From contig NZ_VFRP01000003.1 of NCBI RefSeq assembly GCF_006385685.1, forward strand, positions 186,001 through 250,000: a stretch of DNA of 64,000 nt. Reading direction: 5' to 3'. The DNA comes from Amaricoccus solimangrovi. Its GTDB lineage: Bacteria > Pseudomonadota > Alphaproteobacteria > Rhodobacterales > Rhodobacteraceae. This document shows positions 1 through 64,000 of this stretch, piece by piece. Under the pieces are notes generated by a model. It saw only the letters and a list, made by a program, of their open reading frames with translations. It was not told the origin of the DNA and did no database searches. Each line of letters begins with the position of its first letter. Positions within the stretch are counted from its first letter, which is position 1. The translations under genes were made by a program, and so were the position numbers.

Positions 1-99
1 CCGGAGGGATCCGACTTACGCGCGGGGCCTGACGCTTCGGGCCCCGGCCCCCTGTCCGCGACTCGCCTGTCCTAGCCAATGCCACAGCGGGAGACATCC

Positions 100-1518
100 A
101 TGTCCGCCAATCCCTCCGCCCCCAGGACGCTCTACGACAAGATCTGGGACGCCCATCTCGTCGACGAGGCGCCCGACGGCACCAGCCTGCTCTACATCGA
201 CCGCCATCTCGTCCACGAGGTGACGAGCCCCCAGGCCTTCGAGGGGCTGCGCATGGCCGGCCGCAAGGTCCGCGCGCCGGAAAAGACCACCGCCGTTCCC
301 GACCACAACGTTCCGACCGACATCGACCGAGCCAAGGGGATCGAGAACCCCGAGAGCCGGATCCAGGTCGAGACGCTGAGGAAGAACGCCGCCGATTTCG
401 GCGTCGAGATCTATGACGTGGCCGACGTCCGCCAGGGGATCGTCCACATCATCGGCCCGGAGCAGGGGCTGACCCAGCCCGGCATGACCATCGTCTGCGG
501 CGACAGCCATACCGCGACGCATGGCGCCTTCGGCGCGCTCGCGCACGGGATCGGCACGTCGGAGGTCGAGCACGTGCTTGCCACCCAGACGCTGATCCAG
601 AAGAAGTCCAAGAACATGAAGGTCGAGGTCCGGGGCACGCTCCCGCTCGGCGTCACCGCGAAGGACATCACGCTCTCGATCATCGGCGAGACCGGCACCG
701 CGGGCGGCAACGGCCATGTGATCGAATACATGGGCGAGGCGATCCGCGCGCTCTCGATGGAAGGCCGGATGACGGTCTGCAACATGGCGATCGAGGGCGG
801 CGCCCGCGCGGGCCTGATCGCGCCCGACGACGTGACCTTCGCCTATGTGAAGGGCCGCCCCCACGCGCCGAAGGGCGGGCAGTGGGAGATGGCGGAGGCC
901 TACTGGCGCACGCTCTTCACCGACGAGGGCGCGCATTTCGACAAGGAGCTGATCCTCGACGCCGCGAAGATCGCCCCGGTCGTGACCTGGGGCACGAGCC
1001 CCGAGGACGTGCTGCCGATCACCGCCACCGTGCCGAATCCGGAGGATTTCCAGGGCGGCAAGGTCGAGGCGGCGCGGCGCAGCCTCGACTACATGGGGCT
1101 GACGCCGGGGCAGAAGCTCTCGGACATCGCGATCGACACGGTCTTCATCGGCTCCTGCACCAACGGGCGGATCGAGGATCTGCGCGAGGTCGCGAAGATC
1201 ATGGAAGGCCGCCGGGTCAAGGACGGCGTGCGCGCGATGATCGTGCCGGGCTCGGGCCTCGTGCGCGCCCAGGCCGAGGAGGAGGGGATCGCGGCGAAGC
1301 TGATCGAGGCGGGTTTCGACTGGCGCATGGCCGGCTGCTCGATGTGCCTCGGCATGAACCCCGACCAGCTCGCGCCCGGCGAGCGCTGCGCTTCGACCTC
1401 GAACCGCAACTTCGAGGGGCGGCAGGGTTACAAGGGCCGCACGCATCTGCTCTCGCCCGCGATGGCGGCGGCGGCGGCGATCACCGGCCGGCTCACGGAT
1501 GTGCGCGAACTGATGTAA
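100..1518 (+). CDS. leuC: 3-isopropylmalate dehydratase large subunit
   Basis: This is the large subunit of cytosolic isopropylmalate isomerase, which interconverts 2- and 3-isopropylmalate in leucine biosynthesis together with LeuD. The 472-residue protein has the aconitase fold length expected for LeuC. The three [4Fe-4S] ligand cysteines are visible: Cys353 in GSCTNGR and Cys413/Cys416 in [10 protein letters not shown]. The substrate-binding stretch [10 protein letters not shown] is at 133-142. I chose the ATG at 100 because GGGAG lies about 7 bases upstream; an in-frame ATG at 79 would add seven residues without such a site. Its partner leuD is not adjacent but starts 2.3 kb downstream. 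Identification is secure. Confidence 0.97.
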
Positions 1519-1561
1519 GGCGTTCCGGGGTGCGCGACCGTCGCGCGCCCCGGCCACGCAT

Positions 1562-1606
1562 CCCGGCGCCGCGACCGCTTCTCACGAGCGGTTGCGCGGC
1601 GCCGGG
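1562..1606 (+). terminator. Long GC-rich hairpin after leuC
   Basis: An 18-base left arm (1562-1579) pairs with 1587-1606 across a 7-base loop, with only a 2-base bulge (1593-1594). It lies 43 bases after the leuC stop. There is no T-run after it, so it could be a terminator or an mRNA-stabilising hairpin. Confidence 0.5.
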
Positions 1607-1675
1607 AATCGCTTCACGGAACGGACGCATGCGCCTACCAACGTGTCCGGCGGGAACGAGCGCGGAGGCAGGCGC

Positions 1676-2359
1676 ATGACCGAGGATCCCGGGCGGCCGA
1701 CGCCCGGCGGGGGCTTTCGCCGCGACGGCGGTGGTCTCGAATTCGACCGGGTCGCGAATTTCTCCGACGCGGTCTATGCGATCGCGATGACGCTGCTGGT
1801 CTTCGACCTGCGCGTGCCGTCGCACCTGCCGAAGGACGCCAGCACGGCGGAGCTGCTGCGGGGGCTCACCGGGATCGAGAGCGGGGCCTTCGGCTTCTTT
1901 CTCGGCTTCACGCTGCTCGGGCGCTACTGGGTGGCGCATCACCGCTTCTTCCGCGCGCTCGGATCGATCGACGGGCGGCTGGTCTCGCTCAACCTCGTCT
2001 ATCTGGCGATGGTGGCCTTCATGCCCTTCCCCGTCAGCCTGCTCAGCCATTTCGAGGCCAACCGGTTCAGCTTCGGGCTCTTCGCCCTCTCCATGGCGTC
2101 GATCAGCCTGCTCGAGGCGGTGATGTTCGGCTACGCGGCGCGGCGGGGGCATATCCGCGTCGCGGTTTCGCGCGCGGCGCTTCGGCACGAGATGGTGGGA
2201 GCCTGCGCGCCGGTCGCCGTCATGCTGCTCTCGCTGCCGCTCGCGTTCTGGAACACGACGGCCGCGCTCGCCTCCTGGCTCCTGATGTGGCCGATCGGCG
2301 TCTGGCTCAGCCGGCGCGAGCCAGCGGACTACCGCCTGCTTCGCACGCCTCCGTCCTGA
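1676..2359 (+). CDS. TMEM175-family (DUF1211) integral membrane protein
   Basis: The 227-residue protein belongs to the TMEM175/DUF1211 family, whose characterised members are K+-selective channels. The family signature FSDAVYAIAMTLLVFDL lies near residues 28-44 at the start of TM1, and further hydrophobic segments follow for about six TM helices in total, as in single-repeat bacterial members. The ATG at 1676 is preceded by GGAGG; an upstream in-frame start at 1592 would sit inside the hairpin that follows leuC. The 3' end overlaps the convergent PACE gene by 53 bases. K+ channel function is inferred from family only. Confidence 0.85.
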   Translation: MTEDPGRPTPGGGFRRDGGGLEFDRVANFSDAVYAIAMTLLVFDLRVPSHLPKDASTAELLRGLTGIESGAFGFFLGFTLLGRYWVAHHRFFRALGSIDGRLVSLNLVYLAMVAFMPFPVSLLSHFEANRFSFGLFALSMASISLLEAVMFGYAARRGHIRVAVSRAALRHEMVGACAPVAVMLLSLPLAFWNTTAALASWLLMWPIGVWLSRREPADYRLLRTPPS

Positions 2360-2780
2360 TCTCCCGCGCCGAGAGCGGAAGGCCGAAGACCCGGTCGAAG
2401 CCGAGGTTGAAGAGGAAGGTGTAGAACAGGAAGAAGACGATCATGCCGAGGTCGAGCACGAAGGCCTCGACGAGCGAGATGCCGAGCATGAGGGCGAAGA
2501 GCGGCACCAGCGCCAGCGTCAGCCCGAACTCGAACCCGACCGCGTGCCCGACCCGGAGCGCGAGGCTCCGTCCCTTCGTCGTCCGGCGCCGCTCCCAGGC
2601 CTCGAAACCGGCGTTGTAGGCGAGATTCCACAGCACCGCGATCACCGAGGCGGTGACGGCCATCGAGCCCGCCTCCGTGACGTGGATCCCGAACAGCACC
2701 GCGAGCCCGCTCGAGCTCAGCGCGATGGCGAGCGCCTCGTAGAGGGTGAGATAGACGACGCGCCTGCGAATTCCCTGCAT
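2307..2780 (-). CDS. PACE-family proton-coupled efflux transporter (BTP domain)
   Basis: This 157-residue inner-membrane protein matches the proteobacterial antimicrobial compound efflux family (AceI-like, chlorhexidine and short diamine export). It shows two tandem BTP-type TM hairpins. The first begins with RRVVYLTLYEALAIALSS and ends with the conserved WN..YN..FE.WE pattern around residues 50-63; the second contains GFEFGLTLALVPLFALMLG and ends FYTFLFNLGFDRVF. The usual length is about 140-150 residues. It is divergent from a LysR regulator across a 92-base region with repeated TCAGGA motifs, the standard arrangement for PACE genes. Substrate cannot be read from sequence. Confidence 0.88.
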   Translation of the reverse strand: MQGIRRRVVYLTLYEALAIALSSSGLAVLFGIHVTEAGSMAVTASVIAVLWNLAYNAGFEAWERRRTTKGRSLALRVGHAVGFEFGLTLALVPLFALMLGISLVEAFVLDLGMIVFFLFYTFLFNLGFDRVFGLPLSAREIRTEACEAGGSPLARAG

Positions 2781-2821
2781 GGTCCCTTGCTCCTTTTCCG
2801 GCGCTGGGACTAACCGATTCT

Positions 2822-2852
2822 TCCTGATACAAGAAGTCAGGAGCTGTCAGGA
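2822..2852. promoter_or_regulatory. Probable LysR operator between PACE and lysR genes
   Basis: TCCTGA at 2822-2827 is mirrored exactly by TCAGGA at 2837-2842 (9-base spacer). TCAGGA is repeated at 2847-2852, 4 bases further on. The inverted repeat plus extra half-site in a divergent LysR-type promoter region is typical of LTTR autoregulation and control of the partner gene. Binding is inferred. Confidence 0.5.
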
Positions 2853-2872
2853 ATTCTGAAAGGCGAAGCGCC

Positions 2873-3766
2873 ATGGCCTTCTCCGGGGAAGCGGTCGCCA
2901 CGTTTCTCGCCGTGCTCGACCGCGGCTCCTTCTCCGCGGCGGCGCGGGCGCTCGGCCGGGTGCCCTCGGCCGTCAGCATGGCCATTGCCAATCTCGAGGC
3001 GGAGCTCGATCTGGTGCTCTTCGACCGCTCGGGCCGCGAGCCGCGGCCGACGGCGGCGGCGCGGGCGCTCGAACCCTCGGCGCGCCGGGCGGCGGCGGCG
3101 CTGCGCGGGCTCGACGCCCAGGCGCTGGCGCTGCACGCGGGGCTGGAGGAGCGCCTGACGCTCGGCGTCGCGGCCGAGGTGCTCTCGGCGGGCTGGAACG
3201 CGCCGCTCGCCCGGCTGGCGGAGGAGTTTCCGGCGCTGATGGTCGATGTCGTCTCGGGGACGGGGGGCGACCTGACCCGGCGGCTGCGCGCGGGGGAGGT
3301 CGATCTCGCGCTGATCTTCGAGCGGCCGGGGCTCGACGAGAACGAGGCCTTCCAGGAATTCGGGCAGGAGATCTTCGTCGCCGTCGCCGCGCCCTTCCAT
3401 CGGCTGGCGGCGGGTCCGGACCGGCCGCGGATGGAGGATCTGATCGAGACACGCCAGATCGCGGTGGCGAGCCGGGATACGGCCGATTCGCGCGTGCTGC
3501 TCTCCCGGGAGGTCTGGCACACCGACAATCACCTCGCGGCCCTCGGCCTCGTGCGCGCCGGCCTCGGCTGGGGCTTCCTGCCACGCGCGCTGATCCAGCC
3601 GCTCGCGGAGGCCGGGGCCGTGACCGAGATCGCCTTCGAGAACATCTCGAACGAACTCAGCCTCTGGATCGACCTCGTCTGGCGGCGCGACCGGCCGCTC
3701 GGGCTCGGTGCGCGGCGCTATGTCGAACTGATCCGGGCGGGGCGGCTGGCCGGGCGCGGGCGCTGA
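2873..3766 (+). CDS. LysR-family transcriptional regulator
   Basis: The 297-residue protein has an N-terminal winged helix with the LysR pattern FLAVLDRGSFSAAARALGR (about 11-29) followed by the recognition helix SAVSMAIANLEAELDLVLF. An effector-binding domain of periplasmic-binding-protein type follows from about residue 90 to the end. It is transcribed away from the PACE efflux gene with a putative operator between them, so it likely controls that gene in response to an unidentified ligand. It is 72 bases upstream of leuD on the same strand, and readthrough into leuD is possible. The ATG at 2873 directly precedes the HTH. Confidence 0.92.
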   Translation: MAFSGEAVATFLAVLDRGSFSAAARALGRVPSAVSMAIANLEAELDLVLFDRSGREPRPTAAARALEPSARRAAAALRGLDAQALALHAGLEERLTLGVAAEVLSAGWNAPLARLAEEFPALMVDVVSGTGGDLTRRLRAGEVDLALIFERPGLDENEAFQEFGQEIFVAVAAPFHRLAAGPDRPRMEDLIETRQIAVASRDTADSRVLLSREVWHTDNHLAALGLVRAGLGWGFLPRALIQPLAEAGAVTEIAFENISNELSLWIDLVWRRDRPLGLGARRYVELIRAGRLAGRGR

Positions 3767-3838
3767 GCCGCGGGCGAGACTTGCGAAGGGCGGTTCCGCG
3801 TGGTTTATCCCGGGCGCGTCATATCGGAGGCCTGGCCC

Positions 3839-4453
3839 ATGGAGAAATTCACCAAACTGACCGGAGTCGCGGCGCCGCTGCCGCTCATCAACGTCGATAC
3901 CGACATGATCATTCCGAAGCAGTTCCTGAAGACGATCCAGCGCTCCGGCCTCGGCAAGAACCTCTTCGACGAGATGCGTTACGACCGCGAGGGCAACGAG
4001 ATCGAGGATTTCGTGCTGAACAGGCCCGCCTATCGCGAGGCGAAGATCCTCGTCGCGGGCGAGAACTTCGGCTGCGGCTCCAGCCGCGAGCACGCCCCCT
4101 GGGCGCTGCTCGACTTCGGGATCCGCTGCGTGATCGCGCCGAGCTTCGCGGACATCTTCTACAACAACTGCTTCAAGAACGGCATCCTGCCGATCGTGCT
4201 GCCCCAGGAGCAGGTGGACCTGCTGATGGACGATGCCGAGCGCGGCTCGAACGCGGTCGTCACCGTCGATCTCGAGAACCTGACCATCTCGGGTCCCGAC
4301 GGCGGCCAGATCCCGTTCACGCTCGACGAGTTCCGGCGGCACTGCCTGCTGAACGGCCTCGACGACATCGGGCTCACGATGGAGAAGGCTGGCGAGATCG
4401 ACGCCTTCGAGAGCGCCTACGAGAGCCGCGCCCCCTGGCTGAAGGCCAGCTGA
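3839..4453 (+). CDS. leuD: 3-isopropylmalate dehydratase small subunit
   Basis: The 204-residue swivelling-domain subunit of isopropylmalate isomerase acts with LeuC. The typical opening ([13 protein letters not shown], about 19-31) and the substrate-loop stretch [14 protein letters not shown] near residue 80 are intact. The ATG at 3839 follows CGGAGG; in-frame codons upstream to 3800 have no ribosome site. It is separated from leuC by TMEM175, PACE and LysR genes and is followed by a hairpin at 4474-4502, so stoichiometric expression with leuC is not ensured by a simple leuCD operon. Confidence 0.97.
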
Positions 4454-4473
4454 GCCACCCGCGACATCCCGAT

Positions 4474-4502
4474 CATCCCCGCGCATCGCGGCCGCGGGGA
4501 TG
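4474..4502 (+). terminator. Hairpin after leuD
   Basis: CATCCCCGCG at 4474-4483 pairs perfectly with CGCGGGGATG at 4493-4502 around a 9-base loop, 20 bases after the leuD stop. Only a short TT follows, so the termination role is tentative. Confidence 0.45.
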
Positions 4503-4544
4503 CGCTTAATGCGGGCTTAACGCCCCGCTGCGAGCCTCGCGGCC

Positions 4545-5609
4545 GTGATCCGCGCGCTCGTCCTCCTTCTCGTTCTTCTCGTCGCCGGCCCGGTCCGCGC
4601 GGAGCGGATCCGCGTCGCGGCCTATGACGTCGGCCTCTCGCGCTCCGGTCCCGGCCTCCTGCTCTTCGACCTGCGCGCGCGAAAGCCACCCGCCGACATC
4701 GCCGCCGTGCTCGCGGTGATCCGGGAGACGCGGCCCGACATCCTGCTCCTGACCGGGTTCGACCAGGATTTCCGGGGCGTGGCGCTCACGGCGCTGCGCG
4801 CGCGGCTGGCGGCCGGAGCCGGGGGGATCGACTACCCCTTCGCCTACGCCCCGCCGGGCAACGCGGGAGTCGAGTCGGGGTTCGACCTCGATGGCGATGG
4901 CCGGCTTCGGGGCGCGGGCGACGCGCTCGGCTGGGGCCGGTTTCCGGGGCAGGGCGGGATGGCGCTCCTGTCCCGCCTGCCGGTCGACGCGGAGGCGAGC
5001 CATGATTTCAGCGGCTTGCCCTGGGCCGACCTGCCGGGCGCGCGCCTGCCGATCCGGCCCCACGGCGCGCCCGTGCTCGACCCGGAGGCGCGCTCGGGAT
5101 GGCCGCTCGCGAGCAATGCGCTCTGGGACGTCGCCGTGACACTGCCGGGAGGCCGGCGCCTCAGGCTTCTGGCCTCCAACCCGACACCGCCGCTCTTCGA
5201 CGGGCCGGAACAGTTCAACCTGCTCCGCAACGCCGACGAGATCCGCTTCTGGCGCCTTTATCTCGATGGAGCGGCCTTCCCCGACAGCGTGGGCCGGATG
5301 GCACGGCTCGACGGCCCCTTCGTGCTGCTCGGCGATCTCAACACCGATCCCGTGGCGGGGGCGGGGGACCGGGCGGCGATCGCCGCGCTGCTCGCGCATC
5401 CGGCGCTCCGCGATCCGAACCCGCCCCGCGCGACCGCCCGGGCGGGTGAACGCGCGCTCCGGCTCGACTACGCGCTGCCCGCGCGGGAGCTCGACGCGCC
5501 GGACGCCGCCGTCTTCTGGCCGGAGCCGGGCGAACCGCTCGCCGAACTCGTCGCCGCGGGGCCCGCGCACCGCCTCGTCTGGGTGGACCTCCGCTTCCCC
5601 GATCCTTGA
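4545..5609 (+). CDS. Exported endonuclease/exonuclease/phosphatase-fold protein
   Basis: The 354-residue protein starts with GTG and has a cleavable-type signal peptide (RALVLLLVLLVAGPVRA, ending about residue 19), so it is probably periplasmic. The body has EEP-superfamily hallmarks: the RPDILLLTGFD strand, GQGGMALLSRLPV, a metal-site motif LLGDLNTDP near 265 and a C-terminal RLDYALP strand. In this superfamily such proteins are Mg2+-dependent phosphodiesterases or nucleases. The usual C-terminal SDH motif is replaced by AHRLVWVDL, as in several secreted members. It lies between leuD and leuB without obvious functional link. The substrate is unknown. Confidence 0.8.
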   Translation: MIRALVLLLVLLVAGPVRAERIRVAAYDVGLSRSGPGLLLFDLRARKPPADIAAVLAVIRETRPDILLLTGFDQDFRGVALTALRARLAAGAGGIDYPFAYAPPGNAGVESGFDLDGDGRLRGAGDALGWGRFPGQGGMALLSRLPVDAEASHDFSGLPWADLPGARLPIRPHGAPVLDPEARSGWPLASNALWDVAVTLPGGRRLRLLASNPTPPLFDGPEQFNLLRNADEIRFWRLYLDGAAFPDSVGRMARLDGPFVLLGDLNTDPVAGAGDRAAIAALLAHPALRDPNPPRATARAGERALRLDYALPARELDAPDAAVFWPEPGEPLAELVAAGPAHRLVWVDLRFPDP

Positions 5610-5672
5610 CCCGGCGCCCGCCGGGCGCTAGCGGGTGCCCCCGGAACGAGACAAACGACCGAGGAATCCGCC

Positions 5673-6782
5673 ATGGCCAACCCGACCCTCCTGATCCTGC
5701 CCGGCGACGGGATCGGCCCCGAAGTGATGGCCGAGGTGCGCAAGGTGGTCGACTGGTTCGGCCGGAACGGCCGCCCCTTCGACGTCGATGAGGATCTCGT
5801 CGGGGGCTGCGCCTACGACGCGCATGGCCAGGCGATCAGCGACGCGGCGATGGAGAGGGCCCAGGCCGCGGACGCGGTGCTGCTCGGCGCGGTCGGCGGG
5901 CCGAAATGGGACAAGGTGCCCTATGACGCGCGCCCCGAGGCCGGGCTCCTGCGCCTGCGCAAGGATCTCGAACTCTTCGCGAACCTGCGCCCCGCGAAAT
6001 GCTTCGACGCGCTCGCCGACTTTTCCTCGCTGAAGCGCGAGCTCGTCGAGGGGCTCGACATCCTCATCGTCCGCGAACTGACCGGCGGCGTCTATTTCGG
6101 CGAGCCGAAGCAGATCACCGACCTCGGCAACGGCCAGAAGCGGGCGGTCGACACGCAGGTCTACGACACGTTCGAAATCGAGCGCATCTCGGCCGTCGCC
6201 TTCGAACTCGCGCGGCTCCGGGACAACCGGGTCTGCTCGATGGAGAAGCGCAACGTGATGAAGTCGGGCCTGCTCTGGCACGACGTCGTGGAGGCGACGC
6301 ATGCCGCGCGCTTCGCCGATGTCCAGCTCACCCACATGCTGGCCGACGCGGGCGGGATGCAGCTCGTCCGCGCGCCGAAGCAGTTCGACGTGATCGTCAC
6401 CGACAATCTCTTCGGCGACATGCTCTCCGACGTGGCGGCGATGCTGACCGGCTCGCTCGGCATGCTGCCCTCCGCCTCGCTCGGCGCGCCGGATCCGAAG
6501 ACCGGGCGGCGCAAGGCGCTCTACGAGCCGGTGCATGGTTCCGCGCCGGACATCGCGGGCCAGGGCAAGGCGAACCCGATCGCCTGCGTCCTCTCCTTCG
6601 CGATGGCGCTGCGCTATTCCTTCGACGCGGGCGCCGAGGCCGACCGGCTGGAGGCCGCGGTCGAGAAGGTGCTGGCGGACGGGCTCAGGACCGCCGATCT
6701 CGTCGGGCCGGGCGGCGGGGCGACGGTCTCGACCTCCGAAATGGGCGACGCGATCGTCGCCGCGCTCGAAGCCTCGCTCTGA
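5673..6782 (+). CDS. leuB: 3-isopropylmalate dehydrogenase
   Basis: The 369-residue NAD+-dependent enzyme oxidatively decarboxylates 3-isopropylmalate to 2-oxoisocaproate. Family features are the N-terminal [11 protein letters not shown], the [12 protein letters not shown] substrate segment, the [10 protein letters not shown] loop, the Asp cluster in [12 protein letters not shown] and the NAD-binding region [18 protein letters not shown]. Length matches proteobacterial LeuB. The ATG at 5673 has GAGGA upstream. It is followed after 10 bases by ung on the same strand. Together with leuC and leuD it supplies the last steps before transamination to leucine. Confidence 0.97.
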
Positions 6783-6792
6783 GCGGGCGGGC

Positions 6793-7467
6793 TTGATCCG
6801 CGCCGAGCCGCCCGCGCCGGCCGTCCCGCCCGCCTGGGCGGCCGCGGGCGGCGATCCCGCCGCGCCGCTCGCCTACGCGGCCGCCCGCCGCGCGGCGGGC
6901 GCCGTGGTCTATCCGCCCGCGCCGCTGACCTTCCGCGCGCTGGAACTCACCCCGCCCGCGGCGGCGCGGGTCGTCCTGCTGGGCCAGGATCCCTATCACG
7001 GGCCGGGCCAGGCCGAGGGCATGAGCTTCTCGGTGCCGGAGGGCCTGCGTCCGCCGCCCTCGCTCAGGAACATCTTCAGGGAACTCGCCTCCGACCTGGG
7101 GTCGCCGGTCCCGGCGACCGGCCATCTCGAACCCTGGGCGCGGCGCGGCGTGCTGCTGCTCAACACCGTGCTGACGGTCGAGCAGGGCAGGGCGGGCGCG
7201 CATCGCGGTCGTGGCTGGGAGGATTTCACCGACCGGCTGATCGCGCATGTGGCGGGCCTTGACCAGCCCGTGGTCTTCCTGCTCTGGGGCGCGCAGGCGC
7301 GGGCCAAGGCGCCGCTCCTGACCAGTTCGCGCCACCTCGTCCTCACCGCGCCGCATCCCTCGCCGCTCTCGGCGCACAGCGGATTTTTCGGCTCCCGGCC
7401 CTTCTCGCAGGCGAATGCCTTCCTCGAGGCCGCGGGCGCCGGGCCGATCGACTGGTCGCTGGACTGA
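6793..7467 (+). CDS. ung: Uracil-DNA glycosylase, family 1
   Basis: This base-excision-repair enzyme removes uracil from DNA. The water-activating motif GQDPYHGPGQAEGMSFSVP (Asp-64 type) is intact, as are GVLLLNTVLTVE, VVFLLWGAQA and the minor-groove leucine/histidine loop HPSPLSAHSGFFGS near the C-terminus. I place the start at the TTG at 6793, giving 224 residues, the usual UNG length; the next upstream ATG in frame lies deep inside leuB. The sequence between 6793 and the conserved core is Pro/Ala-rich, so the exact N-terminus is uncertain. It is probably co-transcribed with leuB (10-base gap). Confidence 0.93.
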   Translation: MIRAEPPAPAVPPAWAAAGGDPAAPLAYAAARRAAGAVVYPPAPLTFRALELTPPAAARVVLLGQDPYHGPGQAEGMSFSVPEGLRPPPSLRNIFRELASDLGSPVPATGHLEPWARRGVLLLNTVLTVEQGRAGAHRGRGWEDFTDRLIAHVAGLDQPVVFLLWGAQARAKAPLLTSSRHLVLTAPHPSPLSAHSGFFGSRPFSQANAFLEAAGAGPIDWSLD

Positions 7468-7543
7468 GCCGCGATTTTTCCGTCTTCGCGTGTTCGCATG
7501 GGCTTGCGGCGGCTGAAATAACCGCGTAAATGCCCGCCGTGTT

Positions 7544-7620
7544 CGGAGTGTAGCGCAGCCTGGTAGCGCACCTGCTTCGGGAGCAGGGGGTCGGAGGTTC
7601 GAATCCTCTCACTCCGACCA
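7544..7620 (+). tRNA. tRNA-Pro (anticodon CGG)
   Basis: A 77-base cloverleaf: acceptor CGGAGTG pairs with CACTCCG, the D-arm is GCGC/GCGC, the anticodon stem CCTGC/GCAGG encloses loop TTCGGGA (anticodon CGG, codon CCG), the T-arm is GGAGG-TTCGAAT-CCTCT, and discriminator A plus an encoded CCA end at 7620. CCG is a preferred proline codon in this GC-rich genome. Confidence 0.97.
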
Positions 7621-7681
7621 TCATCTCGCGATCGGTCTCCGTCGCGCGGCCGTCCGCCGCCACGGAGAGGAGATCCCGAGA

Positions 7682-8461
7682 GTGTCGACAGAGCCGGAAG
7701 GTGCCAGCGGAGAACCCTGGCTGTCGATTGTCGTCCCGATGAAGAACGAAGCCGCGAACGTCGCCTTCCTGACCGAGGCGATCGCGGCGGCCTGCGCCGA
7801 TGTCTGGCCGTTCGAGGCGATCTACGTGGACGACGGCTCGACCGATGCGACCGCCGCCACGATCGAGGACCTTCGCGCGCGCCATCCCTTTCTCAGGCTG
7901 ATCCGCCATGACCGAAGCGGTGGCCAGTCGGCGGCCGTGCAGACGGGCGTGCTGGCCGCGCGGGGGAGCGTCATCTGCACGCTCGACGGCGACGGGCAGA
8001 ATCCGCCGGCCGAGATCCCGAAGCTCCTCGCGCGGCTCGAGGGCCACGCCTTCCCGCCGGGCGTCGCGCTCGTCGCGGGGGAGCGCGTCGGCCGGCAGGA
8101 CACGCTCTCGAAGCGCTGGGCGTCGAAGGGCGCCAACAGCCTCCGCCAGGCGCTGCTGCGCGACGGCACGCGCGACACGGGCTGCGGGCTCAAGCTCTTC
8201 GACCGCGCCGCCTTTCTGCGCCTGCCCTATTTCGACCACATGCACCGCTACCTGCCGGCGCTCTTCGCCCGCGACGGCTGGAAGATCCTGCATGTCGACG
8301 TCGCCCACGCGGCGCGCCACGCGGGCAAGTCGAACTACGCGAACCTTGGCCGGGCGCTCGTCGGCGTCTACGATCTCTTCGGTGTGATGTGGCTGATCCG
8401 CCGCCGGAAGAAGGCAAGGCCGCTCGGCGGGGCCACGCATGGGGAAGGGATGGAAGTTTGA
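7682..8461 (+). CDS. GT2 polyprenyl-phosphate glycosyltransferase (DPM1/ArnC/GtrB-like)
   Basis: The 259-residue GT2 enzyme starts with GTG after GGAGAGGAG. Family features are SIVVPMKNEAANV, the nucleotide-binding VDDGSTDAT, the catalytic DGDGQNPP metal site and the acceptor region RDTGCGLKLF. It probably transfers a sugar to undecaprenyl phosphate on the cytoplasmic face; unlike GtrB it lacks the two C-terminal TM helices. The stop overlaps the TTG start of the LAB_N protein by four bases, and an ArnT-like transferase follows. The set is consistent with lipid-linked sugar donor synthesis and transfer to an envelope lipid. Sugar and acceptor are unknown. Confidence 0.88.
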   Translation: MSTEPEGASGEPWLSIVVPMKNEAANVAFLTEAIAAACADVWPFEAIYVDDGSTDATAATIEDLRARHPFLRLIRHDRSGGQSAAVQTGVLAARGSVICTLDGDGQNPPAEIPKLLARLEGHAFPPGVALVAGERVGRQDTLSKRWASKGANSLRQALLRDGTRDTGCGLKLFDRAAFLRLPYFDHMHRYLPALFARDGWKILHVDVAHAARHAGKSNYANLGRALVGVYDLFGVMWLIRRRKKARPLGGATHGEGMEV

Positions 8462-8760
8462 ATCCGCTTTTCGAGTTCTTTCACGTCGATCACTGGGGCG
8501 AATTCTGGTGGGTCATCATCGGCCTGCTCGGTCAGGTCGCCTTCTCGGCGCGGTTCATCATCCAGTGGATAAAGTCGGAGCAGGCGCGCAAGTCGGTGAT
8601 GCCGGTGGCCTTCTGGTATTTCTCGATCGCCGGGGGCGTGATCCTGCTCGCCTATGCCATCCATCGCCGCGACCCGGTGTTCATCCTCGGCCAGGCGGCG
8701 GGCCTCTTCATCTATGCGCGAAACCTCTGGCTCATCCATGCGGTCCGCCGCCCCGTCTGA
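8458..8760 (+). CDS. Small membrane protein, lipid-A-biosynthesis N-terminal (LAB_N) domain
   Basis: The 100-residue protein contains three hydrophobic segments and the LAB_N signature: GQVAFSARFIIQWIKSEQAR followed by SVMPVAFWYFSIAGG and the tail YARNLWLI. The TTG start at 8458 is shared with the previous stop (TTGA), preceded by GGGAAGGGATGG; the next in-frame ATG upstream (8389) would extend deep into the glycosyltransferase. The family is repeatedly found between a GT2 and a GT39/83 enzyme and resembles small flippase-like (SMR/EmrE-shaped) proteins. A role in moving the lipid-linked sugar is inference from shape and context. Confidence 0.85.
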   Translation: MNPLFEFFHVDHWGEFWWVIIGLLGQVAFSARFIIQWIKSEQARKSVMPVAFWYFSIAGGVILLAYAIHRRDPVFILGQAAGLFIYARNLWLIHAVRRPV

Positions 8761-10177
8761 CCGGGCGACGACCTGGGCGCTGACCTGCGTCGCGCTCGTC
8801 ACGCTCTACCGGCTGGCGCTCCTGCCCTTCGACGCCGCCGATCTCTACACGGACGACGCGCAATACTGGCTCTGGGGCCAGGAGCTCGCCTGGGGCTATT
8901 ATTCGAAACCGCCGCTGATCGGCTGGATCCTGCGGCTCGCGACCGCGATCGGCGGCGACGGGATGATCGCGATCCGCGCGCCGCTGCCGCTTCTCCACGC
9001 GGCGACCGCGCTCGCGATCCTCGCGACCGGCCGGGCGATGTTCGGCCCCCGCGCCGGGGCGATCGCGGGCGCCGCCTATGTGACCGCGCCCGCCGTCGCG
9101 GTGGCGAGCCTGCTCGTCTCCACCGACACGCCGATGCTGCTCTGCATCGCGCTGGCGCTCGGCGCGCACTGGCGGCTGACGCGGGTCTCCTCGGCGGGCT
9201 GGGCGGTGGTGCTCGGGCTCGCGGCCGGCCTCGGCATGCTCGCCAAATACGCGATGCTCTACTTCGCCTTCTCCGCGGTGCTCGCGGCGCTGACCCAAGC
9301 GGGGCGAATCGCGTGGCGCGACGCGCTGCTGGCCCTCGGCGTCGGACTCGCGCTGGTGGCGCCGAACCTCTGGTGGAACTACGTGAACTCCTTCTCCGCG
9401 GTCACGCATGTGGTCGACGACAACGCGGGGCTCGGCCACGCGGCGAGCTACGACCTCGGCCGCGCGCTCGGGCTCCTCGCGGCGCAGTTCGCGGTGGCGG
9501 GACCGGTGATCTTCGGCGCCTACCTGATCGGGCTCGGGCGCGTCCGGCGCGATCCGCGCGTCGGCTACCTCGCGCTCTTCTCGCTGCCGCCGCTGGTGGT
9601 CCTGTTCCTCGTCGCGCTGCGGAGCGACGCGAATGCGAACTGGGCGGCGGCGGCCCATGTGCCGGCCTTCCTTCTCGCGGGCCTCATGCTCCGTGACCGG
9701 CCGCGCTGGACGCTGGCGGGGCTTGCGATCAACCTCGCGCTGACGCTCGCCCTGCCGGCGGCGAGCCTCTTCGCGACGACGTTCCGGATCGGCGACGACC
9801 TCGTCTTCAGGCGCTATCTCGGCCGGGCGGAGGTGAGCCGCCACATCGCGGAGGTCGCCGGCGAGGCGGGGCTCGACACGATCGTCTCGGGCGATCGCTC
9901 GACGCTGGCCGACGCCTTCTACACGCTGCGCGACTCGGGCCTCTCGATCTACGCGGAGCCGGTCGCGGGCTTCCCGCCGCATCACTACGCGCAGAAGCAC
10001 CCGCTGCCGCCCGGTCCGGGCGACGTGCTCTTCGTCGGCACCTCCCCGACCGGCCCCGACTGCCGCGATCCGGCGGCGCGGGGCGAGGAGGTCGCGCGCT
10101 GGCGGGCCTCCGGCTATTCGACGCGGGAATTCCACGCCTGGCGGGTGCCGCGCGCCTGTTTCTTCGCGCCGGACTGA
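8738..10177 (+). CDS. ArnT/PMT-like GT39/GT83 glycosyltransferase
   Basis: The 479-residue polytopic enzyme has the first periplasmic loop acidic motif of GT-C transferases (DLYTDDAQYWLWG, about 36-48) followed by KPPLIGWILRLAT, and about 10-12 TM segments. The C-terminal 120 residues are a soluble periplasmic domain. Such proteins transfer a sugar from a polyprenyl-phosphate donor to lipid A or another envelope acceptor. The ATG at 8738 lies inside the LAB_N gene (23-base overlap), supporting translational coupling. A GC-rich inverted repeat without T-run follows the stop. Confidence 0.85.
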   Translation: MRSAAPSDRATTWALTCVALVTLYRLALLPFDAADLYTDDAQYWLWGQELAWGYYSKPPLIGWILRLATAIGGDGMIAIRAPLPLLHAATALAILATGRAMFGPRAGAIAGAAYVTAPAVAVASLLVSTDTPMLLCIALALGAHWRLTRVSSAGWAVVLGLAAGLGMLAKYAMLYFAFSAVLAALTQAGRIAWRDALLALGVGLALVAPNLWWNYVNSFSAVTHVVDDNAGLGHAASYDLGRALGLLAAQFAVAGPVIFGAYLIGLGRVRRDPRVGYLALFSLPPLVVLFLVALRSDANANWAAAAHVPAFLLAGLMLRDRPRWTLAGLAINLALTLALPAASLFATTFRIGDDLVFRRYLGRAEVSRHIAEVAGEAGLDTIVSGDRSTLADAFYTLRDSGLSIYAEPVAGFPPHHYAQKHPLPPGPGDVLFVGTSPTGPDCRDPAARGEEVARWRASGYSTREFHAWRVPRACFFAPD

Positions 10178-10263
10178 GGCAAGCCCTCCGGGCGGTGGCG
10201 CCGCGGCGGCGCCGCGCCTCCGGCGGCGAGAGCGCCCGCGGCGCGCTTCGGGATCCGCGCGAA

Positions 10264-10285
10264 GCGGAATGTTTACATTTTCCGC
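10264..10285. promoter_or_regulatory. AT-centred dyad upstream of asd
   Basis: AATGTTTACATT (10268-10279, arms AATGT/ACATT) is nested in GCGG...CCGC flanks, about 45 bases before the asd start and in the only AT-rich patch of this GC-rich gap. It could be an operator or core promoter; no regulator is evident. Confidence 0.3.
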
Positions 10286-10328
10286 GGGACGGTTCAGAAG
10301 GCGCCGGTTGTCAGAAGGATTGATCGAG

Positions 10329-11375
10329 ATGGGCTACCGAGTCGCCGTCGTCGGTGCCACGGGCAACGTGGGCCGCGAAATGCTGAACATCCTCGCCGAA
10401 CGGGAATTCCCGGTCGACGATATCGTGGCGCTTGCCTCGCGCAAGAGCCTCGGCACGGAAGTCTCCTTCGGCGACCGGACTCTCAGGACCGAGGATCTCG
10501 ACACGTTCGATTTCACCGGCTGGGACATGGCGCTCTTCGCGATCGGCTCGGATGCGACGAAGAAATACGCGCCCGCGGCCGCCAGGGCCGGTTGCGTCGT
10601 GATCGACAATTCCTCGCTCTACCGCTACGACCCCGACGTGCCGCTGATCGTGCCGGAGGTGAATCCGGATGCCATCGAGGGCTATGCGCGCAAGAACATC
10701 ATCGCCAACCCGAACTGCTCCACCGCGCAGATGGTCGTGGCGCTGAAGCCGCTGCATGACCGCGCGCGGATCAGGCGCGTCGTGGTCTCGACCTACCAGT
10801 CGGTCTCGGGCTCGGGCAAGGAAGCGATGGACGAGCTCTGGAACCAGACCAAGGGGCTCTATGTCCCGGGTCAGGAGGTCGAGCCCTCGGTCTATCCGAA
10901 GCAGATCGCCTTCAACGTGATCCCGCATATCGACGTCTTCCTCGACGACGGCCAGACCAAGGAAGAATGGAAGATGGTCGCCGAGACGAAGAAGATCCTC
11001 GATCCGGCGATCAAGGTCACCGCGACCTGCGTCCGGGTTCCGGTCTTCGTCGGCCATTCGGAGGCGGTCAACATCGAGTTCGAGGAGGATCTCGACGAGG
11101 CCGAGGCGCGTGACATCCTGCGCGAGGCGCCGGGCATCCTCGTCGTCGACAAGCGCGAGCCGGGCGGCTATGTCACGCCGGTCGAATGCGTCGGCGAATA
11201 CGCGACCTATGTGAGCCGGATCCGGCAGGATCCGACGATCGACAACGGGCTCAACATCTGGGTGGTCTCGGACAACCTGCGCAAGGGCGCGGCGCTCAAC
11301 GCCGTGCAGATCGCGGAACTGCTCGGCCGCCGGGTGCTCCGCAAGGGCGACGTTCCGGCCGAGGCCGCGAACTGA
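10329..11375 (+). CDS. asd: Aspartate-semialdehyde dehydrogenase
   Basis: This enzyme makes L-aspartate semialdehyde from aspartyl phosphate with NADPH, feeding lysine/DAP, threonine and methionine synthesis. The 348-residue protein shows the Rossmann motif VVGATGNVGREML, the thiol active site NPNCSTAQM (Cys130), the loop TYQSVSGSG and the His-containing substrate region VPVFVGHSEAVNIEFE. The ATG at 10329 follows AGAAGGA. It runs convergent to a cytochrome gene with a hairpin between them. DapF, later in the same DAP pathway, is encoded at the far end of the window. Confidence 0.97.
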   Translation: MGYRVAVVGATGNVGREMLNILAEREFPVDDIVALASRKSLGTEVSFGDRTLRTEDLDTFDFTGWDMALFAIGSDATKKYAPAAARAGCVVIDNSSLYRYDPDVPLIVPEVNPDAIEGYARKNIIANPNCSTAQMVVALKPLHDRARIRRVVVSTYQSVSGSGKEAMDELWNQTKGLYVPGQEVEPSVYPKQIAFNVIPHIDVFLDDGQTKEEWKMVAETKKILDPAIKVTATCVRVPVFVGHSEAVNIEFEEDLDEAEARDILREAPGILVVDKREPGGYVTPVECVGEYATYVSRIRQDPTIDNGLNIWVVSDNLRKGAALNAVQIAELLGRRVLRKGDVPAEAAN

Positions 11376-11387
11376 ACCCCGTGACAG

Positions 11388-11413
11388 GGGTCCGCGCCGC
11401 CGCGCGCGGACCC
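11388..11413. terminator. Bidirectional hairpin between asd and cytochrome gene
   Basis: GGGTCCGCGC (11388-11397) pairs perfectly with GCGCGGACCC (11404-11413) around a 6-base loop in the 49-base gap between convergent genes. No strong T-run is present on either side. Confidence 0.5.
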
Positions 11414-11424
11414 GCGCCCGCCGC

Positions 11425-12336
11425 TCAGCGCGGGTTTCCGACCGGCGGCACCGCCTCGAGATAGGCGGCGATCGCGTCGCGATCCTCGCCGGGCAGCATT
11501 GCCATGTTCTCCTGCACCTCGACCATCGCGCCCCCGACCGAATCGTAGTCGGGGGTGAAGCCGGATTCGAGGTAGTAGGCGATGTCGCCCGCCGACCAGC
11601 CGCCGAGATCGCCGGCGGGGGTGATGTCGGGCACCTTACCCTCTCCCTCGGCCGCCGGCGCGCCGCCGAGCCAGCGGGCATAGTCGAGTTCGCCCGCGAA
11701 GCCGCGCGGCGTGTGGCATTCACCGCAATGGCCCGGCCCCTCGACCAGATACTGCCCCCGCTTCACCGCCGGGTCCGCCGTCTCGAGATCGAGAACCGGT
11801 TCCGGGGACAGGAAGGCGAGCTTCCAGAGGCCGAGGCCGCGGCGCAGGTTGAAGGGAAAGCGGAGATCATGGCCGGGCTGGCGGCCCGCGACGGCGGGAA
11901 GGGTCGCGAGATAGGCGCGCAGATCCGCGATATCGGCCGGCCGCATCCGCGCGTAGGAGGTATAGGGGAAGGACGGATAGAGGTGCCGCCCCTCCGGCGA
12001 GACGCCCCGGAGCATCGCATTGGCGAGGTCCGCGGTGCTCCAGGATCCGATCCCGTCCTTCGCGTCGTTCGAGATGTTCGGCGCGACGAAATCGCCGAAA
12101 CCGGTCCGGAGCACGCGGCCGCCGCCGAGACGCAGCCGGTCGTCGCCCTTGGCCCCCGGGGCGGCGTGGCAGGAGGCGCAGCCGCCGGCCCAGAAGATCC
12201 GCTCCCCCCGCGCCGCCTCGCCCCGGGGCAGCGCGGCGATCTCGACGGCGGCGAGGGCGCGCGGGATCGTCAGCGCGTAGAACGCGGCGAGGCCCAGACA
12301 GGCCAGCGCCAGGAGGGCGAGGAGGATCCGGCGCAT
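11425..12336 (-). CDS. Exported diheme c-type cytochrome
   Basis: The 303-residue protein has an N-terminal hydrophobic signal/anchor (ILLALLALACLGLAAFYAL) and two heme c sites: CASCH at about residue 53 and CGECH near 208, each in its own cytochrome c fold with downstream Met candidates. The layout resembles the diheme subunits that feed electrons to membrane dehydrogenases or oxidases. It lies 9 bases downstream of the cytochrome c' gene on the same strand, so the two form an operon. The redox partner is unknown. Confidence 0.9.
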   Translation of the reverse strand: MRRILLALLALACLGLAAFYALTIPRALAAVEIAALPRGEAARGERIFWAGGCASCHAAPGAKGDDRLRLGGGRVLRTGFGDFVAPNISNDAKDGIGSWSTADLANAMLRGVSPEGRHLYPSFPYTSYARMRPADIADLRAYLATLPAVAGRQPGHDLRFPFNLRRGLGLWKLAFLSPEPVLDLETADPAVKRGQYLVEGPGHCGECHTPRGFAGELDYARWLGGAPAAEGEGKVPDITPAGDLGGWSAGDIAYYLESGFTPDYDSVGGAMVEVQENMAMLPGEDRDAIAAYLEAVPPVGNPR

Positions 12337-12345
12337 CGCCGGTGC

Positions 12346-12783
12346 CTAGTTGTCGAGGCGGTAATGCTCGTGACAGCTCTTGCAGGTGCCGAGCACGGGC
12401 TGGACCGCCGCCTTGAAGGCGTCGAGATCGGCCGGGCCCGCCTTGCCCGCGGCCTTGACCGCCGCCGCCGTCGCCTCCTGGAACTTCGCGAGTTCGGCGT
12501 CGAATCCGGCGCGGTCCTCCCAGATCTTCGGCGAGGCCTCCTTGCTGGTCGCCCCGTCGGGGAACATCAGCCCGAAGCTGAGCGCGGTCGCGTCGAAGGC
12601 CGCGATCGCGGCCTTGCCGACGGCGGGGGAATAGGGGATCTCGCCCTTGAGCATTCCGCCGGAGACGGCCGCCGCGGCGCCGTTGGCGCTCATCTGCGCC
12701 GCGCGGGCATCGACGACGCCCTCGGCGAAGGCCGGCGCGCCGAGCGTGGTGGTCAGTCCGATGGCGAGGATCACGGTTCTCAT
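12346..12783 (-). CDS. Cytochrome c' (periplasmic, class II c-type)
   Basis: The 145-residue precursor has a signal peptide ending APAFA (about residue 20) and a four-helix-bundle body with the single heme attachment site CKSCHEHYR at the extreme C-terminus, the hallmark of class II cytochromes c. These proteins bind NO or act as diffusible electron carriers or scavengers in alphaproteobacteria. The ATG at 12783 is preceded by an AGGAGG ribosome site, which decides the start. It is first in a two-gene operon with the diheme cytochrome. Confidence 0.93.
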   Translation of the reverse strand: MRTVILAIGLTTTLGAPAFAEGVVDARAAQMSANGAAAAVSGGMLKGEIPYSPAVGKAAIAAFDATALSFGLMFPDGATSKEASPKIWEDRAGFDAELAKFQEATAAAVKAAGKAGPADLDAFKAAVQPVLGTCKSCHEHYRLDN

Positions 12784-12895
12784 CAATTGCCTCCTGTCGC
12801 CCGCCCGCTGGCCGGCACGTCCCGGATTCCGGCCGGCGGCGTGGCCGGCCGCGGGGATCCTCCTACAGAAGGCGAATTCTGCCAAGGGGCTGAAT

Positions 12896-13549
12896 TCAGA
12901 GGCGGTAAAAGGCGTTGGTCTCCGCGTCGTAGACTTCGAGATCACCGTCGCCGATGTCCTTCCAGGTGCCGTGGAGCTGGAGGCGGCCGACATGGACCTC
13001 CTCGGCGACGAAGGGGAAGGTCATGAGGTTGCAGAGGCTGCGCAGCACCGCCTGCTGCTCCAGCCGGCGCAGCGCCACCTCGCGGCTCAGCCCTTCCGCG
13101 ATCAGCGGCTTCACGCTCGGCTCCAGGATCTCGAGCCAGTGGCCGACGAAACTGTCCGGATCCGGCGCCTGGGCGGTGTTGCCGGTGTGCAGGTCGTAGC
13201 AGCCCGCGACGCCGCCGCAACGCGAATGTCCCATGACGATCAGGTGCCGCACCTTGAGGACCTTCACCGCGTATTCGATCGTGGCCGAGGTACCGTGCTG
13301 CTGGCCGTCGTCGGTATAGGGCGGGACGAGATTGGCGATGTTGCGGTGGACGAAGAACTCGCCCGCTTCCGAGCCGAAGACCTCGCTCTCCATCACCCGG
13401 CTGTCGCAGCAGGCGATCACCATCGCCCGCGGGTTCTGCCCGTGCTCGGCCAGTTCGCGCAGGCGCCTGAGTTCGTCGGCGGTCCGCGCGGAACGGCGGT
13501 CGCGATGGCGGGCGATGAGGAAGGGCGGAAGGGGTCTGGCGAATTGCAT
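12896..13549 (-). CDS. Beta-class carbonic anhydrase
   Basis: This enzyme catalyses reversible CO2 hydration in the cytoplasm. The 217-residue protein carries all beta-CA zinc residues: Cys47 with Asp49 and Arg51 (CCDSR), and His108/Cys111 in GHSRCGG. It ends 112 bases upstream of the cytochrome c' start on the same strand, but that gap contains its own promoter-sized space, so operon membership is doubtful. The start ATG 13549 fits family length; an earlier in-frame start would add 67 unrelated residues. Confidence 0.96.
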   Translation of the reverse strand: MQFARPLPPFLIARHRDRRSARTADELRRLRELAEHGQNPRAMVIACCDSRVMESEVFGSEAGEFFVHRNIANLVPPYTDDGQQHGTSATIEYAVKVLKVRHLIVMGHSRCGGVAGCYDLHTGNTAQAPDPDSFVGHWLEILEPSVKPLIAEGLSREVALRRLEQQAVLRSLCNLMTFPFVAEEVHVGRLQLHGTWKDIGDGDLEVYDAETNAFYRL

Positions 13550-13688
13550 CGGACCGTGCCTCGGAATTTGAGCTAAACCGGCGGGATTTCTGGCATGACG
13601 CGCCGCACAAGACTGCCTTAGCGATAAGCTTCCCTTCACGCAACCGAGCCATTCTGGCACCCGGGTGGTATCGTGGGAAGGATCGGCG

Positions 13689-14075
13689 GTGGGCGCGGAA
13701 CTCATCATTTTCGACGCATGCGAGGCGGCGGCGCTGGATGACGGGCGCATACAATTGCTGCGCCGTTCGCTTGGAGACCAGCGCTGCCGCGAGATTCTCG
13801 CGGAGGTGGTGTTTCATCTCACCGACCGGCTGACGCTCCTGAACGCGGCGCTCGACGCCGGCGACGGGGCCGAGGCGGGGGTGCTCGCGTCGCGGCTGGC
13901 GGGGCTCGCGGAGCAGGTCGGACTCTCGAAATTCGCCCGGGTGGCGCGGTCCCTGCGCGACTGCCTGCGGGCGGAGGATCCGGTGGCGGTCTCCGCCGTG
14001 GCGGCGCGGCTCGGCCGGCTGGCGGAGGACTCCCTGCGCGGCGTGATGCGCCACGCCGATCCCGAGGCGATCTGA
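13689..14075 (+). CDS. HPt-like four-helix protein lacking the phosphoacceptor histidine
   Basis: The 128-residue protein starts at GTG 13689, 7 bases after GGAAGGA. Its middle (ASRLAGLAEQVGLSKFARVA) lines up with the HPt phosphotransfer core (AHxLKGxxxNLGxxxLxxxA), but Ser stands where the phosphorylated His should be and Ala replaces the conserved Lys. The rest is predicted all-helical, as expected for an HPt bundle. It may be a non-phosphorylatable HPt relative such as a decoy or scaffold, or an unrelated helical protein. It is 67 bases upstream of pepA on the same strand. The alignment is by eye only. Confidence 0.55.
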   Translation: MGAELIIFDACEAAALDDGRIQLLRRSLGDQRCREILAEVVFHLTDRLTLLNAALDAGDGAEAGVLASRLAGLAEQVGLSKFARVARSLRDCLRAEDPVAVSAVAARLGRLAEDSLRGVMRHADPEAI

Positions 14076-14142
14076 CGGGCTTTCCAGCGCCGGGGAAACT
14101 GCCTAGTCTCGCGTGATCGCACTGACCAAGGCCCGATTTTCC

Positions 14143-15513
14143 ATGCCAATTATTCACACGAGCGATACGGCGGCGATTCCGCTCCTGATCCTCGACCCCG
14201 GCGAACTCTCCGAATGGCTCGTGACACAGGACGCGGCGACGCGGGCCTGGGTGGCCGCGAACGGCTTCGAGGCCGGGCTCGGCGAGACGCTGGCGCTGCC
14301 GGGCGAGGGCGGGGGAATCGCGCGCGTGCTCGTCGGCTGGGGAAGCGCGGGCGCGCGGGCGCGGGACCGCTTTCATCTCGCCGCGGCCGGGGGGCGCCTT
14401 CCCGCCGGGCGCTACGGCGTGACGGATGCGCGGGTGACGGAGGCCGAGGCGCTCGGCTGGCTGCTCGGTGAATACCGTTTCGACCGCTACAAGCCGGCGA
14501 AGGCGAAGCCGCGCGAGCTGGTGTGTCCGGCCGGCTGCGATCCGCGGCGGGTCGGCGTGATCGCCGGGGCGGCGGGGCTCGCGCGCGATCTTATCAACAC
14601 GCCCGCGCGCGACATGGGGCCCTCGGCGCTGGAACAGGCCTTCCTCGACCTCGCCGATACCCACGGCGCCGAGGCGCGGGTGATCCGGGGCGCCGATCTC
14701 GACACGCAGAATTTCCCGATGATCCGCGCGGTCGGGCTCGCCGCCGCCGAGGAACCGCGGCTGCTCGACCTGCGCTGGGGGCGCGACGCGGCGCCGAAGG
14801 TCACGCTGGTCGGCAAGGGCGTGTGTTTCGACACCGGCGGGCTCAACATCAAGCCCGGCGCCTCCATGGGGCTGATGAAGAAGGACATGGGCGGCGCGGC
14901 GACGGCGATGGGGCTCGCGGCGATGGTGATGGGGCTCGGCCTCGACATCCGGCTGCGGCTCCTGGTGCCGGCGGTCGAGAATGCGATCTCCGGCCCCGCG
15001 ATGCGGCCGGGCGACATCCTGACGAGCCGCAAGGGACTGACGGTCGAGGTCAACAATACCGACGCCGAGGGCAGGCTAGTGCTCGCCGACGCGCTCGCGC
15101 TCGCCGACGAGGAGGAGCCCGACCTGATCGTGAGTCTCGCGACACTGACCGGCGCGGCGCGGGTGGCGCTCGGTCCCGACGTACCGCCCTTCTTCACCGA
15201 CGACGAGGCGCTGGCGGACGCCCTCGCGCGCGCCTCGGAGGCGGTCGCGGACCCGCTCTGGCGGCTGCCGTTCTGGACCCCCTACGAGAGCCAGATCGAA
15301 CCCGGCATCGCCGATCTCGACAACGCGCCCGCCGGCGGGATGGCCGGGGCGATCACCGCCGCGCTCTTCCTGCGCCGCTTCGTCGAGCGCGCGGGCGCCT
15401 ACGCGCATTTCGACATCTACGGCTGGGTTCCCGCGGCGAAGCCGGGCCGGCCGAAGGGCGGCGCCTTCCAGGCGGCGCGGGCGATCCTGGAGGTGCTGGA
15501 GGACCGGTATTGA
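14143..15513 (+). CDS. M17 leucyl aminopeptidase family protein
   Basis: The 456-residue cytosolic metalloaminopeptidase has a divergent N-terminal domain and a canonical M17 catalytic half: VGKGVCFDTGGLNIKP (metal Lys and Asp), MKKDMGGAA, the signature NTDAEGRLVLADAL with two metal-binding acidic residues and the catalytic Arg, and the C-terminal DIYGW segment. It releases N-terminal amino acids from peptides. The ATG at 14143 matches the family start; an ATG at 14113 would add ten residues. The stop shares bases with the TTG start of the NlpC/P60 gene, suggesting coupled peptide/peptidoglycan turnover. Confidence 0.93.
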   Translation: MPIIHTSDTAAIPLLILDPGELSEWLVTQDAATRAWVAANGFEAGLGETLALPGEGGGIARVLVGWGSAGARARDRFHLAAAGGRLPAGRYGVTDARVTEAEALGWLLGEYRFDRYKPAKAKPRELVCPAGCDPRRVGVIAGAAGLARDLINTPARDMGPSALEQAFLDLADTHGAEARVIRGADLDTQNFPMIRAVGLAAAEEPRLLDLRWGRDAAPKVTLVGKGVCFDTGGLNIKPGASMGLMKKDMGGAATAMGLAAMVMGLGLDIRLRLLVPAVENAISGPAMRPGDILTSRKGLTVEVNNTDAEGRLVLADALALADEEEPDLIVSLATLTGAARVALGPDVPPFFTDDEALADALARASEAVADPLWRLPFWTPYESQIEPGIADLDNAPAGGMAGAITAALFLRRFVERAGAYAHFDIYGWVPAAKPGRPKGGAFQAARAILEVLEDRY

Positions 15514-16358
15514 GCACCCGTTTCGCCCGCCGTCTGGTCCCGGCCCGCCCCGATCTCGCCGCCGATCATCTGCGCGGCTCGGTGACGGCGGAGCGGTATG
15601 TTCCGGGCACCCGCTACGCGGTCGGCGCGCCGCTGCTCGATCTCAGCCTGACGCCCGATCCGGAGGCGGGGCGGGATACCCAGCTTCTCCATGGCGAGAG
15701 CTTCGTCGTCTACGAAACGCGGGAGGACGGGCTGGCCTGGGGCCAGGCGGAACTCGACGGCTATGTCGGCTATGTCGCGGCTGAGGGACTCGTCGCCCCC
15801 CGTTCGCGCGGCCAGCGGATCACCGCGCTCTGGAGCCATTGCTACCCGGCGCCGCTGACGCGGGCGAAGCCGGTGCTGGAACTGCCCTTCCTCGCCGAGG
15901 TGCCGGTCGCCGGCACCAGCGCGGATTTCGCCCGGCTGCGCGACGGACGCCACGTGCCCCGGCCGCATCTGGCGCCGGTCGAGGGGGATTTCGTCGATCA
16001 GGCGGCGCGCTTTCTCGGCGTGCCCTATCTCTGGGGCGGACGGAGCGCGCGCGGGCTCGACTGCTCGGCGCTGGTCCAGCTCGCCCTGCTGGCGACGGGT
16101 ATCGAGGCGCCGCGCGATTCCGACATGCAGGCGGCGCTGCTCGGCGAGGCGCTGGCGCCGGACGCGCCGGCGCGGCGCGGGGATCTCGTGTTCTGGAAGG
16201 GGCACGTGGGGATCCTCACGGATCCCGAGACGCTCCTCCACGCCAACGGCCATCACATGGCGGTGGCGCGCGAACCGCTCGGCCTCGCGATCGAGCGCAT
16301 CGCCGCCGCGGGCGGCGGCGGCGTCATCGCCCGCCGGCGGCCCGTTCCCGCGCGCTGA
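15510..16358 (+). CDS. SH3-NlpC/P60 peptidoglycan endopeptidase
   Basis: The 282-residue protein combines an N-terminal bacterial SH3-like region (LLHGESFVVYETREDGLAWGQ, about 52-72) with an NlpC/P60 cysteine peptidase domain. Catalytic residues visible are Cys in RGLDCSALVQLAL, His in WKGHVGIL and a polar residue in LLHANGHH. Such enzymes cut gamma-D-Glu-DAP or related bonds in muropeptides. No signal peptide is present, so it probably acts on recycled muropeptides in the cytosol, fitting its coupling to the aminopeptidase. The TTG start at 15510 overlaps the upstream stop (TTGA) and has GGAGG upstream. Confidence 0.9.
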   Translation: MSTRFARRLVPARPDLAADHLRGSVTAERYVPGTRYAVGAPLLDLSLTPDPEAGRDTQLLHGESFVVYETREDGLAWGQAELDGYVGYVAAEGLVAPRSRGQRITALWSHCYPAPLTRAKPVLELPFLAEVPVAGTSADFARLRDGRHVPRPHLAPVEGDFVDQAARFLGVPYLWGGRSARGLDCSALVQLALLATGIEAPRDSDMQAALLGEALAPDAPARRGDLVFWKGHVGILTDPETLLHANGHHMAVAREPLGLAIERIAAAGGGGVIARRRPVPAR

Positions 16359-16362
16359 GGGG

Positions 16363-16818
16363 TCAATGGCGCGTCCGCGACACGGGCGGCGCGGCGGCGA
16401 TCCCGCGCATCAGCAACAGGCCCAGATCCTCCGCGATCGCGGCCAGGATCAGCGACATGTCGGGACGCACCATCAGCGTCGCCATCAGGATCGCATCCTC
16501 GCGCGCCCCTTCCGCCGCCAGCGCGACGAAGCGGGCGAGCACGCATTCGTCGCCGCCCGCGCAGGGGCAGGAGGGCGCGTGGCACTGGAGCGGTCGCCGC
16601 GCGAATGCGAGCGTCTCCCGGAGCAGCGCGTCGAGATGGCCCGCCGCGCAGGTCGCCCCCGCGGGGCCGTGCCGCTCGATCAGGTCCTTCCAGACCTCGG
16701 CCTGGCCGAGCCGCCCCGCGCTCCAGAGGCGCGCGTAGAGCACCACGCGCCGCTCGAGCGGCGGCAGTTCGGCGAGGCGCGCCACCGGCGCCGCCCCCGG
16801 CGTGCGATGAGCGTTCAT
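16363..16818 (-). CDS. Unknown helical protein with Cys cluster, coupled to hemP
   Basis: I do not recognise this 151-residue protein. It is mostly predicted helical, without signal peptide or clear TM segment. A compact cysteine/histidine cluster (CHAPSCPCAGGDEC, about residues 79-92) could bind a metal or iron-sulfur cluster, and an earlier Cys/His pair (CAAGH) sits near 57-61. Its ATG overlaps the hemP stop by four bases (ATGA), so it is translated from the same mRNA as hemP. That linkage suggests, but does not prove, a role in heme or iron handling. Confidence 0.75.
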   Translation of the reverse strand: MNAHRTPGAAPVARLAELPPLERRVVLYARLWSAGRLGQAEVWKDLIERHGPAGATCAAGHLDALLRETLAFARRPLQCHAPSCPCAGGDECVLARFVALAAEGAREDAILMATLMVRPDMSLILAAIAEDLGLLLMRGIAAAPPVSRTRH

Positions 16819-16994
16819 TTGGTGAGGATCAGCTTTCCCTGCCGCGTGATGCGCAGCACATAGAGGGTACCGTCGAGCACGATGGTCGCCTCGGCGCCGC
16901 CGCCGGTCAGCAGGCGCGCGTCATGCGTCGGACGAGGCTTGATCTCGACGACGCGCTGGGCGGTGTCGCGGCGGGGGTGAAACGGGGCATTCAT
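16815..16994 (-). CDS. hemP: Hemin uptake protein HemP
   Basis: The 59-residue protein shows the HemP family pattern: an N-terminal variable part, then DARLLTGGGAEATIVLDG, and the diagnostic C-terminus YVLRITRQGKLILTK. HemP is a small protein required for heme uptake gene activation or function in several proteobacteria; its mechanism is only partly known. The start ATG at 16994 gives the usual length. It is divergent from chaN across 164 bases containing an AT-rich dyad, and overlaps a Cys-cluster protein downstream. No hemR or hmuTUV transporter genes are in the window. Confidence 0.88.
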   Translation of the reverse strand: MNAPFHPRRDTAQRVVEIKPRPTHDARLLTGGGAEATIVLDGTLYVLRITRQGKLILTK

Positions 16995-17128
16995 GCGATG
17001 TCTCCCAGGCGTGGGGCGAAGCGTCGGTTCGGGGTCTCTCCGACGGTCGCGATGAGGATGGGTGATCTCGCTTGTCCGGGGACTGGCTACGGAGGGACGA
17101 TGACAAAATCACTCAGGTTCGTCAATCC

Positions 17129-17143
17129 TGATAAATTAAGTCA
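17129..17143. promoter_or_regulatory. AT-rich dyad between hemP and chaN, candidate iron-responsive operator
   Basis: TGATAAATTAAGTCA is an imperfect palindrome with TGA/TCA ends, in an AT-rich patch (17101-17150) that stands out from the GC-rich surroundings. It sits 16 bases before the chaN start and about 135 bases before hemP. Both genes belong to families commonly under iron control. No consensus was matched computationally. Confidence 0.35.
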
Positions 17144-17158
17144 TGTAACGGCGGGCGC

Positions 17159-17965
17159 ATGAGCGCGGGGCGCTGGCGCGATCCCGCCTCCGGCGGCGTG
17201 CTCGACGAGGCGGAGGCGATCGGCCGGCTCGCCGCGGCGGATATCGCGCTGCTCGGCGAGCGGCACGACAGCGCGGAGGATCACCGCTGGCAGGCCGGGG
17301 TGATCGCGGCGCTGGCGGCGCGCGGGCCGCTCGCGGTGGGGCTCGAGATGCTCCCGAGGTCGGCGCGGCCCCAGCTTGACGCCCTCGTCGCGGGGTCGCT
17401 CTCGTTCGCGCAATTCGTCGAGGTCTCGGACTGGGCGCGCGTCTGGGGTTTCGATCCCGGGCTCTACCGGCCGATCTTCGACGTCTGCCGCGCCCGGGGC
17501 ATTCCGATGTTCGGGCTCAATGTTCCGCGCGCGCTGGTGAAACGGATCCGCGCGGAGGGCTGGGACGCGCTGCCGGAGGGCGAGCGCGTCTGGCTCTCGC
17601 CCGCCGCCCCCGCCTCGGGCGCCTGTCGCCGCTATCTCTTCGCGATGACCGGCGGCGCGCGGCCCGGCCGCGCCGCGCGCGCGCCGGAGGATCCGGCCTT
17701 CGATTCCTTCGCGCGCGCCCAAGGCGTGTGGGACCGGGCCTTCGCCTGCGCGCTCGCCGAGGCGCGCGGGCGCGATCCGACGCGGCGCCTCGTCGGCGTG
17801 ATCGGGCGCGGGCATCTCGAATACGGCTTCGGCGTTCCGGCGCAGCTGCGCCACCTCGGCGCCGGCTCCGCGGCGACCGCGCTGCCGGGCGACGGGGGCG
17901 CGGTTCCGGGCGAGGGGCCGATCGCGGATCTGGTCTTCGACCGCGCCGAACCGCCGGGAGGTTGA
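17159..17965 (+). CDS. ChaN-family (DUF399) heme/iron-associated protein
   Basis: The 268-residue protein matches the ChaN-like family, whose characterised member (Campylobacter ChaN) is an iron-regulated heme-binding lipoprotein. Family landmarks are [16 protein letters not shown] (about 32-47), [41 protein letters not shown] and the late [14 protein letters not shown]. No lipobox or signal peptide is seen at this start, so it may be cytosolic, or the true start may differ. It is divergent from hemP and is followed by pncA after 69 bases. The role is inferred from family and hemP context. Confidence 0.85.
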
Positions 17966-18034
17966 AAGGATCCGCCCGGGCGTGCCAGTCTCGCGATGCG
18001 CGGACGCCCCGCGCCTGGGAAGGAACTCTCGCCG

Positions 18035-18667
18035 ATGGCTCAGCCCTCTCCGCGATCCGCGCTGGTCGTGGTCGATGTCCAGCTCGACTTCTGCCCGGGC
18101 GGCGCGCTGGCCGTGGCCAGTGGCGACGCGGTCATAGCCCCGATCAACCGGATCGCGCCCGCCTTCGGCACCGTGGCGCTGACGCAGGACTGGCATCCGG
18201 CGGAGCACCTGTCCTTCGCGGCGAACCACGCGGAGAGGGAGCCGTTCTCGACCGTGGACATGGCCTATGGCACGCAGGTGCTCTGGCCCGCCCATTGCGT
18301 CCAGGGCACGGCGGGGGCGGGCTTTCACCCCGAACTCGCGCTCGACGTCGCCGACGTGGTGATCCGCAAGGGAACCGATCCGGCGATCGACAGCTATTCC
18401 GCCTTCTTCGAGAACGACCGGCGGACCCCGACCGGCCTCGGCGGCTATCTGCGCGAGCGCGGGGTGGACGAGGTCTGGCTCGCGGGACTGGCCACGGATT
18501 TCTGCGTCGCCTGGTCCGCGCTCGACGCGGCGAAGCTCGGCTTCGACGTGACCCTGATCGAGGATGCGACCCGCGCCATCGATCTCGACGGCTCGCTTGG
18601 GCGGGCGATGGCCGATCTGCGCGCGGCCGGGGTGCGCGTGCTCGCCTCCACCGATATTCCGGGATAA
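18035..18667 (+). CDS. pncA: Nicotinamidase
   Basis: The enzyme hydrolyses nicotinamide to nicotinate in NAD salvage. The 210-residue isochorismatase-fold protein contains the catalytic Asp in [13 protein letters not shown], metal ligands in TQDWHPAEH, the Lys in VIRKGTDP and the nucleophile Cys in [12 protein letters not shown]. The ATG at 18035 follows GGGAAGGAA; an upstream ATG (17996) has no site. It is five bases upstream of pncB, forming a two-step salvage operon from nicotinamide to nicotinate mononucleotide. Confidence 0.95.
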
Positions 18668-18672
18668 GTCAG

Positions 18673-19968
18673 ATGGTCGATATCGCCACCCGCGTCTACG
18701 ATCATGCCTGGCGCATCGACCCGATCGTGCGCTCGCTGCTCGACACCGATTTCTACAAGCTCCTGATGCTGCAGACGGTGTTCCGCCGCCACGCGGACGT
18801 GCGCGTGAAGTTCAGCCTCATCAACCGGACCACCTCGGTTCCGCTCGCCGACCTGATCGACGAGGGCGAGCTGCGCTCCCAGCTCGACCACATCCGGGGC
18901 CTCAGGCTGAGCCGGGGCGAGTCCACCTGGCTGCGCGGCAACACCTTCTACGGCAAGCGCTGGATGTTCGGGCCGGACTTCATGGCCTGGCTCGAGGAAT
19001 TCCGGATGCCGGAATACCGGCTGGAACGCCGGGGCGACCAGTACGAACTGACCTTCGAGGGCTCCTGGCCCGAGGTGATGATGTGGGAGATCCCCGCGCT
19101 CGCCGTGCTGATGGAGCTCCGCTCGCGCGCGGTGCTGAAGGGGATGGGGCGCTTCGAGCTCCAGGTGCTCTACGCCCGCGCGATGACGCGCGTCTGGGAG
19201 AAGATCGAGCGGCTGCGCGCGCTGCCCGATCTCCGGATCTCGGATTTCGGCACGCGGCGGCGGCACTCCTTCCTGTGGCAGGACTGGTGCGTCGCGGCGA
19301 TGATCGAGGGGCTGGGAACGACGAAGTTCCAGGGTTCGTCCAACTGCCTCATCGCGATGCGCCGCGACATCGAGGCGATCGGCACCAACGCGCACGAGCT
19401 TCCGATGGTCTTCGCCGCGCTGGCCGAGGACGACGCGGCGCTCGCCGAGGCGCCCTACAAGGTGCTCGAGCACTGGCACGAGGATTACGACGGCAACCTG
19501 CGCGTGATCCTGCCCGATACATACGGGACCGAGGGTTTCCTCCGGAAGGCGCCCGACTGGCTTTCCTCCTGGACCGGGATCCGGATCGATTCCGGCGAGC
19601 CGGAGGTCGGCGCGGAGACCGCGATCGCCTGGTGGGAATCCCGCGGCCAGGATCCGCGCGAGAAGCTGGTGATCTTCTCCGACGGGCTCGACGTCGACCG
19701 GATCGAGGCGCTCTACGCCCGCTTCCACGGCCGGGTGAAGATCGGCTTCGGCTGGGGCACGCTGCTCACCAACGATTTCCGCGGCCTCGGGCCGGACGAC
19801 TCCCTCGCGCCATTCAGCCTCGTCTGCAAGGCGGTGAGCGCGAACGGCCGGCCGACGGTGAAGCTCTCCGACAATCCGGGCAAGGCGGTCGGCCCGGCCG
19901 ATCAGGTCGAACGCTACAAGCGCGTGTTCGGGATCGGCGCGCAGACCGCGCAGCCGGTGCTCGTATGA
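18673..19968 (+). CDS. pncB: Nicotinate phosphoribosyltransferase
   Basis: The 431-residue enzyme converts nicotinate and PRPP to nicotinate mononucleotide with ATP stimulation. Conserved NAPRTase segments are [13 protein letters not shown] near the N-terminus, [14 protein letters not shown], the catalytic-His-containing region TNAHELPMV, the PRPP-binding GIRIDSGEP and the late [13 protein letters not shown]. The ATG at 18673 lies five bases after the pncA stop; the reading frame stays open upstream, but that part is a shadow of pncA. Together pncA-pncB form the salvage operon. Confidence 0.95.
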
Positions 19969-20137
19969 CGAACAGAGGGGCTTGCCCTCGCCGGCGCGCC
20001 GCCGAATTCTTGATCCGGCGATCAATTTCTGTTGTCAGATTGTCGAAATTCCCCGTTAACTTGCGACGCAGTGGCGCGGGCGCCATGCGTTTTTCCTCGG
20101 GCGGCCGCCGCGCCGCCCCGCTCTGGAGAGGGGTTCC

Positions 20138-21244
20138 ATGCGAGACTTGAAATCCACCGCCGCGGTGATCGGCCTGGCCTTCGCCGGTCTTGCCATGGTC
20201 CAGCCCGCGAGCGCGGAGCCGAGCGAGGAGCTCGTCGCCGCCGCCAAGGCCGAGGGGCAGCTGACGACGATCGCGCTGCCGCGCGACTGGTGCAACTACG
20301 GCGCGGTGATCGACGGCTTCAAGGCCAAGTACGGGCTCACGGTCAACGAGCTCAATCCCGACGCCGGCTCCGCGGACGAGCTGGAGGCGATCCGCGCGAA
20401 CAAGGACAACAAGGGCCCGCAGGCCCCCGACGTGATCGACGTGGGCTTCTCCTTCGGCCCGGCGGCCAAGGAAGAGGGGCTGCTCATGCCCTACAAGGTC
20501 TCGACCTGGGACACGATCCCCGAGAACGTGAAGGACGCGGAGGGCTACTGGTACGGCGACTATTACGGCGTGCTGAGCTTCGCGGTGAACAGCGACCTGA
20601 TGCCGGACGCGCCGGCGGACTGGTCCGACCTGCTCGCGCCCGAATACGCCAACGCCGTCGCGCTCGCCGGCGATCCGCGCGCCTCGAACCAGGCGATCCT
20701 CGGCGTCTACGCCGCGGGCCTCGCCGCCGGCGGCGCCCCCGGGGCGGAGGCGGGGCAGAAGGGGCTCGACTACTTCGCCGAGATGAACAAGGCGGGCAAT
20801 TTCGTGCCCGTGATCGGCAAGGCCGGCACGCTCGCCCAGGGCGCGACGCCGATCGTGATCTGGTGGGACTACAACGCGCTCGCGGGCCGCGACACGCTGA
20901 ACGGCAATCCGCCGATCGAGGTCGTCATCCCGAAGTCGGGCGTGGTCGCGGGCGTCTACGTGCAGGGGATCAGCGCCTACGCGCCGCATCCGAACGCGGC
21001 CAAGCTCTGGATGGAATACCTCTACGGCGACGAAGGCCAGCTCGGGTGGCTCGGCGGTTACTGTCATCCGATCCGGTTCAACGACATGGTCAAGCGGGAC
21101 GTGGTCCCGAACGAGCTGCTCGACAAGCTCCCGGCGGCGGACGCCTACGAGACGGCGGTCTTCCCGACGATCGGGGAGCAGGAGGCGATGAAGGGCGTCG
21201 TCACCGGCGGCTGGGACAAGGTCGTCGGCGCGAACGTGCAGTGA
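20138..21244 (+). CDS. ABC transporter periplasmic solute-binding protein (family 1, PotD/AfuA-like)
   Basis: The 368-residue precursor has a signal peptide ending QPASA (about residue 25). The mature part follows the family 1 binding-protein pattern: AAKAEGQLTTIALPRDW, the hinge strand VIDVGFSFGPAA, GDYYGVLSFAVNSDLMP, and a late ISAYAPHPNAAKLWMEYL helix typical of polyamine, iron or phosphonate binders. It is first in a four-gene importer. No Tyr cluster for Fe3+ or polyamine Asp/Glu set can be assigned by eye, so the substrate is open. A strong hairpin follows the stop. Confidence 0.88.
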   Translation: MRDLKSTAAVIGLAFAGLAMVQPASAEPSEELVAAAKAEGQLTTIALPRDWCNYGAVIDGFKAKYGLTVNELNPDAGSADELEAIRANKDNKGPQAPDVIDVGFSFGPAAKEEGLLMPYKVSTWDTIPENVKDAEGYWYGDYYGVLSFAVNSDLMPDAPADWSDLLAPEYANAVALAGDPRASNQAILGVYAAGLAAGGAPGAEAGQKGLDYFAEMNKAGNFVPVIGKAGTLAQGATPIVIWWDYNALAGRDTLNGNPPIEVVIPKSGVVAGVYVQGISAYAPHPNAAKLWMEYLYGDEGQLGWLGGYCHPIRFNDMVKRDVVPNELLDKLPAADAYETAVFPTIGEQEAMKGVVTGGWDKVVGANVQ

Positions 21245-21249
21245 TCCCC

Positions 21250-21277
21250 GCCGGTCCGGCCACGCCGCCGGACCGGC
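21250..21277 (+). terminator. Hairpin between binding-protein and permease genes
   Basis: GCCGGTCCGGC (21250-21260) pairs perfectly with GCCGGACCGGC (21267-21277), 6-base loop, no T-run. Such hairpins after the binding-protein gene usually stabilise its mRNA or attenuate the permease genes, giving excess binding protein. Confidence 0.5.
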
Positions 21278-21302
21278 CCATATGCCAGAACGAAGGACAG
21301 CG

Positions 21303-22178
21303 ATGAGCGCGCGCCCCGCGGCCCCTGCCAAAGCCTCGATCTCCCTTGCCTGGGTCGGGCTGCTGCCCTTCGCGCTCTTCGCCTTCCTGTTCCTGATCCT
21401 GCCGACGATGTTCATCGTCGTCGGCGCCTTCCGCACACCGGAGGGCGCCTTCACGCTCGCCAATGTCCGGGGGCTCTTCACGCCCTCGATCCTCGCCGCC
21501 TTCTGGATCTCGATCCGGGTGAGCTTCTGGTCCGCGCTCATCGGCTGCCTGATCGGCTTCGCGATGGCCGCGGCGATCACGGTGGGGCGGCTCCCGAACG
21601 GCGCGCGTTCGCCGCTCCTGACCTTCTCCGGCGTCGCCTCGAACTTCGCCGGCGTGCCGCTCGCCTTCGCCTTCCTCGCGACGCTCGGCCGGGTCGGGCT
21701 CGTCACGATCCTGCTGCGCGAATGGTTCGGGATCAACCTCTATGCGACCGGGTTCAACCTGCTGAGCTTCGCCGGGCTGACGCTCACCTATCTCTTCTTC
21801 CAGATCCCGCTCATGATCCTGATCGTCACCCCGGCGCTCGACGGGCTCCGGCGCGAATGGTCGGAGGCGGCGCAGATCCTTGGCGCGACGCGGTTCCAGT
21901 ACTGGCGCATGGTGGCGCTGCCGATCCTCTGGCCGACGCTGCTGGGCACGCTCGCGCTTCTCTTCGCCAATTCCTTCGGCGCGGTCGCGACGGCCTACGC
22001 GCTCACCGGCTCCTCGCTCTCGATCGTGCCGATCCTGCTCTACGCGCAGATCCGGGGCGACGTGCTCGGCGACCCGCATCTCGGCTACGCGCTCGCCTTC
22101 GGCATGATCTTCGTGACCGGGGTCGCGAACGCGATCTACATGTGGATGCGCGCCCGGTCGGAGAAATGGATCCGATGA
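21303..22178 (+). CDS. ABC transporter permease 1 (PotB/CysT type)
   Basis: The 291-residue inner-membrane protein has six hydrophobic segments and the cytoplasmic EAA loop EAAQILGATRFQYWRMVALP (about 186-205) that docks on the ATPase. The ATG at 21303 is preceded by AAGGA; an in-frame ATG at 21282 adds seven residues with no ribosome site. Its stop overlaps the next permease start (ATGA). It forms a heterodimeric channel with the following permease. Confidence 0.92.
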   Translation: MSARPAAPAKASISLAWVGLLPFALFAFLFLILPTMFIVVGAFRTPEGAFTLANVRGLFTPSILAAFWISIRVSFWSALIGCLIGFAMAAAITVGRLPNGARSPLLTFSGVASNFAGVPLAFAFLATLGRVGLVTILLREWFGINLYATGFNLLSFAGLTLTYLFFQIPLMILIVTPALDGLRREWSEAAQILGATRFQYWRMVALPILWPTLLGTLALLFANSFGAVATAYALTGSSLSIVPILLYAQIRGDVLGDPHLGYALAFGMIFVTGVANAIYMWMRARSEKWIR

Positions 22179-22963
22179 AGGGGAACCGCTTCTGGGCCTG
22201 GTCGGCGCTGATCTTCGGGCTCATTTATTTCGCGCTACCGCTCATCGGCATGACCGAATTCTCGTTCCGGATGCGGCGCGGCGAGTATTCGTTCGACGCT
22301 TACCGCGTCGTGCTCGCCGATCCGAACTTCCGCGCGACCTTCTCCTATTCGGTGACGCTCGCCGTGCTGACCATCATCCTCAGCGTCTGCCTGACGGTGC
22401 CCACGGCCTACTGGGTGCGGCTCAGAATGCCGCGCTGGCGGCCGGTGATCGAGTTCGTCACGCTGCTGCCGCTGGTCGTGCCGCCGATCGTGATCGTCTT
22501 CGGCTACATCCGGCTCTACAACACGTCCTCGCTCCTGCCGCTGACCGGCACGATCACGGGCACCAACGCGCTGCTCGTCGCCGGCTATACCGTGCTGTCG
22601 CTGCCCTACATGTACCGCGCGGTCGACACGGGGCTGCGCGCGATCGACGTGCAGACGCTGACCGAGGCGGCGCAGAGCCTCGGCGCCGGCTGGTTCACGA
22701 TCATGACGCGGATCATCCTGCCGAACGTGCTGGTGGCCGTGCTCTCCGGCGCCTTCCTGACCTTCGCGATCGTCATCGGAGAATTCGTCCTCGCGGCGCT
22801 GCTGAACCGCCCGGCCTTCGGCCCCTACATGCAGCTCATCGGCGCCAACCGCGCCTATGAGCCCGCCGCGCTCGCGGTGATCTCCTTCGGCATCACCTGG
22901 GCCTGCATGGGGCTGATCCAGCTCGTCACCCGTTTTTCCCAAGCCACGAGAGCGAGCCGCTAG
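22175..22963 (+). CDS. ABC transporter permease 2 (PotC/ThiP type)
   Basis: The 262-residue partner permease has six TM segments and an EAA motif EAAQSLGAGWFTIMTRIILP (about 166-185). The start shares the ATGA with permease 1, indicating translational coupling. It is followed three bases later by the ATPase gene. The asymmetrical permease pair is typical of polyamine, Fe3+, thiamine or phosphonate-type importers. Confidence 0.92.
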   Translation: MKGNRFWAWSALIFGLIYFALPLIGMTEFSFRMRRGEYSFDAYRVVLADPNFRATFSYSVTLAVLTIILSVCLTVPTAYWVRLRMPRWRPVIEFVTLLPLVVPPIVIVFGYIRLYNTSSLLPLTGTITGTNALLVAGYTVLSLPYMYRAVDTGLRAIDVQTLTEAAQSLGAGWFTIMTRIILPNVLVAVLSGAFLTFAIVIGEFVLAALLNRPAFGPYMQLIGANRAYEPAALAVISFGITWACMGLIQLVTRFSQATRASR

Positions 22964-22966
22964 CCG

Positions 22967-24020
<1,054 letters not shown>

Positions 24021-24025
<5 letters not shown>

Positions 24026-24046
24026 CCCGCGCCGGCGCCGGTCAGT
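24021..24046. terminator. Bidirectional palindromic terminator between importer and sulfatase
   Basis: ACTGACC (24021-24027) pairs with GGTCAGT (24040-24046), and GCGCC/GGCGC pair inside, making a near-perfect 26-base palindrome. It contains the stop codons of both convergent genes. Confidence 0.55.
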
Positions 24047-26540
24047 CCTTCGCGCGCTTCATCGCCTCCTCGAGCTTCGCCTTGTCGGCCTCGGTCAGCA
24101 CCGGGCGATCCACCTTGATGGTCAGCCTGTCGAGCTTCGCCGTCAGCGGGAAGGGCGGCGCGTAGTCGGCGTCGTTCACGCCGGTCAGCGTGTCCGAGCC
24201 GATGTCGAAGGATTCGTCCCATTGCAGGATGAAGGGCAGGGTGTGCTCCATCTTCTGGCTCTGGACGTCCTTGCCATCGACCCTGAGCGTGCCGGTCCCC
24301 GAACGGCCGATCCCGCTCGAATCCGCGAAGGCCAGCGTGCCGGCGCCGAGCCCGTCGTAGCTGAAGTCGAATTCCAGCCTGTGCTTGCCGGGGGTGAGCG
24401 CGTCGGAACCTTCCCACTTGATCCGCTTCAGATCGACGAGGTTCCAGAGGAAGACCGGCTTGCCCTCGACGAGATAGAAGCCGTAGCCCGCGAAGCGCCC
24501 GCCAGAGGTCAGGATCATGCCTTCCGCGCCGCCCTCCGGCACCTCGATATCGGCCGTGATCGTGTAGGAGGTGTTGAGCAGCGAGGGCGAGTCGCCCTGC
24601 GGCAGGCCGACCATCGGCGCGGTATAGGTGAATTCCCTCCGCCCGGCGGTGATGTTCGGCCGCGGCGCGACGAGCCGGGTCGCCACCGATCCGTCCATCG
24701 GGAAGACCTGGTACTTCCTCGCCTCCTCGACGAAGAGCGCCTTCATCTCCTTCACCTTGTCCGGATACTGCGCGGCGCGGTCGTGGCTCTGCGAGAAGTC
24801 CCTGGTCAGGTCGTAAAGCTCCAGCGTCTGGTTGTTCAGCGGATCCGGATTGCCCGCGCCATAGACCTGCCACGGCGCGCGCTCGACCTTGGTGCCGAGG
24901 AACCAGCCATCATGGTAGAGCCCCCAGGCGCCGAACATCTCGAAATACTGGGTCTGATGGCGCGACGGCGCATGGGCGTTCGCGGCGTCGAACGTATAGG
25001 CGAAGCTCGTGCCCTCCATCGGCGCCTGCTTTATCCCGTCGACTTCCTCGGGCGCCGGGATGGCGGTCACCTCGAGAATGGTGGGGACGACGTCGATGAA
25101 ATGCGTGAACTGGTCGCGCATGCCCCCCGCGTCCTTGATCCTCGCCGGCCAGGAGACGACCATGTTCTGCCCGATGCCGCCGAGCCGCGACGCGTTCTGC
25201 TTGAACCAGTCGAAGGGTGTGTCGAAGGCCCAGGACCAGCCGGCGGACATGTGGTTGTAGGTCTGCTCCGTGCCCCAGACGTCGTACCATTTCATCTGCT
25301 CGGCCACCGGCATTTCGTTGATGCCGTTGAAGAAGGCGACCTCGTTCGGCGTGCCGAGCGGCCCGCCCTCGGCGCTCGTGCCGTTGTCGCCGTTGATGTA
25401 GAAGATCAGCGTGTTGTCGGCCTCCCCGAGATCCTCGATCGCCTGGATCACCCGGCCGATCTCGTGGTCATTATAGGCGACATAGGCGGCGAAGACCTCG
25501 ACCTGCCGGATGAAGAGCTTCTTCTCCTCCTCGCTCAGCTGGTCCCAGGGCTTCAGCACGTCGTCGGGCCAGGGCGAGAGGTCGGTCTCCGCTGGGATGA
25601 TCCCGAGCTTCTTCTGGTTCTCGTAGATCGTCCGCCGGAGCGCGTTGTAGCCGCCATCGAAGAGATGCATCTCATGGATCCTGTCGACCCACTCCTTCGT
25701 CGGATGATGCGGCGCATGGGTGGCGCCGGGCGCGTACTTGATCAGGAACGGCTTGTCGGGCTGGATCTGGCGCAGACGCGTGACCCAGTCGATCGCGTCG
25801 TCGGCCATGCCGGTGACGAGGTTCCAGCCCGGCTTGCCGTCGAAGGGATAGATCTGCGTGGTGTTCCGGAACAGGTTCGGCTGCCACTGGTTGGCGTCGC
25901 CGCCGACGAAGCCGTAGAAATACTCGAAGCCCATGCCGGTCGGCCACTGGTCGAAGGGTCCGGCCTGGCTCGCCTCGAAGGCCGGGGTGTTGTGGTCCTT
26001 GCCGAACCAGGCGGTGGCATAGCCGTTGTCGAGCAGGATCCGCCCGATGGTCGCCTTGTCCTGGCCGATGATGCTGTTGTAGCCCGGATAGCCGGTCGAC
26101 TGTTCCGAGATCACCCCGAAACCGGCCGAATGGTGGTTGCGCCCGGTGATGAGCGCGGCGCGGCTCGGCGAGCAGAGCGCGGTCGAATGGATGTTGGTGT
26201 AGCGCAGACCCTTCTCGGCCAGCCGGTCCATGGTCGGCGTCGGGATCACGCCGCCGAAGGTGCCGGGCACGCCGAAGCCGGAATCGTCGGTGATGATCAG
26301 GAGCACGTTCGGCGCGTCCCGCGGCGGCACGATGCGCGGCGGCCACCACGGGGTCGAGTCGATGGCGCTGTCCTTGATGACGCCGCCGAACGGCGGGGCG
26401 GGCGCGGGAAGCTGCCGACCGTCGATGGTCGCCGTCGCATCCGCGCTGCCCGGCGCGGGTTGCGCGAGGCCCGCGCCGGAGAGCAGCGGCAGGAATCCGA
26501 CGGCGGCGAGCGCGAGCGGTGCGAGCGTTGATCGTGTCAT
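24042..26540 (-). CDS. Exported type I (formylglycine) arylsulfatase
   Basis: The 832-residue sulfatase has a signal peptide ending SGAGLAQ (about residue 27). Metal-binding Asp85/Asp86 lie in IITDDSGFG, and the sulfatase signature CSPSRAALITGR places the formylglycine precursor at Cys123, so a cysteine-type FGE maturase is needed (none in this window). A second metal site is NGDNGTSAEGG near 400. The C-terminal 200 residues form a beta-rich jelly-roll-like extension. Length and order match bacterial arylsulfatases of the S1_4 type. The substrate is a sulfate ester of unknown kind. Two palindromes lie upstream (26675-26714). Confidence 0.93.
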   Translation of the reverse strand: MTRSTLAPLALAAVGFLPLLSGAGLAQPAPGSADATATIDGRQLPAPAPPFGGVIKDSAIDSTPWWPPRIVPPRDAPNVLLIITDDSGFGVPGTFGGVIPTPTMDRLAEKGLRYTNIHSTALCSPSRAALITGRNHHSAGFGVISEQSTGYPGYNSIIGQDKATIGRILLDNGYATAWFGKDHNTPAFEASQAGPFDQWPTGMGFEYFYGFVGGDANQWQPNLFRNTTQIYPFDGKPGWNLVTGMADDAIDWVTRLRQIQPDKPFLIKYAPGATHAPHHPTKEWVDRIHEMHLFDGGYNALRRTIYENQKKLGIIPAETDLSPWPDDVLKPWDQLSEEEKKLFIRQVEVFAAYVAYNDHEIGRVIQAIEDLGEADNTLIFYINGDNGTSAEGGPLGTPNEVAFFNGINEMPVAEQMKWYDVWGTEQTYNHMSAGWSWAFDTPFDWFKQNASRLGGIGQNMVVSWPARIKDAGGMRDQFTHFIDVVPTILEVTAIPAPEEVDGIKQAPMEGTSFAYTFDAANAHAPSRHQTQYFEMFGAWGLYHDGWFLGTKVERAPWQVYGAGNPDPLNNQTLELYDLTRDFSQSHDRAAQYPDKVKEMKALFVEEARKYQVFPMDGSVATRLVAPRPNITAGRREFTYTAPMVGLPQGDSPSLLNTSYTITADIEVPEGGAEGMILTSGGRFAGYGFYLVEGKPVFLWNLVDLKRIKWEGSDALTPGKHRLEFDFSYDGLGAGTLAFADSSGIGRSGTGTLRVDGKDVQSQKMEHTLPFILQWDESFDIGSDTLTGVNDADYAPPFPLTAKLDRLTIKVDRPVLTEADKAKLEEAMKRAKD

Positions 26541-26674
26541 GGCGTGCGTCCTTCGCAGTGAAGCAAGAAGATCTGCGGTTCACGGATTCGGCACGGCGGA
26601 TGATACAATTTCCGGGAATTCAATCCAACGGGAAGGTGCCCGGCGGATCTGGTCCCGGTTTTACGATGACTTGA

Positions 26675-26714
26675 GTTGAATCAGCTTCAACGGAAGCGAT
26701 ACTTCACCTGAAGT
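26675..26714. promoter_or_regulatory. Two palindromes in the sulfatase promoter region
   Basis: GTTGAATCAGCTTCAAC (26675-26691, 6-base arms) and ACTTCACCTGAAGT (26701-26714, 6-base arms) lie in the AT-rich 219-base gap downstream of the ROK gene and 135-175 bases upstream of the sulfatase start. Related TTGAA/TGAAG half-sites suggest a repressor operator; a terminator for the ROK gene is the alternative. Confidence 0.4.
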
Positions 26715-26759
26715 TGCATCTTGAAACGATTACGAATGCGAGGCGAACGCCAGGCCGCG

Positions 26760-27662
26760 TCAGAGCCAGGCCGCGCCCCGCACGCCGGAGCTGTCGCCAT
26801 GGACGTTGCGCGCGAGCCGGGTCAGGAACCGGTCGCCGAAGACATGCGCCTCGATCCGGGGCGGGACGGTCCGGTAGAAGCGGTCGATGTTCGAGAGCCC
26901 GCCGCCGAGCACGATCACGTCCGGATCGAGCACGTTGACGATCGAGGCGAGCGACCGGCCGAGCCGGTCCTCGAAGCGGATGAGCGTCTCCTCGGCGAGC
27001 GTGTCGCCCGCCTCGGCCAGGGCGAGGATCTCGGCCGGGCTCGGGCCGGTCCCGGCGGCGAGCCCGGCGCGGCGTGCGAAATCCGCGGCGAGGCTCGGCC
27101 CCGAGAGCCAGGATTCGGTGTGGCCCGGCACGCCGCAGGAACAGACCGGCCCCGGCCGCTCGTCGTCGAGCGGCGCGGGCAGCGGAATGTGGCCCCACTC
27201 GCCGGCGATGGCGTTGATCCCCTCGACGAGCGCGCCGTTCACGACGATGCCGCCGCCGACGCCGGTGCCGAGGATGACGCCGAAGACCACGGGGGCGCCC
27301 GCGCCCGCGCCGTCGACCGCCTCGGAGAGGGCGAAGCAGTTCGCGTCGTTGGCGATCTTGACCGGCCGGTCGAGCGCGCGGGCGAGGTCGCCGCGCAGGT
27401 CGCGGCCATGCAGCCAGATCGAATTGCCCATGCTGACATGGCCGGTGCCGCGGTCGACCGAGCCGGGCACGCCGATGCCGACGCGCTCGACCCGCCCGCC
27501 CGCCTCGGATTCGAGGCTTTCCATCAGGGACTTGATCGCCGCCACGCCACCTTCGTAGTCGAAGCGCGGCGTGGCTACGCGGGCGCGGGCGCGTTCGCTT
27601 CCGTCGGGGGCGAGGAGGATACCTTCGATCTTCGTCCCGCCGTAATCGACACCCATCCGCAT
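26760..27662 (-). CDS. ROK-family sugar kinase
   Basis: The 300-residue cytosolic kinase shows the ROK/ASKHA features: GVDYGGTKIEG phosphate loop, VGIGVPGSVDRGTGHV, the catalytic Asp in NDANCFALSEA, ILGTGVGGGIVVNG, and the zinc-site region GHIPLP...CSCGVPGHTESWLSG. The organisation matches fructokinase (Mak) or N-acetylglucosamine kinase; sequence alone does not separate them. It is divergent from rpsO across 239 bases in which I see no further gene. Confidence 0.9.
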   Translation of the reverse strand: MRMGVDYGGTKIEGILLAPDGSERARARVATPRFDYEGGVAAIKSLMESLESEAGGRVERVGIGVPGSVDRGTGHVSMGNSIWLHGRDLRGDLARALDRPVKIANDANCFALSEAVDGAGAGAPVVFGVILGTGVGGGIVVNGALVEGINAIAGEWGHIPLPAPLDDERPGPVCSCGVPGHTESWLSGPSLAADFARRAGLAAGTGPSPAEILALAEAGDTLAEETLIRFEDRLGRSLASIVNVLDPDVIVLGGGLSNIDRFYRTVPPRIEAHVFGDRFLTRLARNVHGDSSGVRGAAWL

Positions 27663-27901
27663 GCCCGTCCCTCCCCTTTCGGCGCAGTATTAGGCAGGCC
27701 CGGCCCCGCGCGCAACGGCGGGGCGCCGGCCCTCGGGCGGCGCGGGCGCGCTCTTTTCTTCGGGCGGAAAAGGCTGTATAGCGCACGGCGCCGCCGGGCG
27801 AGCCCGCCCGCGCGGCCTTTCCGTTTTTCGACCCCGCTGGACGACATCCCGGCCGCGGCCGAGGCGGAAGGTTTGCAACCCTTATGACACGAGGTTCCAC
27901 G

Positions 27902-28171
27902 ATGTCGATCACGCCCGAGCTCAAGCAGCAGCTCATCAACGACTACGCCACCAAGTCCGGCGACACCGGGTCGCCCGAGGTGCAGGTCGCGATCCTGACC
28001 AGCCGGATCAACACGCTGACCGAGCACTTCAAGACCCACAAGAAGGACAACCACTCGCGCCGCGGGCTTCTCAAGATGGTCTCGCAGCGCCGCAAGCTGC
28101 TCGACTACGTGAAGGGCAAGGACGAGTCGCGCTATCAGTCGCTGATCGGCCGCCTCGGCATCCGCCGCTGA
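27902..28171 (+). CDS. rpsO: 30S ribosomal protein S15
   Basis: The 89-residue protein binds 16S rRNA and nucleates the platform of the small subunit. The S15 pattern is complete: [20 protein letters not shown], the [16 protein letters not shown] loop and RRKLLDYVK, ending [12 protein letters not shown]. The ATG at 27902 gives the invariant length; one 18 bases earlier (27884) is out of family. It is followed by a hairpin and pnp, the conserved rpsO-pnp order. Confidence 0.99.
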
Positions 28172-28179
28172 GTTTTCGA

Positions 28180-28206
28180 GGGGCGCGGCCGGACCGGTCG
28201 CGCCCC
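28180..28206 (+). terminator. rpsO-pnp intergenic hairpin
   Basis: GGGGCGCG (28180-28187) pairs with CGCGCCCC (28199-28206), followed by TTCT, nine bases after the rpsO stop. It may be a leaky terminator or, by analogy with the E. coli operon, part of a processing structure in the pnp leader. Confidence 0.5.
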
Positions 28207-28362
28207 TTCTCCATCCGGCGGACCGTTCCGCCGGCCGCATGCCAGCCTTCCGCCCGACCCCGCGGGATGGCCTGTCCGATGAAAACCGGGGTCCGCGGGG
28301 CCGAAATCCCCCCGCGTCACGCGGCCGGGCCAGGGGGTCCGGCCGTCTTGCAAGGAAGAGAG

Positions 28363-30486
28363 ATGTTCAAAACCGTCACGAAATCGATCGAGTGGGGCCA
28401 TGACACGCTCACGCTCGAAACGGGCAAGGTTGCCCGTCAGGCCGACGCCGCCGTCATCGCCACCTATGGCGAGACCAGCGTGCTCGCGACCGTCGTCTTC
28501 GAGAAGAAGGCGAAGCCCGGCCAGGATTTCTTCCCGCTGACCGTCCACTATCAGGAAAAGTACTACGCGGCCGGCAAGATCCCCGGCGGCTTCTTCAAGC
28601 GCGAGGCCCGGCCCTCCGAGAAGGAGACGCTGACCTCCCGCCTGATCGACCGTCCGATCCGCCCGCTCTTCGTCGAGGGTTTCAAGAACGAGGTCCAGGT
28701 CATCGCGACGGTGCTGTCGTATGACATGGAAAACGATCCCGACATCGTCGGCATGATCGCGGCCTCCGCGGCGCTGACGCTCTCGGGCGCGCCCTTCCTC
28801 GGCCCGATCGGCGCCGCGCGCGTCGGCTTCGTCGACGGATCCTACGTGCTGAACCCGGCCGTGGACGACATGGAGAAGCTGCGCGAGAACCCCGAGCAGC
28901 GCCTCGATCTCGTCGTCGCCGGCACCAAGGGCGCCGTGATGATGGTCGAGTCGGAGGCCTACGAGCTCTCCGAGGCCGAGATGCTCGGCGCGGTGAAGTT
29001 CGGCCACGAGCAGATGCAGCCGGTGATCGACCTCATCATCGGCCTCGCCGAGGAAGCCGCGAAGGAGCCCTTCGACTTCCAGCCCGCCGACACTTCCGCG
29101 CTCTACGAGCGGGCGAAGACGCTCGGCGGCGATGCGATGCGCGCGGCCTTCCAGGTCCGTGACAAGCTGGAGCGCCAGGCCGCCGTCAAGGCCGCGAAGG
29201 AGCAGATCCTCGCCGGCCTGAGCGAGGAGGAGCAGGCCGACGCGGGTCTCGACGCGGTCATCAAGAAGCTCGAATCGGACGTCGTGCGCTGGGACATCCT
29301 CGACCACGGCCGCCGCATCGACGGGCGCGATCTCGTTACCGTCCGGCCGATCGTCGCGGAAGTGGGCGTGCTGCCCCGCACCCATGGCTCCTCGCTCTTC
29401 ACCCGCGGCGAGACCCAGGCGATGGTCGTCTCCACGCTCGGGACCGGCGACGACGAGCAGATGATCGACGCGCTGCACGGCACGTACCGCTCGAACTTCC
29501 TGCTGCACTACAACTTCCCGCCCTATTCGGTGGGCGAGACCGGCCGCATGGGCTCCCCGGGGCGCCGCGAGATCGGCCATGGCAAGCTCGCCTGGCGCGC
29601 GCTCCAGGCCGTGCTGCCGGCGGCGACCGACTTCCCCTACACGATCCGCGTGGTCTCCGAGATCACCGAGTCGAACGGCTCCTCCTCGATGGCCTCCGTC
29701 TGCGGCGGCTCGCTCTCGATGATGGACGCGGGCGTGCCGCTGAAGGCGCCGGTCGCGGGCGTCGCGATGGGCCTGATCCTCGAAGGTGAGAAATACGCCG
29801 TCATCACCGACATCCTCGGCGACGAGGACCACCTCGGCGACATGGACTTCAAGGTCGCGGGCACGGCGAACGGCATCACCTCGCTGCAGATGGACATCAA
29901 GGTCGCGGGCATCACCCCGGCGATCATGGAGCAGGCCCTCGCCCAGGCGAAGGACGGCCGGATGCACATCCTCGGCGAGATGGGCCAAGCGCTCACCTCG
30001 GGCCGCGCGGAATTCTCCGCCCACGCGCCCCGGATCGAGACGATGCAGATCGCGACCGACAAGATCCGCGAAGTCATCGGCTCGGGCGGCAAGGTCATCC
30101 GCGGCATCGTCGAGGAATCGGGCGCCAAGGTCGACATCAACGACGACGGCGTGATCAAGATCGCCTCCGCCAACGCGGAAGCCATCGAGAAGGCCCGCGA
30201 GATGATCTCCTCGATCGTCGACGAGCCCGAGGTCGGCAAGGTCTACACCGGCAAGGTGGTGAAGATCATGGATTTCGGCGCCTTCGTGAACTTCTTCGGC
30301 AAGCGCGACGGCCTCGTTCACGTGAGCCAGCTCTCGAGCGACCGGGTCAGCCATCCGAAGGACATCGTCCAGGAAGGCCAGTCGGTGAAGGTGAAGCTCA
30401 TGGGCTTCGACGACCGCGGCAAGGTGCGCCTTTCGATGAAGGCGGTCGACCAGACCACGGGCGAGGAAGTCAAGGAAGACGCCTGA
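28363..30486 (+). CDS. pnp: Polyribonucleotide nucleotidyltransferase (PNPase)
   Basis: The 707-residue 3'-5' phosphorolytic exoribonuclease is the core of the RNA degradosome. It has two RNase PH-like domains (about 1-220 and 310-550; [12 protein letters not shown] and [10 protein letters not shown] are in them), a helical linker, a KH domain with the GxxG loop [12 protein letters not shown] near 565, and a C-terminal S1 domain ([17 protein letters not shown]). The ATG at 28363 follows AAGGAAGAG. The 191-base leader after rpsO is long enough for autoregulatory structure. A strong terminator follows. Confidence 0.99.
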
Positions 30487-30512
30487 GCCCTTCCCCTGTC
30501 CCTCGAAGATCG

Positions 30513-30545
30513 AGACCCCGCCGCGTCCTTCGCGGCGGGGTCTTT
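30513..30545 (+). terminator. Intrinsic terminator after pnp
   Basis: A perfect 13-base stem AGACCCCGCCGCG (30513-30525) / CGCGGCGGGGTCT (30531-30543) with a 5-base loop TCCTT is followed by TT, 27 bases after the pnp stop. It is the clearest terminator in the window. Confidence 0.85.
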
Positions 30546-30564
30546 CCGTTGGGAAGGGCGCCGT

Positions 30565-31542
30565 TCAGTCCCGCCAGCGCCCCAGGCCTGGCCGGTAGAG
30601 CGCCTCCGGCGAGACCGGCGCGCTCCGGGGTCCGAGGAAACCGCGGCCCCGCTCCCGCATCTCGCCCAAGAGTTCCGCGAGCTGCCGGTACTGTCTCGAC
30701 CCGCCCGAATAACCGCCCGTCTCCAGCGCGTAGCCGATCTTGCGGCCGAGATCGGCGGTGAACTTGAAATGCAGGATCGCCAGCATGTCGCGGGTGCTGG
30801 GCGCCGGCGCGATCCGGTGCGATCCGTCCCAGCGCGTGCCCGCGCGCCAGCGCGCCAGCGGCACCTTGCCGAGGTTGTTCGCCTTCACGAACCGCTCGAG
30901 CCCCAGCTTCGCGGCGAGCATCCGGCCCGCGTCGCGGTTCGGGCGGGCGCCGTTCTCCGCGAAGAGGCGGGCGCGCGCGCCGCGGTAGATCCAGACAGGC
31001 TTCGTCACGCCGGGCAGGGACAGGAGGTGCGGCGCGGCGTCGAAGAACCACGGGCCGTCCGGATCGAACGGGCGATCCGCGAGGATTTCCCCGACCGTGG
31101 CGGGATAGACGTCGATCATGATCCCGCCGATCGCGTCGCTGCCCTTCGCCTCCAGCCCGGCGATCACCCCGGCGAGCGTATGCCCGGGCGGCGGAACGAG
31201 GAATTCGTCCGCGTCGGCGAAGATCGCCCAGCGGTCGCGGCAGAACCGGTCCATCAGCTCCTGCCGCCAGGCATGGACGGCGCGGTGGCCGCCGACATCC
31301 TCGAAATACCGGACGGGCGAGGTGACGACCATGCAGTCCTCCTGCTCCGCGAGGAAGTCCGCCGTGCCGTCGGTCGAGGCATCGTCGAGGATCACGAAAC
31401 GCGCGACGCCGAGCCGGCGATAATGTTCGAGGAAGGCCGGCAGGAAGAACATCTCGTCATGGACGATGGCGCAGAGCGAGAGGCCGGGGCTATCCTCCAG
31501 CGACCGGCCCCGGATCGTGAGCGGCGTCAGTCCAGCAGCCAC
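30565..31542 (-). CDS. GT2-like (family 92 type) glycosyltransferase
   Basis: The 325-residue protein begins with SLCAIVHDEMFFLPAFLEHY and RFVILDDASTDGTADFLAEQ, then IFADADEFLVPP (metal-binding DxD). This is the Glyco_tranf_2_4 pattern seen in capsule and surface-glycan clusters. The predicted GTG start at 31542 overlaps the 3' end of the upstream gene by 16 bases. It is last in a five-gene minus-strand glycan operon and converges with pnp. Donor and acceptor are unknown. Confidence 0.82.
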   Translation of the reverse strand: MAAGLTPLTIRGRSLEDSPGLSLCAIVHDEMFFLPAFLEHYRRLGVARFVILDDASTDGTADFLAEQEDCMVVTSPVRYFEDVGGHRAVHAWRQELMDRFCRDRWAIFADADEFLVPPPGHTLAGVIAGLEAKGSDAIGGIMIDVYPATVGEILADRPFDPDGPWFFDAAPHLLSLPGVTKPVWIYRGARARLFAENGARPNRDAGRMLAAKLGLERFVKANNLGKVPLARWRAGTRWDGSHRIAPAPSTRDMLAILHFKFTADLGRKIGYALETGGYSGGSRQYRQLAELLGEMRERGRGFLGPRSAPVSPEALYRPGLGRWRD

Positions 31543-32180
31543 AGCTTCATCCGCTCGATCAGCCGCGAGAGGCCGTGCCGGTGCGCGTAGTCGGGCTCCA
31601 CGAAGGTCGAGATGATCCAGTCCAGATGCTGCTTCGGCACCGGTCCCGGCGTCAGTTCGAACCGGGCCATCCGGCCGATCATCTCCGCGGGCGGCGCGAG
31701 GCGCTCCACCTCGCGGTAGCGGGGCCGCGTCTCGTAATCGTCGAAGAGCACGGTGACCGGCTTCTCTGTCTTCATCGCCACGGTCGCGAAACAGGCCGGG
31801 CGGAACCGGCCGTCGATCAGCACGACGTCGGGATGGCGGAAGCCCGGGTCGCTCCAGACCGCGAGCGGGTAGTCCGGGAATTTCGGCGCCGCGCGGCGCG
31901 AGGTCGGCGCGCCCCATTTGCGCGTCGGTCCGATGTCGACGTGGCGCACCGCCACGCTCTCGGCGCGCTTCATGCCGGCGACATGGGTCGCGACCATCGC
32001 GGCCCAGGCGGCGTCGCTCTCGACCGAGGTGACGGTCTTGCCCGGCATTCCGGCCGCGAGCACGGTCGAGCCGCCGCTGCCGTATTCGAGGATCACTTCG
32101 GCGCCGGAATAGATCCGGCGCAACGCGGCGGCCTCCGCCTCCGGCAGGGTCAGGACGGGTCCGCCCGCGGTTTCGGTCAT
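31527..32180 (-). CDS. SAM-methyltransferase-fold protein in glycan operon
   Basis: The 217-residue protein has a class I methyltransferase-like start (VILEYGSGGSTVLAAG with the glycine-rich loop and TVTSVESD acidic strand end), then DVVLIDGRFRPACFATVAM and VLFDDY. The family is frequent beside surface-glycan glycosyltransferases. The ATG at 32180 is the best guess; ATGs at 32198 and 32207 are possible. It overlaps the following glycosyltransferase by 16 bases. Whether it methylates a sugar or only keeps the fold is not visible. Confidence 0.7.
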   Translation of the reverse strand: MTETAGGPVLTLPEAEAAALRRIYSGAEVILEYGSGGSTVLAAGMPGKTVTSVESDAAWAAMVATHVAGMKRAESVAVRHVDIGPTRKWGAPTSRRAAPKFPDYPLAVWSDPGFRHPDVVLIDGRFRPACFATVAMKTEKPVTVLFDDYETRPRYREVERLAPPAEMIGRMARFELTPGPVPKQHLDWIISTFVEPDYAHRHGLSRLIERMKLWLLD

Positions 32181-32254
32181 CTCTCGTGTCTTTCCCATCC
32201 GGCGCATCGCCCCGGTTCCACAGATACCGCGGCCCGCGCCCCCCCGCCAGCGGG

Positions 32255-32941
32255 TCAGACGCCGGGGCCGAGCAGCGCCTCCAGCCGGCGCCGGATCGGC
32301 CCGCCCCGCTTGGTCGGGTGGAACCGGTTCGCATGCAGGATCACCGGCGGCGGCCGGCGCGACAGGAAGCGGTCGATCCAGGTGTAGCGCCGCGTGTTGA
32401 ACCGGGGCGGCAGCACGGCGACCCTGAGATCGCTCTCCCAGAGCACCCGGCGGAAGGAGATCTGGTCGGCGACGAAGCCCGCCCGGTGATAGGCCTCCCG
32501 CCAGGTCTCGAAGAAGGCGATCACCTCGGGACTCGCGCGATAGAGCAGCACGCCGCCATTGTGCTCGGGGAAGGCGGAGGGCACCGGATCGTATTCCTTC
32601 GGCCGCAGCACGCGGTCGGTATCGCGCACCCGGTGCGCCGCCGCCACCGCGAAGCGGTCGAGCAGCCGGAACATCTCGCCGAGATCGCCCAGCACGCGCG
32701 TGTCGCCGTCGAGATAGAGCGTCTCGGCGAAGGGGGTGCGGGGCAGGTAGTCGATCTTGGAGCGGACATGCGCCCCCGCCACCGGCTCGACGATGTCGAA
32801 TTCCGGTCCGACATCGGCGGAATCGGCGAAGATCGCGAGGCCGAGATCCGGATTGGTCCGCCGGACCGACCGCGCCGAGTCCCGCGCGGCCTCGATATGC
32901 GCGGCGCCGGTCGCGACGTAGATGACGCCCCGCCCGGTCAC
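32255..32941 (-). CDS. GT8-like nucleotide-diphospho-sugar transferase
   Basis: The 228-residue protein shows an N-terminal nucleotide-binding strand (GVIYVATGAAHIEAA), the DxD metal motif in TLYLDGDTRVL, EHNGGVLLYRASPEV and a late NTRRYTW and ILHANRFHP. This matches small GT8/GT77-like nucleotidyl-sugar transferases. Its ATG overlaps the upstream GT2 stop by four bases (ATGA). It is 74 bases before the methyltransferase-fold gene. Specific chemistry is unknown. Confidence 0.8.
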   Translation of the reverse strand: MTGRGVIYVATGAAHIEAARDSARSVRRTNPDLGLAIFADSADVGPEFDIVEPVAGAHVRSKIDYLPRTPFAETLYLDGDTRVLGDLGEMFRLLDRFAVAAAHRVRDTDRVLRPKEYDPVPSAFPEHNGGVLLYRASPEVIAFFETWREAYHRAGFVADQISFRRVLWESDLRVAVLPPRFNTRRYTWIDRFLSRRPPPVILHANRFHPTKRGGPIRRRLEALLGPGV

Positions 32942-33768
32942 GGCGCGTTCCGCTTCGCGATGCCGTCCGGCGTCCAGAAGCGGCCGGATTTCCGGATCTC
33001 CGCGATCATCGCCTTGTGCCGGCGGATCCGCTCCGGATCGGCGTAGCCGCGCGGATGGTCGAGATGGACGAGCGGGGCGGTGAAGCGCACATGCCGCCCC
33101 TCGACGCCGGAATTGATCAGCCGCGCGCCGAATTCCTTGTCACCGCCGCCGTACTTGATGCCCTCGTCATAGCCGTTGATCCGCAGGATATCCTCCCGGA
33201 AGGCGGAGGCATTTGCGCCGCAGAGCGCCTTCTGGACCGGGGAGGTGACCTCGAGGAAGTTCATCACCGGCTTCGGAAAGGGCATCGTCTTGAGCCAGGT
33301 TCCGATCCGGTCGATCGCGCGGTTCTCGCGGAGCCAGGCCCGCTCGAACACGAGGCCCGCGGCCACCATTTCCTCGGTGACCGAGGCGGTGGCCTCCGCG
33401 TCGAGCCGGATCAGGCTTCCGGTGCAGAACCGCCGGGGCCGGGCGAGTTCGAGGTGGCGGGCGACGAAGCACGGATGGATCAGCACGTCGCCGTCGATGA
33501 AGACGAGGAAATCCGCCTCCGAACTCGCGATCGCGCGATTGAGGATCACGTTCTTCTCGAAACCCCGGTCCTCGTGCCAGACATGGCGGACCGGCACCTC
33601 CGGATGCCGCGCGGCGAAGGCCGCCACCGCCGCCGCGGTCTCGGGCCCGGATCCGTCGTCGGCGACGCAGATCGAGTGGGGCCGGACATCCTGCCGCGCT
33701 ACCGAGGCGAGGCAGAGCAGCAGCGGGCGCACGCTGTTGTAGGTGCTGAGGATCAGCTCCGTCCGCAT
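32938..33768 (-). CDS. GT2 glycosyltransferase with galactosyltransferase-type C-terminus
   Basis: The 276-residue enzyme has the GT-A opening ELILSTYNSVRPLLLCLASV, ICVADDGSG, the metal site FLVFIDGDVLIHP and the C-terminal motif YGGGDKEFGARLINSG characteristic of the GT7C/GT2 class. The ATG at 33768 overlaps the previous gene by 16 bases, and its stop overlaps the next start. The tight overlaps mark a single transcription unit for surface-polysaccharide assembly. Confidence 0.88.
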   Translation of the reverse strand: MRTELILSTYNSVRPLLLCLASVARQDVRPHSICVADDGSGPETAAAVAAFAARHPEVPVRHVWHEDRGFEKNVILNRAIASSEADFLVFIDGDVLIHPCFVARHLELARPRRFCTGSLIRLDAEATASVTEEMVAAGLVFERAWLRENRAIDRIGTWLKTMPFPKPVMNFLEVTSPVQKALCGANASAFREDILRINGYDEGIKYGGGDKEFGARLINSGVEGRHVRFTAPLVHLDHPRGYADPERIRRHKAMIAEIRKSGRFWTPDGIAKRNAP

Positions 33769-34685
33769 GACGCCTCCGCCGGTTCCACCGCGTCCCGCCG
33801 CGCCAGGAAATCGAGCGCGGCGCGGTCCTCGACCTCCTCGGCCTCGATCGCCTCGACCGTGCGGCGCACCTTGCGCTCGTATTCCGGCGACTTGGCGACG
33901 AGATTGGGCCCCCGACCGATCTTCTCGCGCAGTTCCTGCTCCGACCGGGCATAGTAGTGGTTGAGCTGGATGTGGTCCGCCGAATAGAAGCCCGGCTTCT
34001 CCCGCTCCGCTCCGCGCGCGCTCTCGCCCCGGTCGTTGCAGGTGAGATCCGTTCCGTCGGTCTCCATCGAATGCACCCTGAGGGCGGTCAGGTGGCAGGG
34101 ATCGACGACGCATTTGAACGCGCGGATGCCCCGGCGGTCGCTCATCGGATCGGCGGCGCGGCGCAGGTAGTTCGCGATCACCCCGCCCTCCGGCGGAGTC
34201 TCGTGCCCGTTTCGCCCGAACATGTGCCAGGGCAGCGACAGGTTGCGCGCCTCGCCGAGCGGCGCCAGCGCCTCCGGCAGGCTCCCCGCCCGTTTCGGGA
34301 TCAGGAACTCGTCCACGTCGATGAAGGCCATCCAGCGGTGGGCGCCGCCGAAATTGCTGGCGGCGTGGGCATAGGCCAGCACCTGGTTGTGGATCTCGCG
34401 CCCCATCCGCGCGTCGGAGAACACCTGTTTCCAGGGCACGATCACCAGCGCCTCGGGCGGCAGCGTTTCGCGCAGGATCGGCAGGGTCGCGTCCTCGCAG
34501 CCGTTGTCATAGACGAGGAAGCGCGCGACGCCGGCGCGGTGGTGGAACCGCGCCCATTCCCCGATGTGACGTGCCTCGTTCCGGACGATCAGCGTGATCG
34601 CGAGCCCGTCGCGCCCCGGCTCCGGTTTCGGGGGCCGGATGCCGATCTTGCTGATCTTGCCGAACATCGGCAGTTTCCAGAACAT
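33753..34685 (-). CDS. GT92-like (DUF23) glycosyltransferase
   Basis: The 310-residue protein has LAITLIVRNEARHIGEWARFH, ARFLVYDNGCEDAT, WMAFIDVDEFLIP (metal site) and a late HIQLNHYYARSEQE, the sequence pattern of the GT92 family. I take the ATG at 34685, which follows GGGAGC; an earlier ATG at 34754 adds 23 Arg/Gly-rich residues. It is first in the five-gene glycan operon and lies 89 bases downstream of the panE-like gene on the same strand. Confidence 0.83.
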   Translation of the reverse strand: MFWKLPMFGKISKIGIRPPKPEPGRDGLAITLIVRNEARHIGEWARFHHRAGVARFLVYDNGCEDATLPILRETLPPEALVIVPWKQVFSDARMGREIHNQVLAYAHAASNFGGAHRWMAFIDVDEFLIPKRAGSLPEALAPLGEARNLSLPWHMFGRNGHETPPEGGVIANYLRRAADPMSDRRGIRAFKCVVDPCHLTALRVHSMETDGTDLTCNDRGESARGAEREKPGFYSADHIQLNHYYARSEQELREKIGRGPNLVAKSPEYERKVRRTVEAIEAEEVEDRAALDFLARRDAVEPAEASCGRS

Positions 34686-34774
34686 GCTCCCGCGCCCCGC
34701 GCTGATCTTCACCCCGGCCGGTCCTAGACCATCGCGCCGGCGCCGGGAAGTCAACGGGCGCGCGCCCCCGGCCC

Positions 34775-35752
34775 TCAGGCGCCTTGGGCGGCGAGGGCCG
34801 CCGCGACCTCCGCCTCGCCGAGGGTTCCCGGGGCGCGGCCGTCGCGGACCATGCGCGCGCCGATCTCGACGAAGGCGGCGTTGACGGGCGTCGGGACGCC
34901 GAACAGCCGGCCGAGCAGGGCGATCTCCCCGTTGAGATAGTCGGTCTCGATCGAGCCGGTGCCGCGGACGAGGCTCTGGACCGAGGAGCCGCCGATCCGC
35001 TCGACGCCGGGGATCGGCTGCCAGCGCATCAGCGCCTCGCGCCGCGGATCGCCCGCGCCGACGTCGCGCCAGGCGATGCCGGCCGTTTCCAGCACCGCCT
35101 CGGCCTCGGCGCGGAGCAGGGCGGGATAGCGGGTCTCGCGCGCGCCGGGGCCGACGGCGGCTTCGACCGCGTTGGAGAGGTTCACGATGAGCTTGCCGTA
35201 TTTGCTCTCCATCACCCGGGGCGTGACGAAGGTCGCGATGTTCGCCCGTTCGAGCGCCGCCGCCAGGGCCTCGTCGTCGGCGTCGCAGCCCTCGGGATAG
35301 CGCCCGATCTCGAAGATGCCGTGCCGGGGCGAGGCGAAGGCCGCGACCTCGCCCGGCTTCGTGAAGCTCGCGGGCATCATCACGGTGACGGCGTGCACAT
35401 TGGCGAACCGGCGCAGCGCGAAGCGTTCGTTCGCGACGCCGTTCTGGACGCAGAAGACCGGCTGCCCGCGCAGACCGACGGCGCGGAGCCGTTCGAGCGC
35501 CGCGACCGTGTCCTGGGTCTTCATCGTGAGCAGGACCGCGTCGTCGGGCCGGAGATCGATCTCTCCGGGATCCGCGAGGCAGTCGAAACGGGCGTGAAGC
35601 CGCCGGTCGGGCGTGAGGAGCGAGAGGCCACCGGCGCGGATCGCCGCGAGCTGCGAGCCGCGCGCGACGCCGACGACCTCCTGCCCCGAGAGCGCCAGCG
35701 CCGCCGCGACGGTCCCCCCGATCGCTCCGACTCCATAGACGATGACGCGCAT
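34775..35752 (-). CDS. 2-dehydropantoate 2-reductase family protein (PanE-like)
   Basis: The 325-residue NADPH-dependent ketopantoate reductase fold starts with the dinucleotide motif VIVYGVGAIGGTVAA, followed by DAVLLTMKTQDT, VFCVQNGVANE, and the catalytic Lys in MESKYGKLIVNLSNA. The C-terminal helical domain carries the conserved SSVQSLVRGTGSIETDYLNG region. Many genomes have several PanE paralogues, some acting on other 2-keto acids, so pantothenate synthesis is likely but not certain. It is divergent from the AI-2E operon across 317 bases that hold one leader ORF. Confidence 0.88.
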   Translation of the reverse strand: MRVIVYGVGAIGGTVAAALALSGQEVVGVARGSQLAAIRAGGLSLLTPDRRLHARFDCLADPGEIDLRPDDAVLLTMKTQDTVAALERLRAVGLRGQPVFCVQNGVANERFALRRFANVHAVTVMMPASFTKPGEVAAFASPRHGIFEIGRYPEGCDADDEALAAALERANIATFVTPRVMESKYGKLIVNLSNAVEAAVGPGARETRYPALLRAEAEAVLETAGIAWRDVGAGDPRREALMRWQPIPGVERIGGSSVQSLVRGTGSIETDYLNGEIALLGRLFGVPTPVNAAFVEIGARMVRDGRAPGTLGEAEVAAALAAQGA

Positions 35753-35941
35753 GCCGCTCCCCCCGGTTTCCCGCGGTCGCGGGCGATCCTCCGCGCGCCC
35801 GCGCGCGGCCTGTGGCTCAGGTACCCGCGGGAGAAATCGGAAGGCAAGCGCCGCGGTTCGTGACGCGTCCGGCCGCATGTCGCGCTGGCGTCCGGATTGC
35901 CCGGGCGCTATCCATGGTGCTGTCTGAGGAGGGCGGACATC

Positions 35942-36073
35942 ATGGGAATGGGGCGGGGAGATTCGCCGTTCCGGCGGAAGCCGTTCACGCGGCGGCGCGA
36001 GCGCGTCGCCGACCGCCATCGCGCGCTCACCCGCGGTGGGGAGACGCCGCCCCGCGCCGGAACCCGGACATGA
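35942..36073 (+). CDS. 43-residue basic leader ORF overlapping the AI-2E start
   Basis: An ATG with a strong ribosome site (GAGGAGGG about 10 bases upstream) opens a 43-codon reading frame rich in Arg. Its stop TGA shares ATGA with the start of the AI-2E transporter gene, which lacks a recognisable ribosome site of its own. The arrangement suggests translational coupling or a leader peptide. It is not a recognised family and could be non-functional as a protein. The rest of 35753-36069 shows no other gene. Confidence 0.45.
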   Translation: MGMGRGDSPFRRKPFTRRRERVADRHRALTRGGETPPRAGTRT

Positions 36074-37185
36074 TGACCCCGTCCGCGCCACCGCCGGGAG
36101 ACGGGAGGATCGAGGCGCGCGCGACCGATTTCGCCGTCCGCCTCGCCTTCCTGGGGCTCTTCGCGTGGTGGTCGCTGGACCTTGTCCGGCCGTTCCTGCC
36201 GATCGTCATCTGGGCGATCCTGCTCGCGGTCGCGCTTTATCCCGCCTATGCCGGGCTTGCCCGTTGGCTCGGCGGCCGCCGCGGCCTCGCCGCGACGCTT
36301 CTCACCATCGTCGCGCTCGCCACCGTGCTCGGCCCGGTCAGCGTGCTGGCGGCGAGCCTCGTCGATTCGGTGCACTGGCTCGCCGAGGGGCTGCGGACCG
36401 GATCGCTCCGGGTGCCGCCGCCGCCGGCGGCGCTCAAGGACTGGCCCGTCCTCGGCGAGCCGGTCGACGAGGCCTGGAAACTGGCCGCGGGCAATCTCGA
36501 CGACGCGGTGACGCGCTACGGGCCCGCGCTCCTGCCCGCGGGCGGCGTCGTGCTCGGCAAGATCGCCGCGATCGGCGTCGACGTGGTCAAGTTCGTCGCC
36601 TCGGTCGTCATCGCCGGCTTCCTCTTCCTGCCCGGCCCGCGGCTCGCCACGGGCGCCCGGGCCTTCGCAAGCCGGCTGATCGCGCCGCGCGGCGCGCAGT
36701 TCGTCGATCTCGCCGGTGCGACGATCCGCAACGTCTCGCGCGGGGTGATCGGCGTCGCCCTGCTCCAGGCGCTGCTCGCGGGGATCATCCTCTATCTCGC
36801 GGGCATCCCCGGGGCGGGGCTGATCGCCTTCGGCGTGCTGCTGCTCTGCGTCGTGCAGATCGGCCCGGCGCCCGTGCTGCTGCCGGTGCTGATCTGGATC
36901 TGGATGACCCATGCGACGACCTTCGCGCTCGTCATCACGCTGCTGCTCCTGCCCGTCGCGCTGCTCGACAACGTGCTGAAGCCCGTGCTGATGGCGCGGG
37001 GCCTGACCACGCCGATGCTCGTCATCCTGACCGGCGTCATCGGCGGCACGCTGACCCACGGACTCGTCGGGCTGTTTCTCGGCCCGGTCGTGCTCTCCGT
37101 CTTCTATGATCTCGTCGTCGCCTGGACACGCCTCGGCGCCGCGCCCGCCGGCCCGGGCGATCCAGATGCCAGCTCCGGAGCCTGA
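36070..37185 (+). CDS. AI-2E family transporter (YdgG/PerM-like)
   Basis: The 371-residue inner-membrane protein has about eight TM segments and family motifs FLPIVIWAILLAVALYPAY, LVDSVHWLAEGL near the periplasmic/cytoplasmic linker, ATIRNVSRGVIGVALLQA and the paired C-terminal helices with GGTLTHGLVGLFLGPVVLSV. The family exports AI-2 or other solutes or works as Na+/H+ antiporters; the substrate here is unknown. ATG 36070 is coupled to a leader ORF. It heads a compact plus-strand operon running to PPK2. Confidence 0.87.
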   Translation: MMTPSAPPPGDGRIEARATDFAVRLAFLGLFAWWSLDLVRPFLPIVIWAILLAVALYPAYAGLARWLGGRRGLAATLLTIVALATVLGPVSVLAASLVDSVHWLAEGLRTGSLRVPPPPAALKDWPVLGEPVDEAWKLAAGNLDDAVTRYGPALLPAGGVVLGKIAAIGVDVVKFVASVVIAGFLFLPGPRLATGARAFASRLIAPRGAQFVDLAGATIRNVSRGVIGVALLQALLAGIILYLAGIPGAGLIAFGVLLLCVVQIGPAPVLLPVLIWIWMTHATTFALVITLLLLPVALLDNVLKPVLMARGLTTPMLVILTGVIGGTLTHGLVGLFLGPVVLSVFYDLVVAWTRLGAAPAGPGDPDASSGA

Positions 37186-37641
37186 ATGGACCATCCACCC
37201 GTGAATCCCGCCGCGCCGCACTACCTGCCCTCCTTCGTCACCGGGCCCGGACAGTCGGACTGGCTCATGACGGTGATGCTCGTCTTCCTCCTCGTCACCG
37301 TGGTCTCGGCCGGGCTCATATACCTCAAGCTCCACGCGCTGCCCGAGCATATGGCGCATCGCGCGAACAAGGTGCAGCTCCAGTTCGTCGCCGTGCTCGC
37401 GCTGCTCGCGCTCTTCACGCACAACGCCGTCTTCTGGATCGCGGCGCTGCTGCTCGCGCTCGTCGAGCTGCCGGACTTCTCGACGCCGATGAATTCGATC
37501 GCCCTCTCGCTCGAACGGCTCTCCGGGCGGGATCGGCCGGGCGAGCCGCCGTCGCGCTGGAACGACCTGCTCTCGGACGATCCGGAGCGCGCGGCGGCGG
37601 AGAGGCCGGCGCGGCCCGCCGCCCCGGACCGGGAGGCCTGA
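37186..37641 (+). CDS. Unknown small 2-TM membrane protein
   Basis: I cannot assign this 151-residue protein to a named function. It has two TM helices (about 25-47 and 66-92) separated by HALPEHMAHRANKVQLQF, and a polar Pro/Arg-rich cytoplasmic tail. The start is the base right after the AI-2E stop, with CGGAG upstream, and its stop is one base before the HlyD-type gene. A protein of this shape next to an HlyD-like partner may be its membrane companion, but that is inference. Confidence 0.75.
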   Translation: MDHPPVNPAAPHYLPSFVTGPGQSDWLMTVMLVFLLVTVVSAGLIYLKLHALPEHMAHRANKVQLQFVAVLALLALFTHNAVFWIAALLLALVELPDFSTPMNSIALSLERLSGRDRPGEPPSRWNDLLSDDPERAAAERPARPAAPDREA

Positions 37642-37642
37642 C

Positions 37643-38875
37643 ATGCTCGAACTCCTCCTCTGCTCGGCCATCACGATCCTGCCGGATTTCCTCTACCGGC
37701 GCTTCGTCCAGGGCAAGCGGATCGGGCGCGAGATCACGCTCTTCTCCGTCTGGTACGAACTCCGCTGGGGGATCACCTTCTGCGTGATCCTGACGGTCTC
37801 GCTCATCACCACGATCTTCTACTTCCATCCCGCGACCAACAACGCGGTCTCGGTCTTCCGCACCGTCACGATCCTGCCCGAGACCGGCGGCCGGGTGGCG
37901 GAGACCTACGTGGGCATCAACCAGCACGTGACCGCCGGCCAGCCGCTCTTCCGCCTCGACACCAGCGCCCAAGAGGCGGCGATCGAGACCGCGAAGCGCA
38001 GGATCGCCGAGGTCGAGGCGGGGATGGAGGTGGCCCGGGCGCAGCTCGCCGAGGCCGACGGCCGCATCACCCAGGCGCGGGGCTCGCTCAAGCAGGCGAC
38101 GGACGAGTACGAGACCCGCGCCGAACTGATCCGGCGCAATCCGAATGCGATCTCGCAGCGCGAGGTCGACCGCGTGCGGGTCGCCATGGAGACCGCCCAG
38201 GGCGCCGTCGACGCGGCGCTGGCGGCGAAGGCGGCGGCGCAGTCGCAGATCGATTTCGCGCTGCCGGCGCAGAAGGCGAGCGCCGAGGCCGCGCTGCGCG
38301 AGGCGGAGGTCGCGCGCGACAAGGCGCTGGTCGTCGCCGGCACCGACGGGGTGGTGCAGCAGTTCGCGCTCCGTCCCGGCGACGTGGTGAACCCGATGCT
38401 GCGTCCGGCGGGCATCCTCGTTCCCGACCGCCACGTCACCGGGCTCGTCGCCGGCTTCGGCCAGATCGAGGCGCAGGTGATCAAGGTCGGCATGGTGGGC
38501 GAGGTCGCCTGCGCGGCGATCCCCTTCACCGTCGTGCCGGTGGTGATCACCGACGTGCAGGACGTGATCGCCTCGGGCCAGATCCGCCCGACCGACCAGC
38601 TTCAGGATGCCACCTCCTTCGCCCGGCCGGGCACGATCACCGCGATCATGGAGCCGCTGTTCGAAGGCGGGCTCGACCGGCTGCCGCAGGGCAGTTCCTG
38701 CGTCGCGAACGCCTATACGAGCAATCACGACGCGCTCCAGGATCCGGAGATCGGCGCCTTCCACGCCTTCGTGCTTCACGCGATCGACGCGACCGGCCTC
38801 GTCCACGCGGCGCTGCTCCGGATGCAGGCGCTGATCCTGCCGGTGCGGACCCTCGTGCTGAGCGGCGGGCACTGA
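37643..38875 (+). CDS. HlyD/EmrA-type membrane fusion protein
   Basis: The 410-residue protein has two N-terminal hydrophobic stretches (about 1-15 and 48-70), then a periplasmic adaptor: a lipoyl-like half ILPETGGRVAETYVGINQHVTAGQPLFRLD, a long coiled-coil hairpin with Ala/Glu-rich heptads (about 115-215), and the second lipoyl half VVAGTDGVVQQFALRPGDVV. The extended C-terminus after about 300 is less usual. No ABC or MFS partner is adjacent; it is sandwiched between the 2-TM unknown and SulP. Its likely role is connecting an inner-membrane transporter to the periplasm or outer membrane. Confidence 0.85.
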   Translation: MLELLLCSAITILPDFLYRRFVQGKRIGREITLFSVWYELRWGITFCVILTVSLITTIFYFHPATNNAVSVFRTVTILPETGGRVAETYVGINQHVTAGQPLFRLDTSAQEAAIETAKRRIAEVEAGMEVARAQLAEADGRITQARGSLKQATDEYETRAELIRRNPNAISQREVDRVRVAMETAQGAVDAALAAKAAAQSQIDFALPAQKASAEAALREAEVARDKALVVAGTDGVVQQFALRPGDVVNPMLRPAGILVPDRHVTGLVAGFGQIEAQVIKVGMVGEVACAAIPFTVVPVVITDVQDVIASGQIRPTDQLQDATSFARPGTITAIMEPLFEGGLDRLPQGSSCVANAYTSNHDALQDPEIGAFHAFVLHAIDATGLVHAALLRMQALILPVRTLVLSGGH

Positions 38876-38877
38876 GC

Positions 38878-40626
38878 ATGGCGGAGGCCGCTCCCCGCGC
38901 CGGCTGGCCGGTGCTCGCGAGTTTCGCGGGCTACCGCTGGCGCTGGATCCGGCCCGACATCGCCGCCGGTCTCGCAATCGCCGCGGTCGGCCTGCCGAGC
39001 GCGATCGCCTATCCGGCGATCGCGGGACTGCCGCCCGAGACCGGGCTCTACGCCTCGATCGCGCCGCTGCTCGCCTACGCGGCGTTCGGGCCGTCGCGCC
39101 AGCTCGTCGTCGGCCCCGACGCCGCGACCATCACGGTGCTCGCCGCCGCGCTCGCGACCATGCCGGGGCTCGCGGCCGCCGACCGGCCGGCGGTCGCGGC
39201 GATGCTCGCGCTGATCGTCGGCGGCTTCTACATCGGCGCGCGGCTGCTCGGCCTCGGCGTGCTCTCGACCTTCCTGTCGCGGCCGATCCTCGTCGGCTTC
39301 TTCGCCGGCATCTCGCTTTCGATCATCACCGGCCAGCTCAAGCGCGTGACCGGCGTCGATGTCGAGGCGGAGGGACTGATCGCGCCCTTCATCGACTTCG
39401 CGCGCAAGGCGGCCACGATCCACTGGCCCTCGCTCGCGCTCGCGGTCGCGATGTTCGTCCTGCTCCAGGCGACGAGCGCGTCGCGCCTGCCGATCCCGGG
39501 GCCGGTCGCGGTCGTCGTCGTCTCGGTCGTTCTCTCGGCGCTCTTCGACTTCAAGGGGCACGGGATCGCGGTCGTGGGCGAGATCCCGTCGAGCATCCCG
39601 CGCCTCGCGCTGCCCGCGCCGTCCGGCGCCACCTTCGACCAGCTCCTGCTCGGCGCGGGGGCGATCTTCCTGGTGAGCTTCGCCGCGGGCATCGTCACCG
39701 CGCGGAGCTTCGGCCAGCGCGGCGGCTATCCGGTCGATGCCAACCGCGAGATGATCGGGTTCGGCGCGGCGAACTTCGCCGCCGGCCTGTTCTCGGCCTT
39801 CCCCGTCACCGCCTCGGATTCCCGCACCGCGATCAACGCGAACATCGGCGGGCGTTCGCAGCTCGCGAGTATCGTGGCGGCGCTGGCGCTGCTCGTGACC
39901 GTCCTGTTCCTCCGGCCCGCGCTCGCGATCCTGCCGATCCCGGCGCTGGGCGCGATCCTGATCGCCGCGGCGGTGAGCCTCATCGACGTCCCGGCGCTGC
40001 GCGAGATCTGGCGCATCAGCCGGATCGAATTCGTCTTCGCGATGATCGCGCTCTTCGCGCCGATCAGCCTCGGGGTTCTGAACGGCGTGGTGGTCGCGAT
40101 CGGCGCGACCTTCGCCTATCTCTTGCGCAAGATGATGTATCCGCGCGACGCGCTGCTCGGCCGCGTGGCCGGGCACGAGGGGTTCTACAAGCTGCACCGC
40201 CATCCGGAGGCGCGGCCGGTGCCGGGGATGACCATCGCGCTCGTCCAGGGCGACCTGCTCTTCTTCGACGCCGACCACGTCCATGCCCGGCTGCATGCGA
40301 TCGCGGAGGCGATGCCGGCGGAGACGCGGTGGCTCGTCATCGACGCGAGCGCGGTCACGCAGATCGACTCGACCGGCGCGGCGATGCTGGAGGAGGTCCG
40401 CGCCGATCTCGCGCGCCGGGGCGTCAGGCTCGGCCTCGCCGAGGTGCACGCGGAGGTGCGCGCGCTGCTCGAACGGGCGGGCTTTCTCGACGCGCTCGGG
40501 ACGGGGATGATCTTCGACGATCTCGACGACGCGCTGCGCGCCCTCGAGGCGGCGCCAATAGCGGAGGAGACGCATGAGCAAGAGGCAGAGGAAGGACAAG
40601 GCCGCGGAGGTGTCGGCGGAGTCTGA
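38878..40626 (+). CDS. SulP-family anion permease with STAS domain
   Basis: The 582-residue protein has the SLC26/SulP transmembrane core: GLAIAAVGLPSAIAYPAIAGLPPETGLYASI at the start, FGPSRQLVVGPDAATITVLA, and the GILTARSF-like AAGIVTARSFGQRGGYPVDANREM. The C-terminal STAS domain spans about 440-560 with LVIDASAVTQIDSTGAAMLEE. Members move sulfate, bicarbonate or other anions. The reading frame ends 53 bases inside the PPK2 gene. The sulfatase is far away, so sulfate need not be the substrate. Confidence 0.9.
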   Translation: MAEAAPRAGWPVLASFAGYRWRWIRPDIAAGLAIAAVGLPSAIAYPAIAGLPPETGLYASIAPLLAYAAFGPSRQLVVGPDAATITVLAAALATMPGLAAADRPAVAAMLALIVGGFYIGARLLGLGVLSTFLSRPILVGFFAGISLSIITGQLKRVTGVDVEAEGLIAPFIDFARKAATIHWPSLALAVAMFVLLQATSASRLPIPGPVAVVVVSVVLSALFDFKGHGIAVVGEIPSSIPRLALPAPSGATFDQLLLGAGAIFLVSFAAGIVTARSFGQRGGYPVDANREMIGFGAANFAAGLFSAFPVTASDSRTAINANIGGRSQLASIVAALALLVTVLFLRPALAILPIPALGAILIAAAVSLIDVPALREIWRISRIEFVFAMIALFAPISLGVLNGVVVAIGATFAYLLRKMMYPRDALLGRVAGHEGFYKLHRHPEARPVPGMTIALVQGDLLFFDADHVHARLHAIAEAMPAETRWLVIDASAVTQIDSTGAAMLEEVRADLARRGVRLGLAEVHAEVRALLERAGFLDALGTGMIFDDLDDALRALEAAPIAEETHEQEAEEGQGRGGVGGV

Positions 40627-41416
40627 CCCGAAGGCGGCGAAGAAGGCGCGCAACAGGGCCTACGAGGCCGAACTCGCGCGGCTCCAGGTCGAGATCGCCC
40701 ATCTCCAGGCCTGGGTGAAGGAGACCGGCGCCCGGATCGTGATCCTGTTCGAAGGCCGCGACGCCGCCGGCAAGGGCGGGATGATCAAGCGCCTGACCGA
40801 GAAGGTGAGCCCGCGGGTCTTTCGCGTGGTCGCGCTCCCCTCGCCCTCCGACCGGCAGAAGACCCAGATCTACATGCAGCGCTACGTCGAGCAGCTGCCG
40901 GCGGCGGGCGAGGTCGTGATCTTCGACCGCTCCTGGTACAACCGTCCGGGCGTCGAGCGCGTGATGGGCTTCTGCACCGAACACGCCGCCCGGCGCTTCC
41001 TGGAGGAGATCCCGCATCTCGAGGCGCTGCTGACCGAATCCGGCATCACGCTCCTCAAGTACTTCCTGACCGTCGGCGAGAAGGAGCAGGAGCGCCGGTT
41101 CCGCCAGCGCATCGACGATCCGGTGCGCCAGTGGAAGCTCTCGCCGATGGACCTCGAGAGCTACCGCCGCTGGTGGGACTACACCAAGGCCTATGACGAG
41201 ATGATCCGCATGACCGACACGCCGCACGCGCCCTGGTGGATCGTGGATTCGAACGACAAGAAGGCGGCGCGGATCAACTGCATCACGCACCTCCTGTCGC
41301 AGATCCCCTACGAGAAGGTGGAATACGACGAGCCGAAGCTCGGCAAGCGGCAGAAGAAACCCGCCGACTACGTCACGGACCGGATCGCGCGCAACATGGT
41401 GCCGGGCGTGTTCTGA
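40574..41416 (+). CDS. ppk2: Polyphosphate kinase 2
   Basis: The 280-residue P-loop enzyme uses polyphosphate to phosphorylate nucleotides. Walker A is FEGRDAAGKGGMIKR, followed by the PPK2 lid/Walker B signatures IYMQRYVEQLPAAGEVVIFDRSWYNRPGVERVMGF, FRQRIDDPVRQWKLSPMD and WWIVDSNDKKAARINCI. The architecture is single-domain, class I type. It overlaps SulP by 53 bases with GGAGGAG ahead of its ATG. A hairpin follows. Confidence 0.95.
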   Translation: MSKRQRKDKAAEVSAESDPKAAKKARNRAYEAELARLQVEIAHLQAWVKETGARIVILFEGRDAAGKGGMIKRLTEKVSPRVFRVVALPSPSDRQKTQIYMQRYVEQLPAAGEVVIFDRSWYNRPGVERVMGFCTEHAARRFLEEIPHLEALLTESGITLLKYFLTVGEKEQERRFRQRIDDPVRQWKLSPMDLESYRRWWDYTKAYDEMIRMTDTPHAPWWIVDSNDKKAARINCITHLLSQIPYEKVEYDEPKLGKRQKKPADYVTDRIARNMVPGVF

Positions 41417-41422
41417 GTCGCG

Positions 41423-41450
41423 GGGTGGCTCGCCCGGGCGGGCCACCCTT
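41423..41450. terminator. Bidirectional terminator after ppk2
   Basis: A 13-base stem (41423-41435 with 41436-41448, one mismatch or wobble) is followed by TT. It lies in the 39-base gap between ppk2 and the convergent unknown gene. Confidence 0.55.
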
Positions 41451-41455
41451 TGCCA

Positions 41456-41920
41456 TCAGACCGCGGGCGGCGCCCAGTTGAGGAAGAAGCCGATGTCTCC
41501 CGGAATGCCGCCCGGGAAGTTGATGACCATCGCCTTCAGCCGGTAGCCCTGCGGCTTGCCGAACTGTTCGTAGCGTTCGAAGAATTCCTTCGCCTTGCCG
41601 CGCAGCGTCTCCGGCCAGTTCGGCTCGCCGTTGTTGATCGCCCGCCCGCTGTCGGTGCAGAGGTCGGAGGGGAAGCTGTAGACCATCGCCTCCATCTTGC
41701 CGTCCTTGACCGCGTTCATCACCAGCCGCCGCACCATGGCGATCTCTTCCTCGCCAACGTGCTTGTGCAGGAAATCCTCGGTGAAGGCGGCGAGCTTCTT
41801 CTCCTCGGCCTCCCGCGCCGTGCGCTCGGCGTCCATCTTTTCCATCTCCTTCCGGAGCATGGACATGCGCAGCGCTTCCGCCGAAAGCGGCGCCGCGCCC
41901 GGATCGATCTTGTCGCTCAT
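41456..41920 (-). CDS. Unknown soluble protein
   Basis: The 154-residue protein has an N-terminal charged coiled-coil-like helix (MLRKEMEKMDAERTAREAEE, about 21-40) and a C-terminal mixed alpha/beta domain (EAMVYSFPSDLCTDSG to GGIPGDIGFFLNWAP). I recognise no named family. It has no signal peptide or TM segment, so it is probably cytosolic. It lies alone between ppk2 (convergent) and the EF-hand gene (divergent). Confidence 0.7.
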   Translation of the reverse strand: MSDKIDPGAAPLSAEALRMSMLRKEMEKMDAERTAREAEEKKLAAFTEDFLHKHVGEEEIAMVRRLVMNAVKDGKMEAMVYSFPSDLCTDSGRAINNGEPNWPETLRGKAKEFFERYEQFGKPQGYRLKAMVINFPGGIPGDIGFFLNWAPPAV

Positions 41921-42142
41921 CGTAACAGCCTTTTCGCGAGACCATGGTTCCGCTCTTAGAAGGAGAGCGGCTTCCGAAGGAACAGTCGTCGACTGGAACT
42001 GTATCGTCCGAAATAGCACGATGCCAGTATTTCGCGCGGCGATCACATCCCCGGCACTTTCCGGCGCGCGGGCGCGCGCATTGACCGAGGTCAAGGCCGC
42101 CCCTGATTCCGCGCGGCACGCTGGGGGCCGGGAGGAAAGCAG

Positions 42143-42598
42143 ATGATGCCTGTTTCGATGAAGACAACGGTACTGGCGGCCTGCGTCGCCGTCGCGGCCG
42201 GAACCATGGCCGCCGCGCAACCGGCCGGTGGCGGGCCGATGATGGGCGCGGGCCCGGGGGCCGGCCAGCCCGGCCGCCCCGGGGCGGGTCCGGCGGGGGA
42301 CTGCGACATGGGGATGATGGAAGGCAAGCCCGGATGGATGGGGCATCCCGGCCCCGGTCCCGGTCTGCCCCACGGCGCGCGGGGAGGCGACTGGGGCGGC
42401 ATGACGGGTCCCGGGATGATGGGCCCCGGCATGACGCGGATGATGGTGATCCTGATGGATACGAACGGCGACGGCGCGCTCTCGCTCGACGAGGTGCAGG
42501 CGGTTCACGCCCGGATATTCGCCGCGATGGACACCGACGGCGATGGAAAGCTGACGTCCGAAGAGATGGAAGCCTTCATGCACCCCGACGCGCAATAG
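42143..42598 (+). CDS. Exported EF-hand Ca2+-binding protein
   Basis: The 151-residue precursor has a signal peptide (TTVLAACVAVAAGTMAAA, ending about 25), a long Gly/Pro/Met-rich low-complexity region (27-100) and two C-terminal EF-hand loops: DTNGDGALSLDE (about 106-117) and DTDGDGKLTSEE (about 130-141), each with ligands at positions 1, 3, 5 and 12. The ATG at 42143 follows GGGAGGAAAG. It is likely a periplasmic Ca2+ sensor or buffer; the partner is unknown. A 222-base gap separates it from the divergent soluble unknown. Confidence 0.85.
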   Translation: MMPVSMKTTVLAACVAVAAGTMAAAQPAGGGPMMGAGPGAGQPGRPGAGPAGDCDMGMMEGKPGWMGHPGPGPGLPHGARGGDWGGMTGPGMMGPGMTRMMVILMDTNGDGALSLDEVQAVHARIFAAMDTDGDGKLTSEEMEAFMHPDAQ

Positions 42599-42773
42599 CC
42601 CCGCGCGGACCCGCGGGCGCCGACCGCGCGGCCTGTCCCGGCCCCGGGCAGCCGCGCGGCCGGATCGAGCCAGGGCGATTTGAGGTCGGGCGTCACGGAT
42701 CGGGCATTGTCAGCCCGGGCCGACGCGCGTACCATTCGCCGGCTTTTCCGCCATGCGAGGCGCTGGGTATTTC

Positions 42774-44522
42774 ATGCCCACCCGGTTCGGTCATTTCGAG
42801 CTCGACGAGAATGCCCGGAGCCTGACCCTCCGCGGGGCACCGCAGTCCCTTCAGCCGCGCGTCTTCGATCTGCTCGCCTATCTCGTGCGCAACGCCGGGC
42901 GGGTCGTCCCGAAGGACGAGCTCATGGACGCGCTCTGGCCGGACCTGACGGTGACGGAGGCGTCGCTCCAGCGCGCGGTGAGCCTCGCCCGCCGCGCGCT
43001 CGCCGCGGACGGGCTGGAACGGGCGATCCGGAGCTTTGTCCGGCATGGCTACCGCTTCGGCCTCGATCCGGATCTGACGGAGCCGGAACCCGAGGCTCCC
43101 GGCGGGACACCCGATGTCGCGGAGGCCCGGCGCCGCGCGCGGGCCTGCGACTGGACCGGGGCGGTGACCCTGTTCGAGGCGCTGCCCCCCGAGGCGCTGG
43201 AACCCGCCGACATCGACGTCTGGGCGGGGGCGGTCGAGTGCCAGGGGCGGCCCGCGGCGGCGCTGCCGATCCATTCGCGCGCCGTCGCCGCGCATCTGGG
43301 CGCGGGCGATCCCGTCGGCGCGGCGCGCGGCGCCGTGGCGCTCGCCCGGATCGAGATCGAGCGCGCCGCGCCGGCGGTCGCGGGAGGCTGGCTCGACCGG
43401 GCGGAATCGCTGCTCGCGGAGGAGGATGACGACGCGGTCCGCGCCTCTCTCCTCTGGATGCGGTCCCGCCTCGCGACGTTCGAGGGGCGGACGGAGGAGG
43501 CGCTCGGCCTCGCCTCCGCCGCTTTCGATCTCGCCAAGCGGCGGGGCGACCAGGGGCTGGTCGCGCTGACGCTCGCCTACAGGGGGTTCTACAATCTCGC
43601 GCTGGGCCATGTCGGCGCGGGACGGGCCGATCAGAACCACGCCGCTGCCATCGCGCTCTCCAGCCAGGTGGATCCGGTCACCGGAAGCACCGTCTACTGC
43701 AACATCCTCTGGAGTTGCCGGACCTTCGCCGACTGGGAGCGCGCACGCCAGTGGAGCGCCGGGTTCGAGAGCTGGTGCAAGGCGAGCTTCGCGGAACCTC
43801 CCGGCGCCTGCGACCTGCACCGGGCCGAGATCCTCGGCGCGCAGCGGGCGCTGCCCGAGGCGTTGCGGAGCATAGAGACGGCGCTGAGGAAACTCGCCGT
43901 CGAGGAGGCCTGGACGATCGGCGAAGGCCACCGGATCCGGGGCGACATCCAGGCGATGATCGGCGATCTCGCCGCGGCGCGGGCCGATTACGCGGCCGCC
44001 GCCGCGCTCGGCTGGGATGCCGAGCCCGGCAACGCCGTCCTGCTCTTCGAGGAGGGAGAGATCGACGCGGCGCTCGCCGCGCTCGACCGCGCGCTCGGCG
44101 GGATGACCTGGTTCCATCTGCAGCGCCGCGGGCATCTCATGATCCACAAGGCGCGGATCGCCGCGCGCGGCGGACGGCGGGAGATCGCGACCGCGCTGCT
44201 CGCCGAGATCGAGGGGGAGCCGGAGCGCTGGCCGCAGCCCGCGATCCGGGCGCTGATCGCCGAGACGCGCGCGGCGCTCGCGGAGCCCGGGGATCCGGAG
44301 GCGCGCCGGTTCCTGTTTCTGGCACGCGAACTCTGGACCAGCGCCGGAATGGAATATCAGGCGGGCCGGGTCCGCGTCGAACTGGCGCGAAGCCTGCTCG
44401 CGGACGGCGACCGGGCGGGGGCGGCCATCGAACTCGCCGCCGCCCGGATGACCGCCTCGCGGATCGGATCCCGCCGTCTCGCGGACCGGGCGGCGGAACC
44501 GGACCTCGCGCCCGCCGCCTGA
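42774..44522 (+). CDS. OmpR-type winged-helix regulator with TPR-like effector region
   Basis: The 582-residue protein starts with an OmpR/CadC-type winged helix (about 5-98): FELDENARSLTLRG, LQPRVFDLLAYLVRNAGRVV, TEASLQRAVSLARRAL and the wing RHGYRFG. The remaining 480 residues are Ala-rich helical repeats resembling TPRs (LYW-type pairs such as ALGLASAAFDLAKRRGDQGL). There is no receiver domain and no TM segment, unlike CadC. The ATG at 42774 matches the domain start; an ATG at 42753 would add seven residues. It converges with the CysK-Grx operon and may control it. The ligand is unknown. Confidence 0.8.
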   Translation: MPTRFGHFELDENARSLTLRGAPQSLQPRVFDLLAYLVRNAGRVVPKDELMDALWPDLTVTEASLQRAVSLARRALAADGLERAIRSFVRHGYRFGLDPDLTEPEPEAPGGTPDVAEARRRARACDWTGAVTLFEALPPEALEPADIDVWAGAVECQGRPAAALPIHSRAVAAHLGAGDPVGAARGAVALARIEIERAAPAVAGGWLDRAESLLAEEDDDAVRASLLWMRSRLATFEGRTEEALGLASAAFDLAKRRGDQGLVALTLAYRGFYNLALGHVGAGRADQNHAAAIALSSQVDPVTGSTVYCNILWSCRTFADWERARQWSAGFESWCKASFAEPPGACDLHRAEILGAQRALPEALRSIETALRKLAVEEAWTIGEGHRIRGDIQAMIGDLAAARADYAAAAALGWDAEPGNAVLLFEEGEIDAALAALDRALGGMTWFHLQRRGHLMIHKARIAARGGRREIATALLAEIEGEPERWPQPAIRALIAETRAALAEPGDPEARRFLFLARELWTSAGMEYQAGRVRVELARSLLADGDRAGAAIELAAARMTASRIGSRRLADRAAEPDLAPAA

Positions 44523-44532
44523 CCGCGCCCCC

Positions 44533-46032
44533 TCAGGCCGCGGGGCGCGCCGCCAGCCATTTCGGCAGATAGCCGCGCCCGACGATCGCCGTGTCGCCCG
44601 TCGGCGCGAGGCCGGCCGCGCGCAGCAGCGGTTCGAGTTCGCCGCGGTCGTGCAGGGAGAGCAGGTCGACCGCGCCGCCGACTCGCGCGCCGCCGATGAA
44701 GATCTGCGGGATCGTCGGCTCCCCTGTCCGCTCGCGCAGCGCCTGGCGCACGCCGGTGGCGAGGTCGTCGGCCTGCATCGCGACCGAGTCGAGATCAACC
44801 GAGCGGAACGGCACGCCAAGGTCCGTCAGGAACCGCCGCGCCGCCCAGCAGAATTCGCACCATTCGAGCGCGAACATCACCACCGGCTGGTCCTGATCTC
44901 CGATTGCCCGCGTCACGAACTCGCGGGCCTGGAGCGGCGACGGCGCGGCGGGCGCCGCCGGCGCCGGTGTCGGGCGAGCGGCGGGCGCGCCGAACCGGCA
45001 GAGCGGCGTCGAGTCCGAGATCGCGCGTTCCTCGTCGTCCATCTCCTGCCCGATCTTTTCGAAGAGCGGGGTCGAGAGGTACCGCTCGCCGGTGTCGGGC
45101 ACCATGAAGAGGATCCGGCTGCCCTTCGGCGCGGTCTTCGCGACCTCGAGCGCGGCGGCGAGCGTCGCACCGGCGGAGACGCCGCAGAAGATCCCCTCCT
45201 GACGGGCGAGTTCGCGCGCGAGGCGCAGCGACTCGGCGCCGCTCACCGGCTGGACCGCGTCGACGAGCCCGTCCCCGAACGCGTCGCCCGTGAGCCGCGG
45301 GATGAAGTCGGGCGACCAGCCCTGCATCGGGTGCGGGCGAAAGAGCGGATGACTCCCGGCGGGTGTGCCGTCGGAATTGTAGCGCTGGCCGACGCCGCTC
45401 GCGAGCATCGGCGCGTTCTCGGGCTCGGCCACGATGATCCGCGTGCCCGGGCTCTCGGCGCGCAGCACGCGGGCCACGCCCTTCAGCGTGCCGCCCGTGC
45501 CCGCGCCGGTGACGAAGTAGTCGGGACCGGTTCCGCCGAAGTCGCGCAGGATCTCGCGCGCGGTGGTGCGGCTGTGGACCTCGGCGTTGGCCTCGTTCTC
45601 GAACTGGCGGGTCCAGAACCAGCCATGCGCGGCGGCGAGCTCGCGCGCCTTCTCGACCATGCCGGTGCCCTTCTCGGCCGCGGGCGTCAGCACGACCCGG
45701 GCGCCGAGGAAGCGCATCAGCCGGCGCCGCTCGACCGAGAAGCTCTCGGCCATCACGATCACCAGAGGATAGCCCTTGCGCGCGCAGACCATCGCAAGGC
45801 CGATGCCGGTATTGCCGCTCGTCGCCTCGATGACGGTCTGGCCGGGCTTCAGGCGGCCGTCGCGCTCGGCGGCCTCGATGACGCCGAGCGCGAGCCGGTC
45901 CTTGACCGAGCCGAGGGGGTTGAAGGCCTCGAGCTTGGCGTAGATCTCGACGCCCTCCGGGGCGAGCCGCGCGAGGCGGACGACGGGGGTGTCGCCGACG
46001 GTCTCGAGGATCGAGTCGTGGAGTCTGGACAT
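44533..46032 (-). CDS. Cysteine synthase A-glutaredoxin fusion
   Basis: The 499-residue protein joins an O-acetylserine sulfhydrylase (about 1-320) to a glutaredoxin domain (about 375-465). The PLP lysine is Lys44 in NPLGSVKDRLAL; PLP phosphate and substrate loops TSGNTGIG and TGAGTGGTLKG are intact. The linker is Ala/Pro-rich. The Grx part carries a dithiol motif WCEFC (Cys392/Cys395) and the cis-Pro element PTIPQIFIGG. It would make cysteine and couple it to thiol-disulfide exchange. The ATG at 46032 is chosen because AAGGAAGG precedes it. It is the last gene of a redox operon with an EamA exporter. Confidence 0.9.
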   Translation of the reverse strand: MSRLHDSILETVGDTPVVRLARLAPEGVEIYAKLEAFNPLGSVKDRLALGVIEAAERDGRLKPGQTVIEATSGNTGIGLAMVCARKGYPLVIVMAESFSVERRRLMRFLGARVVLTPAAEKGTGMVEKARELAAAHGWFWTRQFENEANAEVHSRTTAREILRDFGGTGPDYFVTGAGTGGTLKGVARVLRAESPGTRIIVAEPENAPMLASGVGQRYNSDGTPAGSHPLFRPHPMQGWSPDFIPRLTGDAFGDGLVDAVQPVSGAESLRLARELARQEGIFCGVSAGATLAAALEVAKTAPKGSRILFMVPDTGERYLSTPLFEKIGQEMDDEERAISDSTPLCRFGAPAARPTPAPAAPAAPSPLQAREFVTRAIGDQDQPVVMFALEWCEFCWAARRFLTDLGVPFRSVDLDSVAMQADDLATGVRQALRERTGEPTIPQIFIGGARVGGAVDLLSLHDRGELEPLLRAAGLAPTGDTAIVGRGYLPKWLAARPAA

Positions 46033-46073
46033 GAGGGGTTTCCTTCCTTGTTTCTGATTGTTTGGGGCGGTCA

Positions 46074-46994
46074 TCACGCCGCGCTCCCGGGTTCGGAGAG
46101 GCCGGCGGCGCGGCGGGCGAGGTGGCGCGGGAGGCGGCCGTCGATCGTGACGAGGCCCGCGAGGATCAGGCCCATCCCGATCAGGTGCCCGCCGCCGATG
46201 ACCTCGCCGAAGGCGAGCGCGCCGACGCAGGTCGCCGAGATCGGCGCGACGAAGGTGACGAGCGAGAGGTTTGTCGCGCCGACGCGGGGCAGGATCGCGT
46301 ACATCGCGATGAAGGCGACGGAGGTGAGCCCGATCCCGACCGCGAGGAGCGCGGCGAGCGTGCTCGCGCCCGGCGCGGCCGGAAGTCCGTCGGCGGCGAG
46401 GGCGAGGGGCGCGATCGCGAGCCCGCCGCCGGTCAGCGCCCAGGCGGTCAGGACCACCGGATCGAGCCCCCGGAAGCGCCGGACGAGGTTCAGCGCGATC
46501 GCGTAGCAGGCCGGCGCCCCGAGCGCGAGCAGCACGAAGCGCGGGTCCGAATGCGTTTCCGCGCCGCCGCGGGTCGCGAGGATCGCGATGCCGGCGATGC
46601 CGAAGGCTACCCCGGCGAGCCTGCCGAGCGTGGCCCTTTCGCCGCCGGGCCAGAGGTGGGAGATCATCACCACGGCGGCCGGGGTCATCGCATTGGCGAT
46701 GCCCGCCGTCGCGGAGGTGATGTGCTGCTGCGCGAGCGGCAGCACCGCGAAGGGCGCGGCGAACTGGAAGACGCCGAAGAGGGCGATGCCCGCGACGGTG
46801 ATGGGGGGGAGCGCGGCCGACCGCCCGGTCGCAAGCACCCAGGTCCAGCAGCCGGCGGCGCCGATCCCGACGCGGAGCGCCGAGACGGTCAGCGGCCCGT
46901 AATGGGCGAGAAGCACGTGGTTGAAGGCGAAGGAGACGCCGAAGGCGGCGCCGATCGCGACGAGGATCAGCCAGTAACGCATGGCCATGGTCAT
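46074..46994 (-). CDS. EamA/DMT-family exporter
   Basis: The 306-residue protein has ten TM segments as two EamA repeats, opening LILVAIGAAFGVSFAFNHVLL and ending GLILAGLVTIDGRLPRHL. The family includes amino-acid and O-acetylserine/cysteine exporters (YdeD). The ATG at 46994 overlaps the upstream oxidoreductase stop (ATGA); 46988 is an alternative with better spacing to GGAG. Its place next to the CysK-Grx fusion makes a thiol or cysteine precursor the attractive substrate, by inference only. Confidence 0.88.
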   Translation of the reverse strand: MTMAMRYWLILVAIGAAFGVSFAFNHVLLAHYGPLTVSALRVGIGAAGCWTWVLATGRSAALPPITVAGIALFGVFQFAAPFAVLPLAQQHITSATAGIANAMTPAAVVMISHLWPGGERATLGRLAGVAFGIAGIAILATRGGAETHSDPRFVLLALGAPACYAIALNLVRRFRGLDPVVLTAWALTGGGLAIAPLALAADGLPAAPGASTLAALLAVGIGLTSVAFIAMYAILPRVGATNLSLVTFVAPISATCVGALAFGEVIGGGHLIGMGLILAGLVTIDGRLPRHLARRAAGLSEPGSAA

Positions 46995-48214
46995 TCTCCG
47001 GCGTTCATCGTGAGGGTTTGGTTGTCGAACGGTTCTCCGCGCGCGCCTCGCGGCGCCCAGACTACCACGCGGAGCGTGGTGCCCGGAGCGGGAACGAGGC
47101 CGGCGGCGTCCCGCGGGCGGCGCAGGCAGGCGTTCACGCGGGCGTGGAGGCTTGCCAGCGTCTCGTAATCCCAGTCGAAGCTGGCGATCCTCTCGGTCGC
47201 CTCGAAAAGCTCCGCGACACGCGCGTTCCGCTCCCGCGCGTAGGAGGCGAGACTGCCGGCGCGGCCGAGGGTGCCGGCGAGATGCCGCGCGTCGAGCAGC
47301 GCGTCGCTGATCCCGAGCGCGGTCATCGGATCCTTGAAGCAGGCGGCGTCCCCGACCAGCGCCCAGCCGCGCCCGGCGCGGGCGCGCATGTGCCCGGGCG
47401 CGCCGGCGAAGCGGCGCAACCGCTCCGCGGGCGCGGCGCGGGTGGGATCCGAGAGTTCGGGGTCCAACGCTCCGGCGATGGCGGCGAGCCCGGCCCGCGC
47501 GCCCGCTCCGAAGCGGGCACGGTAGTCCTCCGGCGGGCAGCTCGCGCAGACGCAATGCAGATCGTCGTTGGTCGGAATGACCCCGACCATGACGCGCGGC
47601 CCGAAATACCAGCGGTATCCGCGGTTCTCGATCCCGGCGAAATAGCCGTAGGTCGTGACCGCCCGCGACGGCGTGGCGCGGAGCGTCCGCGCGTCGGCAA
47701 GCTCCGCGATCCGCGATCCCCGGCCATCGGCGCCGATGACGAGATCCGCGCGGATCGCGCGGCTCCTCCCGTCGCGCGAGACCGCCGAGACGCCGGTGAT
47801 CCGCCCGGCCGGTCCGACGAGGCAGGCCTCGACCGCGGCGCCAAGGGCGACCTCGGCTCCGGCCGCGGCGGCGGCTTCGAGCAGCGTCCGGTCGAGCAGC
47901 CGGCGGCGCGGCGCGCAGAGGCCCGGCACGGCCGCGTCGCCCCGGACCGGAACGGTGATCTCCCCGGCCCCGTAGCGGACCAGCGCCTGGCGCACGACGG
48001 GCGTACCCGCGCCGAGCAGCCGGCCGAGCAGCCCCCATTCGCCCAGCAGTTCGACCGCGGGACGCATGAGCGCGTGGGTGGAGAGGGTGTCGCCGATCTC
48101 CGCCTCGCGGTCGAGGATCAGCACCCGCGCCCCCGCCCGGGCCAGCAGGAGCCCGGTCGCGGCGCCGGCGACCCGCGCGCCGACGATGATGGCGTCGTAA
48201 TGGTCCGTTCTCAT
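46991..48214 (-). CDS. FAD-dependent oxidoreductase (halogenase/geranylgeranyl-reductase-like)
   Basis: The 407-residue flavoprotein has an N-terminal FAD motif YDAIIVGARVAGAATGLLLARAGARVLILDRE, the DG motif ADLVIGADGRGSRIAEL, and the second FAD-ribityl contact WALVGDAACFKDPMTALGISDAL. This is the group A monooxygenase/reductase layout. The ATG at 48214 is preceded by AAGGAGAAG. It lies 16 bases after the FMO-like gene and overlaps the EamA start. Substrate and whether it oxygenates, reduces or halogenates are unknown; the halogenase WxWxIP motif is not seen. Confidence 0.85.
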   Translation of the reverse strand: MRTDHYDAIIVGARVAGAATGLLLARAGARVLILDREAEIGDTLSTHALMRPAVELLGEWGLLGRLLGAGTPVVRQALVRYGAGEITVPVRGDAAVPGLCAPRRRLLDRTLLEAAAAAGAEVALGAAVEACLVGPAGRITGVSAVSRDGRSRAIRADLVIGADGRGSRIAELADARTLRATPSRAVTTYGYFAGIENRGYRWYFGPRVMVGVIPTNDDLHCVCASCPPEDYRARFGAGARAGLAAIAGALDPELSDPTRAAPAERLRRFAGAPGHMRARAGRGWALVGDAACFKDPMTALGISDALLDARHLAGTLGRAGSLASYARERNARVAELFEATERIASFDWDYETLASLHARVNACLRRPRDAAGLVPAPGTTLRVVVWAPRGARGEPFDNQTLTMNAGE

Positions 48215-48230
48215 CGGGACTTCTCCTTCT

Positions 48231-49466
48231 TCACGCCGCCGCCCGGCGGGTTGTGGCGCCAACCAGATGACGCGCCAGCGCGCGCGCGTCCCGCGGGGCG
48301 CCTGCAATATGCGTGGAGCGCGCGGTCCGCAGATAGTTCAGGCCCATCACGTAAAGCCCGTCGCCGACGACCCCGCCGGTGTGCCGCAGGCGGCCCCGCC
48401 CATCGAAGACGGGCAGGCGCAGCCAGGCGTGGTCGGGCGTGTAGCCGGTCGCCCAGACGACCGCGCCGATGCCCCCGCCCCCGAGCCGCGCCGAGAGCCG
48501 CGGCGCGTCTGGCACCCGCGTCGGCGTCGGGCGGTGGGGCGGGGGGCCCGCGTAACCCATCGCCTCGGCCCAGGCGTCGATCCGGTCGAGCAACCGGCCG
48601 AGCTTCAGATCCGCCGAGGCGCAGACATGGGCCAGCGCGCCGGAGAACCAGGCGGCGCCGTCGCGCACCGCGCCGAGGCGCCCGACGATCTCGACGCCGA
48701 GATCGCGCAGCCCGTCGAGGCCGATGTCCGCCCCCGAGGGATCGCCGAGAAGCGGCAGCGAGGGCGCGCGGCGGACCCGGTCGAGGTCGTCGACCCTGGT
48801 GTAGGGCAGGTCGAGCACGCCGACGCGGTGCATCCACCACAGGATGTCGCGCCCCCGGTAGCGCCGCGGCAGGCGCTGGTGGCCGCCGGCGGCGAGCGTC
48901 ACGCGCCGGCCGGCCAGGGCCAGTTCCCGCGCGATCTGCAATCCGCTCGCGGAGGCGCCGACGACGAGAACCGCGCCTTCCGGCACATCGGAGGGCCGCT
49001 TGTAGCTCCGGGGCGTCAGCTGGACGACATCGGCGGGAAGATCCGCCGCGAAGCGGGGGATCCGCGGCAGCGCGCAGGCCCCGGTCGCGATCACGACGCT
49101 TGCGCAGGCGAAATCGCCCCGGTCGGTCGCGAGCCGGTAACCGCCCCCGGCCCGGTCGAGCGACAGCGCCCGCGTCCCGGCCATCACCGGCGCGCCATCG
49201 TGCCGGGCGGCGCGTGTCAGGCTGGCGGTGAATTCGCGGGCGCTCATGAAGCCGTCGGGATCGGAACCGGCGTAGCGATGGCCCGCGACGCCGTTCATCC
49301 AGTTCGGGGTCAGCAGGCGAAGGCTGTCCCAGCGTTCGCTCCGCCAGCTCTCGCCGATCGCGCCGCGTTCGAGCACGACGTGATCCACGGAGCGGCGGCG
49401 CAGTTCGCGGCTCATCGCGAGGCCGCACTGGCCCGCGCCGACCACGACGGTCGTGATCCTTTGCAT
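48231..49466 (-). CDS. Flavin-containing monooxygenase-like flavoprotein
   Basis: The 411-residue protein has two nucleotide-binding motifs: the FAD site TTVVVGAGQCGLAMSREL and the NAD(P)H site VLVVGASASGLQIAREL near 167. The region VVWATGYTPD resembles the FMO ATG motif. It belongs to the FMO/CzcO-like group often acting on small organic or sulfur compounds. It is first in the compact part of the redox operon; a strong hairpin (49532-49560) separates it from DUF1127. The substrate is unknown. Confidence 0.87.
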   Translation of the reverse strand: MQRITTVVVGAGQCGLAMSRELRRRSVDHVVLERGAIGESWRSERWDSLRLLTPNWMNGVAGHRYAGSDPDGFMSAREFTASLTRAARHDGAPVMAGTRALSLDRAGGGYRLATDRGDFACASVVIATGACALPRIPRFAADLPADVVQLTPRSYKRPSDVPEGAVLVVGASASGLQIARELALAGRRVTLAAGGHQRLPRRYRGRDILWWMHRVGVLDLPYTRVDDLDRVRRAPSLPLLGDPSGADIGLDGLRDLGVEIVGRLGAVRDGAAWFSGALAHVCASADLKLGRLLDRIDAWAEAMGYAGPPPHRPTPTRVPDAPRLSARLGGGGIGAVVWATGYTPDHAWLRLPVFDGRGRLRHTGGVVGDGLYVMGLNYLRTARSTHIAGAPRDARALARHLVGATTRRAAA

Positions 49467-49531
49467 GGGACTGCTCCTTCCCTCGCCCCGCGCGCGCGCG
49501 GGGCGGATGAAATCGGGGTTCTTCGGGAATG

Positions 49532-49560
49532 GGCCGGGCGGCGCGGCGCGCCGCCCGGCC
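49532..49560 (-). terminator. Strong hairpin between DUF1127 and FMO genes
   Basis: GGCCGGGCGGCGC pairs perfectly with GCGCCGCCCGGCC around a 3-base loop. It begins two bases after the DUF1127 stop on the minus strand. With no T-run it may attenuate rather than fully stop transcription into the FMO gene. Confidence 0.55.
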
Positions 49561-49562
49561 GG

Positions 49563-49778
49563 TCAGAGAATGAACTCGGAAAATGGAAGCCGGCGCCGAT
49601 AAAGGATCTCGTCGCGGCCGATGCCTATGTCGCGCAGGATATGTTCTTCCGCCGCCAGCAGCCGGTCCATGTCGCGGCGCGCCCGGAAATGGGCGAGACG
49701 CGCGGCGAGGTGTGACCGGAGGCGGTCGCCGAGCGAGCGGCGCGGGGCCGCGCGCAGGGCATTCGTGTCGGCGTACAT
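49563..49778 (-). CDS. Small DUF1127-like basic protein
   Basis: The 71-residue protein has the DUF1127 pattern in its second half: ARLAHFRARRDMDRLLAAEE followed by HILRDIGIGRDEI (about 29-61). Small DUF1127 proteins in alphaproteobacteria bind RNA or take part in phosphate and stress responses. The ATG at 49778 is 32 bases after the OsmC stop, so it is probably co-transcribed with it. Function here is inferred from family only. Confidence 0.8.
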   Translation of the reverse strand: MYADTNALRAAPRRSLGDRLRSHLAARLAHFRARRDMDRLLAAEEHILRDIGIGRDEILYRRRLPFSEFIL

Positions 49779-49810
49779 GGCCCTTTCTCCTCTTGTCGGG
49801 GAAGGCGCGG

Positions 49811-50377
49811 CTACTCGAGCGCGACCTTCACGTTGCCGGGGTTGGTGATGATGTCGAACACCGCCGAGCGCTTCTGCGACTGGGCGACGATCGCGGCGAT
49901 CTCTTCCCTGGTCGCGTCGGCGTCGATGTCGAAGCCGACGCGGATCGCCTCGAAGCCGTTTCGCACATCGGCGTCGATGCCGAGGATGCCGTGCAGGTTC
50001 ATGTCGCCCTCGACGCGCGCGGTGACGGAACGAAGCTGGACGCCGCGATGCTGGGCGATCGCCGCCACGCCGGCGGTGAGACAGCTTGCGAGGGCCGAGA
50101 GCACGATCTCCACCGGGGTGGCGGCGTTGTCCGTCGCGGCGAAGACGCCGGGATGGTCCGCCTCGACCGAATAGGGCGTCCTGTGCGCCTGTTCGGCGCA
50201 GGCGCCGTGAAAGGTCTCGACGGTCGAGCGGCTGTGCACGCCGCCGAGCCAGGCGCAGGTCGCGCGCCAGGTGAAGAGGGCGGCGGGCGGCATGTCGGTG
50301 AGCGCCTGGCGGATCTCGCGCAGCGCCTCGACGTCGACGCCGTTGTCGGCGGTCTTCATCTGGGTCTGGATGGTCAT
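49811..50377 (-). CDS. OsmC-family peroxiredoxin-like protein
   Basis: The 188-residue protein fits OsmC/Ohr-like proteins, cytosolic thiol peroxidases acting on organic hydroperoxides. The long helix with a redox Cys is ATPVEIVLSALASCLTAGVAAIA (about 85-107). A second conserved Cys position (usually about 60 residues earlier) may be Cys60 in FHGACAEQ or Cys42 in ATCAWLG. The ATG at 50377 follows AGGGAGAG. It is first in the minus-strand run and divergent from the winged-helix hydrolase gene. Confidence 0.85.
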   Translation of the reverse strand: MTIQTQMKTADNGVDVEALREIRQALTDMPPAALFTWRATCAWLGGVHSRSTVETFHGACAEQAHRTPYSVEADHPGVFAATDNAATPVEIVLSALASCLTAGVAAIAQHRGVQLRSVTARVEGDMNLHGILGIDADVRNGFEAIRVGFDIDADATREEIAAIVAQSQKRSAVFDIITNPGNVKVALE

Positions 50378-50729
50378 CTTGTTCTCTCCCTTGCTGAACA
50401 GGCCCCGCGGGGCCTCCGGTCGAAGCGAATTCCGGACCGTGCGATCAGGATAGGCCGTCGCCCCGCCCCGCGCTTTCCGGGCTCCCGCGGATTTCCTCGG
50501 GACTCTCTGGAGAAATCCCGGGGAACCTTGTGGAAGCGCGGGGGCGGGCCGATCTGTCTCGCCCGCGCCGGGCTCGGACCCTTCGCCCGACAGGAGGCAC
50601 ATTACCGCCGGCGCGCCCGCGGCGTCCTTACCGGCGCCTGATCCTTTCCTGATCTTCGCGGCGGGCACCCGCGCGTCCCGGGGGGCATCGCGCTATGACG
50701 CGGCCGGGGAGTGGCGTAGGATCGGCGCG
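50378..50729. other. 352-base intergenic region with a hairpin
   Basis: No gene is seen between OsmC and the winged-helix hydrolase gene. It must hold both divergent promoters. An inverted repeat TTCCTCGGGA (50493-50502) / TCCCGGGGAA (50516-50525), one mismatch, 13-base loop, is the main structure and is a possible operator. Confidence 0.6.
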
Positions 50730-51953
50730 ATGCGGTATGTCTTCGACACCTTCGTGATCGACGCGGCGGCGCGGGAGTTGCGCGCGTCAGGGATGCCCGT
50801 GCGTGTCGAACCGAAGGTCCTCGATCTGCTCATCCAGCTGATCGAGCGCCGTGACCGGGTCGTGTCCAAGGACGATCTCGTCGAGGCGGTCTGGCAGGGC
50901 CGCTGCGTCTCCGACGCCGCGATATCGAGCGCGGTCAGCGCCGCGCGGCGCGTGCTCGGCGACGACGGCCATGGGCAGCGCTACGTCCGCACGATGCATG
51001 GCCGCGGGTTCCGCTTCGTGGGGCCGCTGGTGGAACTCGGCTCCGGCGCGGCGGAGGAAAGCCACCATGTCGACCAGCCGGGGGGAGACCGAGGCCGCGC
51101 GCCGGCCCGCGAGGCGCTCCGGCAGGAGATCCGCTATTGCCACAGCCTTGACGGCACACGCATCGCCTATGCGCGCGCGGGCGCCGGCCCGCCGCTCGTC
51201 AAGGCGGCGAACTGGCTCCATCATCTCGAATTCGACTGGGAAAGCCCGGTCTGGCGCCACATCTTCGAGGAACTTGCGAGCAGGCACCAGCTCCTGCGCT
51301 ACGACGGCAGGGGAATGGGGCTCTCCGCCTGGGACGTGAGCGATTTCGGACTGGAGCGCCAGATCGAGGATCTCGAGACCGTCGTCGACGCGGCCGGGCT
51401 GGACCGGTTCGCGCTGCTCGGCCTCTCGCAGGGCTGCGCGAAGGCCCTGGTCTACGCGGCGCGGCACCCGGAACGCGTGACCCGGCTCGTGCTGCTCGGA
51501 GGCTATGCGCGGGGGTGGAACCGGAGGGGCGATCCGGCGGGCGCGGTCCTGCGCCGGGCCGCGATCGAGATGATCCGCGTCGGCTGGGGGCGGGACAATC
51601 CGGCCGTGCGGCAGATGTTCACATCGCTCTACATGCCCGACGCGCCCGCGGACAGCCAGCGCTGGTTCTCGGACCTTCAGCGCAAGACGGCGAGCCCGCA
51701 AAACGCGGCGGCGGTACTCGAGGCGCATGGGGGCGTCGACATCCGCGACGTCCTGCCGCTCGTGAAGGCGCCGACGCTCGTCATCCATTCGCGGCACGAC
51801 GGCGGCGTGCCGTTCGAGCAGGGGCAGGAACTGGCCGCGGGCATCCCCGGCGCGCGGTTCGCGGTGCTCGACACCACCAACCATATCCTGCCGGCGACCG
51901 ATCCGGCGTGGCACCGCTGCGCGCGCCTGATCCGGGAGTTCCTGGCCGAATGA
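50730..51953 (+). CDS. Winged-helix DNA-binding domain fused to alpha/beta hydrolase
   Basis: The 407-residue protein has an OmpR-type winged helix (about 1-100: LDLLIQLIERRDRVVSKDDL, SDAAISSAVSAARRVLG and the wing MHGRGFRFVG) followed by an alpha/beta hydrolase (about 135-405). The nucleophile elbow is GLSQG with Ser233; the acid is Asp357 in SRHDGG and the base His385 in TTNHIL. The YDGRGMG strand lies upstream as in haloperoxidase-like or epoxide-type hydrolases. A catalytically complete domain on a DNA-binding module suggests a ligand-processing regulator. It is divergent from the OsmC-redox run, its likely target. Confidence 0.85.
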   Translation: MRYVFDTFVIDAAARELRASGMPVRVEPKVLDLLIQLIERRDRVVSKDDLVEAVWQGRCVSDAAISSAVSAARRVLGDDGHGQRYVRTMHGRGFRFVGPLVELGSGAAEESHHVDQPGGDRGRAPAREALRQEIRYCHSLDGTRIAYARAGAGPPLVKAANWLHHLEFDWESPVWRHIFEELASRHQLLRYDGRGMGLSAWDVSDFGLERQIEDLETVVDAAGLDRFALLGLSQGCAKALVYAARHPERVTRLVLLGGYARGWNRRGDPAGAVLRRAAIEMIRVGWGRDNPAVRQMFTSLYMPDAPADSQRWFSDLQRKTASPQNAAAVLEAHGGVDIRDVLPLVKAPTLVIHSRHDGGVPFEQGQELAAGIPGARFAVLDTTNHILPATDPAWHRCARLIREFLAE

Positions 51954-52067
51954 CCCGGGTCCGGAATGAACGCGGCGGAGAAACGACGCTCCGGAAGGTG
52001 CCAGAGGAGGTGTCGATGGTCGGCACGGTCCGGAGCGATGCCCCCGGCGGCGGGGCAACGCGGGGCC

Positions 52068-53690
52068 TCACGGAGCGGATCCCGAAAGCAACCCGCTCCG
52101 CGTGATGCGCAAGAGGGGTGTCCCGCGGAGCGAGGCGACGGGATAATCGGGGTCTTCGAAGGAAGAGAGGTCGAAATCGGGCTCCAGACGGCGCAGCGCC
52201 CTCAGCGCCTGATGCGCGGCCGCCTCCCGCCCGCCGTGAAAATGGAGCGCGGCGAGGAAGCGCAGCGGCGGTTTGTAGTTGGGCGCGAGTTCATGCGCCC
52301 GCGCGCCGAAATGGAGCGCCTCCGCGAAGCGGCCGGTCCGGACCGCGGTGACGCAGCAGAGCATGAACCAGGTTGCGCGGTTGGGATGGCACGCGGCGAG
52401 GTCGAGGGCGCGAAGCGCCTGATCATGCCCCTCCTCGGCGCGATCGGTCCAGGCCAGGCGGTAGGCGAGGCTCGCGCGTGCGAATGCGTTTGCGGGGCTG
52501 CTTGCGACGGCGCGCCGTGCCAGTTCGAGCGCCAGCACGGTCGATCCGTCGAACAGGGAAAAGACGTCCGAGGCGACCGACTGAACGATGGGATTGAACG
52601 GGTCCGAGACCAGGGCCTTCTGGATCGCCTCCAGCGCGTCCTCGCGGGCGCCCCGCTCGTCCGGCGCGGCGCGCTCGATGTACTGGGCGGTCCGCAGATA
52701 TGCCTGCCAGGCGAGGATCACGGGCGAGGGACAGATCGCATAGGCCGTCGCGAGCAGCCGGTGCCCCTCCGACATGTCGGCCCGGGTAAAGCTCATGAAC
52801 TTCTCGATGGCGCGATATGACAGGCCGGACGAGGTTTCGAGTTCGTCCGGCCGCGACCGGGCCAGTTCATGGACGATCACATCCGAGATCGCCGCCGCGA
52901 AGTCGTCCAGGGAGGCGGCCCCGCCATCGACACGCAGATCGAGAGCGTGGCGCCCGTTCCAGACCAGCCGCGCGCCGCGCGCCTCGTAGACCTGTGCGCG
53001 GAATACCGCGGTGGTCCCGATCAGCACCACCCGCAGCCGAAGCCGGAGCGCCCGGACGATCGGCAGCCCGGTATGCGGTCGCTCCGCCAGAACGAGCGCG
53101 TTCCCGGTCTCCGCGACCAGCGCGCCGATGTCGGTGGTGAGCATCTCGCCGAGGCGCTTCGGGTCGCCAGCCTCGGCGTCGGGAGGCTCGAGAAGCAGGA
53201 TCGGCCGGATCTCGGTGACCTCGGCGCCCGCGTCCTCGCGACCCGCGAGCGTCGCTTCCAGATGATCGGCGAAAGCGGAACGCCGCTCCCGGAGCCAGTC
53301 CTCTCCTTCCGGATCCTCGATCGAGAGGCCCTCGGCGAATTCGGGCCGCTCCTCGGCCGGCAGGGTGGCCGGGGGCTCCAGCACGACGCGCACCCGGGCC
53401 GGATCCAGACCCAGCCAGTCGGCATGCGCGACAAGGCAATCCTCGTGCGCGCCGAAGGCCCGGCGCAGACGGAGCAGCGTCTGGCGCAGGTTTCCCGCCC
53501 CCTGCTTCGCCGGCTTGTCGCTCCAGAGCTTGTCCTGCAGCCAGATCCGCGGCCGTCGCAGGTCGGGAGAGGTGCCCATGAACGCGAGAAGTGCGAGCGC
53601 CTTCGAAAAATTCGGAGTAAACTCCTGTCCGTGCTCGTCAAGGACGCGGACGGGACCAATGAGTCGAATTTCGATCCTTGCCTTTTCCAA
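52068..53690 (-). CDS. SARP-like regulator with TPR-type C-terminus
   Basis: The 540-residue protein has an N-terminal SARP/BTAD-like winged helix (FSKALALLAFM...LWSDKPAKQGAGNLRQTLLRLRRAF, about 28-80), a middle alpha/beta region (about 150-270, RPILLLEPPDAEAG) and helical TPR-like repeats to the end (AVASSPANAFARASLAYRLAW and following). The start is TTG at 53690, decided by a GCGGAGGTG site seven bases upstream. It is divergent from the PAP2-like/S8 peptidase operon with only 86 bases between, so it probably controls that operon. The signal is unknown. Confidence 0.82.
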   Translation of the reverse strand: MEKARIEIRLIGPVRVLDEHGQEFTPNFSKALALLAFMGTSPDLRRPRIWLQDKLWSDKPAKQGAGNLRQTLLRLRRAFGAHEDCLVAHADWLGLDPARVRVVLEPPATLPAEERPEFAEGLSIEDPEGEDWLRERRSAFADHLEATLAGREDAGAEVTEIRPILLLEPPDAEAGDPKRLGEMLTTDIGALVAETGNALVLAERPHTGLPIVRALRLRLRVVLIGTTAVFRAQVYEARGARLVWNGRHALDLRVDGGAASLDDFAAAISDVIVHELARSRPDELETSSGLSYRAIEKFMSFTRADMSEGHRLLATAYAICPSPVILAWQAYLRTAQYIERAAPDERGAREDALEAIQKALVSDPFNPIVQSVASDVFSLFDGSTVLALELARRAVASSPANAFARASLAYRLAWTDRAEEGHDQALRALDLAACHPNRATWFMLCCVTAVRTGRFAEALHFGARAHELAPNYKPPLRFLAALHFHGGREAAAHQALRALRRLEPDFDLSSFEDPDYPVASLRGTPLLRITRSGLLSGSAP

Positions 53691-53776
53691 TGCGACACCT
53701 CCGCGGTGCTGCCCGGTTCTCGCTCAGATTTCCGATTGATACTCCACTGACAACTGTGAACTCCGAGGGTATTGAT

Positions 53777-54841
53777 ATGGCAATTTCAAACAGATCAAAT
53801 CGATCCAACAGATCCAACAGGTCAGGCAAGACGCCGGATGATACGGCGGCGGCCGTCGGCGAGGCGGCCTTGTCGGCGGCGATCGCCACGACATACGATG
53901 GGGTGGTCGCGTCGCAGTCGCTCGACCAAGAAGAAATAAACCACAGCCGGCCCCGACTGCAAACCGCAATCGACGATGAGGATCTCGCGAGCCTCCTGGC
54001 CCTCGACCCCGAGTGGAGACAGGTGGTGCTTCTGGGCCTGGTTCTCGAAGGGCTGTCGGTCGGTCGGACGGAGGCGGGAGCGGCCGTCCGGTTCCGGAGC
54101 CGGGGCGAAGAAAAGGAGCTCATCGAGTTCGTTCCGCCCGATGCCGGTTATTTTCGCGGACAGCTCGCGGTCGTGCGCGGATACGCGGATCTGCGAGCGG
54201 AGCGTCTGATCGAGATCAACGTCCAGCTGACGGAGATCATCCCCTTCTTCGGAGCGGTCGACCGGCTGAGCCCGGCGCGCTGCCCCTGCACGCTGGAACT
54301 CCTCTACCTCGCGGAGGCGCTCAGCACCATCGTGGCCCAGCGCGTCAAGCATCTGCTCGGATGTCCGCGGCCGATCGATCTTTCGTCGCAGATCCAGCCG
54401 GTGATCCCGACGCCGACCCATTCGACCCTTCCGAGCGGGCATGCGACGGAGGCCTTCATCACGGCGGCGATCCTTGGCAAGCTCATCGACCGCGAGGGTG
54501 AGCGCACCGCTGCCTGCCAGCGGTATCGCATCGCCGCGCGGATCGCCGTCAACCGGACCATCGCCGGCGTGCACTTTCCGGTCGACAGCGCCGCGGGCGC
54601 GGTGCTGGGTGTGGCGCTGGCCGAGTGGCTGGCCGCCGCCGCCGGGGATGGAAAGTGCTTGGCGCGCCGGTTCGCCCCACCCGAGGGCGATGGGGTGAAG
54701 TTCGACTTCCACTATGAAACGTTCCGGAAAGACGTCCCAGAGGAGCATTGGGGGAAGAGGGCCCCGGGTGGGCAAGCGCTGCCGGACGAGGTTCCGCTGC
54801 TCGGCGCGCTCTGGAGACGCGCGCGGGGGGAGTGGGAATGA
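53777..54841 (+). CDS. Soluble PAP2 / vanadium-haloperoxidase-like protein
   Basis: The 354-residue protein has the three acid phosphatase/vanadate-binding motifs: KHLLGCPRP (Lys191, Arg198), PSGHATEA (Ser220-His222) and NRTIAGVHFPVD (Arg260, His266, Asp270). There is no signal peptide and no PAP2-type six-helix membrane core, so it looks like the soluble haloperoxidase/phosphatase group. The N-terminus has four NRS repeats. The ATG at 53777 has GAGGG upstream. It overlaps the S8 peptidase start by four bases (ATGA). Whether it is a haloperoxidase or a phosphatase cannot be decided from the motifs. Confidence 0.85.
   Translation: MAISNRSNRSNRSNRSGKTPDDTAAAVGEAALSAAIATTYDGVVASQSLDQEEINHSRPRLQTAIDDEDLASLLALDPEWRQVVLLGLVLEGLSVGRTEAGAAVRFRSRGEEKELIEFVPPDAGYFRGQLAVVRGYADLRAERLIEINVQLTEIIPFFGAVDRLSPARCPCTLELLYLAEALSTIVAQRVKHLLGCPRPIDLSSQIQPVIPTPTHSTLPSGHATEAFITAAILGKLIDREGERTAACQRYRIAARIAVNRTIAGVHFPVDSAAGAVLGVALAEWLAAAAGDGKCLARRFAPPEGDGVKFDFHYETFRKDVPEEHWGKRAPGGQALPDEVPLLGALWRRARGEWE
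53789..53824 (+). repeat. Four tandem 9-base NRS-coding repeats
   Basis: Four consecutive copies of an AACAGATCC-like unit encode Asn-Arg-Ser four times at residues 5-16 of the PAP2-like protein. Copies differ at synonymous positions. Copy number changes would stay in frame. Confidence 0.85.
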
Positions 54842-56658
54842 TGGAATGGACGGCGCTGACCGGGTTGGAGCGAAAGCCCATTTCTCCCTACGCGCATTTC
54901 GCGCGTTGCCTCGCGGAGCCGACCTCGGGCCCGCGGCATCTCTACCCGCTGCGAAAAAACCTGGGGACGGCGGCCTGGTCGGAGATGATCTCCATGAAGG
55001 AGTTCGCCGCGCTGTTCGGCGAATTCGATGACGAGATCATCGATCTGCTGCCGGAGAATACGATCAATCCCGCGAGGCTGCCCGGCAGGGACCGGCGCGG
55101 CCCGCCGCCGCCGGGAACGGTGTTCGTCGGCATCATCGACGACGGCTTCGCCTTCGCGCACGAACGCTTCCGGCTGGAACAGCCGGGAGAGGCGCCGCTC
55201 ACGCGCTTCGACGACCTCTGGCTCCAGGGCGTGCCATGCGATGGCCGGCGCGACGTTCCCCTCGGGCGGCGACTGACCGGGCCCGACATCGACGAACTGC
55301 TCGCGCGCTACCGGACCGGCGCCGGGATCGACGAGGACGCGCTTTACCGCGATCCCGCCGTCGGGATGATCGATTTCGGGCGGGGCGGGGTGGAGGACGA
55401 GGTCCAGATGCTCGCGCTGGCCCGAAGCCACGGAACCGCCGTGGCCGATGCCGCGGCCGGCTACCGGCCGGGGCGCCCGCGTGGCCGGCGTGTCCGGATC
55501 CTCGGCGTCGCGCTGCCTCCCCGGGTCACCTCCGATACGCTCGGCGTCTTCACCGAACCCGTCGTCTCGCTGGCGATCGAACACATCTACGCGCATGTCG
55601 AGGCCCGGCGCGCCGAGGCGATCGAAAGGTGGGGAGAGAAGGTCGATTACCCGCTCGTGATCAACATCAGCCTCGCCCTGACCGCCGGGGCGAAGGACGG
55701 CGGCTCGGTTCTCGACCGGCTGATCGACGAGATCACGAACAGGCGGCAAGGTCGCGCCCCGGTCCGTTTCGTGCTTCCGGCGGGGAACCATCGGCAATGG
55801 ATGACCCACGCGGTGCTCGACGCTCCAGGAAAGGTGACATGGCGGCTCCCGCCCGACGACCTGACCCCGAGCTTCGTCGAAATCTGGGGCTGCCGCGAGA
55901 AGCCGGAACGGCCCGGCTTCTCGGTCTCTCTCACTCCGCCGGGAGGTGGTGAGGGCGCGCCCATCCCGGCGACGCCCTTTGGCTGTGTCTACCTGCTCAC
56001 CGACGGGGGCGAGTCGCTGGCATGGGCCTACCGCGACTGGATCGGAAACCAGGCGTGCGGTCGGGAGCGCGTCGTGCTCGTGGTACCGCCGACCGCGGGC
56101 GAGGGACGCCGCGCGTTTCCAGGGGAGTGGTGCATCAGGGTGGATGCCGAGGCAGGAATCTTCGACGCGCCGGTCAATCTTTACGTACAGCGGGACGACA
56201 CGCTGCCGGGAGGCCGCCGCAGGGGACGGCAGTCCTATTTCGTGGATCCGGATTACGTCGACTACGATGACGAGGGTCGGGTCGTGCTGCGCGACGATCC
56301 CGGGAGACCGGGCGTGATCCGCCGCTCCGGCACGATGAACAGCCTGGCGACGTCGCGGGCCGCGATCGTCGTCGGCGGCAGGTTCCGCCAGTCGCGGACG
56401 GAAGTCGCCTACGGAGGCCTGGCGGAGGCGGACATCACATCCGACGCGCCGCGCTGGAAACGGGTGAGCCGCCTCGCCTCGAGCGAACGGAGCCCCTGGC
56501 TCGAAGGCGTGCTCGCCGCCGGATCGCGGAGCGGGGCGCGGCAGCCGATCGCCGGAACGAGCATCGCCTGCGCCCGGGTGACGCGCAAGCTCGCCAAGGA
56601 TCTGCTTTTCCGGTATCGCGCGGACTGGCGGCGTTGGGCGGATGGATCAGTGCCGTGA
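54838..56658 (+). CDS. S8 (subtilisin-like) serine peptidase without signal peptide
   Basis: The 606-residue protein has a complete, spread-out subtilisin triad: Asp101 in VGIIDDGFAF, His198 in RSHGTAVADA and Ser575 in AGTSIACARVTRKLA; the oxyanion Asn is Asn317 in VLPAGNHRQ. A roughly 250-residue insertion separates the oxyanion Asn from Ser and looks beta-rich (about 330-460). No signal peptide or propeptide is evident, so it is likely cytosolic and might act in regulated cleavage. It is translationally coupled to the PAP2-like gene. Target unknown; the family is clear but the architecture unfamiliar. Confidence 0.88.
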   Translation: MMEWTALTGLERKPISPYAHFARCLAEPTSGPRHLYPLRKNLGTAAWSEMISMKEFAALFGEFDDEIIDLLPENTINPARLPGRDRRGPPPPGTVFVGIIDDGFAFAHERFRLEQPGEAPLTRFDDLWLQGVPCDGRRDVPLGRRLTGPDIDELLARYRTGAGIDEDALYRDPAVGMIDFGRGGVEDEVQMLALARSHGTAVADAAAGYRPGRPRGRRVRILGVALPPRVTSDTLGVFTEPVVSLAIEHIYAHVEARRAEAIERWGEKVDYPLVINISLALTAGAKDGGSVLDRLIDEITNRRQGRAPVRFVLPAGNHRQWMTHAVLDAPGKVTWRLPPDDLTPSFVEIWGCREKPERPGFSVSLTPPGGGEGAPIPATPFGCVYLLTDGGESLAWAYRDWIGNQACGRERVVLVVPPTAGEGRRAFPGEWCIRVDAEAGIFDAPVNLYVQRDDTLPGGRRRGRQSYFVDPDYVDYDDEGRVVLRDDPGRPGVIRRSGTMNSLATSRAAIVVGGRFRQSRTEVAYGGLAEADITSDAPRWKRVSRLASSERSPWLEGVLAAGSRSGARQPIAGTSIACARVTRKLAKDLLFRYRADWRRWADGSVP

Positions 56659-56984
56659 AACAAGAAGTATGTGGACATGGAAATCAACTGTTCCATTTTT
56701 CACACCTCTAAAATTCTGAATCAACAGGTTCAGAACAATAAGATGGCTACGTTCTTCTTCTTTCAACAATTTAAAAAATCCCATTCAAGCTGGATGGCCA
56801 CCATAGATAGGTGAAAATGAGCACGCTGACCCCTGCAAAACAGCACTTCGCCACACCTTCGATTGTCATTCTATAGCTTACAGGCGCACCCGCCAAATAT
56901 AAGATTGCGATTGCTGCGCTGCTGCAGTCGCGGGTCATGTGAGAGGCAGCTTTGGGCCGATCCCGCTCCCTCGCGGCGGCGCAC
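56659..56984. other. AT-rich 326-base gap
   Basis: This region is markedly richer in A+T than the rest of the window, especially 56659-56830. It holds no convincing gene; one short hydrophobic minus-strand frame (56771-56938) is listed separately. The composition change fits a junction of acquired DNA. Confidence 0.7.
56771..56938 (-). CDS. Possible 55-residue hydrophobic protein
   Basis: An ATG-started frame encodes 55 residues with two hydrophobic stretches (AIAILYLAGAPVSY and FAGVSVLIFTYLWW). No ribosome site is evident and no family is recognised. It may be a small membrane protein, a remnant or chance. Confidence 0.2.
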   Translation of the reverse strand: MTRDCSSAAIAILYLAGAPVSYRMTIEGVAKCCFAGVSVLIFTYLWWPSSLNGIF

Positions 56985-59019
56985 CTATCGCCGCGAGGCA
57001 TGGCGCCGGGCGACCCAGGCGGGCAGCACCGCGCGCGGCGCGCCGCCGTCGGCACCCTTCGCGACCAGCGCGATGTCGCGCGGGACGCGCTTGTCATCGG
57101 CGTTGAGCGATTTCGCCGGCCAGCAGCGCCGGGTCACCGCGACGAGGGCGTCGAACCCCGCCGCCCAGTCCCGCAGCCCGTCCGCGTCGAGCGGCGCGAG
57201 CCAACGTGCCACAGTCTCGGGGTCGCCTGCCTCGTCCTCGACGCGGTCGGCGTTCAGCAGGACGAACTCCAGAACGCGGTCGAGCGCGCCGTCGCCCGGA
57301 AACTCGATCCCGCCGAGCAGGGGACCCAGCCAGGCTCCTGGCGAAGGCGCGAGCGGCGCGATCGCGAGCGCCGTGAGGCAGCCTTGGAGATGGGCCTCGC
57401 CGATCCCGGCCCGCGCCAGCAGCGGACCAATTGCCTCGCCCGCCTCGCGCGGCCGGGCGCCGCTGTCCCGGGCTTCGAATGCCTCCAGGCTCTGGTCCAC
57501 GATGCCGGCCATGATCGGGATCCGCCTGAGCGATCGGCCCATCGAGCAGGGCCTGGGCCACCGCCACGAAGGACAGCCAGGGCGCCGGCTCGGGCGCGGA
57601 TCTGAGCACCGCCGCCGAAACCGTGAAGTGTCGCGCCCACCAGTCGCGGCGGGTCTCGAGATGCGTCCAGACAGCGGTCTCGCGGCCCTTGTCGGTTCGC
57701 GCCCGCGCGATCGCGGCGCGGAGCGCGGCGGTGTCCTCGAACCAGCTGTCGGCGTGCCCGAAGCAATCCATCCAGTCGATGCTCTCCCTGACGAGAGCGG
57801 CGCGGCGGGCGGCGGGCAGCGCTTCCAGCGCGTCGCGCCCGCCGATCGCGGCGAGGATCGCCTCGGTATCGCCGGCGGCGGGGGCCAGTGCCTCCGGGCC
57901 CCAGATCTCGGCGAGGTCGACCAGCCCGGGCGCCGGGAGGAGACCGAGCGCCAGGCCCTCGCCGAGACCTCGCGCCAGCGCCTCGGCCAGCGCGGCGGGC
58001 GGCAGGTCGAAGGTCTCGATCTCGTCGAGCACGCGGGCCAGCATGCGCCTTTGTTCGCTGGCGCTGGCGCAGGGAATGACGAAGGCGTCCTTAACCGCCT
58101 GGCCCTGCTTCAGCATCGCCATCGCGACGCCGCGTCGGCCGCCGCGCTGGATCGCGGCGACCAGGCTTTGCGCGCCGGCGCCGTCGGCCAGGCTGGCGGC
58201 GGCGCGGTGGATGGTCACGGCCGGGATCTCCGCCGCGATCTCGGGCCTCGACCCGCCATCGCGCATCCGCCGCCGGATCGCCGCGTCCAGCGCGGCGCGG
58301 GCGGGGTCGTCGGGCAGCCATTTGCGGAGCGCCGGCAGGAGCGCGGCGAGGTCCGGGGCGAGCGTCCCGGCCTCGGCCCGGCTCAGCAGCGCGGTGGTGG
58401 CGGCGAGGCGGATCTCGGGACGCGGGTCGAGCAGCCAGTAGAGCCCGAGCCGCGGCTCGAGCGCGCCGGGTCGGGCGATCGTCATCGAAACCAGCATGGC
58501 GGCGAGTTCGGGCGGAATCCCGGCGAAGAGCTCGCCAAGCGCGGCATGGACCTGAAGCGGCGCGTCGCCGATCTCCTTCAGGATCGGCTCGAGCAGCGCG
58601 CCGAGATCGGGCATCTCCTGCGCCGCCTCGGTACTCGCCATGGTCTCCGGGGTCAGGACCGCGAAGGGCGGCGGTAGCAGGCCGGCGCGGGCGTAGACCT
58701 GGGCCAGGCGCAGGCGCGCGGCCGGCGCGAACGGCCGGGCCGCGTCCCGCGCGACCAGCACGTCGGCGACGGCGGTGATGAGCGCCCCGCCCTCGGGCGC
58801 GTCGTTCTCCATCGCCATGCGCGCCTCGTCGAGAGCATGGGACAGCAGCGCCATCGCCGCGCGCGTCGCCGCTTCGTCGTCGGGGCAAGCGGCGGCGCCG
58901 GCGACATCCGCGACGGAGGTCGGATCGGCGAGCAGCGCGAGGCCGCCATCCCTTACCAGGCGGGCTTATGCGCCCTCATCGGCGATGGCGGGGATCAGGG
59001 TGGAGAGCGCGTAGGTCAT
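56985..59019 (-). pseudogene. Disrupted gene for a long UPF0149 (YecA)-type protein
   Basis: Reading from ATG 59019, 17 codons are followed by an in-frame TAA (58966-58968), after which the same frame continues as coherent Ala-rich helical sequence to about 57540. There the frame shifts by one base at a GGG run (plus-strand CCC 57538-57540); removing one G restores LLDGRSLRRIPIMAGIVDQ and the following C-terminal part. That part has a UPF0149-like core (GCLTALAIAPLAPSPGAWLG, about 60 residues in). Two independent lesions in one gene argue for decay rather than sequencing error. The intact product would be about 675 residues. The short downstream frame may still be translated from 57542 or 57512. 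Confidence 0.7.
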
Positions 59020-59297
59020 GCCGGCAGGGTTACGGCACCTCGAGCGCGCTGCCAAGCCGCCCGACGAATAGCGCGGAATCCGGATCGCCGGCACTGCGAG
59101 ACCGGCCTGGGCGCTTCTGCCTTGCCTCGCAAAGTAATCGTCCTCGACTGGCCGGCGGCGGCCCCGGCGGCCCCGAGCCCCGTACACCATGTCGTCTTCT
59201 CTTGGCGCGCCTCGCTGGACTTCCGTGCCCGGAAGAGCGTCAGTGGTCGCGCGGAGGCCGCCTGCGCCGCCCGCCAGCCCGGGTCGCTCGACCGGGC

Positions 59298-59346
59298 CTT
59301 CGGGTCGTACCAGGCGGCCCACCCCGGGCCGCCTTCGAACCCGAAG
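59298..59346. repeat. Nested perfect inverted repeat upstream of DUF3489
   Basis: Outer arms CTTCGGGT (59298-59305) / ACCCGAAG (59339-59346) enclose inner arms AGGCGGCCC (59312-59320) / GGGCCGCCT (59326-59334), all perfect, ending 10 bases before the DUF3489 ATG. It could be an operator, a translational block or a recombination site. The remaining gap from 59020 shows no gene. Confidence 0.75.
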
Positions 59347-59356
59347 GGACCCGATC

Positions 59357-59956
59357 ATGCTCCGCCTTTCCGATACCCAGACGATGCTGCTCGCGACCGC
59401 CGCCAACCGCGAGGACGGCCGGCTCCTGCCGCCGCCGGCCTCGGTGAAGGCGCGCGGCGCCGCGCTCCAGCGCAGCCTCCGCGTCCTCCACCGCGAAGGG
59501 CTCGTCGCCGCGGTCGCCGCCGCCGGGGATCCGGCGGAGACCCCGGGCAACGCCACCCTGGGGGACGCGACGGCCCGCTTCGTCATCACCGCCGCCGGGC
59601 GCGCCGCGCTCGGCATCGCCCCGGTGGAGGCGTCGCCCGATGTCACCGTCAGTGAGATTGACCCGGATGTCGATCCCGCCGCGAAGCCCGAGGAGATAGC
59701 GTCCGGCGGGGCGGCCGAAGCGACCGACGCTGAGGGAGGCGGCGCCCCGATGGATCGGGTGGGTGGCAAGCTCGGTCAGCTGCTCGACGCGGTCGGCAGG
59801 CGGGAAGGCGCGTCGCTCGAGGAACTAAGCGCGCTGCTGGGCTGGCTGCCGCACACCACGCGGGCGGCGCTGTCGCGGCTCCGCGCCCGGGGCCATGCGG
59901 TGACGCTGCGGTCGACCGAGGGACGGAAGGCCTATCACCTCGACGCGGAGGCCTGA
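59357..59956 (+). CDS. DUF3489-domain protein
   Basis: The 199-residue protein has an N-terminal helical part (LSDTQTMLLATAANREDGRL, about 4-23, with LQRSLRVLHREGLVA) that looks like a winged helix, an acidic linker (about 95-135), and a C-terminal DUF3489-like HTH region (QLLDAVGRREGASLEELSALLGWLPHTTRAALSRL). DUF3489 proteins are small putative DNA-binding partners of DUF2924 and serine recombinases in alphaproteobacteria. It is four bases upstream of DUF2924. A transcriptional or recombination-accessory role is inferred. Confidence 0.85.
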   Translation: MLRLSDTQTMLLATAANREDGRLLPPPASVKARGAALQRSLRVLHREGLVAAVAAAGDPAETPGNATLGDATARFVITAAGRAALGIAPVEASPDVTVSEIDPDVDPAAKPEEIASGGAAEATDAEGGGAPMDRVGGKLGQLLDAVGRREGASLEELSALLGWLPHTTRAALSRLRARGHAVTLRSTEGRKAYHLDAEA

Positions 59957-59960
59957 ACCC

Positions 59961-60473
59961 ATGCGCGCCACCTCCGCGCGACGCGTCGCCGTGGCGCCCG
60001 ACACGCAGCCGTCGGCGATGGTCGCGGACCTCCGCCAGCGGATCGCGGCGCTCGAAACGCTGCCGACGCCGGAGCTTCGGACGGCCTGGCTCGCCGCCTG
60101 GGGCGTCGCGGCGCCGAAGGCCGCGCGCCGGCGGCTGCTGATGCTGGGCATCGCCTGGCGCTGGCAGGCCGAGGCGCTCGGAGGCTTTCGCCCGGAGACG
60201 GCGCGCCGGCTGGCGGCGCTCGAGAAGGCCGCGCGCCGCGACGCCGGCATCGCCGCCGGCGACATCGCGGCGGCGGCGCGGCCACGTCCCGGCGCGCGGC
60301 TGATCCGCGACTGGGGTGGCACCCGGCACGAGGTGCGTGCGACGCACGACGGCTATCTCTGGCGGGGCCGGAGCTTCGGCTCGCTCTCGGCGGTCGCGAA
60401 GGCCATCACCGGGAGCAACCGCAACGGCCCGGCCTTCTTCGGGTTGCGCGGCGTGAAGGGCGAGGAAGGCTGA
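59961..60473 (+). CDS. DUF2924-domain protein
   Basis: The 170-residue protein matches DUF2924: an N-terminal helical part (DLRQRIAALETLPTPELRTAW), then the conserved C-terminal stretch PGARLIRDWGGTRHEVRATHDGYLWRGRSFGSLSAVAKAITGSNRNGPAFFGL. The last part resembles DNA-binding or recombination-associated modules and is always met next to recombinases. Its stop shares one base with the recombinase ATG (TGATG), so the two are co-translated. The biochemical role is unknown. Confidence 0.88.
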   Translation: MRATSARRVAVAPDTQPSAMVADLRQRIAALETLPTPELRTAWLAAWGVAAPKAARRRLLMLGIAWRWQAEALGGFRPETARRLAALEKAARRDAGIAAGDIAAAARPRPGARLIRDWGGTRHEVRATHDGYLWRGRSFGSLSAVAKAITGSNRNGPAFFGLRGVKGEEG

Positions 60474-62158
60474 TGGCCGGCGCGGAAAAACCGCGCAGGC
60501 TGCGCTGCGCGATCTACACCCGGAAATCGACCGAGGAAGGGCTCGAGCAGGAGTTCAACTCGCTCGACGCGCAACGCGAAGCCTGCGCCGCCTATATCCG
60601 AAGCCAGAAGCACGAGGGCTGGAGCGCGCTCGCGGAACGCTACGACGACGGCGGCTTCTCCGGCGGCTCGATGGAGCGGCCGGCTCTGAAGGCGCTGCTC
60701 GCCGATGTCGCGGCGGGCCGGATCGACGTGGTCGTGGTCTACAAGGTGGACCGGCTCACGCGGGCGCTGGCCGACTTCGCCCGGATCGTCGCGATCTTCG
60801 ACGCGGGATCGGTCTCCTTCGTCTCGGTGACCCAGGCGTTCAACACCACGACCTCGATGGGGCGGCTGACGCTGAACGTGCTTTTGTCCTTCGCGCAGTT
60901 CGAGCGCGAGGTCACCGCCGAGCGCATCCGCGACAAGATCGCCGCCTCGAAGCGGAAGGGCATGTGGATGGGCGGCCAGGTACCGTTCGGCTACCGGGTC
61001 GAGGCCCGGAAGCTGGTGCCCCATCGTGAAGAGGCGGATCAGGTCCGCGCCATCTTCGAGCAGTATCTCGAACTCGGCACGGTGCCGAGGCTCCAGGTCG
61101 CGCTGGAGCGATCGGGGGAGCGGACACCGATCCGCGTGAGCGCCTCTGGCAAGCGCTCCGGGGGCGCGATCTTCTCGCGCGGCGCGCTCGACGCGCTGCT
61201 GACCAATCCGCTGCTGATCGGGCACATCCGCCATCGCGACGAGGTGCATCCCGGGCAGCATCCGGCGATTATCGGGCCTGATCTCTGGCATCAGGTGCAG
61301 GCGCGGCTGGCGGCGAACCGGGTGGAACGGCGCGAGACGCCGATCGGGCAAGCGCCCAGCGCGCTCGCGGGACGGCTGTTCGATCCGGACGGCCAGCCGA
61401 TGCGGCCAAGCCATGCTACTACCTGCAAGCGGCGCTACCGCTACTACGTCGGCCGCGCGCTGATCGAGACGGCGGTGGCAGCCGGGGCGAAGGGCTGGCG
61501 CATCCCGGCCGAGGAGGTCGAGGCAGCGGTCGCGCGGGCCATTGTCGCCAGGATCAGCGATCCGGAGTTCACCGGCGAGCTGCTCGCGACGAACTCCGAT
61601 GATCCCGCCGTGACCGCCCAGCGCCTCCTGGCCCTGGAAGAGACGCGGCGGCGGCTTGGGGCAACCGGCTCGCCGGAGGCCAGCGCGACGCTGCGCCGGA
61701 TCGTCCGCCGGGTCGATGTCGGCGCCGACCGGCTGCGCGCTTCGATCGAGCTTGGGGAAGCGGAGCAAGGCACCTCGCTCGCCGGTCTGGAGCCGATCAC
61801 CATCGAGCATCCGCTCAGGCTCATCCGGCGCGGCGGCGAACTGCGGCTGCTGCTGAGCGGGGCATCGGCCGGCGCCGCCCGGCCCGACGCGGCGCTGATC
61901 CGGATGCTGATCCGGTCGCGGCTCTGGCTGACCGAGTGGCGCGACGCCGAGCCACCGGTCGCGCTCGCGGCGATCGCCGCGCGCGAGGGCGTCGACGCGG
62001 GCGATGTCTCGCGGCTGACGCAACTGGCGTTTCTCGCCCCCGCCGCGGTCGAGCGCATCCTCGACGGATCGCAGCCGGTGGCTCTCACGGCGACCAGGCT
62101 AAAGCGGATCGGCGATCTGCCGCTGCTCTGGGACGAGCAGGTCGCCGCGCTGAACTGA
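60473..62158 (+). CDS. Large serine recombinase
   Basis: The 561-residue site-specific recombinase has a resolvase-type catalytic domain (about 10-165): RCAIYTRKSTEEG with the nucleophile Ser19, the active-site Arg in SGGSMERPALKALL, and VVVVYKVDRLTRALADFARI. A recombinase domain follows (about 180-300, VPFGYRVE and LLTNPLLIGHIRHRDEVHPGQHPAIIGP). The zinc ribbon is degenerate, with only one Cys in that region. It lies at the right end of the accessory tract and faces the tRNA-Lys genes. The attachment site is not identified. Confidence 0.93.
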   Translation: MAGAEKPRRLRCAIYTRKSTEEGLEQEFNSLDAQREACAAYIRSQKHEGWSALAERYDDGGFSGGSMERPALKALLADVAAGRIDVVVVYKVDRLTRALADFARIVAIFDAGSVSFVSVTQAFNTTTSMGRLTLNVLLSFAQFEREVTAERIRDKIAASKRKGMWMGGQVPFGYRVEARKLVPHREEADQVRAIFEQYLELGTVPRLQVALERSGERTPIRVSASGKRSGGAIFSRGALDALLTNPLLIGHIRHRDEVHPGQHPAIIGPDLWHQVQARLAANRVERRETPIGQAPSALAGRLFDPDGQPMRPSHATTCKRRYRYYVGRALIETAVAAGAKGWRIPAEEVEAAVARAIVARISDPEFTGELLATNSDDPAVTAQRLLALEETRRRLGATGSPEASATLRRIVRRVDVGADRLRASIELGEAEQGTSLAGLEPITIEHPLRLIRRGGELRLLLSGASAGAARPDAALIRMLIRSRLWLTEWRDAEPPVALAAIAAREGVDAGDVSRLTQLAFLAPAAVERILDGSQPVALTATRLKRIGDLPLLWDEQVAALN

Positions 62159-62423
62159 GCGTGACGCCGGATCCCTTCGATCTTCAGCCCATCCACAAAC
62201 CCGGGGTGAACGGATCAGCGACCGGAATTTCGACCATTTCTCGGCATCGGAATTTATCTTGGCTTTCGCCTAAGACGCCGCGCGGGGAAGGCGCGGAGCC
62301 CTCAGAAACGGGCTCGAATTCAGCCGCGGTGAGACGCGTCCCGGCTCGAGCTCGCGCTAAGTCTCGGGAATGTCGGCGCTATTCACCAGGCGCGAATTGG
62401 GCCGCGTTTCGCTGAAGGGGTGT

Positions 62424-62498
62424 TGGTGGGCTGGGAGAGATTCGAACTCTCGGCCAATTGATTAAGAGTCAACTGCTCTACCGCTGAGCTACCAGCCC
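62424..62498 (-). tRNA. tRNA-Lys (anticodon CTT)
   Basis: A 75-base cloverleaf: acceptor GGGCTGG/CCAGCCC, anticodon stem GTTGA/TCAAT with loop CTCTTAA (anticodon CTT, codon AAG), T-arm GAGAG-TTCGAAT-CTCTC, encoded CCA. The 3' end faces the recombinase; the 265 bases between them (62159-62423) show no gene. Confidence 0.96.
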
Positions 62499-62516
62499 GA
62501 CACCAACGAACCGCCG

Positions 62517-62592
62517 TGGTGAGCCCGGCGGGATTCGAACCCACGACCCACTGATTAAAAGTCAGTTGCTCTACCAACTGAGCTACGGGCCC
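62517..62592 (-). tRNA. tRNA-Lys (anticodon TTT)
   Basis: A 76-base cloverleaf: acceptor GGGCCCG/CGGGCTC (one G-T pair), anticodon stem ACTGA/TCAGT with loop CTTTTAA (anticodon TTT), T-arm GTGGG-TTCGAAT-CCCGC, encoded CCA. It lies 18 bases upstream of tRNA-Lys(CTT), probably on the same transcript. Confidence 0.96.
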
Positions 62593-62685
62593 CAAGGCTG
62601 CGGCGTCTTTAGGGGTCCCGGCGGCGATGGTCAAGCGGGAATTCGACGAATCTCGCGGGGAATCTGGCCGAGGCGCCGCGGCTCA

Positions 62686-62694
62686 CATATATAG
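62686..62694 (+). promoter_or_regulatory. TATATA -10-like element just before dapF
   Basis: CATATATAG (TATATA at 62688-62693) ends 7 bases before the dapF ATG at 62700 in a GC-rich surround. If used as a -10 box, transcription would begin at or next to the start codon. Confidence 0.35.
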
Positions 62695-62699
62695 CGCCC

Positions 62700-63554
62700 A
62701 TGGATGGTGATTCTTCCCGTTTGGCGGGGCCCGAGGGCCTGCGCTTCCTCAAGATGCACGGACTCGGCAACGATTTCGTCGTCGTCGACGCGCGCGGCCG
62801 GCCCGACCCCGTGACGCCCGCCCTCGCGCGCGCGCTCGGTGACCGGCATCGGGGCGTGGGATTCGATCAGCTCGCGGTGATCCGCGACGACGCCGGGACC
62901 GCGGCCGCCGTCGATTTCTGGAATTCCGACGGCAGCCGGGCCGCGGCCTGCGGCAATGCCACGCGCTGCGTCGGGCGGCTGCTCCTCGCCGAGAGCGGCG
63001 CCGCTGGGCTCGACGTGCGGACCGGACGCGGGATTCTTCGGGTGGAGGACGCGGGAAACGGGCTCATCCGCGTCAACATGGGACCGCCGGAGCTATCCTG
63101 GGACCGGGTGCCGCTCGCGCGCGAGATGGCGCTCGACCCGCTGCCGATCGCGGGCGGACCCGGCGCGGCCGGGATGGGCAACCCGCATTGCGTCTTCGTC
63201 GTACCGGACGTGAACGCGGTCGATATCTGTGTCCGGGGGGCCGCGGTAGAGCATGATCCGCTCTTTCCGGAGCGCACCAACGTCGAATTCGTCCAGGTGC
63301 TCGATCGCCGGACGATCCGGATGCGGGTCTGGGAGCGCGGCGGGATGGTCACCTTCGCCTGCGGCTCCGGCGCCTGCGCGGCCGCGGTGGTGACGGCGCG
63401 GCGCGGCCTGACGGAACGGAACGTGACCGTGAAGCTCGACGGCGGCGATCTCGGGATCGACTGGCGCGAGGACGGGGTCTGGATGACCGGGCCCGCGACG
63501 CTGGTCTTCGAGGGCCGGCTCGCGCCGGAGATCCTCGCGGGGGCGGGGGCGTGA
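62700..63554 (+). CDS. dapF: Diaminopimelate epimerase
   Basis: The 284-residue PLP-independent racemase interconverts LL- and meso-DAP for lysine and peptidoglycan synthesis. Both active-site thiols are present: Cys84 in ACGNATRC and Cys221 in FACGSGACAA; the N-terminal signature is KMHGLGNDFVVVDARG. The ATG at 62700 lacks a ribosome site and adds about 14 residues before the usual start; a TATATA element ends 7 bases upstream, so the message may be leaderless. It overlaps mtaB by four bases. Confidence 0.96.
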   Translation: MDGDSSRLAGPEGLRFLKMHGLGNDFVVVDARGRPDPVTPALARALGDRHRGVGFDQLAVIRDDAGTAAAVDFWNSDGSRAAACGNATRCVGRLLLAESGAAGLDVRTGRGILRVEDAGNGLIRVNMGPPELSWDRVPLAREMALDPLPIAGGPGAAGMGNPHCVFVVPDVNAVDICVRGAAVEHDPLFPERTNVEFVQVLDRRTIRMRVWERGGMVTFACGSGACAAAVVTARRGLTERNVTVKLDGGDLGIDWREDGVWMTGPATLVFEGRLAPEILAGAGA

Positions 63555-64000
63555 ACGCGCCGAGCCGGCCGCCGGTCTTCGCCACGCTCGGCTGCCGGCT
63601 GAACGCCTACGAGACCGAGGCGATGAAGGCGCTCGCCGCGCGCTCCGGCATCGCCGGGCAGGTGGTGGTGGTGAACACCTGCGCCGTGACCGCCGAGGCA
63701 GTGCGCCAGGCGCGCCAGCAGATCCGCAAGCTCGCGCGGGAAAATCCGGGCGCCAAGGTCGTCGTCACAGGCTGCGCGGCGCAGACCGAGCCCGGGCGTT
63801 TCGCCGCGATGCCCGAGGTTGGCGCGGTGCTCGGCAATGCCGAGAAGCTCCGGCCCGCCGCCTGGGCCGCGCTCGGCGGGAGCGGGGACGCGGCGTCGCG
63901 GGTCCAGGTCGGCGACATCATGGCCGAGCGCCGGCCCGAGGCGCCGCTGATCGACGGGCTCGGCACCCGCGCGCGCGCCTATGTCCAGGTCCAGAACGGC
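63551..64000 (+). CDS. mtaB: tRNA t6A37 methylthiotransferase, N-terminal part (window edge)
   Basis: The first 150 codons of a MiaB/RimO-type radical-SAM enzyme are present, starting at GTG 63551 that overlaps the dapF stop (GTGA). The UPF0004 domain has its three cluster cysteines in TLGCRLNAYE, NTCAVTAEA and VVTGCAAQTEP. NTCAVT and CRLNAYE fit the MtaB/YqeV branch, which converts t6A to ms2t6A at tRNA position 37. The radical-SAM CxxxCxxC lies beyond the window end, just after YVQVQNG. dapF-mtaB is a common alphaproteobacterial pair. Confidence 0.9.
   Translation, partial: MNAPSRPPVFATLGCRLNAYETEAMKALAARSGIAGQVVVVNTCAVTAEAVRQARQQIRKLARENPGAKVVVTGCAAQTEPGRFAAMPEVGAVLGNAEKLRPAAWAALGGSGDAASRVQVGDIMAERRPEAPLIDGLGTRARAYVQVQNG

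What the first reader, a model, noticed from the sequence alone, without database searches (positions are those of the whole stretch)
52068..56658. SARP-like regulator divergent from a coupled PAP2/haloperoxidase-like and cytosolic S8 peptidase operon
Three genes form a self-contained locus: a SARP-TPR regulator, a soluble protein with all three PAP2/vanadate motifs, and a subtilisin-like peptidase with intact triad but no signal peptide, joined by an ATGA overlap. An intracellular protease co-translated with a phosphatase or haloperoxidase is not a pathway I recognise. It could be a proteolysis-based stress or conflict system, or a maturation pair for an unknown product. Flanking AT-rich DNA suggests acquisition.
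Basis: partly seen in the sequence, partly recalled or inferred. Interest (0 to 1): 0.72.

Follow-up and report, generated by a model that had tools for sequence, protein, structure and literature searches.

The report
Repeat-tailed phosphatase, protease, regulator trio
Three neighbouring bacterial genes that travel together make a regulator, a protease and a phosphatase-like enzyme whose front end is one short "word" repeated many times, a different word in most lineages, which looks like a private docking code of a signalling or defence system that I could not find described.

Summary
The trio (SARP-like/TPR regulator, PAP2 protein, S8 peptidase, ATGA overlap) is a conserved module of Alphaproteobacteria and Burkholderiales: the same 35 plasmids encode both S8 and PAP2, and all 80 genomic loci picked on PAP2 alone also carry S8 and regulator. 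The PAP2 protein begins with a tandem peptide array (here NRS x4), present in nearly every homologue examined but with a different unit in most (68 units in 101 systems). Copies are the same in protein but scrambled in codons: 1506 synonymous against 34 non-synonymous differences between adjacent copies, with fewer shared codons than shuffles give. Outgroup PAP2 proteins lack it. In deeper branches other peptidases replace this S8. The unit covaries most with the regulator's TPR half, and array charge is balanced by the adjoining PAP2 segment. Best model: a protease-gated PAP2 effector whose tail is a lineage-private docking tag, probably read by the TPR half. Architecture is shown; mechanism is inferred. 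A haloperoxidase is unlikely: the nearest folds are class A acid phosphatases.

The parts
52068..53690 (-). Regulator: SARP-like N-terminus, TolB-like middle (assigned by eye and from a weak FlgO match in a homologue), TPR C-terminal half
53691..53776 (.). Divergent intergenic stretch between regulator and PAP2 gene, presumed promoter region
   Evidence: position between the two ORFs; no promoter test made
53777..54841 (+). PAP2 superfamily protein, 354 aa, class A acid-phosphatase-like fold
53786..53824 (+). N-terminal tandem tripeptide array SNR-SNR-SNR-SNR-S of the PAP2 protein; adjacent copies: 3 identical, 7 synonymous, 0 non-synonymous codon pairs
54838..56658 (+). S8 (subtilisin-like) peptidase, 606 aa, Csp-like fold, translationally coupled by ATGA overlap

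Best explanation
A three-part intracellular module. The PAP2 enzyme is a phosphatase-type effector; the co-encoded protease gates it, or its complex, by limited proteolysis; the regulator (TPR half as input; SARP-like, wHTH or cyclase domain as output) listens to the PAP2 protein. The perfect repeat at the PAP2 N-terminus is a multivalent, lineage-private docking tag, most likely bound by the TPR half and released or cut by the protease, so that the regulator reports the state of the protease-PAP2 pair. Shown here: the trio and its conserved linkage, the array under strict protein-level constraint with a nearly free choice of unit, codon scrambling, exchange of protease type, exchange of regulator N-terminal domain. 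Inferred: enzymatic activity, TPR-tail binding, cleavage of the tail or of PAP2, and any role in defence or stress.
For: Co-occurrence: same 35 of 72,556 plasmids; 101 of 101 loci with all three genes, PAP2-S8 gap median 7 bases and at most 527; same 5 of 289 class genomes for strong PAP2 and strong S8 hits. Peptidase function conserved while its family changes: S8 of this family in 18, A4/G1 in 5, another S8 in 2 of 25 loci. Regulator output domain exchanged but TPR kept in 10 of 10 scanned. Array constraint. Unit similarity covaries with the TPR half (partial r 0.136, 0 of 300 label shuffles; 0.391 in close pairs, 0 of 200) more than with S8 or the PAP2 catalytic part. Precedent for protease-activated hydrolase pairs that use several protease families: PMC12799240 (passages).
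Against: No binding, cleavage or activity was tested. Label shuffles ignore phylogeny. L054 (NAQ) and L071 (HGE) differ in the whole unit at 85% TPR identity. TPR charge does not mirror unit charge. Without Paracoccus the S8 partial correlation (0.093, 1 of 200) nearly equals that of TPR (0.101). Array charge is balanced inside PAP2 itself, which suits self-association or intramolecular packing as well. L159 shows a weaker PAP2 relative next to a weaker regulator relative without any array.
Confidence: 0.35

Rival explanations
1. The array is a self-association element: identical copies pair with identical copies of other PAP2 molecules (filament or condensate) or pack on the PAP2 N-domain; the protease controls disassembly and the regulator senses the result indirectly.
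For: Identity among copies matters more than which unit it is. Array net charge is compensated in the next 25 residues (Spearman -0.67 over 101 systems; sister pairs 9 of 10). PAP2 N-domain covaries with the unit (partial 0.061, 3 of 300). Units rich in G, S, A, N, Q, H, Y, F.
Against: Self-pairing alone does not explain covariation with TPR nor the constant regulator. The charge correlation is not phylogeny-corrected and the sister-pair test is small (p 0.02). The model shows the tail as disordered.
Confidence: 0.25
2. The array is a multi-copy precursor: the protease excises many copies of a short peptide that acts as a signal or product, and the TPR regulator is its receptor (in the manner of repeated pheromone precursors and of RRNPP receptors; both recalled).
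For: Identical copies within, different words between lineages is what a multi-copy signal gene would show; protease and TPR regulator are linked; TPR covariation.
Against: No export signal by inspection; units as short as two residues (GS, NK); no conserved cleavage site flanking the units seen; the array is fused to a conserved enzyme with invariant catalytic residues; the protease family changes without a rule for the unit.
Confidence: 0.12
3. A metabolic or biosynthetic operon: a vanadium haloperoxidase or phosphatase matured by a dedicated protease, with its own SARP activator.
For: PAP2 motifs are shared with haloperoxidases; SARPs often govern biosynthesis (recalled).
Against: Nearest folds are class A acid phosphatases (E 2e-6) and haloperoxidases lie far behind (E 0.02 or worse); no other gene shared by more than 17 of about 100 loci; cyclase-type regulators.
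Confidence: 0.08
4. The array is a by-product of DNA slippage at the 5' end with little function.
For: Copy number varies (5, 6 or 7 in nine Phaeobacter records); some arrays are near-identical in DNA (L094, L098).
Against: 1506 synonymous against 34 non-synonymous adjacent differences; 44 against 0 between same-unit relatives; 98 of 102 PAP2 ORFs against 0 of 10 outgroup PAP2 hits, 9 distinct proteins; adjacent codon identity below shuffles.
Confidence: 0.03

Closest known systems
Nuclease-protease pairs of antiviral systems (PMC12799240; passages seen, abstract included)
   Same: A hydrolase encoded next to a protease; several protease families serve; TPR occurs in some of the loci.
   Different: There the hydrolase is an MBL-fold nuclease and activation was shown by experiment; here it is a PAP2 protein with a repeat tail, a dedicated regulator, and no experiment.
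Class A (non-specific) acid phosphatases, PAP2 superfamily
   Same: Catalytic motifs and fold.
   Different: No signal peptide by inspection, extra N-domain, N-terminal array.
Csp germination subtilases (CspA/B/C)
   Same: Best structural match of the S8 (E 4e-20).
   Different: About 16% identity, no spore context, different genetic partners.
SARP / BTAD regulators and cyclase- or wHTH-TPR regulators of Proteobacteria
   Same: DNA-binding or cyclase N-terminus followed by TPR.
   Different: Constant partner of a tailed PAP2 and a protease.
RRNPP peptide-sensing TPR regulators (recalled)
   Same: Output domain plus TPR that could read a short peptide.
   Different: No exported pro-peptide found; the peptide-like part is an array fused to an enzyme; Proteobacteria.

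Membership tests
PAP2 superfamily | K-x6-RP, PSGH and R-x5-H-x3-D motifs with Pfam match above cut-off | tested here: met
   56.1 bits against 27.2; catalytic residues invariant in 54 rows
Class A acid phosphatase | acid phosphatase fold | tested here: met
   Foldseek 7f17 E 2e-6
Class A acid phosphatase | signal peptide for export | tested here: inconclusive
   none seen by inspection of the window protein; no predictor run
Vanadium-dependent haloperoxidase | haloperoxidase fold as nearest relative | tested here: not met
   4cit E 0.02, 1qi9 E 0.045, behind acid phosphatases
Vanadium-dependent haloperoxidase | vanadate-dependent halogenation | not testable with these tools
   needs an assay
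Peptidase family S8 | D/H/S triad in subtilisin fold | tested here: met
   D101, H198, S575 invariant in 48 rows; Csp fold match; window itself 2 bits below Pfam cut-off
Csp germination protease | spore-former context and SleC substrate (recalled) | tested here: not met
   hosts are Alphaproteobacteria and Burkholderiales, no such neighbours in the annotated loci read
SARP regulator | wHTH plus BTAD domain | tested here: inconclusive
   no BTAD match in the window regulator; BTAD E 8e-23 in the regulator of L221; RefSeq name SARP for a 35% identical homologue
RRNPP peptide receptor system | secreted pro-peptide gene beside an HTH-TPR receptor | tested here: not met
   the annotated loci read show no such gene; short ORFs were not searched systematically
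Hydrolase-protease proenzyme pair | co-encoded hydrolase and protease, protease family exchangeable | tested here: met
Hydrolase-protease proenzyme pair | cleavage by the protease activates the hydrolase | not testable with these tools
   needs biochemistry
Known anti-phage defence systems | match to a PADLOC profile | tested here: not met
   best E 0.04 for the regulator, none for the other two

The most novel reading that the evidence does not exclude
The tail is a molecular password. These bacteria carry a protease-gated phosphatase switch whose insulation from sister systems rests on an arbitrary short peptide word, repeated exactly and read by a matching TPR domain; the word is replaced as a whole in evolution, while codons are kept scrambled so that the repeat does not collapse.
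Probability: 0.3. Interest if true: 0.92.

Novelty: categorically new. Interest (0 to 1): 0.8.

Why it matters
A protein segment whose sequence is nearly free but whose copies must equal each other, with codons scrambled against repeat collapse, is a very unusual evolutionary signature. It comes with an exchangeable protease and an exchangeable output domain. If the TPR half reads the word, nature offers many matched peptide-receptor pairs (68 units among 101 systems), useful for insulated circuits, and a new case of proteolysis-gated signalling or immunity in marine and soil bacteria. Every step can be tested with laboratory strains and synthetic peptides.

Tried and rejected
Rejected: haloperoxidase as the likely activity; slippage by-product; S8 as the main reader of the unit (weakens this, since S8 reaches 1 and 7 of 200 shuffles in two subsets); electrostatic reading of the unit by TPR (Spearman -0.14, p 0.18); a hidden copy of the unit in regulator or S8 (22 against 23.3 +/- 5.1, and 46 against 38.4 +/- 7.5; the PAP2 core has 28 against 16.0 +/- 4.7, perhaps leftover partial units); a second tagged protein in the window's genome (three NRS codon sets in a row only at this gene) or in the loci (only low-complexity GS matches in L056); a conserved fourth gene (no other ORF cluster in more than 17 of about 100 loci).

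Led nowhere: no S8 relative in viral contigs; PADLOC; empty-site test (the right-hand neighbour was not found in the 10 congeners, so no clean comparison). Paper searches without a description of this system: (open-licence PMC only; in most of them only the listing was seen).

Limits: the models came from the first 21 loci, and the 80 genomic loci are the best 80 of 539 relatives, so the linkage figure holds for close relatives; more distant ones are. The A4 model was built from four of the five loci it finds; Pfam is the independent test. Sets overlap: L113 is a second record of L025, dropped but counted; L194 and L070 lie in contigs of equal length and carry the same array. In one search, L098 has runs of N that give 48 identical and 3 of the 34 non-synonymous cells, and L061 and L072 are not counted; one search leaves out L098. 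One search used 83 systems with 3-residue units; L063, L067, L092 and those with other unit lengths or short proteins were left out. The seven pairs share loci. The array of L223 is imperfect and its protease rests on an HEFGH motif read by eye; the cysteine peptidase of L221 is below Pfam's cut-off (E 0.005). The partner comparison has ten pairs.
Full report
WHAT IS THERE. PAP2 catalytic residues and the S8 triad are invariant among the homologues aligned. The PAP2 model is good (mean pLDDT 85) except residues 1-25 and 319-321; its nearest solved folds are class A acid phosphatases (7f17, E 2e-6), haloperoxidases being far behind. The S8 model (mean pLDDT 86) matches Csp subtilases of clostridia (CspA, E 4e-20). 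No PADLOC profile matches the PAP2 or S8; the best for the regulator has E 0.04.

LINKAGE. tblastn of the S8 and of the PAP2 against 72,556 plasmids lists the same 35 records (accession lists compared by eye). The two genes are side by side in 12 of 12 records opened for this. Among the window's genome and 60 relatives, 8 of 61 genomes have the S8, none of the 10 congeners; 9 of 9 of the other S8 places have the PAP2 nearby. A scan of one genome per species for PAP2 relatives found 539 and kept the best 80. With models made from 21 loci, 101 of 101 loci (those 21 and the 80) hold PAP2, S8 and regulator (L092 is broken, L067 cut by the contig end, L113 repeats L025). The PAP2-S8 gap has a median of 7 and a maximum of 527 bases; the regulator adjoins PAP2 within 338 bases except in three loci where it lies 2.2-2.3 kb away, on the far side of S8. 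Order and strand vary: S8 is mostly co-directional and sometimes convergent. In 289 genomes of the class, strong PAP2 hits (E<1e-100, six) and strong S8 hits (E<1e-130, six) lie in the same five genomes.

THE ARRAY. Aligning 21 PAP2 proteins showed a tandem peptide array after the start in each, with a different unit in most: NRS in the window, GVS, NSF, GGI, GSF, NGK, GTQ, GWE, GNQ and others elsewhere. Over 103 PAP2 proteins (window plus 102) the best period is 3 in 89, 4 in 12, 2 in 1, 6 in 1; two that looked empty carry an 8-residue unit (L072) and HGQ behind an over-long ORF (L061). Background: arrays scoring 9 or more in 98 of 102 PAP2 ORFs (6 or more in 101), 0 of 103 S8 ORFs, 2 of 104 regulator ORFs, 20 of 3354 other ORFs, and 0 of 10 outgroup PAP2 hits (9 distinct proteins). 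The two regulator cases are antisense readings of the array itself, and of the 20 others 11 overlap the PAP2 gene and 4 are runs of N. Over 101 systems there are 68 units (rotations merged); each holds G, A, N or S, none holds P or C, and arrays span 9-68 residues.

CONSTRAINT WITHOUT A FIXED SEQUENCE. Between adjacent copies 1506 codon pairs differ synonymously, 727 are identical and 34 differ non-synonymously (limits under Tried and rejected). Between same-unit relatives 44 of 127 array codons differ, all synonymously. Adjacent copies share fewer identical codons than shuffles: 700 against 875 +/- 19, minimum of 500 shuffles 826; I read this as selection against repeat collapse. Copy number moves: nine Phaeobacter records have 5 (one), 6 (six) or 7 (two) NSF copies. 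Near relatives differ in the whole array: HGE against HGQ (core 93% identical), NAQ against HGE (83%), SSD against SGD (88%; one copy SAD).

EXCHANGEABLE PARTS. TPR is found in 10 of 10 regulators scanned; of these 2 have a wHTH, 4 a cyclase domain and 4 no N-terminal Pfam match, one more has BTAD. More distant tailed PAP2 proteins sit by the regulator with other peptidases: A4/G1 in L154, L156, L157, L158, L179, another S8 in L155, L180, L220. Of 25 loci, 25 have array and regulator, 18 this S8, 5 A4, 2 another S8. Of 4 loci, L222 has this S8, L220 another S8, L221 a sub-threshold papain-like peptidase, L223 only an HEFGH motif in a 983-residue protein without Pfam match. Against a fixed rule, L159 has a weaker, signal-peptide-bearing PAP2 relative beside a weaker regulator relative, with no array.

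WHO READS THE WORD. For 83 systems, unit similarity was compared with pairwise identity of five parts, each given the other four: TPR half 0.136 (0 of 300 shuffles), PAP2 N-domain 0.061 (3), S8 0.031 (41), TolB-like -0.029 (263), PAP2 catalytic -0.037 (265). TPR is highest in all six sets (0.391 for close pairs), but without Paracoccus S8 comes near (0.093 against 0.101). Among pairs with PAP2 catalytic identity of 75% or more, 17 same-unit pairs have 78-99% TPR identity, and 5 pairs sharing at most one residue have 52-85%. In the Polaromonas trio LTG/SGI/AGY, 30-residue blocks of the regulator are 87-100% identical for residues 1-150, 73-97% for 151-300 and 26-83% beyond, while the S8 proteins are 83-91% identical. 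Against this stand L054/L071, no charge relation with TPR, and the charge balance between array and the next 25 PAP2 residues (Spearman -0.67, not phylogeny-corrected; sister pairs 9 of 10; controls catalytic 3/9, S8 5/9, TPR 6/8). Docking to TPR and self-association both stay open; I rank docking first by a small margin.

FUNCTION. Patchy occurrence, plasmid carriage, several genomes with two systems of different words (G011, G014, G129, G288, L056; but only 52 of 3403 pairs share a unit anyway) and exchange of peptidases suit a conflict or signalling module. The nearest published logic is the nuclease-protease pair, in which a protease unmasks a hydrolase and several protease families are used (PMC12799240, passages). 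A survey of conflict systems (PMC7159879, term search and passages) mentions subtilisin-family peptidases and has no hit for PAP2. No link to phage was found or tested here.

NOVELTY. The parts are known families; the trio, the nearly universal but arbitrary repeat and the codon scrambling were not described in anything my searches returned. I rate it categorically new because the defining tail fits no kind I know, while the protease-hydrolase logic has a precedent.

Noticed in passing
window 60473-62158 (+): Large serine recombinase (Resolvase plus Recombinase domains) about 3.8 kb beyond the S8 gene; could belong to an island that brought the trio.
   Followed up: no
window 57094-58854 (-): 586-residue ORF without Pfam match at E 0.05, not found in 10 of 10 congeners at E 1e-30.
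   Followed up: partly
window 50730-51953 (+): OmpR-type wHTH fused to an alpha/beta hydrolase; relatives in 4 of 10 congeners at E 1e-60.
   Followed up: partly
   Followed up: partly
L098:7560-7724: Polaromonas MAG array of seven WVA copies identical in DNA, followed by a run of N: perhaps a newly born array.
   Followed up: no
L161:6478-9748: A distant S8 relative directly followed by a radical-SAM-like ORF (CxxxCxxC motif seen by eye), without PAP2 in view; possibly an unrelated peptide-modification locus.
   Followed up: no
L056:1616-12512: Two complete trios about 2.7 kb apart (PAP2 to PAP2 4.9 kb), with different words (SAY x10 and GS x20) and S8 genes facing each other.
   Followed up: partly
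L223:5779-10192: Tailed PAP2 with an irregular GL/GN/GS-rich tail, convergent with a 983-residue ORF that has an HEFGH motif and no Pfam match.
   Followed up: partly
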